This document shows positions 1 to 64,000 of a DNA stretch of 64,000 bases, one piece after another; within the stretch, counting starts at the first letter, position 1; every line of letters starts with the position of its first letter. The notes under the pieces are model-generated. The model made no database searches, was not told the origin of the DNA, and saw nothing but the letters and a program-made list of their open reading frames with translations. The translations under genes were made by a program, and so were the position numbers. The stretch spans positions 1-64,000 of the forward strand of contig JAPYTO010000006.1 in the NCBI GenBank assembly GCA_029941865.1, in the 5' to 3' direction. The DNA comes from Fuerstiella sp. Lineage in GTDB: Bacteria; Planctomycetota; Planctomycetia; Planctomycetales; Planctomycetaceae.

Positions 1-1234
1 GCACGATGGGAATTGCGGTCGACAGCATTCCGACGCCCAGGCCGGCAATGATGTTCGTGGCCGCTCCAGTCACCGACTGTTCGGCAATTTCCCGGACCGG
101 CTTCCCGTTACTTCCGGTGTAGTATTCCGTGACAACTCCAATCAGCAGACCGCAGCCAAGACCAATCAGTGTCGCCATAAAGACACCTACGCGGCCGAGT
201 TCCCGGCCGGCAAACGTCCATGTTTCCGGCATGACGCCCATAATGATGGCCAGACTGGCCAGCAGCATGAAGCCGGCAGCGACCAGTTCACCGCGGTTCA
301 ATGCTTTTTGTGGACTGGTGGATTCGTCTGCGTTGACAAAGAATGTGCCAACCACTGACGCAAGGACTCCGGCAGCTGCCAGGAACAACGGCAGCATGAC
401 GGCGGAAAGACCCTCCATATAGCCGTCCCGATAGCCAGAAAACTCAGGCAGCGGCGCGTACAAGGCCCCCAATACCATCGCACCGATAATGGAGCCGACG
501 TAGCTTTCAAACAGGTCCGCTCCCATGCCGGCGACATCACCGACGTTGTCGCCGACGTTATCCGCGATCGTGGCTGGATTAAGAGGATGATCTTCCGGGA
601 TCCCCGCCTCAACTTTACCCACGAGGTCGGCACCGACGTCAGCGGCCTTCGTATAAATACCACCACCGAGTCTTGCAAACAGCGCGACTGAAGATGCTCC
701 AAAGGAGAATCCGGTCAAAACGTTAATGGTGCGAGCCAGTCCACCGTCCTGAATTCCAAATTTCGTCGAGTAGAATATGAACAGGCCGCCCAGTCCGATA
801 ACGCCCAGTCCGACAACGGCCAGTCCCATGACGCTGCCGCCGCTGAAGGCCAGCTTCAAGGCCGGTGCCAGCCCTGTTCTGGCCGCATGAGCCGTGCGGA
901 CGTTCGCCTGCGTGGCGATTCGCATTCCCAGAAATCCCGCCAGGCCGGAAAACACCGCCCCTACGGCAAACGACATCGCAATGAGGGGATGGGAGTGCTC
1001 CTGAGAGCCGGACGCGTACAGCAACCCGCCGACGACCAGTAGAAAGACCAGCAGGACGGAGTACTCCGCCTTCAGAAACGCCATGGCTCCGCGAAGAATG
1101 TGAGCCGCGATCTGCTGCATTTGTTCGGTGCCGGAATCCTGTCCGACCACCCACCAGTATCGGTACGCGCTGAACGCGAGTCCGACAGCACCAATCGCTG
1201 GAACGCAAAAAGCCACCGTGTACATCGTCTGCAT
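1..1234 (-). CDS. hppA: Membrane-bound proton/sodium-pumping pyrophosphatase, C-terminus cut by the window edge
   Basis: Integral membrane pyrophosphatase that couples PPi hydrolysis to H+ or Na+ pumping. About 411 codons are present; the family is usually 650-800 residues, so the C-terminal third or more lies outside the window. Reading the minus strand gives the family signature: GGGIYTKAADVGADLVGKVE, followed by the DNVGDNVGD motif, where Asp, Lys and Glu residues bind Mg-PPi. Several long hydrophobic segments come before and after it. The Ala/Lys position that decides K+ dependence lies further downstream and cannot be read. Two ATGs compete (1234 and 1225); 1234 has GGGAGA about 10 bases upstream and is preferred. 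A TATATT-like box lies upstream near 1338-1343. Confidence 0.95.
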   Translation of the reverse strand, partial: MQTMYTVAFCVPAIGAVGLAFSAYRYWWVVGQDSGTEQMQQIAAHILRGAMAFLKAEYSVLLVFLLVVGGLLYASGSQEHSHPLIAMSFAVGAVFSGLAGFLGMRIATQANVRTAHAARTGLAPALKLAFSGGSVMGLAVVGLGVIGLGGLFIFYSTKFGIQDGGLARTINVLTGFSFGASSVALFARLGGGIYTKAADVGADLVGKVEAGIPEDHPLNPATIADNVGDNVGDVAGMGADLFESYVGSIIGAMVLGALYAPLPEFSGYRDGYMEGLSAVMLPLFLAAAGVLASVVGTFFVNADESTSPQKALNRGELVAAGFMLLASLAIIMGVMPETWTFAGRELGRVGVFMATLIGLGCGLLIGVVTEYYTGSNGKPVREIAEQSVTGAATNIIAGLGVGMLSTAIPIV

Positions 1235-1731
1235 CCTTGTGAATTCTCCCGTGTTACTCTCCTATTCTGGCGTTAGTTACCGTGTCGGTCTTGCTGCGGA
1301 CAGTCTGTTTCGCAGGGTTTCTTGATCATCGCGAATAATATATTGAACCGCGAAACGGGCCAGCGCGGCCTTGCGTCAGTCGACCGCCCCTGCTCACGTA
1401 TCGGGACGGTCAAGTGAGACATTGTCGGCCCCTGAAACTCGCACGTTTTCTGCAGGGTCGAGACCGCCTACAGGTTTTCCACACGCCAGTCAGTCAGTCG
1501 GCCCAAAGTCGAATCGTTGCTGCATTCGTCTGTGCCGGACTGCACAACTTGCCATTCCGCCGGAAGCGCGTAGAGTGTGCAGCCATCGCTCATGGTCGTA
1601 ATCGCGACGGCGGAATCCGCTCGGATGTGCACGCGGCCAACGAGTTCTGATAAGAAAAACACTGGCTTCCGCGATCGGGAGTGTGCAGGCCCATTCGGAA
1701 AATGCTCCAGACATTGGAACCTGGTACGCAA
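1235..1731. other. Divergent intergenic region between hppA and the oleC-like gene
   Basis: It should carry the promoters of both flanking genes. On the minus strand a 64-codon frame with a GTG start runs from 1662 to 1468 and reads like plausible protein, with no recognised motif; it is too weakly supported to call as a gene. No repeat or RNA gene was recognised. Confidence 0.4.
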
Positions 1732-3390
1732 ATGCAGCGTCCTCTTAATATCGCCGACCGACTGCGAACCTCCGCCGAAGTGGTGCCGCATCAGCGAGCG
1801 GTCGTTTTTCCAGACGGACGTGATCAGGCGGGGCGAGTTGCCTACACACAGTTGACGTTTGAACAACTGGATCATGAAGCCGACTGCATTGCCCGTGGTC
1901 TGATCAGCATGGGAGTGCAGCCCGGCGATCGGTTGGCCATGTTTGTGCCGCCCTCGCTGGAATCGATCTCCCTGACGTTCGGCATGTTTCGGTCCGGAGC
2001 CGTCTGCACGATGATCGATCCGGGCATGGGAAAAGCCAACGTGTTTCGCTGCCTTGACCAGTGTGAACCGAGCGGCTTTATCGCGATCCCCATCGTTCAA
2101 TTTGTCCGGCAGCTGAAGTTCCGACGTTATGGCAATGCTCGCTTCAATGTTGTCGTGGGCCCCAAAAGGCGGCGGTTCGGCTGTCCGGCCTATGCCGACC
2201 TGTTGCGGGCGGGGGCCGATGCGTCGATCAATCTGCCACAGACCATGTCGACGGATCAGGCGGCCATTATCTTCACCAGCGGCAGCACCGGACCGCCGAA
2301 GGGCGTGTCATACGAACACGGGATGTTTGATGGTCAGGTTGATCTGATTCGGGACCGATTCGATATCCAGCCCGGTGAAATTGATCTGCCCGGGTTTCCG
2401 CTGTTTGCACTGTTTAACATTGCGATGCAGGTGACGACGGTCATTCCCGATATGGACCCGACACGACCTGCCAACGTGGATCCGATTAAGATTCTGGAAG
2501 CTATCAATAACAACGGTGTCACGCAGGCCTTTGGTTCGCCCGCCCTGTGGAACACCGTCGGTCGCTATTGCGAGGAGCACAGTATTCAATTGCCGACGCT
2601 GCGACGAATTCTGTCGGCCGGTGCTCCCGTGCCCGATCATGTCCTGCGACGCATGATGACGGCGTTGCCTGCTGCCGCCGACATCTACACGCCGTACGGA
2701 GCGACCGAATGCCTGCCTGTCGCGGCGATCGGTGGTCGCCAGGTTCTGTCGGAAACAGCAGCACAAACCGCCAGGGGAGCAGGGACCTGTGTTGGCACCG
2801 TCTTCGAACAGATGCAGGTTCGCATTATCGATATCACGTTTGACCCGATCGTCGATATCGCCGATGCCAAAGAATGTCCACGTGGTGAAATCGGCGAGAT
2901 CGCCGTCAAAGGTCCGGTCGCGACCCGCGAGTACTTTCGTCGTCCTGACGCAACAGCTTTGGCCAAGATCAGGGACGGTGACGGATTCTGGCATCGCATG
3001 GGAGATACGGGCTACCTGGACGAGGACAACCGATTGTGGTTCTGTGGTCGCAAGTCACACATCGTCTTTACACCCGACGGCACGCTGTTTTCAGTCCGCT
3101 GTGAAGCCATCTTCAACCAGCATCCGCACATCTATCGTTGCGCGTTGGTCGGGATCGGCGAACACGGGAACCAGACGCCCGCAATTGTTGCTGAACCGGA
3201 ACAGGGACACTTTCCGGAATCCGAATCCGAAGGGGCACGGCTACGTGATGAACTGCTGGTGCTGGGAGCCGCCAACGACCTTACGAAAGGTATCAAGCGC
3301 GTACTGTTTCACCGGTCGCTGCCGGTTGATACTCGGCACAATGTCAAAATCGACCGCGAGGCTCTCGCCGCCTGGGCGGGCCGGCAGTAG
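1732..3390 (+). CDS. OleC-like fatty acid adenylate-forming enzyme (AMP-binding superfamily)
   Basis: Member of the acyl-CoA synthetase / NRPS adenylation superfamily, about 552 residues from the preferred start. The ATP-binding P-loop [10 protein letters not shown] lies near residues 182-191 and the A5-type YGATE motif near 322-326. The stretch [11 protein letters not shown] followed by [11 protein letters not shown] is characteristic of OleC, the beta-lactone synthetase of long-chain olefin biosynthesis (OleABCD), rather than of ordinary acyl-CoA ligases. ATGs at 1681, 1702 and 1732 are in frame; 1732 is chosen because the protein then begins [11 protein letters not shown], like OleC N-termini, although no strong ribosome site is visible. 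OleA, OleB and OleD are not in the window, so the olefin role is inference from family resemblance. It is transcribed away from hppA. Confidence 0.85.
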
Positions 3391-3514
3391 CAGGAAGCAG
3401 CCTGTCAGGTTGTTTGGTACTGCAGGCTGCCAGCCAGTCGGCGCACTCGCCATGTTCACACGCTGCATCAAACCTGTCCCGTCCTCCCGTTGCTGCGCAA
3501 CACGCGAGTGATAA

Positions 3515-3660
3515 GGCGAGCCGGGGACGTAATTCCCCTGATTCATGCCCGTTCGGTGCGAAAGTCACCAGAACTCCCTTCACGACGCTTTTATTCGTGA
3601 CACAGGAAACGAGCGGACAAGGGAAACCCCGAATCAGGGCACTGACGTACCCCGCTCGCC
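3515..3660. repeat. Palindromic intergenic element, copy A (about 146 bp with 29-bp imperfect inverted ends)
   Basis: The left end (3515-3543) and the reverse complement of the right end (3632-3660) match closely: GGCGAGCCGGGGACGTA against GGCGAGCGGGGTACGTC. A second copy at 18712-18862 shares both ends and an internal box (TCGTGACACAGGAAAC here, TCATGACACAGAAAAC there). It fills most of the gap between two convergent genes. It has no coding capacity and is MITE- or REP-like. Confidence 0.7.
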
Positions 3661-3737
3661 CGCGCCAAATGCATGGGGCCAGTGTCTGTCCGGGTCACGT
3701 CTGCTGCTGGATACATGCAGCGAACACGTTTATGTCG

Positions 3738-5615
3738 TTACGGCAGCATCTTCCGGATGCGTTCGATGACCCCCGGCATCGCTTCCGACCAGCCGGACGC
3801 GTCGGCGCTGATGATGGCCATCCAGTTGTCTGACTGGCCGTCGTAGAGTGCCGCAACTTCAGACACGTCTTCCTGGTCAATTGCGATGATCAGCAAGCCG
3901 AGGGCAATCCGATCAATCGACACTTCATCCCGTGCCACTTTCGCCAGTTCTTCCAGCACCCAGCGTGACGTGCGGTTTCTACCCTGTCGGAACAGTTCGA
4001 CCGAGTGTTCCAGCAACATCTGAATAGCCGATACATCCGTGGAAACGGCGTCATGCAGTGACTCCGTGGCTGCCTGGAAATCATGCAGGTCCAGACTCCG
4101 GATTGTTGCCGCAACCATTCCTCGCGCATCGACGGGAGTAATCTCATCCAGTAATCGCTGTCGTTGGGCCCAGCCCTCCAGCCAGCCAATTCGTCTTCGA
4201 CCATTAGAAAAATAGACCGGGCCAAGCGATTCCATCTGAACCCGATACAGGCGTCTTAGTTGTTCCACTGTCATTTCCGAACTGGTAACGATGTCGACCT
4301 GTCGCAGTGCAGATGCGATGGCCTGAGCCATTCTTTGATGACCGCCGATCGTCGGATGGACGTGGTCGACGAAGGCATCAAATCCTGGAATCTGCTGAGG
4401 ACTGCGGTCAGCGATCGACGAATTCGCGTCAATGAGGGGCACCTGCGTTTCCCTCGCGATGGCAATTAGCTTCTCGCTTAAATTGTCCGGCATGCGTAAC
4501 GGGCAGATGTCCTGGTCTCTGGCCATCAGGTAATTGCGGCGGGCATCCTCAAACAGTCCCAGACGGTCCTGGCAACGGGCCATGCGGAAGTGCAGCAGAG
4601 GGAATTGGTTGTCGATCTCTGCGGCTTGCTGATAAAGCACTAACGCGGCTGCCGGGTCAGACTGCGTTTTGGCTGCCGCATTGTCGAACAGCGTCTGCCA
4701 CTGTTGTTCATCTGCAACGTCGATGTCCGTCCGATGTTCCGACTTAAATGGCGGGCAATCGCGGAGGTTTGCTCCCAGTTGAACCAGGATAATCGGCACT
4801 CCCGATGCCTGACACATCCGCACCATTGCGCGTACCGAATCGTCGAAGCTGTCAGTTACCTGCTGCCGCCATTTTTCGTCGCGGTGGTAAGACGCATAGC
4901 CGGCATCATCGTCAAGTCGTGCTTCCACGACTTCGGAGGAATCGCCTGGCGTGTCGTCGGGATCTTCAGTCGGTTCCTGTCGAGCTTCACCGCCCGCCAG
5001 TTTTCGGAGCAGCATCACCGTGCGGAGTGACTGTGCATATTCCTCAAGCCGGATCCGAAGGCCGGACCGTGCCTTGACGTCTGTATATGTCTGATCCTCA
5101 AGGAATTCGTTGTGCCCGGTCGCCAGGATTATCAAGTCCGGTTCATAGGTCAGCACTTCCTGAAGCAGTGGTCGCAGACGATAGCTGGCGTACGAAAGGC
5201 CGCCGCAGTTGATCGTCTGGTATCTGCGCGAGGGGTCGGCGGCATTCAGCTGCACATCCAGCCATTGACCGAATGCTGATTCCGGTCGATACGGCCGGCC
5301 CTGCACGGTTGATCCACCCAGGCAAAAAATGCGAAAATCATTCTCCGACTTTGTGGCGGGGAACTCCTGGCGCACGAAGAATCGCTGTCGCGCCAGGCGA
5401 GTTCGATACCGCTGCTCGTCTTCGTCAAGTTCGAACAGCCGGGCTGAATTGCCGAATCCGGCATGCAGATCCGCCGTTGCCAGGTCTCCAACGCCCGTGA
5501 CACGCAGGCCCAGTTCCAACATCGCTACGGGAAGGATGCCAAGGCCAACGGCAAGGGCCACGAACACGCGGCGTCGGCCTGGTCTGACCGGCTTGTTTTT
5601 TTCTTCAGCCAACAC
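3738..5615 (-). CDS. Membrane-anchored SGNH/GDSL hydrolase with an internal TPR-like segment
   Basis: Predicted 625-residue protein with a basic N-terminus and one hydrophobic segment (residues about 17-38) that would anchor it with the catalytic part outside the cytoplasm. SGNH blocks are visible: GGST with Ser102, GHNEF with Asn169, and D-H-V-H (417-420) supplying the Asp/His pair. Between them, residues about 320-370 look like tetratricopeptide repeats (ALVLYQQAAE and a following helix pair). Such proteins usually act as esterases or O-acetyl hydrolases/transferases on polysaccharide; the substrate here is unknown. It lies 23 bp downstream of glgC on the same strand, so the two are probably cotranscribed. 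Confidence 0.8.
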   Translation of the reverse strand: MLAEEKNKPVRPGRRRVFVALAVGLGILPVAMLELGLRVTGVGDLATADLHAGFGNSARLFELDEDEQRYRTRLARQRFFVRQEFPATKSENDFRIFCLGGSTVQGRPYRPESAFGQWLDVQLNAADPSRRYQTINCGGLSYASYRLRPLLQEVLTYEPDLIILATGHNEFLEDQTYTDVKARSGLRIRLEEYAQSLRTVMLLRKLAGGEARQEPTEDPDDTPGDSSEVVEARLDDDAGYASYHRDEKWRQQVTDSFDDSVRAMVRMCQASGVPIILVQLGANLRDCPPFKSEHRTDIDVADEQQWQTLFDNAAAKTQSDPAAALVLYQQAAEIDNQFPLLHFRMARCQDRLGLFEDARRNYLMARDQDICPLRMPDNLSEKLIAIARETQVPLIDANSSIADRSPQQIPGFDAFVDHVHPTIGGHQRMAQAIASALRQVDIVTSSEMTVEQLRRLYRVQMESLGPVYFSNGRRRIGWLEGWAQRQRLLDEITPVDARGMVAATIRSLDLHDFQAATESLHDAVSTDVSAIQMLLEHSVELFRQGRNRTSRWVLEELAKVARDEVSIDRIALGLLIIAIDQEDVSEVAALYDGQSDNWMAIISADASGWSEAMPGVIERIRKMLP

Positions 5616-5638
5616 GGGATTCCGGTATCAGGTCAGGC

Positions 5639-6943
5639 TCACAGGTCGGCACCGGAACGCAGTATGCTGGTACGGACTTCACGCTGGCCGATATGAGGCT
5701 TCAAAACGTTTGAATTTGTATCAAAACGGGCTTCTTTGGGAATGGCCACAATGCCGTTTTCTGAGACGGTCAGTCCGTGTTGACGATCTTCATCTGCGTC
5801 GTAACCAATCCGCATGCCTTCGGGAATCTGCACATTCTTATCAATGATTGCCCGCCGAATGCGTGCGTATCTGCCAATCAACACACCTTTGTACAGGATC
5901 GAGTCGCGTACTTCGGCGTAGCTGTTAATCCGAACGGATGGTCCCAGGATTGACCGTTCTACCGTTCCCCCGGAAACGATGGTACCGGGGCAGACCATAC
6001 TGTCCACTGCATATCCCACACGCTTGCTGCCGGGAGACGGGTCATTGAACACGAATTTCGGCGGTGGCAGCGGTTTTTGATAAGAACGAATTGGCCAGTC
6101 GGCATCATACAAATTGAATTTTGGATCGACTGAAATCAGATCCATATTCGCTTCGTAGTATGAATCCAGTGTTCCGACGTCCTTCCAATAACCCGGGTTC
6201 CCGGTTGTCTGATCGGAAAAACACCACGCCCGGACGAGATGTTCGTCGATGATGGACGGGATGATGTCTTTGCCGAAGTCGCGATCACTATTTGGCGAGT
6301 TGGCATCACGGCACAAATGCTCAAACAGGAACTCCGTACGAAACACATAAATGCCCATCGATGCCAGACATTGCGAAGGCTCGCCAGGCATCGACTCGGG
6401 ATACTCAGGCTTCTCGCTGAAGTTGACGACGCGGTTGTCTCGATCGACCTGCATCACGCCAAAGCGACGACCTTCTTCTATCGAAACCGGGACGCAGGCA
6501 ATGCTGCAGTCCGCTTCGGATTGCATATGATCGGATATGAACCGGCGGTAGTTCATCTGATAGATGTGATCACCGCTCAGAATCAGCACATGTTTCGGTG
6601 CCAGTTTTTCGATCGTGTAGATGTTCTGATAAAGAGCATCTGCGGTGCCCAGATACCAGTTCTCGCCGACGCGTTGTTCCGGGGGACGCACGCGCACAAA
6701 ATCGCCCAGTTCATTGCACAGAAAGTGCCAGCCACGTTCGATGTGTCGTTCAAGGCTGGCAGCTTTGTACTGCGTCACTACAAGGATCTTGCGCAGACCG
6801 CTGTTGATGCAGTTTGAAAGCGAAAAATCGATGATGCGAAAGGCACCGCCAAATGGTACAGCCGGCTTGCTGCGGTCCGCGGTGAGCGGTTCCAGGCGGG
6901 ACCCCTTGCCTCCCGCCAGCACCACCGAAAGAACATTGTTCAT
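5639..6943 (-). CDS. glgC: Glucose-1-phosphate adenylyltransferase (ADP-glucose pyrophosphorylase)
   Basis: Makes ADP-glucose from glucose-1-phosphate and ATP, the committed step of bacterial glycogen synthesis. The 434-residue product has the nucleotide-binding signature VVLAGGKGSRL, the KPAVPFGG substrate loop, SGDHIYQM around the catalytic metal-binding Asp, and a C-terminal left-handed beta-helix region typical of the family. The ATG at 6943 is preferred over two upstream in-frame ATGs because GGAGA lies about six bases before it and the domain begins immediately. It is followed closely by the SGNH hydrolase gene. No other glycogen genes are in the window. Confidence 0.95.
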   Translation of the reverse strand: MNNVLSVVLAGGKGSRLEPLTADRSKPAVPFGGAFRIIDFSLSNCINSGLRKILVVTQYKAASLERHIERGWHFLCNELGDFVRVRPPEQRVGENWYLGTADALYQNIYTIEKLAPKHVLILSGDHIYQMNYRRFISDHMQSEADCSIACVPVSIEEGRRFGVMQVDRDNRVVNFSEKPEYPESMPGEPSQCLASMGIYVFRTEFLFEHLCRDANSPNSDRDFGKDIIPSIIDEHLVRAWCFSDQTTGNPGYWKDVGTLDSYYEANMDLISVDPKFNLYDADWPIRSYQKPLPPPKFVFNDPSPGSKRVGYAVDSMVCPGTIVSGGTVERSILGPSVRINSYAEVRDSILYKGVLIGRYARIRRAIIDKNVQIPEGMRIGYDADEDRQHGLTVSENGIVAIPKEARFDTNSNVLKPHIGQREVRTSILRSGADL

Positions 6944-7148
6944 TGCTATCTCCATGCCAGCAGAACATGTGTTCACGTCAGCGTCGTCACGTGACTCCGA
7001 TTCACAGCAGCCCTGATTGGACTACCGTGCGAAATCTATCACGACACTTTTCCGAGTTCTTTGCGAAACACCTTCAATGGGTTCGCGTCCGTTTCGGATT
7101 CTCCATGGGGAGTACGTTAGTTTGCAGAATCCAACTCGTCGACGGAGT

Positions 7149-8390
7149 TTACTCGCTAATTTCCCCGTTTTTTATTCTTCTGGCGACGACCACGGCCGCT
7201 TTGCCGGCTTTGCGAACATAGAACAACACCTTGATGGGACCGTCTCCGCAGGGGAGTTGTTTTCGTAACGTGTTCGCGTTGACACTCAGGTGGCGACATT
7301 TGATTTCATAGTCACGGCCAGGGTTGGCACGCAGGTAACGCTTCAGTTCCTTTGGATTGTTCCCAAGGACTGCCTCGATGGCGAACCCTCGTACGAACGC
7401 GGTTTCCGGAATTGCCGCTCCGGTGAGATACTCATCCTCTTTGTCCATTCTTTGCATGCTGTGCATTTCCCCAACGGTATCGAGCAGACCGGATCGCACG
7501 ACGGCCGGATCAGGATCAAAGATGTAGTCGGAGAATGTGTCCGCGATCGGACACCATGCGTCCAGCGGGTCAGCGGCAAGTGATTCACCGGACGGCAAAA
7601 CGGTGGCTCGAAACGATTTTTCACCTGCCAGACTGCCAAACCAAACAGTCGCTTCGCGACATTCACCATTCTGGCTTACGAGTTCAATCTCACTCTGTGG
7701 AAATTTCTGCATAAAGTTGCTGGCCGGGCCCAGCTTCAGGGCTCCGCCGTCGGCCTTCTGGACCAGCTGCTGCATCCACTCCAGATCGGGATGGTAATGC
7801 TCAAGGCGTTTGGCGGGACGGTCACGTCCCTTCCGGCGATCCGGGTCCAGATGAACCAGCTTTCCGGAAAGGTCCAGGCTCAGGACATCCGTCGCGTTCT
7901 GGTGCCACGCGCCGCCTGCATGGACGGCGTCGTTTTCCCTCCAGGTTTCGATGTTCCACAGGCACCGAAGCAGCATCGCGGGATCCACATCGACCGATGT
8001 CACGCTTCCCCGTGACAGCAACGCAGCGGTATCCACGCCGATCCCGGAACAAAGATCGAAAACATGTTCGCCGTCGGGAAAACGTTGCGCCTTATGTTGA
8101 GCGACTTTCCAGGCAGTCGATTGTTCCAAACCCACCCGCGTCAGCCACAGTTTTTGGGCATCCGGCAATTTGCCTTCGGCTTTCGCTCTCGCTTCCTGAA
8201 CAACGATCGCTGCGCGGACCATCGCGGCATCGTACTCTGTCCGAAGTTTCTGTTGAACGGCCAGCTCGCTGCCGGATAGTGCCCGTAGCTGGTCAAACAA
8301 CGCGGGATTTGCCCGCATGCCGTTCAGTAGTGCAACTTCGTCCGTCACCTGTTGTATCCCGTTTGACAGCGACTGTCGAAGGCGAGCCAA
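7149..8390 (-). CDS. Class I SAM-dependent methyltransferase with THUMP-like C-terminal domain
   Basis: Protein of up to 413 residues. A helical N-terminus is followed by a Rossmann methyltransferase core with the SAM-binding motif VFDLCSGIGVDTAAL and a downstream VHLDPDRR, then a C-terminal region resembling the THUMP-like domain of uncharacterised bacterial methyltransferases. The substrate is probably RNA, inferred from the THUMP-like part only. The longest frame starts at a TTG with no clear ribosome site. Alternatives are GTG at codon 16 and ATG at codon 25, so the start is unsure. It lies downstream of scpB with a small tandem repeat between them. Confidence 0.8.
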   Translation of the reverse strand: MARLRQSLSNGIQQVTDEVALLNGMRANPALFDQLRALSGSELAVQQKLRTEYDAAMVRAAIVVQEARAKAEGKLPDAQKLWLTRVGLEQSTAWKVAQHKAQRFPDGEHVFDLCSGIGVDTAALLSRGSVTSVDVDPAMLLRCLWNIETWRENDAVHAGGAWHQNATDVLSLDLSGKLVHLDPDRRKGRDRPAKRLEHYHPDLEWMQQLVQKADGGALKLGPASNFMQKFPQSEIELVSQNGECREATVWFGSLAGEKSFRATVLPSGESLAADPLDAWCPIADTFSDYIFDPDPAVVRSGLLDTVGEMHSMQRMDKEDEYLTGAAIPETAFVRGFAIEAVLGNNPKELKRYLRANPGRDYEIKCRHLSVNANTLRKQLPCGDGPIKVLFYVRKAGKAAVVVARRIKNGEISE

Positions 8391-8414
8391 TTGTTTTCAT
8401 GCGGTCGTCCGAAC

Positions 8415-8468
8415 AGACCGCCGAAGGCAGGCAGACTGCCGAAGGCAAATAGACCGCCGACGGCGGTT
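8415..8468. repeat. Three tandem copies of an 18-bp unit
   Basis: Units at 8415-8432, 8433-8450 and 8451-8468 share the core AGACYGCCGAMGGC. They sit in the 92-bp gap between scpB and the methyltransferase gene. The array could arise by slippage; no function is evident. Confidence 0.75.
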
Positions 8469-8482
8469 GCGGTCAGGTTGTG

Positions 8483-9277
8483 TTACTTAAAACTGAACAC
8501 GTCGGCCTGTGGCAGGTCTGCCAGATCATTGAGACCAAAGAGGTCAAGGAAACGCTGGCCCGTACGGTAGGCCACATCAGACCGACGGCTGCCCGTTCGT
8601 TCCAGTTCCACAAGTCGCAGACGAAGCAGCTGCCGCAGTACCACCAAAGAATTCCGCTGACTGAGTTCTGCCACTTCCTTCTTGTCCACCGGCTGGTTGT
8701 AGGCGATGAACGCCAGCACTTCCAGGGTCTCAGGCGACAGCCGGACTTCTCTCGGTCCCAGGCCAAAGACTTTCAGCTGCACGTTGGCAAATTGCTCTTT
8801 CAGTTGCAGCCGAAAGCCACCTTCATGCAGGCAAATTTCGTAAGGACGGTTCTCAGTTGCGTACGACTCATTCAATTGATCGATCACGCGTACGGACAAT
8901 CTGGCGTCGGTATCATTGCCGATCAGCGACGCCAGTCGCCGCGCCGTTAGTGAGACGTCGCCACCGACAAATAGAGCGGCTTCGATGACCGCTCGTGGTG
9001 ACACCGGTGACGAATCCTGATCGTTCGAAGGGACGGCTGCCAGGGCGGACTCTTCTTCCGTCAGATCATCCGCCAGTTGCCGTCCAATGGACGTGAAGGC
9101 GGCTTCTTCGTCCACGTCGGATTCATCGTCGGTATCATCTGAAAGTTCGCGGAGAGCGGACCCCACCTGATACTCGGCCTCATCGATCGACTTCAGGGCT
9201 TCCCGGTACGCGAGTTCGATGTCGTCGACGGGCGGATCGTTGTTGTCGAGAGACGGCTCTTTGGATTCTTCAGCCAT
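8483..9277 (-). CDS. scpB: Segregation and condensation protein B (SMC-ScpAB complex)
   Basis: ScpB is a winged-helix dimer that, with ScpA and SMC, forms the bacterial condensin needed for chromosome organisation and segregation. The C-terminal half (from about residue 93) carries the recognisable family core: SPRAVIEAALFVGG, a GFRLQLK strand, the LSPETLEVLAFIAYNQPV helix-turn-helix and a final winged-helix part. The first 90 residues are an acidic low-complexity extension rich in Asp and Glu, longer than in most ScpB proteins. The ATG at 9277 has GGAAG upstream. scpA is not adjacent, which differs from the usual scpAB arrangement. Confidence 0.88.
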   Translation of the reverse strand: MAEESKEPSLDNNDPPVDDIELAYREALKSIDEAEYQVGSALRELSDDTDDESDVDEEAAFTSIGRQLADDLTEEESALAAVPSNDQDSSPVSPRAVIEAALFVGGDVSLTARRLASLIGNDTDARLSVRVIDQLNESYATENRPYEICLHEGGFRLQLKEQFANVQLKVFGLGPREVRLSPETLEVLAFIAYNQPVDKKEVAELSQRNSLVVLRQLLRLRLVELERTGSRRSDVAYRTGQRFLDLFGLNDLADLPQADVFSFK

Positions 9278-9338
9278 TGGTGCTTCCCTGCACGTGGAGT
9301 ACAGGCTGGGCTTCGTTTCGCGTCATGCGTTCCAGCTA

Positions 9339-11099
9339 CTATTCGAAGTTTTCTTTTGAGAACGCGGAAAGCTGCCTGCCAACGAATCGCAACAGTCCGG
9401 TGTTAACAAAAATTTCTCCGGACACCATGCCGTCATCAACTGTTACGTCGAACTTCACATCGTCCTGCTCACCCGTGCCGAGCGCTTCCACAGCCCGAGC
9501 CAGATCACGCCGATGATCACGTCGAATCCGCTTGTCGTCCACAGATGTAGGTTCTGGTGCCGCATCCACAACTTTTTGAGCATGTTTCACCCACGGCAGC
9601 AGCCTGGCTTCCACTCTGAGAACCACATCAGAATCGGCCGGATCCTGCAGGTCGCCGATCGTTTTCTTCAGGACGTCCAGAGCATCCGGTCCTGTGGCAA
9701 ACCAGACTGTGTCGTTGGAAGTCGCAATCAGCACGGCCGTTTCTTCACCGAAAACCCGGTCCAGCAACTTCAGGAATCCTTTACCCAGCTGGATGCGATG
9801 TATGGTGACGTCCCCCACTTTTTCGATGGCGGATTCCACTTTGTTGCCCTTGCCCGTCCTGGCAATCAGGGCCAGCGTTTCATCAAGTCGAGTGGCATTC
9901 GTGGCAGAAATCGCCCCCACTGCAACGAACTCTTCATCGGCATTCAGCCAGGATTCGACAAACGCGTTGACGTTGCCTGATGCGATACTGTCTTTCAACA
10001 CCGTCATGACACCATTGTGCAGCTCGCGAACGGCCGCCTTTTGATCGTCAGACAGATTTTCCGAGGCAGCAACACGTGCATCCACGTCCTCGTTCAGCAA
10101 CTCGATGAAGTCAAACGAGATTTTCTGGCGAAATTCGTCAATGGGATGATTCACGCGAAAGGACAGGATGGAGTTTTCCGCTTGCGCCAGTGACGCAAAG
10201 GCATCCTCGTGCTGATTGAACAGTTGGATGCTCTGTGCCAGCCCGGTCCCCGGAATTCCGTCACCGGTAAACAGAATGCGAGCAGACTTTGTTTCGGAAT
10301 TCAGAAACGCACGTGCTCGCAGATCGTTGCCCTCGACCATCAAACGTTCAAGTTCTTTGAGGTGATTGGAGACCAGGCCCTTCCGCAGGTTGAATTCGGT
10401 GACCGATTCCGTGGGCCGTTTCTGGAGAACATCCATCCGGTTGGCGCGAACTTCACCAAAGGATGCCGCCCGTTTTTTCTGGTCTTCCACGGTATGTGCG
10501 CTGTTGATCAGTTGTACGCCAACGCCACAATCGTTTTGCAGCAGAGGAGCAATGGCCGGTAGAGGGGCCGGCATTTTCTGAAGAATCTGCTTTAACAAAG
10601 CGTGGTCGGCCGGAGTTGTGAGAATCATGATGGCGGTCTTGATGTCCGGCAGCAGACGCAGCCAACCCTGATCCGGTGGCAAAAACTCACGCCAGTCAGC
10701 ACCCGCATTCTGGAGTACGAAATTGGAATTCAGGTTATCCAGTAGATCAGAGAATGCAGGAAGACCTGCTCCCGGTGCAGCAAAAGCGGGATCGTTCTTG
10801 TACGCCGCTGAGACCACGTAGGGCATGGGCATGATGCCCGTCAGTAGATCAACACGAATAGGCTTTTTCGGATCCAGGCCGAAGGCCATCAAGTCGACGA
10901 AGTCCACCAGGTTCTGCAGCTGCGCCTGATCTTTCTCTGATGTCAGGCTCAACAGCGTTTTCAGGTCCGACTTGAGTCGATCGACGCCCTGATGTCCGAT
11001 GGAGATTTGAGGGTGATGCGGTTCCTGTGCGGAGCATTTCACCGCACCTGGCAGAAACAACACACCAATGCCCAAAATGGCGAGTAGTTGTCTTTTCAT
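9339..11099 (-). CDS. Secreted protein of unknown function
   Basis: About 586 residues beginning MKRQLLAILGIGVLFLPGAV, a signal peptide that probably ends near the Cys/Ala-Gln at residues 23-25. The rest is soluble-looking mixed alpha/beta sequence with no motif I recognise. Many planctomycete genomes carry secreted proteins of this general kind. The longer frame would begin at TTG 11129; the ATG at 11099 is preferred because it places the signal peptide at the N-terminus. The gene is 61 bp upstream of scpB on the same strand. A poly-A run (11131-11139 on the plus strand) precedes it and may be part of its promoter. Confidence 0.7.
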   Translation of the reverse strand: MKRQLLAILGIGVLFLPGAVKCSAQEPHHPQISIGHQGVDRLKSDLKTLLSLTSEKDQAQLQNLVDFVDLMAFGLDPKKPIRVDLLTGIMPMPYVVSAAYKNDPAFAAPGAGLPAFSDLLDNLNSNFVLQNAGADWREFLPPDQGWLRLLPDIKTAIMILTTPADHALLKQILQKMPAPLPAIAPLLQNDCGVGVQLINSAHTVEDQKKRAASFGEVRANRMDVLQKRPTESVTEFNLRKGLVSNHLKELERLMVEGNDLRARAFLNSETKSARILFTGDGIPGTGLAQSIQLFNQHEDAFASLAQAENSILSFRVNHPIDEFRQKISFDFIELLNEDVDARVAASENLSDDQKAAVRELHNGVMTVLKDSIASGNVNAFVESWLNADEEFVAVGAISATNATRLDETLALIARTGKGNKVESAIEKVGDVTIHRIQLGKGFLKLLDRVFGEETAVLIATSNDTVWFATGPDALDVLKKTIGDLQDPADSDVVLRVEARLLPWVKHAQKVVDAAPEPTSVDDKRIRRDHRRDLARAVEALGTGEQDDVKFDVTVDDGMVSGEIFVNTGLLRFVGRQLSAFSKENFE

Positions 11100-11129
11100 T
11101 GTCGTTTGAATTGATAGCGGTTGCGGCAA

Positions 11130-11721
11130 AAAAAAATTTGCAGCCGGAAACTCACAGAAAGGCGATGAAACAACTTCGCTGACAGTCTGTTGCCAGCTTC
11201 CCGACGATTAGGAAACTGGCTAACTACTGAATTCTAAGACAATCAGCCAAACGGCGTAAAGGCTGTCTTAGCCGCATCTTGCCACGCCAATTGTCCTGGA
11301 AGGTGACCATTTTCGCTCCCAAATGTGTGTAATGCGGTGCAATCGATTGGGTCAGCAGGGTGTCCGTGTGCTGCAGCGTTCATGCGTTTATGACAAGATG
11401 TTCAGGAAACCTGGGCGGGAATGTGATACCGGCGGTGATGCTGCCGAACAGCATAAGGTGTTCGTTGATCGTCGCAGATCCCAGCGAAGCTGCGTTCGGG
11501 AGGGAGTGCCCAACTCTCATGGGTAGGTCCGCCGCCCCCACAGATTCCGCAAAAAACAGCTTTTTGAATGTCTGTTAGAAAGCCGGCAATCCGCTGAGAA
11601 TTGGATCAGGTCAGCAGATAGACCGCACATGGCGGATCCGGCCAGGTAAGATCCAGTCAATTCTTCCTGCCACGACTCTGGCCTGTGACGAGCACTTCAG
11701 GCCGGATGGGCGTCGCTTTGA
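11130..11721. other. Long intergenic region with several hairpins, candidate structured RNA
   Basis: No convincing reading frame. Between about 11315 and 11535 there are several short hairpins, including ATGCTG-CCGAA-CAGCAT and CCCA-ACTCTCA-TGGG. The conserved signatures of RNase P, SRP RNA, tmRNA and cobalamin riboswitches were looked for and not found. Confidence 0.3.
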
Positions 11722-12879
11722 CTACCGCGACCAGCTGGTGGGAAATGTTCCTGGTTGCCTTACATTGCTGACGACTGGAGCGATTTTTAAACGCGGCCAG
11801 AATTGTGGTTCGATGTAGGTCTGCGGTCGAACGTACTGCGGTGCCGAACTCAGCGGTATGGGATCAATCGTTTTGTCTGCCTGCGGCACTGGTAGCGTCT
11901 CCTGTGCACCCTGAGGCGCATCATCGTTGAATTCCGGAGCCGCCGGAACGATCGGTGCCGTCACATCGGCCGGAGCATCCGCGGTTCGTTCGGCCTGCGT
12001 TGACTGCTCATGTCTCACGAACGGATCTTCCAGACAAGGTGCCAACGGTGATCCTCCGTGAGACGGACGGCAGGGAGCATTTCTGCACTGAGGAAGCAGT
12101 GGTGAACATGTATTGCCGCAACGGTCTCCGCACTCCATCGTGCACTCGTCGACACAGGAAGGCTGCGGTGCACAACTGGCCTTGGGCTTCCAGAACAGGC
12201 GTTCACGAATGTAAGTCATCATCCCCATGTGTTTTCCGGTGTCGCAACAGCCGTTTGATTCGGAACACCCCTGGGAAGTGACAGGACAACACTGTTCCGG
12301 CACTGCACACGTCGCGTTTTCGGCGCACTGTGGCTCTGTGACACAGCATTGCTGATTTGGAGCACAGTATAGCGGCAGCGGAGCACAGCGGGTCGGTAGC
12401 AAAGTGCAGCATGTTGTTGGTGTCGGCTCGCAATAGCATTCTGACACGCATGACGTTTGTTTTGTGGGCCAGTGCCAGCAATCAAACAGGCTTTTTTTGC
12501 GAGGTTCTGCACACCCGACCTGTGGCGAACAGCAGGGTTGTTCCGGTACGACGCACGTGGACCGAGAATCGCAATTGACCGACGGCGTGCATGGTTCTTC
12601 AACACACTGACGCTTGTATCCCTGCGATAGAATGCTCATCAGACCGACGCTCTTGACGGGTATGTTTTCGTTCGTTGTCGGAAGCGGCAGAACCAGTTTC
12701 GGTTCGGTCACGGGTGCGGGCGCCGGCACAGGCGTTGGATCAGCGTCGTAATAATCGGGGGCGGGAGCAGCGGCATGGCTGCTGTGGGCAACTGGCGCGG
12801 ATGCATAGCGACCGGTCGAGCAACCGGTCATCGATAAGGCAGCGATACCCAACAACAGGGTGTATCGATCAAGTCGCAT
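11722..12879 (-). CDS. Cysteine-rich predicted lipoprotein
   Basis: A 385-residue protein with signal peptide and lipobox LSMTGC, so it is probably lipidated and exported. The middle part (about residues 80-280) is packed with roughly 33 cysteines, often as CC pairs and in repeated P-x-C-C / C-x-E blocks, and the C-terminus is Pro/Ala/Asp rich. Such proteins could form disulfide-stabilised envelope structure or bind metals; neither is shown. ATG 12879 is preferred over 12903 because AGGAAG lies just upstream and the hydrophobic core then begins within 10 residues. It has no close operon partner. Confidence 0.7.
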   Translation of the reverse strand: MRLDRYTLLLGIAALSMTGCSTGRYASAPVAHSSHAAAPAPDYYDADPTPVPAPAPVTEPKLVLPLPTTNENIPVKSVGLMSILSQGYKRQCVEEPCTPSVNCDSRSTCVVPEQPCCSPQVGCAEPRKKSLFDCWHWPTKQTSCVSECYCEPTPTTCCTLLPTRCAPLPLYCAPNQQCCVTEPQCAENATCAVPEQCCPVTSQGCSESNGCCDTGKHMGMMTYIRERLFWKPKASCAPQPSCVDECTMECGDRCGNTCSPLLPQCRNAPCRPSHGGSPLAPCLEDPFVRHEQSTQAERTADAPADVTAPIVPAAPEFNDDAPQGAQETLPVPQADKTIDPIPLSSAPQYVRPQTYIEPQFWPRLKIAPVVSNVRQPGTFPTSWSR

Positions 12880-12932
12880 CACGACTTCCTTTCTGCGACG
12901 CATCGTCTGAGCCTGGGCAGTCGTGAGCTCGA

Positions 12933-13154
12933 ATGACGATGCAGGGAATAGTTCCTTCTGCCTTCATTGGGATCGTCAGAAAGATCGCGGAAACTTTGTC
13001 GACTTCGGCGGGATCCGCCGCAGATTGGTCAGCGGCTGCACAATTTTCTGCAGCTGAGGAAGATCCCTTTCAGCCCAAGTCTGCTGACCCGGCGACTCAG
13101 CGAAGATGGGCGATTATTGCGGGCTGCGCCTTCATCGGCTTCAAAACCACATGA
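12933..13154 (+). CDS. Possible small hypothetical protein
   Basis: A 73-codon frame with Ala/Ser-rich sequence and a hydrophobic end (WAIIAGCAFIGF). The codons look plausible, but there is no clear ribosome site and no recognised family. It lies in the 482-bp gap between the divergent-looking lipoprotein gene and hflX. The rest of that gap (13155-13361) shows nothing identifiable. Confidence 0.22.
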   Translation: MTMQGIVPSAFIGIVRKIAETLSTSAGSAADWSAAAQFSAAEEDPFQPKSADPATQRRWAIIAGCAFIGFKTT

Positions 13155-13361
13155 AAAGCACGGCGAGTGCCTCTTCGAGGCCAGGAGCCGGGATTTGTCG
13201 TGCGGGCATGAAGGCCGAAAGCGGATCTCCAACCTCACAACCCAGCGTCGCAGAGGCGGAATGAGTATTTCCCTGCCCATTGTCCGATTCGAACTTCGGC
13301 TGGCGCGCATCCGTCATCGGGAAATTCGGCGCCGTGAACGCATGGGGCGTCGTATCAACGG

Positions 13362-14690
13362 TTAAGCGACTTCCGGGTGGTTTTCTGAAACTTCTTCCAG
13401 GTGCCGGACGGTCACATCGGGGTCGTCGATTCCGTCAGCGAAGTGCCGAGCCATCCGACATGTGAGGATTACCCGAGTGGACGTGTCGTCCGTATAGGTG
13501 CGGTCGAGTTCCGCAGAATGTTGCGTCAGCCACGCCAACAGCTTGCCATTGCCAGTGCTGGTTTCAATCTCAACCGTGACGAACCCACCCGCCACGCGTT
13601 CTGAAACGATCTGATACAACTGATCCAGTCCCAGCCCCGTGGCGGCGCTGATGGTGATGGTGTCATCATAGTGCCGTCGAAGCACGTCGATCACGGAACG
13701 ATCTTCTACCAGATCAACTTTATTCAGTACCAGCACCACATTACTACAGTCGACGCCGATTTCATCCAGCACCTGATAGCACGTATGAATCTGTCGTTCT
13801 GCATCCGCGCTGCTGGCATCGACCACGTGCAGCAGCAGATCGGCATGCCGTGCCTCTTCCAGCGTCGAACGAAACGACGCCACCAGATGGTGAGGAAGAT
13901 TCCGCACGAAGCCGACTGTGTCGCTAAGCAGCACCTCGCCGTAGTTGGGAACCATCCAGCGTCGGGTCCGCGTGTCCAGCGTTGCGAACAGTTTGTCCTC
14001 CACCAGCACGTCTGCTCCGGTCAGAGCTCGCATCAGCGTACTCTTGCCTGCGTTTGTATAACCGACCAACGAAACGGTGGGCTGTTCTCGCCGGTGCGAA
14101 ACCGTGCGTTCACGCCGCTGCTCAACGTGCTTGAGCTTTCGCTTGAGTTCCGCGATGCGTTTGTCGATCAGGCGGCGGTCGGTTTCCAGCTGTTTTTCCC
14201 CTGGGCCACGACCCGCCCCGATACCACCGGTGATGCGTTCCAGGTGAGTCCACATGCGTTTCAGTCGAGTGCGAAAGTACATCAGCTGCGCCAGTTCCAC
14301 CTGCAGCATGGCTTCGTGCGTCTGGGCGTGTGTGGCAAAAATGTCCAAAATGACTTCGCTGCGGTCGACGATCGGTTTTTCCACTGCCTGTTCCAGGGCT
14401 CGTCCCTGAGACGGCGTCAGGTTGTTGTCGAAGACGACCATTTCCGCGTCGGTCGTTTCCATCAGCAGTTTCAATTCGTCCAGCTTGCCGGTGCCCAGAC
14501 AATGAGCGGGGTGCGGTGTGTCTCGAAACTGAACGATTTCGCCCACCACCGTCACGCCGGCCGTTTTGACCAGGCCCTTCAATTCGTCCAGCGCCGTGTC
14601 CCGATCGTTGCATTCGTCCGGGTTAAACACACCAGCCAGCACCGCGCGCTGGTCGGCTACCTTGAGTTCTTCGCGGATTGGGTTTTCCAA
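13362..14690 (-). CDS. hflX: Ribosome-associated GTPase HflX
   Basis: HflX is a GTPase that binds the 50S subunit and splits stalled or hibernating ribosomes. The 442-residue product has the N-terminal HflX domain (GTGKLDELK; FDNNLTPSQGRALE; GGIGAGRGPGEKQLETDRR) and a G domain with G1 GYTNAGKST, G3 DTVGF and G4 NKVD. There is no ATG anywhere near the N-terminus. The longest frame starts at TTG 14795, but TTG 14690 is preferred: AAAGGTGAT lies about five bases upstream and the protein then starts at the conserved ENPIREEL region. The C-terminal extension after the G domain is typical. The gene is monocistronic by position. Confidence 0.92.
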   Translation of the reverse strand: MENPIREELKVADQRAVLAGVFNPDECNDRDTALDELKGLVKTAGVTVVGEIVQFRDTPHPAHCLGTGKLDELKLLMETTDAEMVVFDNNLTPSQGRALEQAVEKPIVDRSEVILDIFATHAQTHEAMLQVELAQLMYFRTRLKRMWTHLERITGGIGAGRGPGEKQLETDRRLIDKRIAELKRKLKHVEQRRERTVSHRREQPTVSLVGYTNAGKSTLMRALTGADVLVEDKLFATLDTRTRRWMVPNYGEVLLSDTVGFVRNLPHHLVASFRSTLEEARHADLLLHVVDASSADAERQIHTCYQVLDEIGVDCSNVVLVLNKVDLVEDRSVIDVLRRHYDDTITISAATGLGLDQLYQIVSERVAGGFVTVEIETSTGNGKLLAWLTQHSAELDRTYTDDTSTRVILTCRMARHFADGIDDPDVTVRHLEEVSENHPEVA

Positions 14691-15058
14691 CGAGTCATCA
14701 CCTTTTAATTGCGGGGTGGCCCGCAGGCCGATTCGAGCTGATGCTCGGAAACTGTCCGTCCGCTCACATTGTTCGCTGCTATCTCGCCAGCGCAACGAAT
14801 CTGCTGTCGAATAGCGTTCTTCGCGGCCACAAGTCAGCGTGAATCGCTGTGAAACGGACGAATCTTTGAAAACGCCACGGCAAGCCGCAGCATCACCGGC
14901 ATGGTATCGTCACACTGACACACAGAGAACCGAGATGTTCGGGAAGAGCAAAGGGTCCGGAGTTTTTTCCGATGAACAGTGTTTTCGCTGGCCCCATCTC
15001 CTCCCGCCAAATGTCGCTCGACCGTCCGTCCACTTCCTGATCGTGCAGAGTCGTTTTG
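14691..15058. other. Divergent intergenic region between hflX and queC
   Basis: It should hold both promoters. A plus-strand and a minus-strand open frame cross it, but neither resembles a known protein. No preQ1 riboswitch-like structure was recognised upstream of queC. Confidence 0.35.
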
Positions 15059-15760
15059 ATGTCGCCAACCGCAAACGGCAAAAAGGCCGTCGTGCTTGTC
15101 AGTGGTGGGCTGGATTCTGCCACAGTGCTGGCGATCGCTCGCCACGAAGGCTGGGAAGTGCACGCGATTTCCTTCGACTACGGCCAGCGCCACCGATTTG
15201 AACTGGAATCTGCCCGGAAGGTCTGCGCAGCCAACGACGTGACCAGCCGGGTCATGTTTCCGATTGACACCGCGATCTTTCAGGGCTCCGCACTGACGAA
15301 CGATATCGCTGTGCCGCACAACCGATCCGACGACCAGATGAGTACGGGGATTCCCGTCACCTACGTGCCGGCTCGCAACACGATTTTTCTGTCCCTCGCA
15401 CTCGGACTTGCGGAATCCATTGGTTCGCATGACCTGTTCATCGGCGTCAACGCCGTCGACTACAGCGGCTACCCGGATTGTCGACCGGAGTTCGTCGCGG
15501 CCTTTGAAACGATGGCAAATCTGGCAACAAAAACGGGCGTCGATGGGCAACGAATCACCGTTCATACGCCGCTGGTGTCAATGACCAAGGCACAGATCAT
15601 CCAGCGTGGACTGGGACTGGGCGTGGACTACGGCCTGACTCACAGCTGCTACGATCCGTCGCCGGATGGCATCAGTTGTGGCGAGTGTGATTCGTGTCAA
15701 CTGCGGCTGCGGGGATTTGCCGAAGCCGATGCGATCGATCCGATTCTCTATGCCGACTGA
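15059..15760 (+). CDS. queC: 7-cyano-7-deazaguanine (preQ0) synthase
   Basis: QueC converts 7-carboxy-7-deazaguanine to preQ0 with ATP and ammonia in the queuosine pathway. The 233-residue product has the PP-loop SGGLDSAT near residue 16, the FDYGQRH motif, [21 protein letters not shown], and a C-terminal zinc-binding set of four cysteines in HSCYDP...CGECDSC. The length matches the family. The frame opens with TTG-ATG, and the ATG at 15059 is taken as the start. QueD, QueE and QueF are not nearby. Confidence 0.95.
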
Positions 15761-15956
15761 ACGTCCTGCAAAACGACCGAATTCTGTCAGACGCGTTACG
15801 CCGACTCGTCCTGCCTGACGCTGACGGAAGTCACAGTCAAACAGAAGATCGCAAAGGAGCACGGCCACCTTTTCTTCGCTTCCTTCGCGCCTTTCTGTTC
15901 ACCACTCCGACTATCGGGCCGTCAGAAAATGCACCGCTCCAACTCCAGGTCCCGTA

Positions 15957-17354
15957 TCATGGCGCGTCGCCTGGCTCTGTCGGTCCGCCAACGCGTTTGA
16001 CCAGTTTGTGTACAGACTCGGCAATGCGATCCTCGATGCCTTCGGCCCAGCGATACGCCGGGCGGCCGTATTCATAGAGTCGATAACCACCTTCGTATCC
16101 GCCTTCTTTCCAGACACGGTGTGAGGGAATGTACGAGATCATGTCGTCCGCATATCCGCAGACCCATGTTCCCGCACCGAACTCTTCTTTGAAACGCAGT
16201 GCGTAGTCGACAACGGTTTCGGCGCCCATGCCGATGATGGTCATCTGGTCGCCCAGTTGCCATGCATGGATGGGGTAGGTGTAGGCGGTCGGAAACGTTT
16301 CTCCGGCATCCAGTTTGCGCAGCATCCGTTCTGCCCACCGTTTAAGAAGTGCGTTCGTGCTCTTCACTTCCTGCTCCAGTTTTTCGCGACTGACGACTTC
16401 CAGATAGGGAAGATCGATGTATTCGAAGGCCGAGCGAATACCGGGCGACACGGTGTTGAATGGCTGCTGCAGGGCATCTTCCACGGCCGTTGCGAGCATG
16501 TGCCCGTATTTTTCGCAGAGTTCAACCGTACGGCGCGGCAACGGATTCTGGTCTCCGCCACAGGTGTTCACAAACATGGCCGTCGTCCCTGGGTGATTCT
16601 GTTCGATTTCCAGTTGAGCGAATCCGGGAAAGTCACCGCACCATTTGGTAAAGCTGAGTGTCGTCGGGTGACAGGCGTATCCGAAAACAACCGCTTCCAG
16701 TTTGCCACCGGGGCGAATCACCTTCAACACGGGAACGGAATGGTCGACGGGACCGACCAATGGTTCACCGCGCGCCAGAATCGCTGGTATGTCCGCCTCG
16801 CGATTGTTACGACGGTTCACGGCGAACGTGGTGTAGCCGCTGCCGTGTTCCAGCGATGCGGGCGCCAGAGCGGCCAGAGCATCGCCGACCAGCGTGACGG
16901 CGCGCGAAACCATCCTGGCCGTGTACTCGTCGACCAGCCTGACCTGATCCGGATCCACCGGATAATAATCGACAAGGTCGTCGCCCAGCCGCGGTCCGCA
17001 GTGGTTGTGTGAAAACGTGAACATGATCTGGTCACGTTTCAGTCCGTACTTCGCTTCCACCTGGGCGAATACCGGGTCGCTCATGATTTTGGGCACGCCC
17101 TGAAAGTCGCTGGTGATCAGGACGATTCGATTGCCCTCATCATCCTGCAGCGCGAGTGCCTTCATCCACAGGTCGTGCAGCTTGCCTTCGGGAGCTCGCC
17201 GTGACCCGTACCCCGCCAGCCAGACAGAAGTTTCCGGCGTGATGACGGCCCGGGCGACACCAGCTTTCCAGCCAGCGGTGGCGCACGGCGAACAGGCAAT
17301 AAGCCACAGGCACAACAGAAGACTGCTGGCGAAAGACGAAAACAGACGCTTCAT
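15957..17354 (-). CDS. Secreted neutral/alkaline ceramidase-family protein with altered catalytic site
   Basis: A 465-residue exported protein (signal peptide of about 27 residues) matching the N-terminal domain of neutral/alkaline non-lysosomal ceramidases. Zinc-binding motifs are visible: SHNHCGP (residues 115-121) and YACHPTT (226-232). In true ceramidases the nucleophile is a Ser in a GDVSPN-like loop; here that loop reads GGDQNP (266-271), with Gln in its place. The immunoglobulin-like C-terminal domain is also absent. It may therefore hydrolyse another amide or ester, as may many environmental members of the family. Its start codon overlaps the stop of the upstream alpha/beta hydrolase gene by four bases, indicating translational coupling. 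Confidence 0.82.
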   Translation of the reverse strand: MKRLFSSFASSLLLCLWLIACSPCATAGWKAGVARAVITPETSVWLAGYGSRRAPEGKLHDLWMKALALQDDEGNRIVLITSDFQGVPKIMSDPVFAQVEAKYGLKRDQIMFTFSHNHCGPRLGDDLVDYYPVDPDQVRLVDEYTARMVSRAVTLVGDALAALAPASLEHGSGYTTFAVNRRNNREADIPAILARGEPLVGPVDHSVPVLKVIRPGGKLEAVVFGYACHPTTLSFTKWCGDFPGFAQLEIEQNHPGTTAMFVNTCGGDQNPLPRRTVELCEKYGHMLATAVEDALQQPFNTVSPGIRSAFEYIDLPYLEVVSREKLEQEVKSTNALLKRWAERMLRKLDAGETFPTAYTYPIHAWQLGDQMTIIGMGAETVVDYALRFKEEFGAGTWVCGYADDMISYIPSHRVWKEGGYEGGYRLYEYGRPAYRWAEGIEDRIAESVHKLVKRVGGPTEPGDAP

Positions 17355-18529
17355 TCATTTCTCCCTTTGTCACTGGCTCGCAGGAAATGATCAAAGAAAC
17401 CATAGATGACTGCGTTCGATTTTTCGTTGGGCGAATGGTCCGGTCGGTTCGTCATGCCAACTCTGCGCCGATAACCCAGCGTTTCATTAATCTGCACCAG
17501 ATGATTCAACGCCCGCCATCTCGACGGCGGATCCACCGCACCACCTGACACCAGAAACGGACGAGGCGCCATCAGTGCATGCAGTTCATGAAGATCCCGC
17601 TTCTGTTCCAGCAGTTGGAGGTACAGACCACGGCCCGGATTCGCTTCTGTAATGATGCCTCGCTGACGCCACGGACGCGGATGCCAGCCCAGATACCACG
17701 GTTCCCAATAATTCACGCTGGGATGCACGTCGAACATGATTCCCGGGTCCGACACGGCCACCGCTGCAAACTTATCGAACAGGCAGCCGGCAAACATTGC
17801 CCACTTGCCGCCGAACGAATGTCCGACAATGCCAATCCGCTCCGCGTCAACTTCCGAACGACTGGCCAGCACATGCCACGCATTGGCAGCCGCATAGCCG
17901 AGCATCGACAACGGCTGAACCGTCGCGCTGTCTATATCCGGATAATACAACGCGTAGGTTTTGGCTTCCGACGCCTCTGTGGTCCCGATGGACAATGTCA
18001 CAAAGCCACGTCTTGCCAGTTGCAGGGCAAAGTCCCGGTGGGGATTGTTGAAGCCGATCGCAGTTTCCGGTTCGTAGAAGACACTCAGAACCGCCGGTCG
18101 TTTGCCCGCGCCGTCCGGGATGAGCAGGTACGCGGTTGTCAATTCGTTGGGCGTCCAGAGGAAACGAATCTTATGTTGAACAAAGTTCTCCCGACGTTCG
18201 GTTTCCAACACGTCAACCTGCGGCTGAGTAATCAGCGGTGGCCACTGTCCGAGTAACGTCGTCCATTGATCCAGCAATTCGATGCGCCGACGTTTCCAGT
18301 CAGCTGGCGATTGGACCGTCGAGTCGTCATCAAACAGCAGCGGAGAACGATGCGGACCAAAGTCGCTGGCGAATGCTGCGGGCGGATCGAAGTGCGTGCG
18401 AATGACATCCCAGCTTTCTGCAGCCGACGGTGCAGCGGCTTTCCCGGTGTCGTCCTGTGCGCCGGCGTATGACAATGTGGCGGTCAGAAGAACGAATGTG
18501 CCGACCAGTCGACTGGCGAACGTACGCAT
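17351..18529 (-). CDS. Secreted alpha/beta hydrolase
   Basis: About 392 residues with an N-terminal signal peptide (ending near AGAQ). The nucleophile elbow GHSFGG lies near residues 236-241 in an alpha/beta hydrolase fold resembling acetyl-xylan-esterase/dienelactone-hydrolase-like proteins; a late Asp and the DHSP histidine could complete the triad. ATG 18529 is preferred over 18544 because it starts the signal peptide (MRTFASRLVGTFVLL). The downstream ceramidase-family gene overlaps it by four bases, so the two exported hydrolases are probably made together and may act on the same substrate; this last point is inference. Confidence 0.78.
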   Translation of the reverse strand: MRTFASRLVGTFVLLTATLSYAGAQDDTGKAAAPSAAESWDVIRTHFDPPAAFASDFGPHRSPLLFDDDSTVQSPADWKRRRIELLDQWTTLLGQWPPLITQPQVDVLETERRENFVQHKIRFLWTPNELTTAYLLIPDGAGKRPAVLSVFYEPETAIGFNNPHRDFALQLARRGFVTLSIGTTEASEAKTYALYYPDIDSATVQPLSMLGYAAANAWHVLASRSEVDAERIGIVGHSFGGKWAMFAGCLFDKFAAVAVSDPGIMFDVHPSVNYWEPWYLGWHPRPWRQRGIITEANPGRGLYLQLLEQKRDLHELHALMAPRPFLVSGGAVDPPSRWRALNHLVQINETLGYRRRVGMTNRPDHSPNEKSNAVIYGFFDHFLRASDKGRNE

Positions 18530-18711
18530 GAAAGTGCCCCGCATGGAAATGTTGCTGCCACGACATTCTGAAGAACACTTAGTCGATTGTGAAGCGCACG
18601 CCGTTATTCGGGCGTAAGGACGCAGAGGAAGCAGAGATCAGAAATCATAGTTTCTGTGCTTGCTCCTGTTTCAGGAATCGGTGAAAACGGCTGCCAGCCG
18701 GGGTCAGGAAA

Positions 18712-18862
18712 GGCGATCAGGGGACGTAAGTCCCCTGATCCAATGCAGGTTCAATGCGGCAGTCGCCAGGGCTCCATGCCCAACGCTGTCATTCATGACA
18801 CAGAAAACATTATGGGCAGTCGCAGGCGCCCAAAATCAGGGCACTAACGTACCCCGCTCGCC
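18712..18862. repeat. Palindromic intergenic element, copy B (about 151 bp)
   Basis: Second copy of the element at 3515-3660. The left end (18712-18740) contains a perfect inner palindrome, GATCAGGGGAC-GTAA-GTCCCCTGATC, and also pairs imperfectly with the right end (18834-18862). Upstream of both copies is the string GGCTGCCAGCC. The rest of the 18530-19010 gap holds no recognisable gene. Confidence 0.7.
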
Positions 18863-19010
18863 GAGACACATGCGCGATTCAGAACAGAAGGCCGCGTGGC
18901 AACGGACGATGGTGGTCTCAGCTGGGACGAATCGTTGCCGGGCCCTGACGTGTCCGGCGCAGTCTTGTGGCGCAATACTCCGCAACACGCGGACTGTCAG
19001 CTGGCGACGT

Positions 19011-19388
19011 CTACTCCACCGGTTCGTCGCTTAATGCTCGGTTGACGGCATCCAGCAGGACTTCCATCGCGAAAGGTTTTCGCAGGTAATCCACGACGCC
19101 CAGCATTTCTGCATACGCTTTGTGACGACTGCCTTCGTTGGCGGTCATCATGATCACCTTGGGTGGGTTGTCCATTTCACCAAGAAATTCCAGCACCGGA
19201 AACCCGCCCATCCGCGGCATCATCATGTCTGTCAGCACAAGATCCGGATTCCGTGACGTAATCAGTTTGCGTCCGTCCTGGCCGTTGGTGGCCGCCAGCA
19301 CCTGGTAACCAGAGGCCTTCAGCACGGTTTGGACAGTGTTCGAAATTTCGCGATCATCTTCGATCACAACGATCAGTTTTTCCGTCAC
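19011..19388 (-). CDS. Single-domain response regulator (CheY-like receiver)
   Basis: A 125-residue protein consisting only of a receiver domain. The acidic pair is in VVIEDD, the phosphorylated Asp is in [13 protein letters not shown], the conserved Thr is in MMTANEG and the Lys is in LRKPF, so it should be phosphorylatable. It has no output domain and must act through protein contacts. No partner histidine kinase is next to it. The start is taken as GTG 19388 with AGGTG upstream; a TTG at 19406 would add six residues. Confidence 0.88.
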
Positions 19389-19485
19389 AAAACACCTCGG
19401 GGACAATCAGCAAATGCGACCATGATTCAATAACGATGACGACCATTGTCTACACATTCGATGGGGCAGGAAAGTAATCCATCAC

Positions 19486-19519
19486 AAAAAAGCGTCGTGA
19501 GAAGATTTTCTCACGACGC
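19486..19519 (-). terminator. Rho-independent terminator downstream of glnK
   Basis: A 12-bp perfect stem GCGTCGTGAGAA / TTCTCACGACGC with a GATT loop (19492-19519). Read on the minus strand it is followed by six T residues. It lies just after the glnK stop and would end the amt-glnK transcript. Confidence 0.85.
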
Positions 19520-19550
19520 ATCTGTATTCGTGCGACTGCGATTCACAGAT

Positions 19551-19907
<357 letters not shown>

Positions 19908-19971
19908 TTAAGTGTATGAGCTATTAATGACACCGGGACACGAACGGCATTAAACCGCCGGCAACAGCGGC

Positions 19972-21291
19972 TCACAGAGACAAACCCTGCGATGTCTGCC
20001 GCTGTTGGCGCCGAAGCCGGCTTACTGGAAGATGTAGCCTTCTTCGCCGTGCTGGCTGATATCCAGTCCCCTGAACTTCTTCTTCCTCACTGACTCTCAG
20101 TCCCATGATCGGATCCAGGATTTTCAGCAGAATAAATGTGCCGACTGCGCTGAAACCGACCGCTGCCACGACGCTGACGGCCTGCACCATGATCTGACCT
20201 TGATTGCCGTCGAGGAAGCCGGCAGCGTCGGTCGAACCGGTGACCACGCTGGTGGCAAATACGCCCGTCAGCAGTGCCCCCAGCGTTCCGCCCACTCCGT
20301 GAACACCAAAGGCATCCAGTGAATCGTCGTAGCCCGCAGAGTTTTTCAGCTTTGTACAGGCAAGGTAACAGACGACACCTGCGAGAAAGCCCATGATGAT
20401 TCCGCTGATCGGTGTCACAGAACCACTGGCCGGAGTGATACAGACAAGTCCGGCAACAGCACCGGAACACGCTCCCAGAATGCTGGCCTTGCCCTGTTTC
20501 AGCCATTCCGTCAACGACCAGCCGAGGACTCCCGCTGACGCAGCCAGATGTGTTGCGAAGACCGCGTTGACGGCTCGGCCGTCCGCGTGGAGTTCACTGC
20601 CGCCGTTGAATCCAAACCAGCCGACCCACAGCAATCCGGTGCCGATACAGGTGTACGTCAGGTTATGCGGAGGTATCGGCCGCGTCGGAAATCCTTTTCG
20701 TTTACCCAGCACAAGTGCGCAGATGAGGGCCGAGACGCCGGAACTGATGTGGACGACCAGGCCACCGGCAAAGTCGATCGCTTTGAACTTTGCATCGGGG
20801 TTCCACTCACACAGCCAGCCGGAATCTGCCCAGACCCAGTGTGCGATCGGGCAATAGATCAGCAGTCCCCAGAGTACACTAAATACCGCCATGCTGGAAA
20901 ACTTCATGCGTTCTGCAAATGCACTGCAGATCAGAGCTGGCGTGATGATGAAGAACATGCCCTGGAAGGCCACGATGATCTGCTTACTCACGAGTGATTC
21001 GGCTGTTCCAACTCCGGTCGCCGGGCTCACACCCTTCAACAGCAGATGTTCGAAGTAAGGATTTGTGCCTCCAAAAGCCAGGCTGTAGCCGATCACGGCC
21101 CACACTACGGACATCAATCCCATCAGAAAGACGCACTGCATCATGACGCTCAGGATGTTCTTCTTGCGAACAAGCCCGCCGTAAAACAGGGCCAGCCCGG
21201 GACACGTCATCATCAGGACCAGGGCGATCGAGACCAACATCCACGCGACGTCACCTTTGTCATAGTCCGGCACTGGTGGCGGTGTGATCAC
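19972..21291 (-). CDS. amt: Ammonium transporter Amt, apparently frameshifted at the C-terminus and split from its signal peptide
   Basis: Amt/Mep/Rh channel with about eleven membrane segments. The conserved Amt N-terminus (AWMLVSIALVLMMTCPGLALFYGG) and both pore histidines (VVHISSG and FGVHGVGG) are present. Near the end, a GGGG run (20068-20071 on the minus strand) throws the reading into a basic tail. If one G is removed, the frame continues as GLDISQHGEEGYIFQ and stops at 20022-20024, a normal Amt C-terminus. At the other end the frame begins with a GTG that overlaps the stop of a 65-codon frame carrying the expected signal peptide. It is upstream of glnK. The core appears functional; both end defects may be real mutations or sequence errors. 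Confidence 0.88.
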   Translation of the reverse strand: MITPPPVPDYDKGDVAWMLVSIALVLMMTCPGLALFYGGLVRKKNILSVMMQCVFLMGLMSVVWAVIGYSLAFGGTNPYFEHLLLKGVSPATGVGTAESLVSKQIIVAFQGMFFIITPALICSAFAERMKFSSMAVFSVLWGLLIYCPIAHWVWADSGWLCEWNPDAKFKAIDFAGGLVVHISSGVSALICALVLGKRKGFPTRPIPPHNLTYTCIGTGLLWVGWFGFNGGSELHADGRAVNAVFATHLAASAGVLGWSLTEWLKQGKASILGACSGAVAGLVCITPASGSVTPISGIIMGFLAGVVCYLACTKLKNSAGYDDSLDAFGVHGVGGTLGALLTGVFATSVVTGSTDAAGFLDGNQGQIMVQAVSVVAAVGFSAVGTFILLKILDPIMGLRVSEEEEVQGTGYQPARRRRLHLPVSRLRRQQRQTSQGLSL

Positions 21292-21485
21292 AGCAAACCG
21301 CCGTTGTCTTCTTCAGATTCCCCGGCCTCCAACGATGCATCAGGATCGTTTTCGTCCTCATCTGGCGCCGCCGCAGTTGGTGAGTCATCCTGCAACGCTG
21401 TTGTCGCGGCCTGCGCTGATATGGTCAGTTGAAAACTGACCAGCGCCACCGCTAACGATATTACGTAGCTGATTTTCCTGTTCAT
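21288..21485 (-). CDS. Signal peptide plus acidic linker frame, likely the displaced N-terminus of Amt
   Basis: A 65-residue frame: signal peptide MNRKISYVISLAVALVSF...AQA, then an Asp/Glu/Ala-rich linker, ending in TGA that overlaps the GTG start of amt (21291-21288). AAGGCGAG lies upstream of the ATG. Many Gram-negative Amt proteins have a cleaved signal peptide, and some have an acidic linker before the first membrane segment, so a one-base shift here would give a conventional full-length Amt. Alternatively it is a separate translationally coupled peptide. Confidence 0.6.
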   Translation of the reverse strand: MNRKISYVISLAVALVSFQLTISAQAATTALQDDSPTAAAPDEDENDPDASLEAGESEEDNGGLL

Positions 21486-21948
21486 GTGTCAATCTCGCCT
21501 TGAAATACTGCCCTGGAAGAATGTTTGCAGTGTTGAATTCGCACACAGACACCAGGTGATATTGGTATCTCGTGCCCATAGGAAAACAGACGCCCCGAAC
21601 TGTGCAGGGGCGCTCTCGCCCGTTGTTACCGCCGAACTGTCACGAATATCCGATACACCGCCCCTGATCAAGCGAACGGGGTGTGACTGACCACGATTTT
21701 TTGACGCCAGACAGAAAAAAGACTGAAGTTTTGATGCGTGCAGCGATGCAATGGTGTTTGCGATGCAGTCGGGCTCCTGCGGCAAAAAGCGGCTGTGCCC
21801 GCTATTCTGCTCATTGCCATGAACGCTGGCGCGGTGCGATGTTCGACATGTCGCACAATATCATTCCACCTGCGGTGTCGTTCGGGCTTGATAAGTTCGT
21901 GCAGTATACCGTTATCAAAGACGTAACGAGTCTGATCGACGAAAGTCG
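21486..21948. other. Intergenic region upstream of the amt locus
   Basis: No convincing gene. One GC hairpin is visible (CGCCCC, 10-base loop, GGGGCG, about 21582-21605). The region probably contains the amt promoter. Confidence 0.3.
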
Positions 21949-22372
21949 CTATTCTTCCATCGTAACGCCCTCATCGTGGTCGCTGCGCCACAGTCCGCGC
22001 AGTGCGACAACGTATACCGTCAGTTCGTCGTCTCCCATCTGTTCGCGGACGATTGCGCGCAGTTCGTCCGCGAAAGAACGCGGCAGGTCGTGGTCCGTCG
22101 CAATATGCACGACAACGATCCATGATTTCTGCAAAAGGTGTCGGAGTTGAGATCGTGTTGACGCTGTTCCTGTCACTTGATTCGCCGCCGAGAGCTGCCC
22201 GCACAGACAACTCTGTCTCCTCTTTCCCGGAATCATCGATGCACAGGTATTCCACATGATCGTCATTGGCCGTTAAGGCTGTGGTCCATTCGACCACAAT
22301 CCCTGCGGCCGACGCATCAGGGACGAATGCAATGGAGGTCACTCGATAGACTCCTTCAGTCAGTGTCGACAA
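21949..22372 (-). pseudogene. Small hypothetical gene, apparently frameshifted
   Basis: Two overlapping minus-strand frames read as parts of one protein of about 140 residues. The first runs from TTG 22372 through TEGVYRVTSIAFVPDASAAG to about NSVNTISTPTP. The second continues as LLQKSWIVVVHIATDHDLPR through QMGDDELTVYVVALRGLWRS to the stop at 21949. The switch is near 22125-22135. Outside the join each frame turns into Arg-rich, non-protein-like sequence. No family is recognised. The start codon is unsure. Confidence 0.45.
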
Positions 22373-22937
22373 CGGCTGAACGGATCGGGCTGTATTTCAG
22401 GATGATCCCGTCGACCGGTCTCTGAACATCGCCACTACATCGTGATCGTCCCTTGAATTCAAGGCGGTATCAGTTTCGACGTGAGCCTGAGACGACTTTG
22501 TCGAACTTCCGCACGCATGCTGGAATGCCCTTCCCTGCGGGTTGACATTATTTTTTTCTGAGGGTGTAATCCAGAGCGACGTTAAAACCTATCCCATCAT
22601 ACGCCTCACAGAGGTGGCGTCGGTTCATTTTCCTTTCTCCAGGTCATTTCAAAACCTAAGCACGATCGGCGATTTTACGACGGTTCGTCGTTGCGTGGTC
22701 AAACGTTGCGGAGCACGTTCGCCGACGGTTGACCGTTCAATTGACGTTCAATACGTTTTGAAAATGAGTGTGCTGGTGCGCCGAATTTCGGAAAAGAAAA
22801 ATCCTGCGAGGGGCTTGTCGTATGCAAAAAAGTTGCATGCGAATGCAACTTTTTTACCCTGGTACCTGGATCAACACTCATCACAATGTGTGCACGTTGT
22901 CCGTCAACGTCCCAATGACCTCAAAGGAAGCAGTTTT
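22373..22937. other. Intergenic region upstream of the first sulfatase gene
   Basis: The sulfatase frame stays open upstream to 22542, but the extension has no protein-like features and is not considered coding. The stretch contains one strong hairpin (22826-22855) and otherwise nothing recognisable. Confidence 0.4.
22826..22855. terminator. Strong hairpin, bidirectional-terminator-like, 83 bp before the sulfatase start
   Basis: Perfect 13-bp stem AAAAAAGTTGCAT / ATGCAACTTTTTT with a GCGA (GNRA) tetraloop. A T-run follows the stem on the plus strand and also on the minus strand. It either ends incoming transcription or, if the promoter is upstream, could attenuate sulfatase expression. Confidence 0.75.
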
Positions 22938-25292
22938 ATGAGACGTTCAATTTTTCAAGTCGTCTGCGCGGCGATTGTGCTGCTGGGTAGTTCCGTCCCA
23001 TTCGTGTTGGCACAGGATCAGTTCGATCGCACGGTCCTGCCGATTCAGGAACCTAAACGACCAACCTACAGCGAACTCGACGCGAGAAACGTCAAGGCGC
23101 CACCCAGTTTCCAGGTTCGCGCACCCGCAAAGGCACCCAATATTGTCATCGTGCTGATTGACGATGTTGGTTTTGGAGCGACCAGCACATTTGGAGGTCC
23201 CATACAGACGCCGACCCTTGACCGACTTGCTGGTGCGGGACTGCGTTACAACAACTTTCATACGACGGCACTCTGCTCACCGACGCGAAACGCGCTGAAG
23301 ACGGGTCGGAATCACCATACGGCCAACACGGGTTCGATCATGGAGAGTTCGACCGGATTCCCCGGCAACACGGGGCAGATTCCCAACAGTGTGGCGCCGC
23401 TGGCAGAGATGCTGAGGCTTAATGGGTACAGCACAGGGGCGTTCGGTAAGTGGCACGAAACAGCGGTCTGGGAAACCAGTGTGTCCGGCCCGTTTGATCG
23501 CTGGCCAACTCATCAGGGATTCGACAAGTTCTATGGTTTTATCGGTGGTGAAACGGATCAATGGTACCCGCTTGTTTACGACGGCAGCACCAGGATCAAT
23601 CCTCCGAAGACTGAGGGCTATCACTTCACGGTCGACATGACCAATCAGGCGATTAACTGGGTGAAAGCTCAGCAGTCCATTACACCCGATAAACCGTTTT
23701 TCGTGTACTACGCGACGGGTGCTGTGCACGCACCGCACCATGTTCCAAAGGCGTGGGCAGACAAGTACAAAGGGCAGTTTGACAAAGGGTGGGACCGGAC
23801 ACGTCAGGAAACGACCGCGCGCCAGAAGAAGATGGGCGTCATTCCGGCAGACACCAAACTTCCTGGTAAGCCGGACGACATCAAGGACTGGGACGAACTT
23901 CCCGCAGGCCACCGTCAGTTGTTTGCCCGCCAGGCAGAAGTCTTTGCCGGATTCATGGAGCAGACGGACCATGAGGTCGGCCGGTTCGTCGAAGCTCTGG
24001 AAGACATCGGTGAGATGAACAATACGCTGTTCATTTACATCGCCGGTGACAACGGGACGAGTGCCGAAGGCGGGTTCGTCGGCATGTACAACGAGATGAC
24101 CTACTTTAATAACGTGACTGAGAAGGTCGAGGATTTGATTCCGCTGATGGAAAAATGGGGCGGCCCGGAAACCTTCCCGCACATGGCTGCGGGGTGGGCC
24201 GTCGCGTTCGACGCACCGTTCCAGTGGACGAAACAGGTGGCATCGGACTTCGGCGGCACTCGTAACGGAATGGTCATTCACTGGCCGCAGGGCATTAAGG
24301 AAAAGGGCGGACTGCGCAGTCAGTTCGGACACGTTATCGACATTGCTCCCACGATTCTGGAAGCAGCGACGCTGCCGGAACCAAAGAGCGTGAACGGCAC
24401 GCCGCAAACGCCCATCGAAGGAACCAGTCTGCTGTACACATTCAATGACGCGAAGGCGAAGGAACGACATACGACTCAGTACTTCGAAATGTTCGGCAAT
24501 CGAGCCATCTACCACGAAGGCTAGCTGGCTCGGACGCTTCACCGCGCTCCATGGGAAGCTCTTGAGCAACCGCCGCTCGAATCCGATGTCTGGGATCTCT
24601 ACGACACGCGAAAGGACTTCAGCCTTTTCAACAACCTTGCCGCCAAACAGCCGAAACGGTTACAGCGGCTGCAGGCTCTGTTCATGAAAGAGGCTGAACG
24701 ATACAACGTCCTGCCCATCGACGACCGAGTGATCGAACGCATGAACCCTGCACTGGCCGGGCGGCCGGACCTGATGGCTGGTCGCAAATCGCTAACGCTT
24801 TACGACGGAATGACCGGCATGCTGGAGAACACGTTTTTGAACGTGAAGAACCAGTCCATGTCCATCACGGCTGAGCTTGATATTCCGGCCGGTGGAGCGA
24901 ACGGAACGATTCTGTGCCAGGGCGGCCGGTTCGGTGGCTGGTCGCTGTACGTCAAGGACGGCAAGCCAGCCTACACTTACAACTTCCTTGGGCTGGAGCA
25001 GTTCACAGTCGCCGGGAAAGATGCGGTTCCTGAAGGGGCTGCGACGGTCGTACTCGATTTTGCCTACGACGGGGACGGACTTGGTAAGGGTGGCAAGGCG
25101 ACGTTGTCGGTGAACGGAAAGACTGTCGCGGAGGGCCGCATCGGCAAAACGCAACCGTTGATCTTCTCGGCCGACGAGACCGCAGATGTTGGTCTGGACA
25201 ATCAAACACCCGTCGTCGAGGGAATCGGCATAGGACCGGATGAGACCCGCTTCACTGGCACGATCGATAAGGTGACGATCGCTGTGAAGTAA
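22938..25292 (+). pseudogene. Secreted arylsulfatase interrupted by one in-frame TAG
   Basis: Sulfatase of the alkaline-phosphatase superfamily with signal peptide (MRRSIFQVVCAAIVLLGSSV) and AAGGAAG before the ATG. The FGly site is ALCSPTR with Cys113; metal-ligand motifs include LIDDVGFG and GDNGTS. At 24522-24524 the frame meets TAG after IYHEG. The same frame then continues as LARTLHRAPWE, VWDLYDTRKDFSLFNNLA and a C-terminal beta-rich domain to 25292, 784 codons in all. Sulfatases commonly have Trp after the Gly (GW), so a single TGG to TAG change explains the break. The 528-residue fragment keeps the catalytic centre but lacks the VWDLYD segment and the last domain. A PafA-like phosphatase gene follows. 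Confidence 0.85.
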
Positions 25293-25338
25293 GTTTGTAC
25301 AGGCCTGAAAGCGTGTGTGGGAATAGCGGAGTGAAGAA

Positions 25339-27027
25339 ATGAAAATCGTCCTGTTGCTGATGTTCGCCGTTTTTGGGAGCATCAGCACCCTGACTGCAGC
25401 ACCGCCAAAACTGATTCTGCAGATCACCGTCGATCAGCTGAGAGGCGACTTGCCGCAGCGATTCGTGGAGCGGATGGGGGACGGCGGTTTTCGTTACCTG
25501 TTGAATCAGGGAGTCGTCTTCAAAGACGCGCATCATGCGCACGCCAACACGGAAACGATTGTCGGGCATGTTACGCTGGCGACGGGCGCTCACCCTGCAG
25601 CTCATGGTATGGTGGGAAACGTCTGGTTTGATGAGGCCCTCGGTCGGCTGGTTTACAACGTCGAAGACCCTCGCTATCCCCTGATCTCTGCCGCTGCTGC
25701 AGTCGACGCGAAAACGGAAATCGACCCGACTCAGAAAAAGGCCCAGGCCTCGGGACGTTCCCCCGCAAACATCCTGGTGAGTACATTCAGCGATGAGCTG
25801 GCGATTCTTACGGCAGGCCGAGCTAAGATTTTCGGTGTGTCCGTCAAGGACCGCGGTGCGATCTCACTGGCAGGCCATGCGGGCAAAGCGTTCTGGTTTT
25901 CCAAAGCGTCCGGCGAGTTTGTCAGCAGTCGATTCTACTACCGTGAATACCCGGAATGGGTTAACACGTGGAATGCTTCCCGTCCCACGCAGCACTATGC
26001 AGGTCAGTCATGGAAACTGCTGAACAAGCAGCAGTTATATCTGTACGGTGATCGCGATGACGAATCATGGGAGGTCAACTTTTCCGGCTACGGTCGTGTC
26101 TTTCCTCATCCTTTTGGTGCGGCAGACGGCAAGTACTTCACGACACTGCTGACGCTCAGTCCGGTCGGAGACGAGTTAACGCTCAGCTTTGCCAAAGCTC
26201 TGATTGAGAACGAATCCATCGGTGCGGACGAGGTAACGGATTACCTGTCCGTCAGCTTTTCATCGACCGATTACGTCGGCCATTTCTTCGGGCCATCCAG
26301 TCTGGAAATGGAAGATAACCTGCTTCGTCTGGATCGGACAATCGCAGAGCTGCTGAAGACTGTGGATGATCAGGTCGGTCTGGACAATACTCTGGTTGTT
26401 CTTTATGCCGACCACGGAAGCCCTGACGCACCGGGTTATCTGAATCAACTGGGAATCGAAGCGAAGACCGTTGACCCGAAAACCTGGGACCAAACGGCTG
26501 GCATCGCAGCACTGAAGAAACGGTTTGGAGTGGGGAAGCAGCTGATCCAGACCTATTACCACCCATATCTGTATCTCAACCGGGATGTTATTCGTGAGCA
26601 CGGACTGGATCTGGCAGAAGTACAGACGGCGGTCGCTTCCGAAGTCGGCAAATTCAACGGTGTTACTGCGGCTGTGACCAGCACTGCGCTGATGAATGGG
26701 CAGATCCCTGACACGCGTTTAACTCGAATGATTCTGAACAACCATTTTGCTCGCCGCTCGGGCGACATCTACATCGTGCTGGACCCTCACTGTTTTGTGA
26801 ACGATTTTGACGGACTGAAAGTCGCTTCCGCTCACGGGTCTCCGTGGCGATACGACACATTCGTCCCGGTGATCTTCGCCGGTGCCGGGTTGAAACCGAA
26901 AAACGTCTACCGGCGAGTCCACACAGTGGACGTGGCGACAACTCTGGCGGCATGGCTGGGCACAAAGCCGCCGTCCGGTGCCGCCGGACAGATACTGAGC
27001 GAGGTCCTGATCCAGCAGCGGAACTAA
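25339..27027 (+). CDS. PafA-like secreted alkaline phosphatase / phosphodiesterase
   Basis: A 562-residue exported enzyme of the alkaline phosphatase / nucleotide pyrophosphatase superfamily, most like Ca2+-independent PafA phosphomonoesterases. After the signal peptide the first metal-site Asp is in TVDQLRGD, and a Thr nucleophile candidate (Thr73) is in NTETIVGH. The PafA-type substrate-binding signature SVKDRGAI and the later metal motifs SSTDYVGHFFGP and YADHG are present. It probably releases phosphate from organic monoesters in the periplasm. It starts 46 bp after the sulfatase frame, likely in the same transcript, and is intact, unlike the genes on both sides. Confidence 0.88.
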   Translation: MKIVLLLMFAVFGSISTLTAAPPKLILQITVDQLRGDLPQRFVERMGDGGFRYLLNQGVVFKDAHHAHANTETIVGHVTLATGAHPAAHGMVGNVWFDEALGRLVYNVEDPRYPLISAAAAVDAKTEIDPTQKKAQASGRSPANILVSTFSDELAILTAGRAKIFGVSVKDRGAISLAGHAGKAFWFSKASGEFVSSRFYYREYPEWVNTWNASRPTQHYAGQSWKLLNKQQLYLYGDRDDESWEVNFSGYGRVFPHPFGAADGKYFTTLLTLSPVGDELTLSFAKALIENESIGADEVTDYLSVSFSSTDYVGHFFGPSSLEMEDNLLRLDRTIAELLKTVDDQVGLDNTLVVLYADHGSPDAPGYLNQLGIEAKTVDPKTWDQTAGIAALKKRFGVGKQLIQTYYHPYLYLNRDVIREHGLDLAEVQTAVASEVGKFNGVTAAVTSTALMNGQIPDTRLTRMILNNHFARRSGDIYIVLDPHCFVNDFDGLKVASAHGSPWRYDTFVPVIFAGAGLKPKNVYRRVHTVDVATTLAAWLGTKPPSGAAGQILSEVLIQQRN

Positions 27028-27156
27028 GAAATGTTACTCGCCAGGTCCTGCATCCTGCACTTTGCACAACAGAATCAACCCTGGATCGACAGGACCATGA
27101 GGATGGGCAAAGTTGAGTTTGTGAAATGTACCGGTCCGTTTTAAAGGGATATCAAG

Positions 27157-28672
27157 ATGGATATTACGAAACCAAGGTTCTTCCTCTGTCTGGCGATCGT
27201 CAGCGGCCTTGCCACCGGCGTTGAGGCGGATCCGCCCAAAATGAAGATGACAACGCCAGTCCCCGAAGGAATCGCGACGCCGAATAAGTTGCAGACACGG
27301 ATCGGTGTCCTGACCTCAGTCGACGGAGTCCCCGACAGGGCGACTGTTCAGAAGGTCTACGATCACCTCGATTTCCATCGTGGTGTCGAGGCTTTCCTGA
27401 GCGGTATTCAGATTGCCTCCATGTCCGCCCTTCGCAAAGGATGTCTGGAAGTCGGCCCGCCGAATACGACGGTGCAGATATTCGAAGACCTCATGGACTC
27501 CAAAACGCTCTGGCTGACACCCAATACGACCTCGATTTACAACGTAGTGTGGCTGGAATTAAAGGACGAGCCCATGGTTGTTGAGACGCCGCCCGATGTC
27601 TTGGGCATCATTGACGACCACTGGTTCAAGTATGTCGGAGATTTCGGCCGCCTTGGACCGGATAAGCACTGGCGAAAAGTTTCTCATCGTTCCTCCTGGC
27701 TACGAAGGTGAGGTGCCGGACGAGTACTTCGTCCTGCGAACCAATACCTATGGCAACTGGGTGATCTGGCGTGGCTTCCAGGTGGATGGGTCGACGAAAC
27801 AGGCGGTTGATACGACAAAGAAGATTTTCCGCATGTACCCGCTTTCAAAAAAAGACAATCCGCCGAAAATGAACTTCGTCAACATGTCCGGCAGGTTCAC
27901 CAATACCATTCACCGCATGGACTTCGAGATCTTCGAAGAGATCAACAAGGTCGTGCAGGCCGAACCCAGCTACGGGCAAAACCCTGAAATTCTGGGAACC
28001 TTTGCATCCATCGGGATCGTGAAAGGACAGCCCTTCAATCCCGACGCCCGGATGAAAAAACTACTCAGCGAAGCCGCAGAAGTTGGCTCCGTGACAGTCC
28101 GCACGATTATGTCGCAACCCCGGGATAAGGGCTTTTATCTCTTTCCTGGCAAGAGCGAGGTCTGGACCAATCCCTTTGTCGGAGGCAGCCATCAGTTCCT
28201 CGTGGACGGAGCCCATGTACTGGACGGACGGGCCGCTGTTCATTTTTTCGCTACCGGAATTACTCCGGCGATGGCGGCCAAAATTATCGGAAAGGGCTCA
28301 AAGTACGCGGCTGCCTATCTTGATGCCGACGGAAATCCTTACGACGGCAGCAAGACCTACAAGGTCAATGTTCCGAAGAATCCACCTGCTAAGGATTTCT
28401 GGTCCTTCACTCTGTACGACAACCAGACTCGAGCCATGCTGCAGACTGATCAGCAGTTCCCGGGGATCGACAACAACAAGCCTGGCATGAAGAAGAACTC
28501 CGACGGGTCCTACGACGTCTACTTCGGGCCCAGGGCTCCCAAAGGTCAGAAGAATAACTGGATTCAGACGGTCCCCGGCAAGGGCTGGAACATGCTCTTC
28601 CGCTTGTATGGACCGCTTGATCCCTGGTTCGACAAGACCTGGTATCCCGGCGATCCGGAACTGGTTAAGTAA
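27157..28672 (+). pseudogene. Secreted DUF1254/DUF1214 protein with a frameshift
   Basis: The gene begins at ATG 27157 with AAGGGATATCAAG upstream and a signal peptide. The DUF1254 part (NTTSIYNVVWLELKDEPMVV) reads well to YVGDFGRLGPDK near 27666, then the frame turns Arg-rich and stops at 27711. The next frame resumes exactly as GEKFLIVPPGYEGEVPDEYF and runs through the DUF1214 region (PPAKDFWSFTLYDNQTR; GKGWNMLFRLYGPLDPWFDK) to 28672. Loss of two bases (or gain of one) between AAG and ACTGGC accounts for it. The family's function is poorly known; members are exported and of about 450-500 residues, which the joined product matches. Confidence 0.85.
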
Positions 28673-28886
28673 TCCGTGTGGCAAAAAACATCTGAGATGT
28701 AAAGTCGTTGACCGCACAGCGGCCGTCACGTGAGATCGCAGTGCGACTGTGAATCGGAATCGATTGCGCCGAAGCAGGCCGTACCGAGCAACGCGAGTTA
28801 CGGCATCGACACTCCGTCGTTTGGAATCGACAGCAATCCCGTCACGCTGTGGGGGGCTGTCATTTGTCTGTCACATATCTCGCTGC

Positions 28887-30530
28887 TCATGATCGCCCGT
28901 GAGTTTGCGACCTGTTATCGTCAGGCATGGCAGTGGCGTTTTCAGAAAGCCAGTCGACAATCCGGTTTTCCATGAACTCGTAGAATGGGTTGTTCCGACA
29001 GCGGACGAACATAGAATCGGAAATCAGCAAAGCACTCGGCTCGGCACGTATGCTGAGTGTTCCCAATGACAGTCGCCCCTCGTCCCTGTCTGCCGTACCA
29101 TAAATGGGATCGTCAGGAGGAATGGGAACGGCGACATGTGACAGAGAAACGACGCTGTGCGGCCAGAACAAATCTGTTTCCTGCTCGTTGATTTTCCCGC
29201 GGCTGCGAGATTTGATGGTGAGCTGTTGTGAACCGGGATTGATATTCTGAAGCACAGTCAGCCGATACGGTCGGTCACTTATTTTCAGTTTGGGCAGCAC
29301 CGATTGTTCGAATGATAGATTCAGCAGATTGCTCAGCCAGTCCACCCGGTTGACATCGAACAGCACCAGTTCGCTTGCGTCGGAATCCAGGTGGTCAAAC
29401 AGCGCGGTAATCAGCTTGGGCACCACGACGGTGGAATCCACAACCGACTGCATCGCGAGTATTGGCGGCAACTGCTGCATGCGACCAGACTTTTGCAGCG
29501 CGGCGAGTTTTCGTTCGACCACCTGAGTGAGTGTCCACGCCTGCACGTTTGCGTTCATGGGCCAGGAACTGTACTTGAACGGATCGATCTCTGCGTTGAT
29601 GCTGGACCATTGTGCTTTTTCGTTGCGCGAAACCAGAGCGACCGTGTGGTACAGTTGCGTTATTCTGGCCATTGGATTGATGCCGATCATCGGAGAAAAC
29701 AATACTACAGCGTCCGCCGCAGGCAGGGATGCATCGTCAATTGCCGAAAGAGCGTAGTCCACACTCAAGGCGCCGCCATTGGAGTAGCCGGCCAGAATCA
29801 GCGGCGCATTGCGGGGGAGTTTTTCACGCAGGCTGCGGGCCGCGACCTTTACCGCTGATGTCCAGTCCTGCCATGAGACGTCGGCCAGAGCACGCGGGCT
29901 GGTCCCGTGGCCAGGCATTCGCAGCCAGACGACCGAGTATCCTTCGGCGTGAAGTCGCTGGCCGATTTTCCGCAGTGAATACGGGGAATCGCTTAGCCCG
30001 TGCAGCAACAATACTCCGCCGACAGGAGATGGTGCCTCCAGAACCAACGACCGATTCCAATTGCGATCAACGACTGTTTCCGGGTTGCAGACAGAATCGA
30101 GTTGATAGCGGGAATAGGCATTTGGCACCTGATTGACCCAGGGGCCCGCAATAAGATCGTGCAGCTCTTTAAAGACCTGCTCCTCCTGTCTCAGATAATC
30201 TTCCAGTCCATAACCTGGCTTGGCATCCGACGCCTGAAACTCTGATGCGGGTCTTTGAATGTGCCAGCCCTGAAGATCGGGCAACGCGCGCGCCGTACGC
30301 ACCCACAGATAAAGAAGAATCATGGCAGCCAGCAGCGCTGTAAACACAAGGTTGGCCGCCACGAGTCCGGCCAGGCGGACCATCTGAAGATTCCACCCAC
30401 GATTCGGCAGCGTTCGTGAGATTCTGGACCATTCAACCAGCAATGCACCGGCGGCAAGAACTGCCACGCACAACGTCAGCCACAGGGCAATACGGATGAG
30501 CCGCGTCTGCCAGACTGTTGACTTATTCAC
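28887..30530 (-). CDS. Membrane-anchored alpha/beta hydrolase (S33 / lysophospholipase-like)
   Basis: A 547-residue protein with two N-terminal membrane segments (about residues 9-32 and 52-76) followed by an alpha/beta hydrolase domain. LLLHGLSDSP forms the oxyanion region and GYSNGG the nucleophile elbow. The sequence GHGTSP and overall order are typical of serine-aminopeptidase-S33/monoglyceride-lipase relatives. The start is GTG 30530 without a clear ribosome site. The substrate is unknown; a lipid or ester is likely because of the membrane anchor. It is transcribed divergently from the cyclic-nucleotide-binding gene. Confidence 0.78.
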   Translation of the reverse strand: MNKSTVWQTRLIRIALWLTLCVAVLAAGALLVEWSRISRTLPNRGWNLQMVRLAGLVAANLVFTALLAAMILLYLWVRTARALPDLQGWHIQRPASEFQASDAKPGYGLEDYLRQEEQVFKELHDLIAGPWVNQVPNAYSRYQLDSVCNPETVVDRNWNRSLVLEAPSPVGGVLLLHGLSDSPYSLRKIGQRLHAEGYSVVWLRMPGHGTSPRALADVSWQDWTSAVKVAARSLREKLPRNAPLILAGYSNGGALSVDYALSAIDDASLPAADAVVLFSPMIGINPMARITQLYHTVALVSRNEKAQWSSINAEIDPFKYSSWPMNANVQAWTLTQVVERKLAALQKSGRMQQLPPILAMQSVVDSTVVVPKLITALFDHLDSDASELVLFDVNRVDWLSNLLNLSFEQSVLPKLKISDRPYRLTVLQNINPGSQQLTIKSRSRGKINEQETDLFWPHSVVSLSHVAVPIPPDDPIYGTADRDEGRLSLGTLSIRAEPSALLISDSMFVRCRNNPFYEFMENRIVDWLSENATAMPDDNRSQTHGRS

Positions 30531-30870
30531 GTCGAAAGATTGCCTGTCGCTGCGTCGGGAGTCGCTTACGCATGGTCAGTTGTTCGGAATCACACAGACG
30601 GCTCCAGGACCGCCGTCTGAGTGATTCGATATTCGCTCCGGTGATCTTCGCCTGCCTTCAAAGTCTTTGCAATTACAAGTGCCACTTCCTGGCAACGATT
30701 CACCGGATGGGGAAATGGACCTGCACCCGGGGTCGTGCATCGCGATGGAATTGCATCGATCGATAGACGTCGCGGCGACGTATTTGAAGTGCCCATTTAT
30801 CGATCCATCGAATGGGCCACAATCCGGCCAGGTTCGCAAACACGCTGAGTTCAGAAAAGGAAAACTGCTG
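30531..30870. other. Divergent region with an uncertain start for the downstream gene
   Basis: The frame of the next gene is open from 30667, with ATGs at 30715 and 30745, but this stretch contains no conserved sequence and probably holds promoters. A CATCGATCGATAG palindrome is at about 30754-30766. Confidence 0.35.
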
Positions 30871-31950
30871 GTGACCGATGATGAATTTCTCTTGCTGAGA
30901 ATGCACCCATGTTCGGAAGGATTGAATGATGAAGTCGTGCGCGAAATCTCGGAACATTGCGAACTGCTGAAGATCGATTCCGGAGCATACGTGCATCGCG
31001 CAAATCAGCCGTTCGATTCCGTTTTCCTGCTGGTGCACGGTCGTGTCAAACAATCCCTGATTGACGGACAGGGAAATGTTATGTTGCAGCGTTATCAGAC
31101 TTCAGGCGGTCAATTTGGGGCGCTGGCGGCCGCATTGGGTGAGCCATCGCCGGTCAACATGATTGCCGAAGAGCCCACCACGTTGCTGAAGCTGGATTAT
31201 CAGAAGGCCCTCGATCTGACCCGGGAACATGAAGTGTTCCGGTTGAATGTTTCGCGACTGATCGCGGACTCGGTGAGGAACATGCTGCTGAAAGACCGGC
31301 GTCAGAAAAAGCCCGTGCTGGTCGCTGTTTTTTACGAGTCGCCTGCAAGCCGGCCACTGACCCGTCGATTGAAATCACTGGGTGAAAATCCGAGTGTGCT
31401 CAACGATCAGACCGGTTGGCAACCCATGGAAGACGTGCCCTATTGTTGCCTGATCCGAGATGGTGCAACGATCGCCGAACGGGAAATTCGTGAGCAGTTG
31501 CATTTATGGTCGGACTCAAATCGAATTTGCATCGATGTGAGTTTGAATTACAGTCCAGTCAATGCATGCCGTCTGGTGGAAATCAGTGACAACGTGCTCT
31601 GGTGCGTCACGCCGGACAATTGGAAATTGTCCGTTTATCGGCTCAACGCCATTGAAAAGCGTGCTCCTGGCTGGCGTGACAAGATCAACGTCGTATGGCT
31701 GCTGAACGATGGCAGCCCCTGGGCACCCCTGGCGCCAGAGCTGACAATTCTTGCCAAACGGGTTTACAGGATTTCGTTTGATGAACCCGCCACGAATCGA
31801 AATCGCGCCGGACGTTACCGAATTCGACATGACGGAGTTTATGCGCACCGCGAGATAGCCGAAGTCGGTGCTCGCTCCACAGAGGACTCAGTTCCGCAGC
31901 TCAAAGAGTTACTGGAACAGGTCGACAGTCAGCTGTTCGCAACAGAGTAA
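30871..31950 (+). CDS. Cyclic-nucleotide-binding-domain protein with a C-terminal Rossmann-like region
   Basis: About 359 residues from GTG 30871, which has AAAAGGA about ten bases upstream; ATG 30715 or 30745 would lengthen it. The first 130 residues form a CRP-type cyclic-nucleotide-binding beta-roll (IDSGAYVHRANQPFDSVFLLVHGRVK, GGQFGALAAALG). The next 200 resemble the linker of patatin-like NTE-family proteins (VLVAVFYESPASRPLTRRLKSLGE), but the patatin phospholipase domain that normally follows is absent. There is also no DNA-binding helix-turn-helix. It may be a stand-alone nucleotide sensor or a remnant. Confidence 0.65.
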   Translation: MTDDEFLLLRMHPCSEGLNDEVVREISEHCELLKIDSGAYVHRANQPFDSVFLLVHGRVKQSLIDGQGNVMLQRYQTSGGQFGALAAALGEPSPVNMIAEEPTTLLKLDYQKALDLTREHEVFRLNVSRLIADSVRNMLLKDRRQKKPVLVAVFYESPASRPLTRRLKSLGENPSVLNDQTGWQPMEDVPYCCLIRDGATIAEREIREQLHLWSDSNRICIDVSLNYSPVNACRLVEISDNVLWCVTPDNWKLSVYRLNAIEKRAPGWRDKINVVWLLNDGSPWAPLAPELTILAKRVYRISFDEPATNRNRAGRYRIRHDGVYAHREIAEVGARSTEDSVPQLKELLEQVDSQLFATE

Positions 31951-31971
31951 AGTTGTGATTGAGCGAGTCGC

Positions 31972-33351
31972 CTATTTTTCCGGCTCGGCAAAGGCTCTCG
32001 GTTCAAACCCGGCAGACTGTGGCACGTCTTTTGTGATCACCGACCACGTAGCTCCGGATTCACGGAAGGCGGCGAAGTCCGTCGGCTGATACCTGATATT
32101 CAGGTGTGGCGTTGATACAGGATTGCCGTTCTGGTTCCATGACTGCATTACGGCGTCCACCGCTCCCGTGGTGAGCAACGTGCGTTCGGCAGGATACGGT
32201 TCGGTGTTGGTTGTGAATGTATGCTGGACGGCGTGTGAGAGCGCCTTGAACAGGCAGCGATTGCCCCATGGCCCGTTGAACAAAGCGGTGGCACGTGGTT
32301 TCACTTCGCTCTTGAGGCGGCAGGCGAAGTTCCAGCGGTCGGAGCTGCTGCCGACTTTAAGCACAGTGGCTTGCAGACCGTCGATGTATTTGATGCAGAT
32401 GGCGTAGGAATCGGTCGGTCGCCGTGGAAGCGGCTGTGAATTAGCGTCGGCGCGGGCCGGCTGTTTTGCGAAGACGCCCGCTGTTGGTCGGCCCTGCCGA
32501 ACAGCGTGCATGTTTTCTTCCGCCTTCATAGCGGCATCGACCAGATCCTGCGACCACCGCCCGGATTGCTTCGCCTGTTCGAAGTCTGTTCCGGTCAGCA
32601 ATTGAATCTCGGCGATGCCGGTTTCACCTCCAGCGCGTGATTCCACGAACGATTGCAGCACTTCGAAGGCGTGAAAGTCGTACGATTCCAGACCACCGCC
32701 GTGAATCGACACGGCTTCTTCGATTTCGGCTCCTTCGGGAATGATCAGGGCTGGACGCCGCTGTGCCAGCGGCACGGAACTGCCCGCAATCAAAGGCATC
32801 ATGTGCTGGCGAGCGGTGTTAAACATTTCCCTGGACCAGTCCCAACGGTACGACAGATGCTTGTCATTAAATAACGGAACATACCGATCCGATCGCTGCA
32901 TCACCGCGATGGCTTCATCGAAGAATCTCTTGCGAGGGTACATGTGCTGACTGAGTTTGTTGTATGGATAGTCACCGTGTTCTCCAATGGACAGAACGGC
33001 GTCGACAGCCAGGCGATCTTCTCCCAGACAGAGTGCTTCATCAATTGAGCCGTACAGCGGGATCTTGAATCGACGTGATACTTCCCGTGCCATGTCGTCG
33101 TCCGGAAACTGATCGGCGTAGAACGCAACAACATCGACGCCGGGATCCGTCAGCCGACCGTTGAAATAATATGGCCCCAGAAAGTTTTCCAGAATATTGA
33201 ACGCGTGACTGCGAAATCTCAGCACGGTGAAGATGGCTGCCACCTTCGGACGCTTCGTGGGCGCGGCGAAAGCAGCAGCCGGCCACAAGGCTGGCAACGC
33301 TCCGACAGCTGCGGCAGTCAGAATGTCTCGGCGGCGAATATGGTTGTTCAT
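31972..33351 (-). CDS. Tat-exported protein, Gfo/Idh-like N-terminus, unknown function
   Basis: A 459-residue protein whose N-terminus (IRRRDILTAAAVGALPALW) fits a twin-arginine signal, so it is probably exported folded. After it, KVAAIFTVLRFRSHAFNILENF and the following alternation of strands and helices look like the nucleotide-binding half of an oxidoreductase-like protein, but no clear GxGxxG motif is visible. Similar exported proteins are common in planctomycetes and have no assigned role. ATG 33351 is preferred to the codon one triplet upstream. The gene ends convergently, 22 bp from the cyclic-nucleotide-binding gene. Confidence 0.65.
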   Translation of the reverse strand: MNNHIRRRDILTAAAVGALPALWPAAAFAAPTKRPKVAAIFTVLRFRSHAFNILENFLGPYYFNGRLTDPGVDVVAFYADQFPDDDMAREVSRRFKIPLYGSIDEALCLGEDRLAVDAVLSIGEHGDYPYNKLSQHMYPRKRFFDEAIAVMQRSDRYVPLFNDKHLSYRWDWSREMFNTARQHMMPLIAGSSVPLAQRRPALIIPEGAEIEEAVSIHGGGLESYDFHAFEVLQSFVESRAGGETGIAEIQLLTGTDFEQAKQSGRWSQDLVDAAMKAEENMHAVRQGRPTAGVFAKQPARADANSQPLPRRPTDSYAICIKYIDGLQATVLKVGSSSDRWNFACRLKSEVKPRATALFNGPWGNRCLFKALSHAVQHTFTTNTEPYPAERTLLTTGAVDAVMQSWNQNGNPVSTPHLNIRYQPTDFAAFRESGATWSVITKDVPQSAGFEPRAFAEPEK

Positions 33352-33430
33352 CACGACAACTCCGGGAGTCTGGAAGAACCTGGTGCAAGAGAAGGGTCGC
33401 CAAGGAGACTTTTCGGACAGGTCAATTATT

Positions 33431-33501
33431 GTGAGCGGCTCGGCGCCAGCCGCCGGTTAGACGTTAGTGTTTTTACCCGCGGCTAGCGCCTTGCGGCTCA
33501 C
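33431..33501. repeat. GC-rich palindromic intergenic repeat
   Basis: The left arm GTGAGCGGCTCGGCGCCAGC (33431 onward) pairs imperfectly with the right arm, whose complement reads GTGAGCCGCAAGGCGCTAGC. The loop is the A/T-rich AGACGTTAGTGTTTTTA. It lies between the XDH-family operon and the Tat-protein gene and may work as a transcript end. Similar gtgagccgcaaggcg-type palindromes are, to my recollection, frequent in planctomycete genomes. Confidence 0.65.
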
Positions 33502-33525
33502 TGTTTCAGGTATCGGGACAGCCTC

Positions 33526-33783
33526 CTAGCCGCCGCCGATGACAGGCAGAAAGTGGACTTCCGTGGTGGACTCGACGCTGGTCGAGAGCACACGGGTCAT
33601 GACGTGATCGACGGACAGCTGCAGCAGCGGTGATAACTGGCCGTCCTCAAACAGACGTTGCTGTATGCCGGGAAACTGTTTCTCCATCTGTTCGACGACC
33701 TCGCGCACCGTGTTCCCTGCAATTTCGACCTGGGCGGCCCCGGTCAGTTTCTGCAGTTGTGACGGAATGAAAACGATGGCCAT
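33526..33783 (-). CDS. MoaD/ThiS-family sulfur carrier protein
   Basis: An 85-residue ubiquitin-like protein ending in -GGG, so a terminal diglycine is available for adenylation and thiocarboxylation. The beta-grasp pattern (VEIAGNTVREVVEQMEKQFPG; STTEVHFLPVIGG) fits MoaD/ThiS. It starts three bases after the Mo-subunit gene, making it the last gene of the XDH-family operon. It may supply sulfur for molybdopterin or for the terminal sulfido ligand of this enzyme; the second role is inference. No partner E1-like MoeB/ThiF gene is present in the window. Confidence 0.85.
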   Translation of the reverse strand: MAIVFIPSQLQKLTGAAQVEIAGNTVREVVEQMEKQFPGIQQRLFEDGQLSPLLQLSVDHVMTRVLSTSVESTTEVHFLPVIGGG

Positions 33784-33786
33784 GGA

Positions 33787-36081
33787 TCATTCGCCCGTGT
33801 TCTGTCCCTTGATGGCATTCCAGACTGTCGGCGGTGACATCGGCAGTTCGCGGAAGCGAACACCCGTTGCTCGATAGATGGCGTTGGCGATCGCCGGAGG
33901 TGGTGGCACGATCGGAACCTCGCCGACTCCACGAACACCGTAGGGATGATCCGGATTGGGAACTTCGACAATGATCGTGTCAATCATCGGCAGGTCGTAG
34001 CACGTCGGTATACGGTAATCCAGGAAGCTGGCGTTTCGCATATGTCCCTGGTCGTCATAGAAATACTCTTCGTTTAACGCCCAGCCGATGCCCTGCACCG
34101 AGCCGCCCTGTATCTGACCTTCCACGTAACTGGGATGGATGGCTTTGCCGGCGTCCTGACAGGCGGTGTAACGCAGGATGGTGACCTTGCCGGTTTCCGG
34201 GTCAACTTCCACGTCGACCAGATTCACGGCAAAGGCGTTGGTCGACCCCTGGGGATCGACAGCTCCGCGGCCGACAATTGGTTTGCCGACTTTGTCTGCC
34301 TGCACGGCCAGTTCTTTGAACGACAGTGACCTGCCGTTGCCCTGATAGACGCCGTTGGCGACTGTGATGTCATCTGGACTGCACTCCCAGATTTGTGCCG
34401 CCTGCTCGACCATCTGTCTTTGAATATCCAGCGCTGCTTCGTAGGCCGCCAGCCCGGTTGCGAAAGTCGTTCGGCTGCCACCCGTTACGTCGGTAAAACC
34501 GACACTGTCTGTGTCGACGACCTGAGGAATCACGTCTTCAGCAGTGATGCCCAGAGTTTCGGCCAACTGCATGGCAATTGATGTCCGCGTGCCGCCGATG
34601 TCCGTGGAACCTTCGACCAGCGTGACTGTACCGTCAGCGTTCACGTTAGCCGCGACGCTGGATTTCAGACCGCAATTGAACCAGAAACCGCAGGCCACGC
34701 CGCGTCCGCGGTTCGGCCCGGTCAGTGGCGATTTCCAGTGGTCACTTTTCTGTATTGCCTGCAGGCATTCCACCAGTCCGACACGTGGATAGACGGGCCC
34801 GTCGACGCGCCGCGTGCCTTCCTGCGCCGCATTGTTCAGGCGAAATTCGATGGGATCGATCTCTAGTTGCTCCGCCAGTTCATCGATGACGCATTCGGTT
34901 GCGAAAGCAACGTGGGTGGATCCGGGAGCCCGATAGGCCTGAGTCTTGGGTTTGTTCAACACCACGTCAAAACCGTCCACTGTGGCGTGCGGCAGGTCAT
35001 AACAGCTGAAGACGCACATGGCCCCGGGACCGATGACACCACCGGGAAATGCGCCCGCATCGAAGGCCAGCCACGCCTTTCCAGCGGTCAGCTTGCCATC
35101 TTTTGTCGCGCCCAGCTTCACACGCATGAATGACCCGGGTGTGGGTCCGGTCGCCTCAAAGACTTCGTCGCGCCGCATCATGATCTTTACAGGACGACCA
35201 CATTTGCGGCTCAGCACGGCAGCGACCGGCTGTTCGTAGACCGAAATCTTGCCGCCGAAACCACCGCCTATTTCGCAAGGAACGATCGTAATCTGCGACA
35301 CCGGCATCTTCAGCAGTTCGGACATCTGCTGTCGTACCACAAACGAACCCTGAGTGGCCGTCCAGATTTTCAGCCGACCGTCTTCGTTCCACAAGGCGAC
35401 GGAAACGTGTGGTTCAATGTAGCCCTGATGGACAGTGGCGGTTTTGAACTCACGTTCGATGACGACGTCGGCCGCTGCAAACCCTTCGTCGATGTCTCCT
35501 TTTTTGAATTGAATATGGCTCGAGATGTTGCTGGGACGGGCCGGCTCGTCACCCAGCGTGTGCGTGATCAGGTCATCGTGCAGCAGAGGCGCGTCGTCCT
35601 GCATGGCGTCCAGTACCGACATCGTCGCCGGCAACGGTTCGTATTCGACCTTGATGTGTCGGGCTGCTTCCTGAGCAAGGTGCGAACTGGTGGCTGCCAC
35701 CGCCGCGACAGCATGTCCTTTATATAACGCTTTTTTTCGAGCCAGCACGTTGCCGGACAGGTGAGCGTAGTTGACGCAGCCTTCGCCGAGGTTGTCCACT
35801 TTGTCCCACGGGTCGGGCAGGTCCGCGGACGTGCAGGTGGCCAGTACGCCCGGCATTTTCTCTGCCTCGCTGGTATCAATCGACACGATGCGGGCATGCG
35901 CGTGCGGACTGCGTACAAAGGCACCAAACACCATGTTGGGCAGGTGCAGATCATCGGTATAGACCGCTTTACCCGTTACCTTGTCAGCGCCATCGTGCCG
36001 TATCGGGCGTGTGCCGATGACCTTGTACGTGGCGGGCTGTTCGGTGTCAGATGTGTTGTCGGGGGCGACTTCAGTACTCAT
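33787..36081 (-). CDS. Xanthine-dehydrogenase-family molybdopterin-binding subunit
   Basis: A 764-residue molybdenum hydroxylase catalytic subunit. The N-terminal a/b-hammerhead begins at RHDGADKVTGKAVYTDDL. The molybdopterin contacts include EIGGGFGGK and the QAYRAPGSTHVAFATE region, and the catalytic Glu is in GVRGVGEVPIVPPPPA near the C-terminus. No signal peptide is present, so the complex is cytoplasmic. The reaction would be hydroxylation of an aldehyde or N-heterocycle; the sequence does not settle which. Its start overlaps the 2Fe-2S subunit stop by four bases. Confidence 0.93.
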   Translation of the reverse strand: MSTEVAPDNTSDTEQPATYKVIGTRPIRHDGADKVTGKAVYTDDLHLPNMVFGAFVRSPHAHARIVSIDTSEAEKMPGVLATCTSADLPDPWDKVDNLGEGCVNYAHLSGNVLARKKALYKGHAVAAVAATSSHLAQEAARHIKVEYEPLPATMSVLDAMQDDAPLLHDDLITHTLGDEPARPSNISSHIQFKKGDIDEGFAAADVVIEREFKTATVHQGYIEPHVSVALWNEDGRLKIWTATQGSFVVRQQMSELLKMPVSQITIVPCEIGGGFGGKISVYEQPVAAVLSRKCGRPVKIMMRRDEVFEATGPTPGSFMRVKLGATKDGKLTAGKAWLAFDAGAFPGGVIGPGAMCVFSCYDLPHATVDGFDVVLNKPKTQAYRAPGSTHVAFATECVIDELAEQLEIDPIEFRLNNAAQEGTRRVDGPVYPRVGLVECLQAIQKSDHWKSPLTGPNRGRGVACGFWFNCGLKSSVAANVNADGTVTLVEGSTDIGGTRTSIAMQLAETLGITAEDVIPQVVDTDSVGFTDVTGGSRTTFATGLAAYEAALDIQRQMVEQAAQIWECSPDDITVANGVYQGNGRSLSFKELAVQADKVGKPIVGRGAVDPQGSTNAFAVNLVDVEVDPETGKVTILRYTACQDAGKAIHPSYVEGQIQGGSVQGIGWALNEEYFYDDQGHMRNASFLDYRIPTCYDLPMIDTIIVEVPNPDHPYGVRGVGEVPIVPPPPAIANAIYRATGVRFRELPMSPPTVWNAIKGQNTGE

Positions 36082-36617
36082 AGCGATTTTGCCTCCGTCT
36101 GCGTTGTTCGCGACAAGAGTCCCGGTCGTTTTGAAAGACCGGGACTCTGTGCTTCAGGTGTCTGAGCGGCGGCCTGCACAGCTCGAACGATCTTGTCGTA
36201 GCCCGTACAGCGGCACAGGTTGCCTGCCAGGCCGAATCGGATTTCCTGTTCGGATGGCTGTGGGTTCTTTTCCAGCAGTGCCTTCGCTGCCACCAGGAAT
36301 CCCGGCGTACAAATGCCGCACTGCAGCGCAGCTCCTTCCAGAAAACACTGCTGCAGGGGATGCAGATGTCCCTGCTCAGCGATGCCTTCGACAGTTTCGA
36401 TGACTGCCCCTTCGGCTTCCACTGCCAGCACCAGGCAACTGTTCACGGGCAATCCGTCCAGCATCACGGTACAGGCTCCACAGTTCCCGTTGTTGCAGCC
36501 TTCTTTACATCCGGTGAGCGAGAGTTCATCGCGCAGTACCTCCAGCAGACTCTGGCGGGGCTGGCACAGAAACTCGACCGATCCACCGTTAATCGTGGTC
36601 GTTACGTGTGTCTTCAC
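36078..36617 (-). CDS. [2Fe-2S] iron-sulfur subunit of the XDH-family complex
   Basis: A 179-residue small subunit carrying both canonical clusters: the plant-type site in CKEGCNNGNCGACTVMLDG with the fourth Cys in NSCL, and the helical-domain site in QCGICTPGF and NLCRCTGY. It relays electrons from the Mo centre to FAD. It serves as the in-window reference for how this subunit should look, in contrast with the altered paralog at 41021. It overlaps the downstream Mo subunit by four bases. Confidence 0.95.
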   Translation of the reverse strand: MKTHVTTTINGGSVEFLCQPRQSLLEVLRDELSLTGCKEGCNNGNCGACTVMLDGLPVNSCLVLAVEAEGAVIETVEGIAEQGHLHPLQQCFLEGAALQCGICTPGFLVAAKALLEKNPQPSEQEIRFGLAGNLCRCTGYDKIVRAVQAAAQTPEAQSPGLSKRPGLLSRTTQTEAKSL

Positions 36618-36686
36618 GTTGCTGGTGAACTCCTTGTGTCAGGACTAATTCATTCCCGGAAAGATTGAGAGCGACGGTCAGATGAT

Positions 36687-37559
36687 TTATGTCCGAGCCC
36701 GTTCACATGCCGTGGCCAATGTTCGTTTGGTCAGGACGCCGACCAGGTGCGTGCGATATTCAGCCGTGCCACGCATGTCGTCGATCGGTGTGGCGACGCG
36801 TTTTGCCAGTTCACCCGCCTTGGCAAACACTTCTTCGCTGGCTGGCTGACCGGACAGCCACTCAGAGGCTTCTGCGGCGAACACAGGTGTCGGCGCGACG
36901 GCCGACAGTGCGATCCGCGCCCGTTCGATCCGTTCGCCGCGTTTGTCCAGCTGTACCCACACAGCAGCTCCGGCAACTGCGATGTCCATTTCGTTGCGTG
37001 GGATAAATCTTTGATAGGCCGATCCGCTGCCCGACGGCTGCGGGGGCAGTGTCAGAGCAACCAGCAGTTCGCCCTGCTGCAGAACATTGCGACCGGGGCC
37101 CGTACAGAATTCTTCAACGGGAACGACGTGGCGTCCGGTCGGCCCGGCAATATGCGCCTGCGCGGAGTATGTAATCAGCGGCGGAATCGCATCGGCGGCC
37201 GGGGACGAATTGCACAGGTTTCCTCCCACGCTGGCGCGGCTTTGAATCTGCCAGCCACCGATGATGCGCACCGCATCAGCCAGCCCCGGGTAAGCGGCTG
37301 CGATATTTTCGTCGTCATAGATTCGCCGGCACGACACGCTCGCACCCAGGTGCAGGCCCTGTTCGCCACAGAACTCCAGTTGAGTCAGTTCGGGAATCTT
37401 TTTGACGTCAATAACCAGATCTGCACTGCGCAGGCCTTCTCGCAGTTGCACGATAATGTCGGTACCGCCGGCCAGGACTCGGGCGCCGTCGCCAGCTGCG
37501 GTGAGCTGTTTTATGGCGTCGTCCAGTTGCGTGGGGGCGGCATATTCAAATTCGATCAC
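36687..37559 (-). CDS. FAD-binding subunit of the XDH-family complex
   Basis: A 290-residue medium subunit of the CO-dehydrogenase flavoprotein type. Both FAD motifs are intact: VLAGGTDI near residue 30 and ASVGGNLCNSSPAAD near residue 110. It lacks a [4Fe-4S] insertion. GTG 37559 is the start, preceded at good spacing by AGGAGG, one of the best ribosome sites in the window. It is the first gene of the minus-strand operon FAD, 2Fe-2S, Mo, MoaD-like, and is divergent from the mocA-like gene 114 bp away, which suggests a shared control region. Confidence 0.93.
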   Translation of the reverse strand: MIEFEYAAPTQLDDAIKQLTAAGDGARVLAGGTDIIVQLREGLRSADLVIDVKKIPELTQLEFCGEQGLHLGASVSCRRIYDDENIAAAYPGLADAVRIIGGWQIQSRASVGGNLCNSSPAADAIPPLITYSAQAHIAGPTGRHVVPVEEFCTGPGRNVLQQGELLVALTLPPQPSGSGSAYQRFIPRNEMDIAVAGAAVWVQLDKRGERIERARIALSAVAPTPVFAAEASEWLSGQPASEEVFAKAGELAKRVATPIDDMRGTAEYRTHLVGVLTKRTLATACERART

Positions 37560-37673
37560 TCAGATTCCTCCTGGGTTTCACTCTATCCTGGCACGTTGTC
37601 CGTCGTTTGTCACCAGTCCCCGACTGATTATCATCTTCGTAGTGCGTGTGCGAAGTCGAGCTGGGAGTCTCAG

Positions 37674-38282
37674 ATGAAATGTTTTGGAATAATTCCCGCA
37701 GCCGGGCAGAGTCTGCGGATGGGCGCGGAACACAAGCTTCTTCTACCGTGGAGGAATGAGACGGTCATCGATCACGTTCTGCGCGCGTGGACTGAGAGTG
37801 TTGCGCAGCAGGTTGTCGCAATTGTGCGGAGCGATGATATTCCGCTTCAGCAGGCGTGTCGGCGTTGGCCCGGCATTGATCTGGTGATTCCGGAAGAAGA
37901 CCCGCCGGATATGAAGATGTCGATTCAACTGGGTCTGCAGCGTATTGCGGCCGTGTACGAACCTGATGATGTCGACCGCTGGATGGTGGCGCCGGCTGAT
38001 TTGCCGACGCTGACTTCTGAACTGATTGACCAGGTGATCGAAGCGAGCAGTGAATCTGATTCGGTTATTGTGCCGCGTTTCGGCGACCGTCGCGGACACC
38101 CGGTCAGTTTTCCGTGGTCACAGGTGCCCCAGGTCTTTAAGTTGGGGGCTGACCAGGGGGTCAATAGTCTGCCCGCCGATGATCACGTGCAATGGCTGGA
38201 CTTACCGGCGGACGAACGTCCTGACGATATGGACACGCCAGCAGATTACCTGCGGCTTCGGAATGAGCAGAAGCCGTCGTGA
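37674..38282 (+). CDS. mocA: MocA-like molybdenum cofactor cytidylyltransferase / NTP transferase
   Basis: A 202-residue MobA/MocA-type nucleotidyltransferase. The N-terminus has the nucleotide-binding loop IIPAAGQSLRMGAEHKLLLPW, with APADLPTLT (metal-binding Asp) and GHPVSFPW later. It probably attaches CMP to molybdopterin, as MocA does for XDH-family enzymes. The frame is open far upstream, but GGGAG precedes ATG 37674 and homology begins there. It is divergent from the cytoplasmic XDH operon and on the same strand as the second complex. Confidence 0.88.
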   Translation: MKCFGIIPAAGQSLRMGAEHKLLLPWRNETVIDHVLRAWTESVAQQVVAIVRSDDIPLQQACRRWPGIDLVIPEEDPPDMKMSIQLGLQRIAAVYEPDDVDRWMVAPADLPTLTSELIDQVIEASSESDSVIVPRFGDRRGHPVSFPWSQVPQVFKLGADQGVNSLPADDHVQWLDLPADERPDDMDTPADYLRLRNEQKPS

Positions 38283-38538
38283 GCATCCTTGCAGCAGCCA
38301 GAGTGTCCCGTCTTTTCAGGAGAACGGGACTTCCACATTCGTTGGTGGCTGTATTTGGACCAAAGCGATGGACTCCGGAGGGGGCGGGAAACTAGAATGT
38401 CTGCAGTGCCGTCCTGCTGCTCACGCCTCGTAAGAGCAGCAGCAAGGCGCCGTCTGATCGTGATGCCAACAAACAGCTTGTTCTGCAACGACCGGTCGTT
38501 TCAGTATGATCGTCGATCTCAACAAACAGGGGATTTAC

Positions 38539-39234
38539 ATGCGAGTCGTCATTCTGAGCTCAATGATATTGGCGATTAGCGCCACCGCCGCGCCAGCCGC
38601 GGATCTGGTGAGTGGTACCTATGTCGAAGTGCGAACATGTCAGGTGTATACCGGGCCATGTTTCGCCAATGGCGAAGTGGGTTCGGCCGGCAAGAACGCT
38701 ATCATGACGTGGAAGATCGACGGTGGTCGTTTTGCCGGCGTTGATCTTGCGGGGCAGTCCGTCGCCGTGGTGGTTAAGGCTTCTCACACGCTCGGCTTCA
38801 AGGGGCTTGCCAATGCCGAGACGAAAAAGGCGATCGTCATCATTGGTTCCGCCGCTGACGCTCAGGAAACCTCTGCTCTGAAGGAATTTGCACTCTTACA
38901 AACCGGCCTTGCTGACAAGGAGATCGCGGGCGTTCACCGCGCAGACATCGATATGCAGTTCGATGCTGACAAAGTCACCGCGACTGTCGAGATTCGTGAT
39001 TTCGCTCGACTGATTACCCGCAAGGCGCGAAAGGGTGACTGTATCTGTTCCAACGAATCGGCATACTATCCTCCACTGACAAAACTGAAGGGCTTCGTTC
39101 CGGGGGTCACGATTGAGGGCGAAGTCAAGGCTCGACGCCTGGGCACTCGCTGGTCAATTCCGGATAGCCGGACAGCTTACCTGGGCACTTTTGAAATCGA
39201 TGCTGCTGATTTACAGCTGGCAGAGAGCATCTGA
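38539..39234 (+). CDS. Secreted protein, DUF1326-like
   Basis: A 231-residue protein with signal peptide (MRVVILSSMILAISATAAPA). The mature start GTYVEVRTCQVYTGPCFANGE resembles DUF1326-type proteins. Cys pairs are present there and again in GDCICSNES. AGGGGATTTAC precedes ATG 38539. No function is known. A hairpin (CTGCTGCTC / GAGCAGCAG, 38414-38442) lies in the upstream gap, and another (TCAGACG-TTCTG-CGTCTGA) sits just after its stop. It is the first of three small exported or membrane proteins between the two molybdenum hydroxylase sets. Confidence 0.7.
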   Translation: MRVVILSSMILAISATAAPAADLVSGTYVEVRTCQVYTGPCFANGEVGSAGKNAIMTWKIDGGRFAGVDLAGQSVAVVVKASHTLGFKGLANAETKKAIVIIGSAADAQETSALKEFALLQTGLADKEIAGVHRADIDMQFDADKVTATVEIRDFARLITRKARKGDCICSNESAYYPPLTKLKGFVPGVTIEGEVKARRLGTRWSIPDSRTAYLGTFEIDAADLQLAESI

Positions 39235-39457
39235 TTTGCCGTGACGGCCGAGGTCAGACGTTCTGCGTCTGAGAACAGTCTGCAGGCTGGCGTTTTCTGT
39301 CGGTCCAGTACACGTAAAGCACACATTCGCTGACGGCCTCAACAGGCCGCGGTGCAGGTGATACCTTAACCGGTTGACGCTGTACCTATCTGTCTGGTTC
39401 GTTTCGTATACCGAGCGTTAGCTCACTCAAACCGCTGCAGGCGGAGGAAAAGAATAA

Positions 39458-40132
39458 ATGTTGAAGACCAGCTCCATTCTTGCTGCATTTCTGTTGGTAG
39501 CAAATCTGTCGGCAGCAAAGGGTCAGGAACACAGTGTGGAGTTGATCGATGCCGCACCTGACGCGGACGAAGTTTCGGAGGAACTTACTTCGCAGTTCGC
39601 GGACAACGGCATCCGAATCAAGCGGAGCTCCAGCCGTACCGTTTGCGAGGTTTGGTTCTGCAAACAGTGGCCAGTGGAAGCTGGGTTCAAGGCGACCGAG
39701 GACCGACTGTATCCGTTCGCCCCTGGGCAGCTGATTGGATTACTGCACTTCAGCAGAAGAGGCAAGGACTTTCGTGATCAATCGGTGAGCAGTGGCTGGT
39801 ATACGCTGAGGTTCGGGTTGCAGCCCATCGATGGCAATCATGAAGGGACGTCGCCGACTCGCGATTTTCTGGTGATGGTTGGTGCCGAACAGGACGTGGC
39901 GGATAAGGTGTGGGAAGCGAAAGAATTGATGGAAATGAGTGCAGAAGCGGCCGGATCGACGCACCCGGCGATGATGTGCCTGCAGCGAGCGACCGACGGC
40001 TCAGAGCTGGCGGTCCGGCATAACGAGTCGCACGACTGGTGGATCCTGCACACCGTGGGCAAGGGGACTGCCGACAACAAGACACACGACGTTCCTCTTG
40101 ATCTGGTGGTCGCCGGGCATGCCACAGAATAG
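39458..40132 (+). CDS. Small secreted protein of unknown function
   Basis: A 224-residue protein with a clear signal peptide ending near AKGQ and a strong ribosome site, GGAGGAAAAG. A CEVWFC pair and the central LIGLLHFSRRG and SGWYTLRFGLQPIDGNHEG motifs resemble a planctomycete family that I recall but cannot name. The next gene starts 14 bases before its stop, so the two are translationally coupled. Confidence 0.65.
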   Translation: MLKTSSILAAFLLVANLSAAKGQEHSVELIDAAPDADEVSEELTSQFADNGIRIKRSSSRTVCEVWFCKQWPVEAGFKATEDRLYPFAPGQLIGLLHFSRRGKDFRDQSVSSGWYTLRFGLQPIDGNHEGTSPTRDFLVMVGAEQDVADKVWEAKELMEMSAEAAGSTHPAMMCLQRATDGSELAVRHNESHDWWILHTVGKGTADNKTHDVPLDLVVAGHATE

Positions 40133-40787
40133 TTCTGCACCGCAGGCGTCTGCTGAACATCGTCCGTCGGACGGTACACGCAATCCGTCGGAACGCCGAG
40201 GAGGAATCGGTTCCGACACAACTCGCACCGCTCGATCGCTGGTGGTCTGTGTCAGCTTTGTTGTTTGCTGCGTGGTCTATCTTCAGATTGCACGGTTCAG
40301 TGCGGCCCATGCGATCGAACCGCAGGTGGCGGGGTCACAAGACAAATCGCTGCTGAAGTCGAACGAAGATGCTGAGGGCAAACCTGCGTTCCGAACAGAG
40401 TTAATTCGAGGTCAGGTCGTTTGGCTGGCAGCTGCTCTGAAGAGTAAATTCGGTATTTCCACAGTCCCGGAAGTCGCCGAACATTCACTGGCGCTTCTTA
40501 CGAAAGACGGACACCTGCTGCCAATCGTCGAAAACCTGCGTGGCCGAGCCTTCCGCAAGGACGCACGACTGCGTGGAAAGGATACGGAAATCCTGGTGCG
40601 GCGGTATGACAACCAGCCGTTGATCCAGATTCTGCGGGTTTATGAAATCGAAGACGGGCAGCGGTATGAAGTCGATTACTGGTGCGATATCTGTGCCATT
40701 GTGATGTTTGAAACAGGACCCTGTGCCTGCTGTCAGGACGACAATCGGCTGCGAAAACGGTTGGCGGCAGACGACGACCAGGACTGA
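40119..40787 (+). CDS. Single-pass membrane protein with a C-terminal cysteine cluster
   Basis: About 222 residues from ATG 40119, which lies inside the end of the preceding gene. One membrane segment (SLVVCVSFVVCCVVYLQIA) is followed by an exported domain that ends in CDICAIVMFETGPCACC. The C-x2-C and C-x-C-C arrangement could bind a metal or form disulfides. An upstream TTG (40098) would add seven residues. No family is recognised. Confidence 0.62.
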   Translation: MPQNSSAPQASAEHRPSDGTRNPSERRGGIGSDTTRTARSLVVCVSFVVCCVVYLQIARFSAAHAIEPQVAGSQDKSLLKSNEDAEGKPAFRTELIRGQVVWLAAALKSKFGISTVPEVAEHSLALLTKDGHLLPIVENLRGRAFRKDARLRGKDTEILVRRYDNQPLIQILRVYEIEDGQRYEVDYWCDICAIVMFETGPCACCQDDNRLRKRLAADDDQD

Positions 40788-41020
40788 CCGATCCCGTTTG
40801 TGAATCGTGGAAACAGGCCGCGTAATGCAGTGATCGCTGACGTCGCGTCGCTTTCCCGAGCGTGATTTGACATGCCCCGGATGAGTTCGGCAGTCGTTCA
40901 GGCCCCCGAAAAGTGGCCACTTGTTTGAATCTGTTTCCGGATTCGTATAGGTTTTAGCCGGTTGATTCGGGCAGTTGCTGCGCCCATCTGTTTCATCGGC
41001 TTGAACCTGACGGATTCATC

Positions 41021-41605
41021 ATGTCACAACAATCCTCCCAAGGCGTCAGTCGGCGTGGGTTCTTAAAGGGCTCTGGCGCTGCTGTCGCGGCCTCAACGGT
41101 CGTGTCATCGACTGAAGCGGAAGCCGCCGCACCAGGTCTACAGGTTGTCAGCGGCGAAACTTCCATCACCATGAAGGTGAACGGAAAGTCGATGACGGCA
41201 AAGGTCGAGCCACGAACAACTCTGCTGGACGTATTGCGGTACCAGTTCGATCTGACGGGTGCCAAGCCGGTCAGTCTGGATGGCAGCAGCGGAGCCAGCA
41301 CTGTGTTGGTTGGTGGCAAGGCCGTGATGGCTTCCACGACTCTGGCACTGGCCGTTGCCCGTAAAGAGGTCACGACATGTGAAAGTCTCGGCGGTGATGT
41401 AGTGCCTGCAGCGTTCGTCGAACACGACGCTCAGCAGTGTGGCTTCTGCACGCCGGGTTTTGTGGTTGCCGTGCGAGCGTTCCTGAACAGACATCCTGAT
41501 GCCACGGAAGAGCAGATCCGTGCCGGACTCAACGGCAACATCTGTCGCTGCGGCACCTACGCGAATATTCTTCAGGCCGTCATTTCTCTTGTGAAAGGAA
41601 ATTAA
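41021..41605 (+). CDS. Tat-exported 2Fe-2S subunit of an XDH-family complex lacking its first cluster ligands
   Basis: A 194-residue small subunit with a twin-arginine signal (SRRGFLKGSG), so it would carry the complex to the periplasm as PaoA does. The fold matches other XDH small subunits (TLLDVLRYQFDLTGAKP). The plant-type cluster positions, normally Cys-x4-Cys-x2-Cys-x11-Cys, are all Ser here: Ser85, Ser90, Ser93 and Ser105 at exactly that spacing. The second cluster is intact, with Cys140 and Cys143 in QCGFCTPGF and Cys175 and Cys177 in NICRCGTY. Only one [2Fe-2S] centre can therefore be expected. It starts the operon; the Mo-subunit gene follows after one base. Confidence 0.92.
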   Translation: MSQQSSQGVSRRGFLKGSGAAVAASTVVSSTEAEAAAPGLQVVSGETSITMKVNGKSMTAKVEPRTTLLDVLRYQFDLTGAKPVSLDGSSGASTVLVGGKAVMASTTLALAVARKEVTTCESLGGDVVPAAFVEHDAQQCGFCTPGFVVAVRAFLNRHPDATEEQIRAGLNGNICRCGTYANILQAVISLVKGN

Positions 41606-41606
41606 A

Positions 41607-43838
41607 ATGGCTGAAGTTACCTACAGCTGGCCCGAAAATCACAAAGCCCGTCTGATTGGCAAACGTATCAGTCGTCTGGACGGTATGGAGAAGTCGACCG
41701 GCACAGCGAAATATACGTATGACATCAATCTTCCCAAACAGTTGATTGTACGTGCGCTGGGTTGTCCGCATGCTCATTGTCGCGTCATATCAGTAGATGC
41801 GTCCGCGGCCGAAAGGGTGGCCGGTGTTGTACTGGTCCACATGATCAAAGCCCCCGGGCCAGGCGACGACCCTGTTGAAATTCGTGCGGACGGCACACTG
41901 CTGGTGGCCGTCGCCGCGGAAACAGAAGCGGCCGCTGCAGAAGGCGTGTCAAAACTGAAGGTCAAGTATGAGTTGCTTGAATCCTTTGTCGACGATCATG
42001 ATCTGCAGGCGGCCGAGGCAAAGAAACGAACGAAGAAGGCCGGAGGCGGCATTGAACTGGACGAGGCGCTTGGTGAACCCGGTGATGATGACGACGAAGA
42101 AGAGTGGGAGGAACAAAAGGTTCAGGAACTGTTCGCTCAATCGAAGTACGTCGTCGAAGGCAACTACGGCATCGATACGATTACTCACTGCTGTCTTGAG
42201 CCACACGGTTCAACACTGCATTGGGAAGGTGACCGGCTGAAAGTTAATCTGTCAACACAAAACGTCTCAAGAACGGATGACGGTTACGCGGATGCCCTGA
42301 AGATATCTGCTGATGAAGTCGATGTGCACTGCGAATACATCGGCGGCGGATTTGGCAGCAAGTTTAAGCCTGATTACTGGGGGATCACGGCTGCGGAGAT
42401 CGCGAAGAAGACGGGTCGTCCGATCAAATTCCTGCTGACTCGAGATCAGGAGCTGAAGATTGGCGGCAATCGTCCGTCCGGCTTCATCGATGTCAAGCTC
42501 GGTGCAGACGAGAACGGTGTTGTTCAGGTCTGGGACTCCCATCACTGGGGAACCTCCGGGTTCAACGGATCGACCGTCTCGGTGGGTAACTTTCCGTACG
42601 TCTTTCGGCCCAAAAACTGGCGCCGTCGTGCAACCGGCATCATTACCGACAACGAGCCATCAGTTGCCTGGCGGGCTCCAAATCATCCGCAGGCTTGCGC
42701 AATCACGCAGACCGCCTACGATGACCTGGCTGCTAAGATGCAGGCTGACAGTCTCGACATCTTTTTGCGCAACCTTGAAAACATCGACTCGCCTGAAAAG
42801 TCGCTGGTCTACGCAGAGCAGTTGCGAATTGCGGCTGATCTGATCGACTGGCGTAAACACTGGCATCTGCACGGAAAAGGCAATCGGCGCGGGTCCGTGG
42901 TTGAGGGCCTGGGCATTGGTATTCACAAATGGGGTGGCACTGCGAACAGCTCGAACTGCCTGCTGAAGATTCATCCCGATGGTGGTGTCGAGTCGTACTG
43001 CGGCACTCAGGATCTGGGCACCGGAACGCGCACCATCTGTGCAATGGTTCTTGCCGAAACACTGGGATTGCCAATCGACGCTGTCAAAGTCAACATCGGA
43101 AGTTCGACGTACCCATTCAGTGGTGCATCCGGCGGAAGTACAACGGTCGGTGCCGTCAGTGAATCACATCGTCGCGCGGCACAGGAAGTTCTGGCACAGA
43201 TTTTTGATCTGGTTGCCGGGAAGCTGGAAGTGCCAGCCGATAAACTGGAGGCTTCCAACGGAAGTATTTCTGTAGTTGGCTACAGCGACAAATCAATGTC
43301 GTGGAAACAGGCCTGCAGTCTTATCGGTATCCAACCGCTGGAAGTGACGTCGATCTACAAACGAGGCGACGATAGTCCGTTGTCGAGTTCAAACGTTGCC
43401 GGTTGTCAAATGGCTCGTGTGGCCGTTGATACGGATACCGGCGTCGTGAAGATTATCAAAATGGTGGCTGTTCAGGACATGGGCCTGGTCATGAATCGCA
43501 AGACCGCCGAGAGTCAGATTTACGGCGCCTTGATCATGAGTATTGCTGCGGCACTGTTCGAACAACGAATCAACGATCCGAAGACGGGTGCGTTTATCAA
43601 CAGTGAACTGGATAATTATCGACTGCCTCGACTCGGCGATACTGGAGAACTGGTTGTTCATTTCCATGAACCGGAGAGCGAAAGAGCCCGAGGGGTGATC
43701 GGTCTGGGAGAACCGCCGGCTATCAGTGGAGGTGCTGCGATTGCGAATGCTGTTTGCAATGCCACCGGCGTCCGTGTTCCAACTCTGCCGCTCACGCCCA
43801 AACGCGTGCTCGACGCACTCCGAACTGCGAAAGGTTAA
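41607..43838 (+). CDS. Molybdopterin-binding subunit of the second XDH-family complex
   Basis: A 743-residue catalytic subunit. The expected motifs are intact: RLDGMEKSTGTAKYTYDI at the start, YIGGGFGSKF, SGASGGSTTVGAVSES (cofactor contacts) and the catalytic Glu in VIGLGEPPA. There is an unusual acidic insert, Asp/Glu-rich, around residues 150-172 (GDDDDEEEWEEQ). It has no signal of its own, so export would be by co-transport with the Tat-bearing small subunit. The substrate is unknown. It is followed five bases later by the FAD-type subunit. Confidence 0.92.
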   Translation: MAEVTYSWPENHKARLIGKRISRLDGMEKSTGTAKYTYDINLPKQLIVRALGCPHAHCRVISVDASAAERVAGVVLVHMIKAPGPGDDPVEIRADGTLLVAVAAETEAAAAEGVSKLKVKYELLESFVDDHDLQAAEAKKRTKKAGGGIELDEALGEPGDDDDEEEWEEQKVQELFAQSKYVVEGNYGIDTITHCCLEPHGSTLHWEGDRLKVNLSTQNVSRTDDGYADALKISADEVDVHCEYIGGGFGSKFKPDYWGITAAEIAKKTGRPIKFLLTRDQELKIGGNRPSGFIDVKLGADENGVVQVWDSHHWGTSGFNGSTVSVGNFPYVFRPKNWRRRATGIITDNEPSVAWRAPNHPQACAITQTAYDDLAAKMQADSLDIFLRNLENIDSPEKSLVYAEQLRIAADLIDWRKHWHLHGKGNRRGSVVEGLGIGIHKWGGTANSSNCLLKIHPDGGVESYCGTQDLGTGTRTICAMVLAETLGLPIDAVKVNIGSSTYPFSGASGGSTTVGAVSESHRRAAQEVLAQIFDLVAGKLEVPADKLEASNGSISVVGYSDKSMSWKQACSLIGIQPLEVTSIYKRGDDSPLSSSNVAGCQMARVAVDTDTGVVKIIKMVAVQDMGLVMNRKTAESQIYGALIMSIAAALFEQRINDPKTGAFINSELDNYRLPRLGDTGELVVHFHEPESERARGVIGLGEPPAISGGAAIANAVCNATGVRVPTLPLTPKRVLDALRTAKG

Positions 43839-43843
43839 TTCCC

Positions 43844-44893
43844 ATGAAGAATTTCGAGTACGCGCAGCCGACGACGGAAAGCGAAGCCGTTGCTCTGCTG
43901 ACGGAGCCGAAGAAAGAAACGGCGATTCTGGCCGGTGGTACGGATCTTGTCGGGCTGATGAAGCGGATGGTCGTGACGGCTGACCGAGTTGTCAACATCT
44001 GCGAGATCAAGTCGCTGCAGCAGATCGAACGGGACGACAGCGGGAGCGTCTGGATTGGCGCGGCTGTCTGTCTGGACGAGTTTCTTGATGACAAAAATAC
44101 AGACGAATTCCCCTCAGCCAAACAGGTGATTCAGGGGATCAGCAGTATTCAGCTGCAGTCGCAGGGCACGTTGGTGGGCGAGCTGATGCGGCGACCGAAC
44201 TGCTGGTATTTTCGCGAGGGGCACGGATTACTGGCTGACAGTGGTCGCATGGTTAACGAAGGCGACAACCGATATCACGCCATTCTTGGCAACCGCGGAC
44301 CGGCCAGATTTGTCAATGCGTCCCGGCTGGCTCCTTCCCTGATCACGTTGGGCGCTCAGGTTCGAATTATCGGCCCCGGAAAGGACGAGGAGCAGATTCT
44401 GGATCTGGCCAGTCTTTACCGGACGCCTGCGGCTGACAGCGAACTGGAAAACGTATTGCAGCCCGGGCAGCTTGTGACACATGTGATCATCCCGGCTCAC
44501 GGTGACCGACTTAGTGCGGCCTACGAGGTCCGTCATGGGGAAGGTCCGGATCAGCCACTGGCCGCTGCTGCCGTCAGCATGGATGTGGTGTCGGGCAAGG
44601 TGCAGAATGCCAGTATCGTGTTGGGGCAGGTCGCTCCGGAACCCTGGATCGCGAGTGCCGCAGCTCGGTCACTGTGTGGTAAAGTCGTCAACGAAGAAAC
44701 TGCTGCAATCGCCGGAATTGAAGCACTGGCCGGTGCGATGCCACTTTCTCAGAACGAATACAAAATTCAGCTCGCCCAGGTCGCGGTCAAGCGTGCCGTG
44801 TTGAAAGCCGCGGGCTATGACACCGGCGGACTGGACAGCCCCATGCTAAATGAACCCTCAGCGTCGCCGTCACTTGAAACACATATTGCCTAG
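43844..44893 (+). CDS. FAD-type subunit of the second XDH-family complex with a degenerate second motif
   Basis: A 349-residue medium subunit. The first FAD motif ILAGGTDL is normal. The second, usually xGTxGGNL, reads QGTLVGEL (107-114), with Gly and Asn replaced. The following PaoB-type segment keeps the frame RPNCWYFREGHGLL and EGDNRYHAILGN, but only the first Cys (Cys120) remains where PaoB-type proteins have four [4Fe-4S] ligands. Some related families lack these cysteines too, so that loss alone may not be unique. The C-terminal domain (AAYEVRHGEG; VKRAVLKAAG) is normal. It ends 92 bp before the Cys-rich gene, with a GC hairpin at 44914-44949 between them. Confidence 0.88.
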   Translation: MKNFEYAQPTTESEAVALLTEPKKETAILAGGTDLVGLMKRMVVTADRVVNICEIKSLQQIERDDSGSVWIGAAVCLDEFLDDKNTDEFPSAKQVIQGISSIQLQSQGTLVGELMRRPNCWYFREGHGLLADSGRMVNEGDNRYHAILGNRGPARFVNASRLAPSLITLGAQVRIIGPGKDEEQILDLASLYRTPAADSELENVLQPGQLVTHVIIPAHGDRLSAAYEVRHGEGPDQPLAAAAVSMDVVSGKVQNASIVLGQVAPEPWIASAAARSLCGKVVNEETAAIAGIEALAGAMPLSQNEYKIQLAQVAVKRAVLKAAGYDTGGLDSPMLNEPSASPSLETHIA

Positions 44894-44985
44894 TGGTTTG
44901 TTGCAGTTTGATTCCGGGGCTTGCTTCGCTTCGCTCTGTCCAGCCCCGGCCGCCCACGACCAGTTACCAAGCCACGGAGAAACCG

Positions 44986-45225
44986 ATGAGTTACAAACGC
45001 TCGTTCGATGAAACGGAAACTCAGCCGCAGCCTCCCTGCATGAATCTCCGCAGTAAGGCGATCTATGTAACCGGAAATCCCGATCCGCAGTCGTCAGAAG
45101 AGGAAGGCAGTACTCGATTCAATTGCTGGTGCAACAGCACGCAGCACGTGCTGGGGCCTGACGAAGATCTGGTTGACCGCAAAACCTGTGTGGACGGTCG
45201 AAACTGTTTCAAGGCTCGTGCGTAA
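44986..45225 (+). CDS. Small cysteine-rich protein at the end of the second XDH-family gene run
   Basis: A 79-residue protein with GGAG before ATG 44986. It has five cysteines (residues 18, 47, 49, 68, 74); the last four form C-x-C-x18-C-x5-C, a pattern suited to a metal or Fe-S site. No signal peptide or known domain is recognised. The frame is open further upstream, but the extension runs through the intergenic hairpin. Its place directly after a complex that has lost Fe-S cysteines is suggestive of an assembly or electron-transfer role, which is inference only. Confidence 0.6.
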   Translation: MSYKRSFDETETQPQPPCMNLRSKAIYVTGNPDPQSSEEEGSTRFNCWCNSTQHVLGPDEDLVDRKTCVDGRNCFKARA

Positions 45226-45267
45226 CCACAGAGTTTCAGCACTGCTTGAGGACAAACAGGGGACGCG

Positions 45268-46083
45268 TCAGAACAACTTCGTCTTCTGTTCAATGATTCC
45301 CAGTCGATCGCGTTCCTGGATAAGCTGCGACAGGACACTGATGGCGACTTCAGGTGGTGTGTTGTTGCCCATGGGCAGACCCATCGGACAAAAGAAGGAC
45401 GCGATCTTTTCATCAGAAACGCCCATTTCTTTAAGATCCCGTCGCACGACTTTTGCTTTTTGCAGACTTCCCAGGACTCCAATATACGGTGGTTGAATCG
45501 TCTGTAGCGCCTCTGCCAGAACGGGCAGGTCGTTGGCGTGTCCCTGAGTCATCAGCACAAAAAAGCTGCGAGGATCCAGCCGGTGCACTTCGTCCTTCAG
45601 AACCTGTCTGCAGATCTTCGTCAGTTTGGGGTGTTCCGGCAGCCGATCGAGCCAGTCCTGTCTCTGGTCGATCCAGGTCACTCGACAATTCATCTGCAGC
45701 AGAATGGGAACGAGAGCCTGGGCGATATGCCCGGCACCGAAAAGTGAAATCTTCCAGTCGTTGCAAAGGTATAATTCAAAGAAGAATTTGACTTCGCCGC
45801 CACAGGTCATGCCGATGTCTGTTTGCAGGTTCCATGTCACAAACTGACAACTGCGCCCGTTTGCGGCCTCAAGCATGTCAATGGCCTGTGCAATGGCACG
45901 TGCCTCGACCCTGCCGCCACCGACGGTTCCGTCAACAATGCCGTCAGCGGTGACGACCGCCTTCGCACCAGGAATCTGAGGGGCGCTTCCGCGGACGTCG
46001 ATCATCGTTATGACCGCAAATGGCGTATTGTTCTGCAGCAGTTCAGAAACTTTCTGCCAGTGCCGATGGACATCGAACGCCAT
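45268..46083 (-). CDS. xdhC: XdhC/CoxI-family maturation protein
   Basis: A 271-residue accessory protein that binds molybdenum cofactor, promotes its sulfuration and inserts it into XDH-family enzymes. The N-terminal XdhC domain has GSAPQIPGAKAVV and DGTVGGGRVEA; the C-terminal Rossmann domain has ISLFGAGHIAQALV and a YIGVLGS motif. It is convergent with the second XDH-family operon (42 bp gap), so it is controlled separately but probably serves one or both complexes. Confidence 0.92.
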   Translation of the reverse strand: MAFDVHRHWQKVSELLQNNTPFAVITMIDVRGSAPQIPGAKAVVTADGIVDGTVGGGRVEARAIAQAIDMLEAANGRSCQFVTWNLQTDIGMTCGGEVKFFFELYLCNDWKISLFGAGHIAQALVPILLQMNCRVTWIDQRQDWLDRLPEHPKLTKICRQVLKDEVHRLDPRSFFVLMTQGHANDLPVLAEALQTIQPPYIGVLGSLQKAKVVRRDLKEMGVSDEKIASFFCPMGLPMGNNTPPEVAISVLSQLIQERDRLGIIEQKTKLF

Positions 46084-46320
46084 AATTGTTGCTCACTTCG
46101 TCGCCTACGAAATTGTGATTAAATCTGCCCCATAGTCCGCAGACACGATAGCGATCACAGTATACGTGTCCCTCAACGACATGTCGTTGCAGACAGCGTC
46201 GCAAATGGCACCTTTAGACTGTAGACTCGCGCACTTCACTTAAAACGGAGATTTCAGGTTTAACTGGCATCCCACTCTCGCCAGCGCCAGAGGCGGCTTG
46301 CTGATGATCAGGTACTCGAC

Positions 46321-48006
46321 ATGTTCAAACAGATATTCCAGCGGGCGGTGAGACGTTTTTCACACTGCTCATATTATGCGTTCCGTTCAGTGACGACCGC
46401 CGCAGTCACGTTCGTCGCGGTTTTCTGCTTTGCGGCGTTTGCAATGCCCCTGCCTGCCGCAGAGTCTAATTCGCAACCTAACGTGCTGCTGATCATGGCC
46501 GATGACCTGGGATATTCCGATCTCGGTTGCTACGGCAGCGAGATTCAGACGCCTCATCTGGATTCGCTGGCGCAGAATGGGCTGCGGTTCACACAGTTTT
46601 ACAATACGGCACGGTGCTGGCCGACTCGTGCCGTGCTGATGACGGGTTTCTACGCGCAACAGGTTCGACGTGATGCCCTGCCCGGTGGCGGTGGCGGTGG
46701 CGGAGGTGGCAACAGGAATAAGCGTCCCGTTTGGGCCAGGTTGCTACCTGACATGTTGCGACCTGTCGGATATCGATCCTATCACTCAGGCAAATGGCAC
46801 ATCGATGGACTTCCGCTGCAGGCTGGATTCGATCGTTCGTACCTACTGTTGGATCAGGGGCGATTCTTCAATCCCATCAAACACTCGAACGATGATCAGC
46901 CGCTTCCCCCCGTGGAGAAGGACTCCGGATATTATGCCACTGTGGAGATTGCTGATCACGCCATTCGTTGCCTGCAGGACCATCAGCAGAACCACTCCGA
47001 CGGCCCGTTTTTCCACTATCTGGCCTTTACGGCGCCGCACTTTCCGTTGCACGCCCTGCCCGAAGACATCGCGAAGTACGCCAGAAAATATCAGCAGGAC
47101 TGGGAAGCTGTCCGCACAGCACGATGGCAGAAACAGAAGCATCTGGGTCTTTTGAGTGCTGATCTTTCTGCTGTTGAGCGGACGCTTGGTCCTCCCTATG
47201 ACTTTCCGGATCACCTGAAGATTCTGGGTCCGGGCGAAGTCAATCGTCCCGTTCCGTGGAACACACTCACGGAAGAACAAATGTCATTTCAGGCCGCCAA
47301 GATGGCCATTCACGCGGCGATGATTGATCGAGTCGATCAGGAAATCGGACGTGTGCTGGATCAACTGCGAGCCATGGACGCCTTCGACAACACTCTCATC
47401 TTCTTCCTGTCAGACAATGGCGCCAGTGCGGAGATCATGGTGCGGTCGGATGGACATGATCCATCGGCGAGTCCGGGATCAGAGGCGTCGTACCTGTGTC
47501 TGGGCCCCGGCTGGTCGACAACGTGCAACACTCCGTTCCGTCGACACAAGACATGGGTTCACGAGGGTGGCATCTCAACTCCATTGATTGTTCACTGGCC
47601 CGATGGCATTGCTGCCAGGGGGGAATTCCGTCGCACTGCCGGGCACGTGATCGACATTGTGCCAACCATTCGCGAAGTGTGTGGCGCAAAACCACTGAAG
47701 GAATGGCAAGGCACAGCTGTTCCTGCAGCACCAGGGAAAAACCTGTTGCCCGTGTTCACGGCCGATACCAGCCTGGACCACAACCATTTGTGGTGGTTTC
47801 ATGACGGCCATAAAGCCGTGCGTGTTGGTGATTGGAAACTGGTTGCTGCGAAGGGCGAACCGTGGGAACTTTACGACATCAAGGCAGACCGCGCCGAGCA
47901 GCATGGCCTTGCGGCTGAGCATCCGGAAAAGGTGGAAGCACTCGCGGCCCGCTGGGAACAGTCAGCTGCAGAATTCACCAGGCTCGCGACGTCAGACCAG
48001 CAATGA
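46321..48006 (+). CDS. Secreted sulfatase
   Basis: A 561-residue sulfatase with a long, hydrophobic N-terminal signal (about 45 residues). LIMADDLGYSDLGCYG carries the first metal Asp pair and ARCWPTR the FGly site (C-x-P-x-R with Thr at the fourth place, accepted by maturases). SGKWHI and FFLSDNGAS complete the active site, and the C-terminal WELYDIKADRAEQ segment is present. A run of nine glycines (about residues 122-130), coded by GGY repeats, follows the FGly region and forms a flexible loop. It is intact, unlike the sulfatase at 22938. The substrate, a sulfated polysaccharide or ester, is not determinable. Confidence 0.93.
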   Translation: MFKQIFQRAVRRFSHCSYYAFRSVTTAAVTFVAVFCFAAFAMPLPAAESNSQPNVLLIMADDLGYSDLGCYGSEIQTPHLDSLAQNGLRFTQFYNTARCWPTRAVLMTGFYAQQVRRDALPGGGGGGGGGNRNKRPVWARLLPDMLRPVGYRSYHSGKWHIDGLPLQAGFDRSYLLLDQGRFFNPIKHSNDDQPLPPVEKDSGYYATVEIADHAIRCLQDHQQNHSDGPFFHYLAFTAPHFPLHALPEDIAKYARKYQQDWEAVRTARWQKQKHLGLLSADLSAVERTLGPPYDFPDHLKILGPGEVNRPVPWNTLTEEQMSFQAAKMAIHAAMIDRVDQEIGRVLDQLRAMDAFDNTLIFFLSDNGASAEIMVRSDGHDPSASPGSEASYLCLGPGWSTTCNTPFRRHKTWVHEGGISTPLIVHWPDGIAARGEFRRTAGHVIDIVPTIREVCGAKPLKEWQGTAVPAAPGKNLLPVFTADTSLDHNHLWWFHDGHKAVRVGDWKLVAAKGEPWELYDIKADRAEQHGLAAEHPEKVEALAARWEQSAAEFTRLATSDQQ

Positions 48007-48133
48007 GCTTCGCTGGTTCTTACGGATACACTATGCGCTGGACACAGGCCGCCTGAAGACTGAAAACAGTTGTACGCATCGCGTATGAGAAACTCTGACA
48101 CGCTCAACTGCGGACCGTTTGCGAATTATCGGT

Positions 48134-49237
48134 TTACTTTGCCGCGAACTGTCGTCGGACGTCGACAAATTGACTTCGCAGCTCGGTGAAGAAACCACTG
48201 ACACCCCGATTAAGATTCGGCGGCAGGATTCCTTTCCGAAGAGCCTGATCTGTAACGGCTCCGATGTCCGCCGTCTTTTGCCATACCTTCAGCATCCGCG
48301 AGTCCCTGTTGACAAGCAACGTTGCCGTCATGGACAGCGATTGGACGTCACCGTCCCGGACCACATCTAAGTGCACCAGCACGATCGGTTCACTGATTCC
48401 ACCCCGGTACCGCAGCTGACATCTTTCCAACGCTCCGCGAACACCCGAGGAAACCGCTGCGGACACATCGCCGCGGACGTCTTTTGCAAATGGAATGATG
48501 TGCACGCAGATCTCATTTAGTGAGGCCATCACGCGACGGCCGCGAACATCGCTGATCAAGTCAACGGTCTGCACCTCGGCATATGGGTCAGGATGGTTGT
48601 ATTTTGGTACTGCGATCGGGCCGTCAATTCGGGAAATGTCGGGAACAGTCACCTCCGGGAGTTCTGCAGAGTTGACTGCCGACGCGTCGTCTTCTTCCGT
48701 TCCAGGTGACACTACGTCTGTTGAGGAAGCGTCTGCAACTCGGACTCTCTTATCACGCTTAGGAGTTGCCGCCTGGGGGTCGTCCGCATCTTCCGGGATT
48801 GCAATTTCCGGGATTTTGATGCTTTCATCTGGTTCGTCTTCAACAGCAACGTCGCTGCCCGGATTCTCACTGACCGGTCCTTGTGCGGTTGCTGAGTCAG
48901 ATGATCCTGCGTCTGCAGAAGAAACCTGAGAAAATCTGACTGCCGCGAGGGCCAGCACACCGACCGCCAACACACACCCGCCGATCAGCAACGCTTTCGC
49001 AGTAACATTTCCGCCATCATGAACAGGTGGTCGGTATGGTTCGGACCGAGCATCGGCCCCGCCACGAGATGTGCGTTCTCCTCCTGAGCTGCTGGTTCCG
49101 TCCCGTCCTGGATTCCCGCGAATTGCGATGACGCCCGGTGTTTTACCATATGACAGGAAGTGTTCCTTTTGCCGTGCAGACGCGAGTACGCCGAAGTTTC
49201 CGTACTTATACGCCCTGGAATGAATTCTGACAAACAT
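48134..49237 (-). CDS. Single-pass membrane protein of unknown function
   Basis: A 367-residue protein. Residues 1-75 are polar and Gly/Ser/Arg-rich, one membrane helix follows (about 80-102, ALLIGGCVLAVGVLALAAV), then a long acidic disordered linker (about 105-200) and a C-terminal folded domain (about 215-365: RRVMASLNEICVHIIPFAK). The layout fits a domain held away from the inner membrane. The start at 49237 overlaps the end of the frameshifted upstream gene by about 30 bases. No family is recognised. Confidence 0.6.
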   Translation of the reverse strand: MFVRIHSRAYKYGNFGVLASARQKEHFLSYGKTPGVIAIRGNPGRDGTSSSGGERTSRGGADARSEPYRPPVHDGGNVTAKALLIGGCVLAVGVLALAAVRFSQVSSADAGSSDSATAQGPVSENPGSDVAVEDEPDESIKIPEIAIPEDADDPQAATPKRDKRVRVADASSTDVVSPGTEEDDASAVNSAELPEVTVPDISRIDGPIAVPKYNHPDPYAEVQTVDLISDVRGRRVMASLNEICVHIIPFAKDVRGDVSAAVSSGVRGALERCQLRYRGGISEPIVLVHLDVVRDGDVQSLSMTATLLVNRDSRMLKVWQKTADIGAVTDQALRKGILPPNLNRGVSGFFTELRSQFVDVRRQFAAK

Positions 49238-49594
49238 CGGCCTGTTCCCATATTTTCATCTGAATGCCCAGCGTCTCACACAGGGGCAGCACGCGCGTGA
49301 GGGTGTCCTGGACACAACCTCTAAGATAACGAGTTCGGCTTTCCCCGGCCATCGAAAAGACGACTGCGACAATGATTTCGGGGCGCTTTCCATTCCGGTC
49401 GATCTCTTCAACGATTTCCGCATAGTCAACGCAGAAAACCCGGTGCTGTATTGCCGCTCATTGGCTTGACGCTGCAGCTCGTGGGATCCAACGTCTTCTT
49501 CTACAATCGCCAGACAGTACTTCGGCGACGTCGAATGAACCAGTCCATGCCGATGCGGTGCAACGATTCGTTCACGGTACAACCGTCGCGGCAT
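49206..49594 (-). pseudogene. Small hypothetical gene with an apparent frameshift
   Basis: From ATG 49594 the frame reads MPRRLYRERIVAPHRHGLVH and SPKYCLAIVEEDVGSHELQ, then loses protein character near 49455. One frame over, it resumes as QHRVFCVDYAEIVEEIDRNG, RPEIIVAVVFSMAGESRTRY and LRGCVQDTLTRVLPLCETLG, and stops at 49206-49208. The joined product would be about 130 residues. The family is unknown. The end overlaps the start of the membrane protein gene at 49237, suggesting the two belong together. Confidence 0.55.
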
Positions 49595-49866
49595 CTTACT
49601 TAACCGACAGACTCGCCACGATGCGTGTACCTGGACGCATGTCACGACACCCCCGCGCAACTTCGGAAAGAATACCTGAATCCGTTCCGTTTTCGACCTA
49701 CGTTCCACTTGGCGATCTCTACCTGTCCGTGCGGCATCTGTGCTGCGACGCATGAAAACGGACTGGGAATCAATGGGATCTCTCACGCAGTGACGGGGTT
49801 TTGAGACGGCAGCGGGGCAGGCTTCCCGTGCTGTCTACTCTTTTCTTTGGGTCCAACCTGAGGGGT

Positions 49867-50040
49867 TTGCTGAAGTTCGCCAACAGTGTGAAAAAGTTCA
49901 TTGTCTCTGAAGACGGCCCGACTGCAGTTGAGTACGCAGTTATGCTGGCATTGATCATCGTTGTTTGTCTGGCTGCCATTTCCACCATCGGTGGCGCTGC
50001 AAACAGCAAGTTTCAGCAGGTGGGTTCATACCTGACATAA
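49867..50040 (+). CDS. Flp/Fap-type pilin 1 (TTG start)
   Basis: A 57-residue class IVb prepilin identical in protein sequence to pilin 2. The leader ends at SEDG, with predicted cleavage before PTAVEY, placing Glu5 and Tyr6 of the mature protein as in Flp pilins; a single hydrophobic helix follows. The position matching the ATG of pilin 2 is TTG here, with GAGGGG closely upstream; the open frame back to 49801 has no pilin character. A strong terminator lies 78 bp downstream. Confidence 0.88.
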   Translation: MLKFANSVKKFIVSEDGPTAVEYAVMLALIIVVCLAAISTIGGAANSKFQQVGSYLT

Positions 50041-50517
50041 GCAGTTTGCGACTGGTCTGCGTCAGCTGCAGAACAAAGATACTGGTTGTCTCGACACCGG
50101 CCAAATGAAATCAAAGAGGGCTCGATCCATCCAGGATCGAGCCTTTTCTTATTGGCTTCGCTGAAATTCAGGAATCGCGGTTGCCCTGAATTCGTGCTTC
50201 AGCAGATGTCATTGTGCGTGCGCTGGGGCTGGGCGAAAATTCGTGCATTGGGGAGCAGGGATCCTGCATATCGGCTGAGTCGGTACTCTCCCATGCCGCA
50301 TGACCGTTACAACGCGAAATGAAACGTTTCGCTTTTCTACCCAAGTTCCTTGACCGACAAAAACCGCAACCTAGGTTTGAACGAGTCGACTATTGGCCTC
50401 GCGTGCCCATCGACACACTTTACAGGCTGCGCAAAAATTAATTGCCAGGCCGAAATTCTGGCAGCACGGAGGGGTCCTGCTGTCATTCACCGTTGAGTTC
50501 CTTTGGGGGTAATTGAG
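50041..50517. other. Intergenic region between the two pilin genes
   Basis: It contains the pilin 1 terminator and, beyond it, about 350 bp without a recognisable gene. The pilin 2 promoter must lie in its right part. Confidence 0.45.
50119..50150 (+). terminator. Rho-independent terminator after pilin 1
   Basis: Perfect 10-bp stem GGCTCGATCC / GGATCGAGCC (50119-50128, 50134-50143), ATCCA loop, then TTTTCTT. Confidence 0.92.
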
Positions 50518-50691
50518 ATGTTGAAGTTCGCTAACAGTGTTAAGAAGTTCATTGTATCCGAAGATGGCCCGACTGCAGTTGAGTACGCAGTCATGCTGGC
50601 TCTGATCATTGTTGTCTGTCTGGCTGCTATCTCCACCATCGGTGGTGCTGCAAACAGCAAGTTCCAGCAGGTTGGTTCATACCTGACATAA
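50518..50691 (+). CDS. flp: Flp/Fap-type pilin 2
   Basis: A 57-residue prepilin with the same predicted sequence as pilin 1, while the genes differ at synonymous sites (for example GAAGAC/GAAGAT, GGTGGC/GGTGGT). The start is ATG 50518 with GGGGG upstream. The prepilin peptidase site is SEDG-PTAVEY. It would form the adhesive Tad pilus fibre. It is followed by its own terminator, so the pilins are transcribed apart from the assembly genes. Confidence 0.93.
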   Translation: MLKFANSVKKFIVSEDGPTAVEYAVMLALIIVVCLAAISTIGGAANSKFQQVGSYLT

Positions 50692-50735
50692 GCGTGACGC
50701 TCATCTTTGTGGTGAGCCATTGTCACAGAAGGATG

Positions 50736-50779
50736 CGTCCACTGGCACGGAAGATGTGCCAGTGGACGATGTCTTTTTT
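50736..50779 (+). terminator. Rho-independent terminator after pilin 2
   Basis: Perfect 13-bp stem CGTCCACTGGCAC / GTGCCAGTGGACG (50736-50748, 50756-50768), 7-base loop, and six T residues within 50773-50779. Confidence 0.92.
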
Positions 50780-50824
50780 GTTCAGGTCTGACTCGGATCA
50801 CAAACCATTCAAAAGGGAAAAAGC

Positions 50825-50941
50825 ATGTTGCCATACTGGATCGAACTTTCGATTTCAGACCTGATGCAGGGCACCGGCTTCGCAGCGATGGCCTTCATCC
50901 TGTTCACCCTTCAGTTTTTTATGCCTGCCGGGCGTGCCTGA
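50825..50941 (+). CDS. Possible 38-residue membrane peptide in the Tad locus
   Basis: A short frame starting MLPYWIELSISDLMQGTGFA with a good ribosome site (AAGGGAAAAAGC) and one hydrophobic helix (AAMAFILFTLQFFM). It lies between the pilin 2 terminator and the prepilin peptidase gene. It could be a small pilus accessory peptide or a leader; no homolog is known to me. Confidence 0.4.
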   Translation: MLPYWIELSISDLMQGTGFAAMAFILFTLQFFMPAGRA

Positions 50942-51063
50942 CTCGACGCTGAAATCCATTGGCCGCACTCTTTGGACGCTGCCAGGATTTACCGCCTTAA
51001 TTCCCGAAGCGGAGCTGATCGAGTCCAAATCAACTCATAACTCGAAACGCAACAGGAAACAGA

Positions 51064-51618
51064 ATGATGGACTGGAACGAAATTTTCATAGCAAACTGGC
51101 ATGTCAAACTGGTGTCAGCCATTTTGATTCTGGCAGCATGGATTGACGGCAAGGAGCTGCGAGTTCCGAATTGGATTACTTTTCCAATGGTTCTCTCGGG
51201 GCTTGTCTTTTCGACCTGCGTTGGCGGTTTTGACGGGCTGCTTTTCGGATTAACCGGCATGTGCTGCGGGTTACTGTGTCTGCTTCCGCTGTATGCTGTT
51301 GGCGGCATGGGAGCAGGAGATGTCAAGCTGATGGCTGGTATTGGGGCGTGGTTGGGATGGCAGACAACTTTTTATGCATTCTGCGTTTCGGTCATTGTTG
51401 GTGCTGTGATGGCAGTTCTGATGGTTGCGTCTCGCGGGGCATGGAAGAAGCACTACGAGCAGTTTCTGACCATTCTGAGCGAATGGACGGTCATAAAAAA
51501 TCCTTATGAACTGTCAAGAATCGCTGCCGACCGGAAACCATCCATGTTTCTGCTGCCCTATGGCATTCCCATCTGCATCGGCACAATCGGCTACTTCATG
51601 TATGCCGGCCTGATGTAG
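51064..51618 (+). CDS. tadV: Prepilin peptidase TadV/CpaA (A24 family)
   Basis: A 184-residue polytopic membrane aspartic protease that removes the pilin leader. The two catalytic aspartates are in AAWIDGKELRVPNWI and GGMGAGDVKLM (GxGD motif). Like other TadV/CpaA proteins it lacks the N-terminal methylase domain of PilD. AGGAAAC precedes ATG 51064. It has its own terminator 24 bp downstream, so it is probably a one-gene unit or is led by the 38-residue frame. Confidence 0.93.
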   Translation: MMDWNEIFIANWHVKLVSAILILAAWIDGKELRVPNWITFPMVLSGLVFSTCVGGFDGLLFGLTGMCCGLLCLLPLYAVGGMGAGDVKLMAGIGAWLGWQTTFYAFCVSVIVGAVMAVLMVASRGAWKKHYEQFLTILSEWTVIKNPYELSRIAADRKPSMFLLPYGIPICIGTIGYFMYAGLM

Positions 51619-51641
51619 GGAATCGATACCGGAATCAATCC

Positions 51642-51676
51642 CCGCTGATGATTACGTCATCAGCGGCGTGTTTTTT
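51642..51676 (+). terminator. Rho-independent terminator after tadV
   Basis: Perfect 10-bp stem CCGCTGATGA / TCATCAGCGG (51642-51651, 51657-51666), TTACG loop, then CGTG and six T residues. Confidence 0.9.
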
Positions 51677-51899
51677 GACTGAGCTTCGCTGCGGGGGGTA
51701 GCGGAGATGTTTTTGAATGGTATTCCTGCCAGCATTATTGAAGCAGAGTTTCCGACTGTGCCGATGATGATGATGATGCTGATGGGGCATGGCTCGATCT
51801 TGACGTTTGTGCGTTTTTCGTGGAGTTGTGGCAGTTTTCAAACTGCAGCAGATACTGCGGGACGCTCAGTCGATCAGGGGAGCCGGGAGTCTCCGGACA

Positions 51900-53009
51900 A
51901 TGAAAAACCAGACATTGATACTTCTGCTTGTAGCTGGTGCCTGTGGCCTTGTGGCGATGCTGGGCGTCAAACAGCACCTGAGCAAGAATGATGGAAATAA
52001 CGAAGACGTTCAGACAGTTCAGGTGTTGGTGGCAGCGAATCCAATCATTCAGGGTGACACGCTGAGTGAGTTGAACACGATGTTTTCCACCGTCAACGTG
52101 GACACCTGTCCAGAAGGAGTCGTAACGGATTTAGAACAGATCGAAGAACGGTCCCTCAGAGTATCGCGTGTTGCGGGAGACTATATCTTTGTCGATCAAC
52201 TGACGGAACGGGGGCAAACGGGGGCCAGCGCAGTGATTCCAGATGGAATGCGTGTCATGACCATTCCCGTAGATGCTAACAAGACTCATAGCGGAATGCT
52301 GCGGCCGGGCAATCGGATCGACCTGTTACTCAGTGATAGTCACAGGGATCCAACCACTGGGCAACAGATACGGAGAGTTCGGCCGCTGCTGCAGTACATT
52401 GAGGTTTTTGCTGTCGGTGCGGAAGTTTTCGGTGTGAATTCGGGGACTGGGAATACTCAGGCGCGAAACATTTCGCTGCTGGTGACAAAGGATCAAATGT
52501 TGATTCTTGAGCTTGCTGATACAAAGGGAGACATCTCAACCGTTCTTCGGTCAAGTTCTGACAAAGAACAGATTTCGATGACGGGTATTACGGAAAACGA
52601 TCTCGAGGGGGGAAACTCTGATGCGGTGAATTCCACATCGACCCTTGATGTTGGCCGGGGGTTGGGCGGTTTCGCTTTGCCACCGGAAGAGCCTGAAGGC
52701 ATCATTGCACAACTTGCAAACGAATTTGGTCCGGTACGATCACAACCGCTGGTTGAGGATGACGACGAAGAGTTCTGGACCATGGCCATCTATGAAGCGG
52801 GAATCGTACGCGTTGAAAAGGTTAACCTGAACAGCGACGTACCGATTGAAAAGTCGGAACAACAATTGCCATTGAATGGCGCATCAAAGAGTAGTTCGCC
52901 ACAGGGTGGACTGCCGTCGGCACCAGTCGGCGGACTGGAAGGGCCTGAAGGCCTGGATGAAGGTGGACTGGAGGAGCTGACCTCCGGGCTATTGGATTTG
53001 TTCAATTAG
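51900..53009 (+). CDS. cpaB: Flp pilus assembly protein RcpC/CpaB
   Basis: A 369-residue periplasmic pilus protein with an N-terminal membrane helix (TLILLLVAGACGLVAMLGV), a SAF domain (VLVAANPIIQGDTLSELNTMF), the conserved GMRVMTIPVDANKTHSGMLR and PGNRIDLLL segment of RcpC, and an acidic, Gly-rich tail. ATG 51900 is preferred to the open frame from 51807 because GGAG lies upstream and the membrane helix follows. It is in line with rcpA and tadZ. Confidence 0.9.
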   Translation: MKNQTLILLLVAGACGLVAMLGVKQHLSKNDGNNEDVQTVQVLVAANPIIQGDTLSELNTMFSTVNVDTCPEGVVTDLEQIEERSLRVSRVAGDYIFVDQLTERGQTGASAVIPDGMRVMTIPVDANKTHSGMLRPGNRIDLLLSDSHRDPTTGQQIRRVRPLLQYIEVFAVGAEVFGVNSGTGNTQARNISLLVTKDQMLILELADTKGDISTVLRSSSDKEQISMTGITENDLEGGNSDAVNSTSTLDVGRGLGGFALPPEEPEGIIAQLANEFGPVRSQPLVEDDDEEFWTMAIYEAGIVRVEKVNLNSDVPIEKSEQQLPLNGASKSSSPQGGLPSAPVGGLEGPEGLDEGGLEELTSGLLDLFN

Positions 53010-53148
53010 TAAAATACGTTTTTTCAGGCTGTAACAATGTTGAGCAGTCTGCCGAAACACGGAATCGCGCGGAGCGCGTTATGAGTTGGGGATGCGGTTC
53101 CCGGGCAATCTGCCCGGGACCGCTCTTCACCTTTGTTGGAGTGCAAGG

Positions 53149-54903
53149 ATGCAGGCTGACAGACGATATTTCACGACAGTATGTACGGCGGCCCTTCTTG
53201 CCGGCGTAGTGTCATGCGCGGCATACGGCCAATCGGCCGGGACGTCGCCGGTTTACCACCTGAAGTCGGGCGTGAACGAGGTCTCGATCTTCGAGAAATT
53301 CACCACGATCCTGCAGCACACGGCTCGAATCAAGAGCGTGCTGGACTTTGACGCGGATGTCATCAAAGTTGATCCGGTACAGGGGCACCCCGATCAGGTC
53401 ACCGTCTACGCACTTGCCACCGGCGTCACGACGGTCACCATCATTGACGAATTCGACCAATACTCCCAGGTAGAAATTCTCGTTCGCGGAGACATCCGAC
53501 ACCTCGAATCGTACCTGAAGCGCCTCTATCCGAACGACGCCATTCACGTCGAGGAAATCAAAGGTGCCGTGCTGCTGAGTGGTTGGGTGACCCGCCCCGA
53601 GAACATCAACGAAATCGTGGCAATTGCCGAGCAATTCTATCCGAACGTGCTGGACCACATGAGGATCGGCGGCGTACAGCAGGTCATGCTGAAGGCGACG
53701 ATCATGGAAGTCAACCGGTCAAAACTACGCAGGATGGGGATGAACTTCGGGCTAATCAACAACAGCAGTTACCTGTTGAGCACACCTGGACCAATTACTC
53801 CCGTCAGCGGCCTGACCGTCACGGGGGCTGGTGCCACAGCCACATTCACGGGCTTTTCCAACGCCTCAGTTTCCTTCGGCTTCATGAATCCCAATTCAAT
53901 TTTTCAGGGATTCGTCGACGCATTGCGGACGGAAGGACTGCTGAAGATTCACGCCACGCCGATGATCGTGACGCACAATGGGCAGCCGGCGGAATTGATG
54001 AATGGTGGCGAAGCACCTGTCATTGTTCCTGCCGGTCTGGGGACGACCGCCATCGAATTCAAGCCGTTCGGCATCATTATGACATGCGTGCCACACATTC
54101 TGGGAAATGGACGACTGCGACTTCAGGTGGAACCATCCGTTGTTGAACGGGACTTTGCCAATTCCGTGACCGTCGACGGCATTACTGTGCCTTCGTTCAC
54201 CGTCCGAAAAGTCAGCACTCAGGTGGAAATGAATTTCGGCGAAACCCTTGTTATCGGCGGCCTGATTTCAACTCGGGAAACCGGAAGCACAGCCAAACTG
54301 CCGTTCTTCGGTGAATTGCCGTGGATTGGAGCGGCATTCAGTCACAAAGAATTTACAGAGTCCGAGACCGAATTGATCATTCTTGTGACACCGGAATACG
54401 TCGCTCCCATGTCGCCCGAACAGGTACCGGTGGGCGGTCCGGGAAAATTCACGGACACTCCCACGGACCACGAACTGTTCTTTCATAACATGCTGGAAAT
54501 CCCACGGACAGGTTCTGACTGCGATGCAACGTTTAACTGCAGGGAATGCAATCAAAACGGTCGCTGCAGCCAGCATCCGAACGGGTGCGGCTTCGGACGG
54601 TCTGGCCGTCAAGGTGAAGGCTGTGCTACGGGATCCTATTGTCCGGCAGACAGTGCCGGACAAAGTGCGGCACCGACGATTGTCCCGCAGGAGCCGATGC
54701 TCATTTCGCCAGGCACGGAATCGCAGATTCAGACACCAACACCAGACATTGGATTGCCCATCCCGGAAGCGGCGGTCCGGGATCGAATTGATGGAGCGGC
54801 CAAATCATCAATCGTTCAGCCGGCGTCGTTGGAAGTTCCATCGAAACTCAGGACACGATCGAGTTCCCGGGCAACCGGGCTGATATCGCCTCTGATGCGT
54901 TAA
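53149..54903 (+). CDS. cpaC: Tad pilus secretin RcpA/CpaC with a Cys-rich tail
   Basis: A 584-residue outer-membrane secretin. After the signal peptide there is a pilus N-domain (LKSGVNEVSIFEKFTTIL), a BON-like module (GAVLLSGWVTRPENINEI) and the secretin core (MIVTHNGQPAELMNGGEAPV; FGETLVIGGLIS; ELPWIGAAFSHKEFTESETE). After the core, residues about 462-500 contain nine cysteines, including CRECNQNGRCSQHPNGC, not usual for secretins. ATG 53149 is preferred, with GGAG and AAGG upstream. Confidence 0.92.
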   Translation: MQADRRYFTTVCTAALLAGVVSCAAYGQSAGTSPVYHLKSGVNEVSIFEKFTTILQHTARIKSVLDFDADVIKVDPVQGHPDQVTVYALATGVTTVTIIDEFDQYSQVEILVRGDIRHLESYLKRLYPNDAIHVEEIKGAVLLSGWVTRPENINEIVAIAEQFYPNVLDHMRIGGVQQVMLKATIMEVNRSKLRRMGMNFGLINNSSYLLSTPGPITPVSGLTVTGAGATATFTGFSNASVSFGFMNPNSIFQGFVDALRTEGLLKIHATPMIVTHNGQPAELMNGGEAPVIVPAGLGTTAIEFKPFGIIMTCVPHILGNGRLRLQVEPSVVERDFANSVTVDGITVPSFTVRKVSTQVEMNFGETLVIGGLISTRETGSTAKLPFFGELPWIGAAFSHKEFTESETELIILVTPEYVAPMSPEQVPVGGPGKFTDTPTDHELFFHNMLEIPRTGSDCDATFNCRECNQNGRCSQHPNGCGFGRSGRQGEGCATGSYCPADSAGQSAAPTIVPQEPMLISPGTESQIQTPTPDIGLPIPEAAVRDRIDGAAKSSIVQPASLEVPSKLRTRSSSRATGLISPLMR

Positions 54904-54970
54904 GGTCAGCAGTTATGAAGGAATCTGCAGCGGAAACGAACCTAGTTGTGAAGGCAAGACGAGGCACGAA

Positions 54971-56176
54971 ATGAAGAGTGTTCTACGAATCGCGACCATG
55001 GATCCTGACGAGGCGACCCGCAATTTGCTTAAGACGCTGTTGCTGGGAATCGACACCGTGTGGCTTGAGGCGGAATGTTCGCGTTATGAATTCTTCATGG
55101 ACGTGATCCAGCAGACTCAGCCGGACATGGCACTCATCAACGTCGACGGCAACCCACAACAGGCCATCGACCTGATCGGTGAGATTACTCGAACCGTGCC
55201 ACAATGCGCTGTGCTTGTGACCAGTAACTCACAGGAAGGCAGTCTGATTCTTCAGGTGATACGGCAGGGAGCCCGTGAGTTTCTCAATATGCCGTTGCAG
55301 CTGGATGACTTTGTTGCAGCGCTCGACCGCATTCGCGCTGCACTCGGCGGCACTGACGGAGAAGGCGCAGGCAGCGCTAGTCAGATCGTCACCGTTGTTG
55401 GGGTTGGCGGCGGTGTGGGCAGCACGTCGATGTGTGTCAACGTAGCTGCGGCTTTGGCACAGGATCCCGCAAATTCACCCGTGATTATCGACCTTGACCT
55501 GACACTTGGTGACGCCGATGTCTGGCTCGACATCATCCCCGACTACACCATTCGTGATGTTACCGAAAACGTCAGCCGACTTGATTACGGGCTGCTGAAA
55601 CGTTCGTTAACAAGACACGACTGCGGCGTTTATCTGCTGCCACGTCCTGTCGAAGTGGAGAGTCAGGATCTGGTACAACCGGACGACCTGAGACGGATCC
55701 TGGCGCTTCTGAAAGCAACGTTCTCACACCTGATTATCGATGCCAGCAAATCCTTCGGCCCGTTGGACATGTCGGCCATGGAAGTGTCCGACAGAATTCT
55801 GGTGGTGACACAACTGGATTTGACATGTCTCAGAAACGTGGTCCGCGTCATTCAGTTTCTTGAACAGGCGAACGGGCTGGACAAAAAGGTTGAAATTGTC
55901 GTCAACCGGATGGGACTGGAAGACACCGATATCAGCCTGAACAAGGCACTGGAAACGATTGGTCGGGAAGTTTTCTGGCAACTGCCAAATGACTACGCGA
56001 CGATGGTGGGTTCCCGCAACAACGGCATCCCGCTGACACAGTTTGCTCCGAAAGCGCGGTTGACGCGCAGCATCAATGATCTGACGAAACGCCTGAGTAT
56101 GAGCGAAGACGAACGGGCAAATCATGTCGTCACCGAAAAGAAAAAAGGTGGCCTGTTCGGACTGTTCAGCAAGTAA
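54971..56176 (+). CDS. tadZ: TadZ/CpaE-type pilus localisation ATPase with a variant Walker A motif
   Basis: A 401-residue protein: an N-terminal atypical receiver domain (about 1-125) and a MinD/ParA-like domain. TadZ proteins place the Tad machine at the cell pole. The deviant Walker A motif normally has two lysines (KGGVGKT/S); here it reads GVGGGVGSTS, lacking both, so ATP hydrolysis is doubtful although some TadZ proteins are similarly degenerate. VIIDLDLTLGDADVWL is conserved. It is the last Tad gene of the run; TadA, TadB and TadC do not follow. Confidence 0.9.
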   Translation: MKSVLRIATMDPDEATRNLLKTLLLGIDTVWLEAECSRYEFFMDVIQQTQPDMALINVDGNPQQAIDLIGEITRTVPQCAVLVTSNSQEGSLILQVIRQGAREFLNMPLQLDDFVAALDRIRAALGGTDGEGAGSASQIVTVVGVGGGVGSTSMCVNVAAALAQDPANSPVIIDLDLTLGDADVWLDIIPDYTIRDVTENVSRLDYGLLKRSLTRHDCGVYLLPRPVEVESQDLVQPDDLRRILALLKATFSHLIIDASKSFGPLDMSAMEVSDRILVVTQLDLTCLRNVVRVIQFLEQANGLDKKVEIVVNRMGLEDTDISLNKALETIGREVFWQLPNDYATMVGSRNNGIPLTQFAPKARLTRSINDLTKRLSMSEDERANHVVTEKKKGGLFGLFSK

Positions 56177-56644
56177 GATGGTCGGCGCGAATTTCCCTGT
56201 CGTACGGCGTCTGCCACTGACACGGTCGTTGCTCGGGCGGCGTGAGAGATTCGCAGGAGTCACATCATCCTCGCCGCGAGCATTCATAGGCTGACGTTCT
56301 TTCTGTTCGGTTGAGGTTGGCGTGGGTGCCTGAGAATACGCACTCAGGCAGTTTTTACCGGTCGACGTTTAAGACAGGAGGTCTGGGTAGCATCTGCCCG
56401 GTGTGAACGCTCTCACCGTTGCCATGCGATCATTCGGATCAAGTGCCATAACCGCTGTTCCCGATATCGATTGCGTGAGACCATACATGCGCTCACTGGA
56501 TACCTTTGGGGAAATCACTCTCCGTTTTTCGGACGTGTATGAAGCGGCCACCAGGAGCGGATCCTTCTGTTGCGATTGGTCGTTCGAGTTTTTGTTGCCG
56601 CCATGCCGTCCTGATATGGTGTTGCCCGACGAAGGAACGCTGGG
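56177..56644. other. Intergenic region after tadZ
   Basis: It holds a terminator at 56327-56356. An open frame from 56403 does not look coding. The promoter of the next gene must lie in the right part. Confidence 0.45.
56327..56356 (+). terminator. Probable terminator of the tad gene run
   Basis: 8-bp stem TGCCTGAG / CTCAGGCA (56327-56334, 56343-56350), 8-base loop, then G and five T residues. Confidence 0.75.
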
Positions 56645-58162
56645 ATGAAATTCAGAGAACTGATTCGGCTTTCGGTATGCGCCGCTGCGGTACTGGCACT
56701 GTCCGGGATTGCCGCCGCCGACACGCCGCTACTCACCAACACAACCAGCTTTCGGATTCCGTTCGCTGTGGAATCCGGCGGCGTTGGCCCGGTCTCCGGA
56801 TACGCCATACTGTTCGCGTCCGCCAATGGCGGCCCGCTGGAACAGGTGCAGAAAGTTGCAGCCTCCGCCGGTGGCTTTCAGTTTGAAGCACCTGGCGACG
56901 GTCTGTATTCCTTTGCGGTACGTGTGACGGACAATGCTGGAATTCCTGTCGGCGACACTGGTCGGCTACAACCAGAGCTACAGGTCTCTGTCGATATCAC
57001 AGCCCCCCAGTTTCAGTTTCAACTGGCTGAAACGGCCAGCGGTCAGGTCAACATTTCATGGACAACCAACAGCCAAGATGTCGATCTCGGGTCCGTACGC
57101 CTGGAGTACGCTGAGGGCATCAATGGTCGTTGGCGACCGTTGCAGGGAGCATCCACGCCGTCAGGCCAGACAACGGTTCAGTCGTTGCCGGGAACTTCGG
57201 TGTCTGTGCGGGGTTTCATGACGGACCTGGCAGGCAATCAGGGCACGGGCACCGGCCAAATCGTGCTTAGTGCCGCCACGCCTGCTGCGGTACACAACGC
57301 CCCCGTTGTTCTGCCTGAAAGTTCGACGGGCCTTAACGACGCTGGACAACCGACCGGATCGCAGGTTGTGGGAACGACGCCGTTCCGTTCACAGCAGTAC
57401 AATGTCGCCGGCAGCGCCGCTACGCAGCCATATGGTGGCCAAATGGCGTTCAATAACGCTTCCTACAATGCAGAAATTTCCGACCGATCCAGACCGATCA
57501 CTCAGCCCAACGGACTGATCTCTGGAAGCAGGCAGGTCGTGAATAATCGTGTGTTTGATATCGCGTACCAGGTCGAAGACGTCGGGCCGTCCGGTGTGAG
57601 TTCTGTGGATCTTTTTGTTACCGAGAACAACGGAGGCGAATGGTTCCGCTACGACAGCGATATCGATCTGCAAAGTCCGTTTCAGGTGGATACTCGTGGT
57701 GAAGGCACGTTCGGCTTCGCTATTCGTGTCCGCAATGGTCTTGGGTTCAGCGAGCCCCCGCCACAACCCGGCGAACGTCCGGGTATCGTGATTCTTGTGG
57801 ACCAGACCCCACCACACGCCGACCTGGCACAACCACAGGTGCTGGCTGATGGTCAGGGACGAGTGCATCTGACGTGGCAGATTGCCGACCAGAATATGTC
57901 AGCTGCGCCTGTACGTCTTGAGTCTGCCGTGAGTGCCGCTGGCCCGTGGACGCCATTATTTGACTGGCAGATAGACGAACGTTCCTTTGAGATGCCGATT
58001 CAGCCAGGGATGCCGACCACTTTGCATTTTCGTTTGCTGGTGAGAGACGCAGCCGGCAACGTCACGATTGCTCAGACAACGCAGCCCGTGCTGATCGACC
58101 AGCAACGCCCGACGGCGCGGCTGCTGCGAGTTCAGCCGGCGTCGCCAATTCGCAGATACTGA
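56645..58162 (+). CDS. Secreted protein with two Ig/FN3-like repeat modules
   Basis: A 505-residue protein with signal peptide (ending SGIAAA). Two similar halves are seen: residues about 30-225 and about 305-500. Both contain YSFAVRVTDNAGIP / FGFAIRVRNGLGFS-type strands, a VDITAP / VDQTPP turn and RLEYAEG / RLESAVS-type strands. A Ser/Gln/Asn-rich linker lies between them. The pattern is that of beta-sandwich surface proteins. It follows the tad run and could be a surface partner, which is inference. GGAACG precedes the ATG at short spacing. Confidence 0.7.
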   Translation: MKFRELIRLSVCAAAVLALSGIAAADTPLLTNTTSFRIPFAVESGGVGPVSGYAILFASANGGPLEQVQKVAASAGGFQFEAPGDGLYSFAVRVTDNAGIPVGDTGRLQPELQVSVDITAPQFQFQLAETASGQVNISWTTNSQDVDLGSVRLEYAEGINGRWRPLQGASTPSGQTTVQSLPGTSVSVRGFMTDLAGNQGTGTGQIVLSAATPAAVHNAPVVLPESSTGLNDAGQPTGSQVVGTTPFRSQQYNVAGSAATQPYGGQMAFNNASYNAEISDRSRPITQPNGLISGSRQVVNNRVFDIAYQVEDVGPSGVSSVDLFVTENNGGEWFRYDSDIDLQSPFQVDTRGEGTFGFAIRVRNGLGFSEPPPQPGERPGIVILVDQTPPHADLAQPQVLADGQGRVHLTWQIADQNMSAAPVRLESAVSAAGPWTPLFDWQIDERSFEMPIQPGMPTTLHFRLLVRDAAGNVTIAQTTQPVLIDQQRPTARLLRVQPASPIRRY

Positions 58163-58188
58163 TTCACTGCCACAATGCGGCAGTGAAT
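58162..58188 (+). terminator. Hairpin at the stop codon of the repeat protein gene
   Basis: Perfect 10-bp stem ATTCACTGCC / GGCAGTGAAT with a 7-base loop. There is no clear T-run after it, so terminator function is likely but unproven. The remaining gap to 58495 contains nothing recognised. Confidence 0.55.
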
Positions 58189-58495
58189 TCTCTCCACGCG
58201 TAGCCCGAAAGTCATTCTTTCGCCGACGTAAGATCGGCGTGGCGACGTCGTCAGTGATTCGTGCCGTCGAATCGCGAAGTGCCGGTTTACAGCGAAGTTC
58301 GCTGACTCATGGCCATGGTTGATGTGTCTTAATAGCAGAACGGCCGCTCCACGCGCCAGAACCGCTTCCGTCCATTTGTAAACTGCTTCAGAACGCCCTT
58401 CACCGAGGTGTTGCGACTTCCGCCACCGTTCAGCTGCGAAATTGCTCGCCGGCACCGTTACACTTCCGTGCGACACCCACCATGAGGATACGATT

Positions 58496-59839
58496 GTGAT
58501 CTGGCCCTTCCGACCGCACCCACCTCTTCCACTGGCCAGCAAGGTGGAGTGCGAACGTCGATTTGCAACTGTCGCACGGATGCTGGGACGCCATCGTATT
58601 CCGTCTGCGACCGTCATCGCGCCGCATGAAATTGATGCGATTGTGGCAGACTGTGATCACGACAACCTGCCCGCTCGATTGTTCGCATTTGTTGAAAGTC
58701 GTTTGGCGCTGCCCGGCCAGTCGATCGATGTCGACTGGGACGACACTGACGATCTGACCGTGAACGGACAGACATTACACTATCGCTTCGTATTTGACGA
58801 TGCCGGTCAGGTGACAGCTATCGGCCTGCACCCGGAAGTAGATGACCTGCCTTATCGGCTGGCTGCCGTGACCGCTGTGGCTGCAGCAGAGTATTTCATC
58901 AAGACGGAATCTCTTGCTGAAAGTGTTCCCAAAGGCACGTTTGAAATATTGCCGCTGTTTTTTGGTTTTGGTCCGGTCATGGCAAATGCCGCTTTGCGCG
59001 AGGCCGCCGATCAGCTCAGCGTTTCAACGCAGATGCCATGGGAAAAATCCCGCGTGGGAACACTCAGTCCACTCGAAATCGGCTACAGCATGGCATTGGC
59101 CGACTGGTCGCTTGACGCGGGCTTCAACGACGTCGCCTCACTACTGCGGCTTGATGCCAGGGAAGGTCTGGAGAAGGGGCTTCGGTTCCTGCGAAAGACG
59201 GTCGACTGCAGCTTTGAACAGGATTTTCTGGATCGCTCGCCGGACAATTCTGTGGGCTTTCGTATGACGCAATTGCGGCATGACAGCGGTAGCATGCAAC
59301 TTGGCGCCATGATGGATTTGCACGCTGCGGATGAAGTCGATCCTGATCTGATTGACACGGTCGCGGAGCTGCTTCATCATCGTGAGCTTGAAATTCAGCG
59401 GCTTGCCGCATTGATTCTGGGGCAGTGCAAATCGGTGTCACGTGCAATTCACGACGAGCTGGTGATCATTGCCGAAGACGGCCCGGCCGTACTCCGCCGT
59501 GCCGCCATTTCTGCGCTGCGGCCCGGATTTGAAAACGATGGCGATCTGCTGGAGGTCGTTACCGACGTATTACGACGAAGTGATCCGACAACTGCTGCCG
59601 CCTGCGTGAAGATGCTGCTCAAATACGACTCACACCCCGAACATCTGATCGACGCCCTGCTGAAATCGCTGGGGAGTATGGTGTCTTCCGGATCAGGAAA
59701 TCTGCAGCTGGGCGTGGAATTGCTGCAGCGGATTCATGACGAGCCGTTGTCTGCTTTGCAGCAGCACTTCGTAGACGATCCAACCGCGCTGGCCATCCTT
59801 GACGAGCAATTGCATTCAGCAGAAGACGAAGCGCAATAA
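58496..59839 (+). CDS. Cytoplasmic protein with C-terminal HEAT-like repeats, unknown function
   Basis: About 447 residues. The GTG at 58496 is chosen because GAGG lies about nine bases upstream; the TTG frame from 58442 is less likely. The first 330 residues have no recognised domain. The last third is a series of helical pairs (LHHRELEIQRLAALILGQC; AVLRRAAISALRPGF; AAACVKMLLKYDSHPEHLI) typical of HEAT repeats, usually protein-binding. It is convergent with rpoD across a shared terminator. Confidence 0.68.
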   Translation: MIWPFRPHPPLPLASKVECERRFATVARMLGRHRIPSATVIAPHEIDAIVADCDHDNLPARLFAFVESRLALPGQSIDVDWDDTDDLTVNGQTLHYRFVFDDAGQVTAIGLHPEVDDLPYRLAAVTAVAAAEYFIKTESLAESVPKGTFEILPLFFGFGPVMANAALREAADQLSVSTQMPWEKSRVGTLSPLEIGYSMALADWSLDAGFNDVASLLRLDAREGLEKGLRFLRKTVDCSFEQDFLDRSPDNSVGFRMTQLRHDSGSMQLGAMMDLHAADEVDPDLIDTVAELLHHRELEIQRLAALILGQCKSVSRAIHDELVIIAEDGPAVLRRAAISALRPGFENDGDLLEVVTDVLRRSDPTTAAACVKMLLKYDSHPEHLIDALLKSLGSMVSSGSGNLQLGVELLQRIHDEPLSALQQHFVDDPTALAILDEQLHSAEDEAQ

Positions 59840-59853
59840 GACCGTTACAAAAA

Positions 59854-59882
59854 AAGCCCGGCATTGCTGAAATGCCGGGCTT
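59854..59882. terminator. Bidirectional terminator between the HEAT-like gene and rpoD
   Basis: 12-bp perfect stem AAGCCCGGCATT / AATGCCGGGCTT with a GCTGA loop. An A-run lies to the left and TTCTTC to the right, so it can end transcription from both sides. Confidence 0.9.
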
Positions 59883-59908
59883 CTTCATTTCGTTGATTGC
59901 CGCTGCGA

Positions 59909-61555
59909 TTAATGTCCCGCTGCGATTGCCGTAATGCCTTCCAGAAATCCCTGGAGTTGGCGGCTGCGAACCGGGTGCTGCAGTTTGCGAACGGCCTTGG
60001 CTTCAATCTGACGAACTCGTTCCCGAGTCACCTTGAAGATGCGACCGACCTCTTCCAGCGTGTAAGTATAACCATCGCCCAGACCGTAACGCAGTTTGAT
60101 GATTTCTCGCTCACGATATGTCAGCGTCTTCAATACGGAATCGATCTTGTCCTTGAGCATCTCAGACGCGGCATTGCTGACAGGGCTGTCGTTGCTTTTG
60201 TCTTCCACAAATTCACCGAAGCTGTTGTCTTCGCCCTCTCCCAGCGGTTTGTCCAGGCTGATCGGCTGGCGACTGATTCGCATTACTCGGCGAGCTTCCT
60301 CGATCGGCAGATCAGCGACTTCTGCCATTTCTTCGACCGATGGTTCGCGGCCCATTTCCTGCAGCAGGTCACGAGCGGCAGCCCGCAGTCGGGACATCGT
60401 TTCGATCATATGGACCGGAATTCGAATCGTTCGCGCCTGATCAGCGATCGCTCGCGTGATTGCCTGGCGAATCCACCACGTGGCATAGGTCGAAAACTTG
60501 TAGCCGCGTCGATACTCGTACTTGTCAACAGCACGCATCAGGCCGGTGTTGCCTTCCTGGATCAGGTCCAGGAACGTCAGGCCACGGTTGCGATATTTTT
60601 TGGCAATGGACACGACCAGTCGCAGGTTGCCACCGGAAAGATCACGCATCGCCTGCTCGTACTCTTCGTATCGCAATGCCAGATTCGCCATCTTGGCACC
60701 CAGCGAATTCGGAGTTTCCAGCGTCAGGTCGATCAGGTCATGCAGTTCTTTCTGCATGCTGACTCGTTCGTCTTCTGCAGACGACAGATCCTTCAGGTTG
60801 TTGATCTGATCCTGCAGATCGAGCATGCGAGCTGAAATCTGTTCCAGTCGCTTCATGCAGGGCTGCAGTCGCTGAGTTCGCAGACTCATTTCTTCCAGCA
60901 GCGTTAAGCTGCGACGACGACGCTCGTCAATCTGGCGACGAATTTCCAGTCCCTGTTCGCTGTCCAGCCCAAGTGATCGGGCCATCGCGAAGTCAGTCAG
61001 ATCCCGTTCGCGGATCGACGCGACGGTGGACAGATTGTGCGGCATGCGGCCGAGAATCTGTTCTTTCTCAAGACTTTCCGTCATGGACACTTTAATTGTC
61101 CGGTCGAAGGGAAGTTCACTTCGGTTCACCTGCGACAGCGTTTCGAAGGCAAAGTTCATTGCAAAATCGCAGCTCAACAGAGCTCGACGAAACCGTCGGC
61201 GAGTGACTTCGATCTGCTTGGCAAGGAAGATTTCTTCTTCGCGAGTCAGCAGCGGGATCTCGCCCATCTGAGTCAGGTACATGCGGATCGGATCTTCCGT
61301 TCCGCGGGTTGGCTCTTCGTCCAGGCGGATTTCCGGTCGACGTTTGCGTTTATCCGCCGGAGTTTCGTCCGCGTAGACAATGGGGTCCGTGCGCAGTTCA
61401 AGATCCAGTTCTTCCAGAACCATGATCAAGTGATCCAGCTTGCGCGGATCAGCTGCCTCGTTGGGCAGATAATCGTGAACCTGTGAGAAATACAGGTAGC
61501 CCTGCTTCAATCCCGTAGACACAAGTTTCGCTAGTGTTTCATCCAATCGATGCAT
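59909..61555 (-). CDS. rpoD: RNA polymerase primary sigma factor (sigma-70, RpoD)
   Basis: A 548-residue group 1 sigma factor. Region 1.1-like sequence at the N-terminus is followed by region 1.2 ([22 protein letters not shown]) and a helical non-conserved insert. Region 2 follows ([38 protein letters not shown]), then region 3 and region 4.2 with the -35-binding helix ([19 protein letters not shown]). ATG 61555 has GAGGAG upstream. It is 21 bp after dnaG, preserving the dnaG-rpoD part of the macromolecular synthesis operon. Confidence 0.97.
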
Positions 61556-61576
61556 ACTCGATGTGCTCCTCAACGT

Positions 61577-63478
61577 TTATTTCAGAGATGGGGGGTCGTC
61601 ACCCATCTGACTTTGTCGGAAACGAAAAATACGCCGGAGTGCATCCATTGTGTCGGTGTTAAGTCTGCTCGATGACGAATCCGCCTGAGCCAGTTTTTGT
61701 TTCGACAACATGTTTTGGTTTTTGGCACGCCGAAGGAGGAGCGGATGTAACACCCGCTCCAGGTGCGGTGGAACAGATGTTCCACCCGTCTCATTCGTGA
61801 GTGGCTGCTCACGCATGAGTTCCATGATTCCTTTCTCACTCGCCGTGTCCAGCAGAGCATTCACCAGACTCAGGATCGCTGAGTCCGATTCCGCTGCTGC
61901 GATCACACTTTGAGCATCGGGAAGTATTCCTTCTTCCGTCACAAGATCAAAACATAGCTCCAGCAACTGCCGGTGCTGCGTATTACTAAAATCATCCGCA
62001 CCGATCTGGTGTCGGATGTAGTCCGTGTATTCCGGGCAACTCAGAATGATTTCCAACAGTTCACGTTCGGCAAGGTCTGTTCCGTTGAATTTCAGATTGA
62101 GCGACTCCGACTGGGCGGGCTGGTCCTGCCGAATGAAACGCCGTGTTGTTTTTTTGCGTCGTAACTCCTGCAGTTCTCGTCGTACCGTAATTTCGTCCGC
62201 CTGAACTCGCTGACACACCTTTCGAAGGATCAAGTCTTCTCGCAGCGTTCCCTCCAGCCCGGGAGCCGCTGCCAGAAAGTCCATCAACTGATTCATCACC
62301 TGCTGCCGCCCGCTGACGGAATCGATCCCGTATCGATCAGTCACAGTATGCAATTTGTATTCCCAAGCCTCCGGTGCAGTGCCAATCAGGACTTCAAATT
62401 CCTCTTTCGAGTGATCTTTGAGGTAATCTGCCGGGTCCTGACCTTCTTCCAGCGTCAGTACCCGTAGATCGAGATCCTGAGCAAGAAACCGCCCAATGCT
62501 TCGTTCGGCGGCGTCCCTTCCCGCCTGATCTCCGTCGTAAAGCAAAACAACACGTTCCACAGCAAAACGTTTCAAAAACTTGACATGATCTTCTGTCAGT
62601 GCCGTCCCCAGGGTCGCCACAACATTAGTGACACCGGCCTGATGACAGGCAATGCAGTCCATGTACCCTTCTACAATAATTGCACTCTTGCTGGATCGGA
62701 TTGTGTCCCGAGCCTGCTCAAACGCATACAGCGTCCTCCGTTTCAGGAAGATATTTGTTTCCGGACTGTTCCAGTATTTGGCCGGACTCTCGATGTTGCT
62801 TCCAGGCAACACTCGTCCACCGAAGGCAACAGGACGTCCTCTTTCGTCAATGATCGGAAACACAAAGCGGCCGACAAGGTTGTCGTAGTAACCACGTCCG
62901 TTGTCCCTTTCACCGATTAGTCCCACGCTCAGCAGCTGCTTCTCAGTGAACCGCCCTTTCGCTTTGTCTAATATCCAACTCCAGTTTTCCGGGTGATAAC
63001 CCAGACGAAACTTTCTCGTCGTTTCCTCTGACAGATTGCGTTTCTTCGCGTACTCACGAGCCAGTGCACCGGCTTCTCCCATCCGGAGAGCCTGCTGCAT
63101 CAGGCTGATCGCCCACTCCACAATTTCGTGTTGAGTGACCTTGCTGTCCTGTGATTTCTTAGCGAACTCAGACTGAGCTCGTTTTGGAATTTCTATTTTT
63201 GCCCGCTCAGCGAGGATTTCGAGAGCTTCTGGAAACGTCGTGGCCTGAATTTCCTGTACCCATGTGAAACAATCCCCACCCTTGTCGCACACCCAACACC
63301 GGTAAGTCTGTCGATCCGGATAGACGTTGAACGAGGGATTCTTATCGTCGTGGAACGGACACAGCCCCTTATAGTCGCGACCGTTCGGTGTCAGGTTGAC
63401 GGTCTCAGATACCAAGTCATGAATACTGGTGGCTGCGCGTACCTGTTCTTTGAAGTCGTCCCCAAATCCAACGGACAC
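61577..63478 (-). CDS. dnaG: DNA primase
   Basis: A 633-residue primase that makes RNA primers at the replication fork. The CHC2 zinc finger is CPFHDDKNPSF with CWVC; the catalytic core has the TOPRIM motifs VEGYMD and LLYDGDQAG; a DnaB-binding-type C-terminal region follows. The frame is open to 63559 with an ATG at 63520. GTG 63478 is preferred because GGAG lies seven bases upstream and FKEQVRAATSIHDLV follows at the usual distance. It is cotranscribed with rpoD. Confidence 0.95.
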   Translation of the reverse strand: MSVGFGDDFKEQVRAATSIHDLVSETVNLTPNGRDYKGLCPFHDDKNPSFNVYPDRQTYRCWVCDKGGDCFTWVQEIQATTFPEALEILAERAKIEIPKRAQSEFAKKSQDSKVTQHEIVEWAISLMQQALRMGEAGALAREYAKKRNLSEETTRKFRLGYHPENWSWILDKAKGRFTEKQLLSVGLIGERDNGRGYYDNLVGRFVFPIIDERGRPVAFGGRVLPGSNIESPAKYWNSPETNIFLKRRTLYAFEQARDTIRSSKSAIIVEGYMDCIACHQAGVTNVVATLGTALTEDHVKFLKRFAVERVVLLYDGDQAGRDAAERSIGRFLAQDLDLRVLTLEEGQDPADYLKDHSKEEFEVLIGTAPEAWEYKLHTVTDRYGIDSVSGRQQVMNQLMDFLAAAPGLEGTLREDLILRKVCQRVQADEITVRRELQELRRKKTTRRFIRQDQPAQSESLNLKFNGTDLAERELLEIILSCPEYTDYIRHQIGADDFSNTQHRQLLELCFDLVTEEGILPDAQSVIAAAESDSAILSLVNALLDTASEKGIMELMREQPLTNETGGTSVPPHLERVLHPLLLRRAKNQNMLSKQKLAQADSSSSRLNTDTMDALRRIFRFRQSQMGDDPPSLK

Positions 63479-64000
63479 AAAATATCTCCGGCGGCTTAAA
63501 GCCAGTTCCGTAATCTTCATAATTCGGGAACACGTCGAATTCAATTCCAACGTGCTCAACCGGTCAGGGCGACACCATGTAAGCTCTTGTGGACCTTATG
63601 CTTGGCGTCGCGCAATTCTATCCGCCGGATGCCCGCGGTCAAGATTTTCAAGCCACTCGAGGGGGGGAAACCCGGATCTCAGAACGAACCCTCGGGACAG
63701 CATTCCAGCCTTTCCCAGCCCGAATTTCGGCTGAATTCTGCTTCGTTTGGCCAGTCTTTGCAGCTCGCAATGGCGGAATAACTTCACAAACCCAACTTAT
63801 TGGCTGATATTCGTCCCCATTCAGAAGCGTTCTTCACCGAACCGCCTGGTGTCGTGGTGCGACATCTGAAGGCAATTGCCGGGCAGGCAGGGACGATACC
63901 TGGCCTTGAGAAATACGTTTTGGCCCAGGTGATGCGTTTACGGTACGCCTAGGGGACGTGGGGCCGGTCACACAGAATTCCCACCTGGGACATTTGTTGC
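63479..64000. other. Region upstream of dnaG to the window edge
   Basis: It should include the dnaG-rpoD promoter. Short open frames here overlap one another and have no recognised content. A G7 run at 63660-63666 and a CGAATTTCG palindrome (63721-63729) were seen; otherwise nothing identifiable. Confidence 0.35.

Follow-up and report, generated by a model that had tools for sequence, protein, structure and literature searches.

Analysis of a 64,000-nucleotide stretch of a Fuerstiella sp. contig (hereafter the window) revealed a three-subunit molybdenum hydroxylase operon whose exported iron-sulfur subunit lacks all four cysteine ligands of the distal, plant-type [2Fe-2S] cluster. The sequences document this ligand loss together with intact proximal ligands, intact Mo-subunit motifs, purifying selection and recurrence among relatives. 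We put the probability at roughly 0.5 that the operon encodes an exported PaoABC-type Mo hydroxylase that has lost its distal cluster and from which electrons leave at the proximal cluster to a periplasmic carrier. The genes concerned are listed in Table 1.

Table 1. Operon genes and neighbouring genes in the window
Feature	Position	Strand	Characteristics
DUF1326 protein, probably secreted	38506..39234	+	Pfam PF07040; co-occurs with operon
Probably secreted protein, no Pfam match	39458..40132	+	Operon-linked in many relatives
Cys-rich protein, probably secreted	40119..40787	+	C-terminal DYWCxxCxIxM...CxCCQ; no Pfam/NCBIfam match
Fe-S small subunit	41021..41605	+	Tat signal; Ser85/90/93/105; Cys140/143/175/177; AlphaFold model and Foldseek search
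Mo (molybdopterin) subunit, PaoC-like	41607..43838	+	GGGFGSK, RAP and GLGEPP intact
FAD subunit, PaoB-like	43844..44893 (likely ATG 43844)	+	AGGTDL kept; [4Fe-4S] Cys lost except one
XdhC/CoxI-type maturation chaperone	45268..46083	-	Pfam XdhC_C, XdhC_CoxI

Ligand sites of the small subunit

The small-subunit product (194 aa; KPVSLDGSSGASTVLVGGKAVMAST) carries the twin-arginine signal SRRGFLK. Its translation bears out the preliminary description, which had reported serine at all four plant-type [2Fe-2S] ligand sites with the C-x4-C-x2-C-x11-C spacing and an intact second (proximal) cluster, all four of whose cysteines are present. Pfam matched Fer2_2 and TAT_signal in this product and did not match Fer2. 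A second XDH-type operon (33787-37559, minus strand; Mo, small and FAD subunits) lies a few kb off in the window; its small subunit (36078-36617, minus strand) shows no Tat match and, as had been stated, keeps all eight cysteines, with Fer2 recognised by Pfam.

The same four serines were seen in about 20 other loci, mostly from separate assemblies. Codons at the four sites in this Ser clade are AGY, AGY, AGY and TCN, each one base away from TGY, and third codon positions change (AGT/AGC) with the residue constant. The probability that the serines are a sequencing or assembly artefact is negligible: metagenome assembly accounts for most of the relatives that have a named record, but the artefact reading is contradicted by the loss recurring in dozens of assemblies, structured by clade and with frame and length preserved, and the one-contig genomes G047 and G072 show ligand loss too.

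Ligand states among relatives

Relatives were drawn from 148 related genomes and from GTDB contigs, with flanking DNA retrieved; the closest named ones are Fuerstiella metagenome assemblies from the GTDB contigs. The final set comprised 145 small subunits, of which 92 have four plant-type cysteines, 49 have none and 4, all from a single genus, have one; these figures count sequences rather than events and include some near-duplicates between two collections. Untruncated members of the set have all four proximal cysteines, incomplete proximal ligands occurring only at L029 and L188, where an in-frame stop or a contig end cuts the gene.

Tabulation of the four positions across homologues, a check proposed in the preliminary description, revealed that a whole clade of planctomycete sequences has the Ser pattern. 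The Ser clade spans more than 20 planctomycete loci, with the minor variants TSSS, SSSA, SSAA and SAAD. Its sister clade mixes ligand-loss members with Cys-intact ones, and replacements there include Asp, Gly, Ala, Glu, Gln, Lys and others: ligand 1 is variable, ligand 2 mostly D/S/A/V, ligand 3 always D and ligand 4 G/S/N. The all-Ser trait thus held for the Ser clade but not for the sister clade, which lost the same ligands with other residues in their place. Because these sites hold other residues, the comparison suggests that the shared trait is a missing cluster, not a Ser ligand set.

The alternative that a different metal or an atypical cluster occupies the Ser/Asp site, the centre being replaced rather than lost, appears improbable. 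High conservation of the Ser columns within the Ser clade and the recurrence of Asp at ligand 3 throughout the sister-clade losses would fit such a site, but no consistent ligand set emerges, Ala, Gly, Val, Lys or Asn being found at these positions in related members, and SAAD and SSAA occur among the basal members of the Ser clade itself.

The lone-Cys genus (L128, L202, L204 and L207) combines its single leftover cysteine with one inserted residue in what was the cluster loop, a state that is a possible intermediate of ligand loss. A strictly all-or-none loss fitted the first sample and was abandoned when the larger set and a corrected alignment yielded this genus.

Purifying selection and predicted fold

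Pairs of Ser-clade small subunits gave dN/dS values of about 0.03-0.1, and conservation within the clade is 95-100% at the four Ser columns, against an average of 81% for the mature protein as a whole. The AlphaFold model of the small subunit (built with 41 sequences) has a mean pLDDT of 82, and the loop where the cluster would have sat falls within blocks of high confidence. Foldseek returned XO-family small subunits as its best matches, for example 5y6q and PaoA of 5g5g, at about 1.5 Å over 150 residues.

Because the loss is concerted, the subunit is under purifying selection and its predicted fold is intact, the loss of ligands is not decay, in agreement with the earlier interpretation, the lone-Cys genus being the exception to a complete 0/4 state. 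The companion proposal of selection for a cluster-free fold is consistent with the concerted loss and the purifying selection; its emphasis on serine did not carry over, the residues not being specifically Ser.

Number of losses

Phylogenetic analysis of the Mo subunit (93 rows) revealed at least 8 state changes, 5 of them forced by well-supported branches. A single clade was rejected for all loss rows (AU p=3.6e-67) and for the 26 non-Ser loss rows (p=1.5e-76), and a ten-row D-rich subset was compatible with one (p=0.29); these clade-test p-values are optimistic, the tested groups having been defined after the first tree was viewed. If regain is taken as impossible, the Mo tree implies about 6 to 11 losses.

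A single loss, followed by spread of the small-subunit gene or of its loop alone by recombination among linked operons, is an unlikely history that nevertheless carries appreciable weight, and it is compatible with our preferred reading of the enzyme. The small-subunit tree, computed with the loop left out, is compatible with one origin (p=0.18 and 0.26), and the possible Mo-tree clade of the D-rich subset points the same way. Against this, the small, Mo and FAD subunits of the L128 group are all nearest, by nearest-neighbour identity, to Cys-intact sequences, which favours an independent loss in that group. The loop of this group reads DTTSC, close to the intact DTTNC, and the loops of L122 and of the Q/KDDG loss group are unlike each other.

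Mo and FAD subunits

Domain analysis of the Mo subunit matched PF02738, PF20256 and PF01315, so that the MoCoBD domains are present, and the active-site Glu motif is there with GGGFGSK and GLGEPP; among relatives, the Mo-site motifs are conserved nearly wherever the region is covered. Met199->Cys in this subunit was considered as a compensatory change and rejected: Cys is common at this site in Cys-intact Acidobacteria, and a pair test gave nothing.

In the FAD subunit, Pfam matched FAD_binding_5 and CO_deh_flav_C and the GGTD motif is present, FAD binding itself being predicted. PaoB carries a [4Fe-4S] cluster, and PaoB-type relatives have extra FAD-subunit cysteines that, from knowledge of PaoB and 4-hydroxybenzoyl-CoA reductase, we take to be its ligands. 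The window's FAD subunit retains only the Cys of RPNCWYFR. More of these cysteines are kept in, for example, L070, L072-L074, L147, L153, L162, L167, L169, L173 and L178, and their loss extends to Cys-intact relatives among Acidobacteria and planctomycetes. Because Cys-intact relatives share it, the [4Fe-4S] loss is probably the older event on this sample, with the distal [2Fe-2S] ligands lost later; this order suggests that simplification began in the FAD branch, before the distal [2Fe-2S] ligands were lost.

The FAD subunit is present at loss loci wherever the stretch is readable, and GGTD is mostly kept. Altered forms (AGTD, SGMD, AGMD and GGID) occur in loss lineages L116, L118, L123, L126, L132 and L120. 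The FAD/Mo relative rate, calculated from pairs that are not independent, was 1.31 in the Ser clade, 1.38 in one other loss set and 1.11-1.12 in Cys-intact sets, with no increase in the Q/KDDG loss group (1.08). These values hint that the FAD subunit may be under relaxed constraint in the Ser clade and the one other loss set.

Neighbouring genes

The three genes upstream of the small subunit encode proteins whose secretion was judged by eye from their N-termini; some other relatives have the DUF1326 and Cys-rich genes after the FAD gene or at another place in the genome. For the Cys-rich gene, we inferred a start at the in-frame ATG 40119 (the ORF finder gives TTG 40098); the C-terminal motif of its product is invariant. 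A sulfatase gene (PF00884; 46321-48006, plus strand) also adjoins the operon.

Co-occurrence was counted in 90 genomes of the family: 44 of 48 with a Tat-type small subunit and 1 of 42 without one have the Cys-rich gene (p=1.6e-19), and 43 of 48 and 1 of 42, respectively, have the DUF1326 gene (p=7e-19); these are hand-transcribed lists with a short contig-end fragment in G023 uncounted, and the p-values are uncorrected for kinship. Since both genes accompany Cys-intact and loss operons alike, their products look like enzyme partners, not cluster substitutes. The third gene type (39458..40132) likewise occurs beside Cys-intact operons. An early enrichment had made the Cys-rich gene a candidate for a loss-specific replacement carrier, an idea dropped when a genome-wide search found it with Cys-intact operons too. 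Among the neighbours compared, no gene was gained specifically with cluster loss, and a text search of the ORFs found the CxxCH cytochrome c motif in no conserved neighbouring gene family. None of the three neighbour proteins had a significant PDB match; the model of the Cys-rich protein gave weak matches only, many of them to OB-fold proteins.

Electron route

Because the distal cluster would be missing, the usual Mo-to-FAD chain would be interrupted, and that electrons leave by another route, as the preliminary description had proposed, may reasonably be inferred. The most likely route appears to lead out at the proximal cluster to an external carrier, the next most likely being a direct but slow hop to FAD. 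In the preferred reading, the plant-ferredoxin-type [2Fe-2S] cluster would be physically absent and its domain kept as a structural piece of an enzyme that would still be catalytic. Electrons would pass from Mo to the proximal [2Fe-2S] cluster and on to a periplasmic carrier, bypassing FAD, which would be retained in a structural or side role; candidate partners are the three neighbour proteins that are probably secreted. Several points count against this reading: a retained FAD subunit with a mostly kept GGTD motif would be hard to explain if FAD had no use, the Q/KDDG group does not show the rate increase, and no gene gained specifically with cluster loss was found. That the proximal cluster acts as the terminal internal centre, handing electrons to the secreted DUF1326 or Cys-rich partner, and that this arrangement evolved several times, each time separately and from ancestors that had the full chain, is a speculative and unlikely proposition.

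Alternatively, the cluster may be gone with FAD still the acceptor, reached in a single long hop straight from the proximal cluster or with the FAD subunit slightly displaced, at slow turnover; we regard this as rather unlikely. Retention of the FAD subunit and its GGTD motif in the Ser clade would fit, and hops near 20 Å can still allow turnover of about 1 per second. However, the distal cluster usually bridges the proximal cluster and FAD in the XO family, and some loss lineages have an altered GGTD motif.

It is more doubtful still that the complex has no net redox chemistry and serves as a redox-neutral or binding protein. The distal [2Fe-2S] and [4Fe-4S] ligand sets are both gone, as such a role would allow. 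Against it stand the retained Mo-pocket motifs and proximal cluster, the strong purifying selection acting on the small subunit, and an XdhC chaperone gene close by. The presence of this gene is suggestive of a Mo cofactor with a sulfido ligand.

Relation to known systems

The operon product has the Mo-subunit domains, active-site motif, proximal [2Fe-2S] ligands and FAD subunit of the XO family. Because the distal [2Fe-2S] ligands are missing (Ser at all four sites, no Fer2 match), sequence comparison places it as a homologue and variant of the xanthine oxidase family, not a standard member. It scored far below the NCBIfam equivalog cut-offs for PaoA (135.8 versus 322 bits) and PaoC (295.9 versus 1180 bits); of the PaoABC traits, it has the Tat signal on the small subunit and lacks all but one of the [4Fe-4S] cysteines of the FAD subunit.

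E. coli PaoABC (PDB 5G5G) likewise has three subunits and a Tat signal on the small subunit. In PDB sequence comparisons it was the top match to the small and Mo subunits and the second best to the FAD subunit, and in the fold comparison of the small subunit it ranked second. Unlike the operon described here, which lacks the distal [2Fe-2S] and the [4Fe-4S] ligands, PaoABC has both [2Fe-2S] clusters. Cys-intact Tat-type relatives from planctomycetes and Acidobacteria (for example L119, L140 and L059) share the small-Mo-FAD order, the Mo motifs and the absence of [4Fe-4S] ligands from the FAD subunit; unlike the window's operon, they keep all four plant-type cysteines.

Family enzymes generally have two distinct [2Fe-2S] clusters (PMC3958847), and electrons pass from Mo through both to FAD or an external protein (PMC12316806). 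A shortened chain is found in Desulfovibrio gigas aldehyde oxidoreductase (MOP), an XO-family enzyme with no FAD domain (PMC12316806, PMC3958847). MOP keeps both clusters without FAD, whereas here the FAD subunit is kept and the distal-cluster ligands are lost. Some MutY homologues are naturally Fe-S-less, with the ligand cysteines lost and the fold retained; unlike the XO-family distal cluster, however, the MutY cluster is no substrate-acceptor relay. A search of the open-access literature, with most subscription literature outside its reach, found no description of XO-family members without the plant-type cluster. Novelty is to that extent provisional; the preliminary description likewise knew of no described subfamily with the Ser trait.

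The chain from Mo through the proximal and distal clusters to FAD is treated as the general layout of the family. In the ligand-loss planctomycete enzymes, this usual internal electron wire appears to have been cut, and the real route is now a testable question. The loss set, standing beside close Cys-intact relatives, offers a ready-made experiment on the role of each relay centre. The same natural set bears on the question of which acceptor periplasmic PaoABC-type enzymes use; that of PaoABC has been reported as unidentified (PMC3958847).
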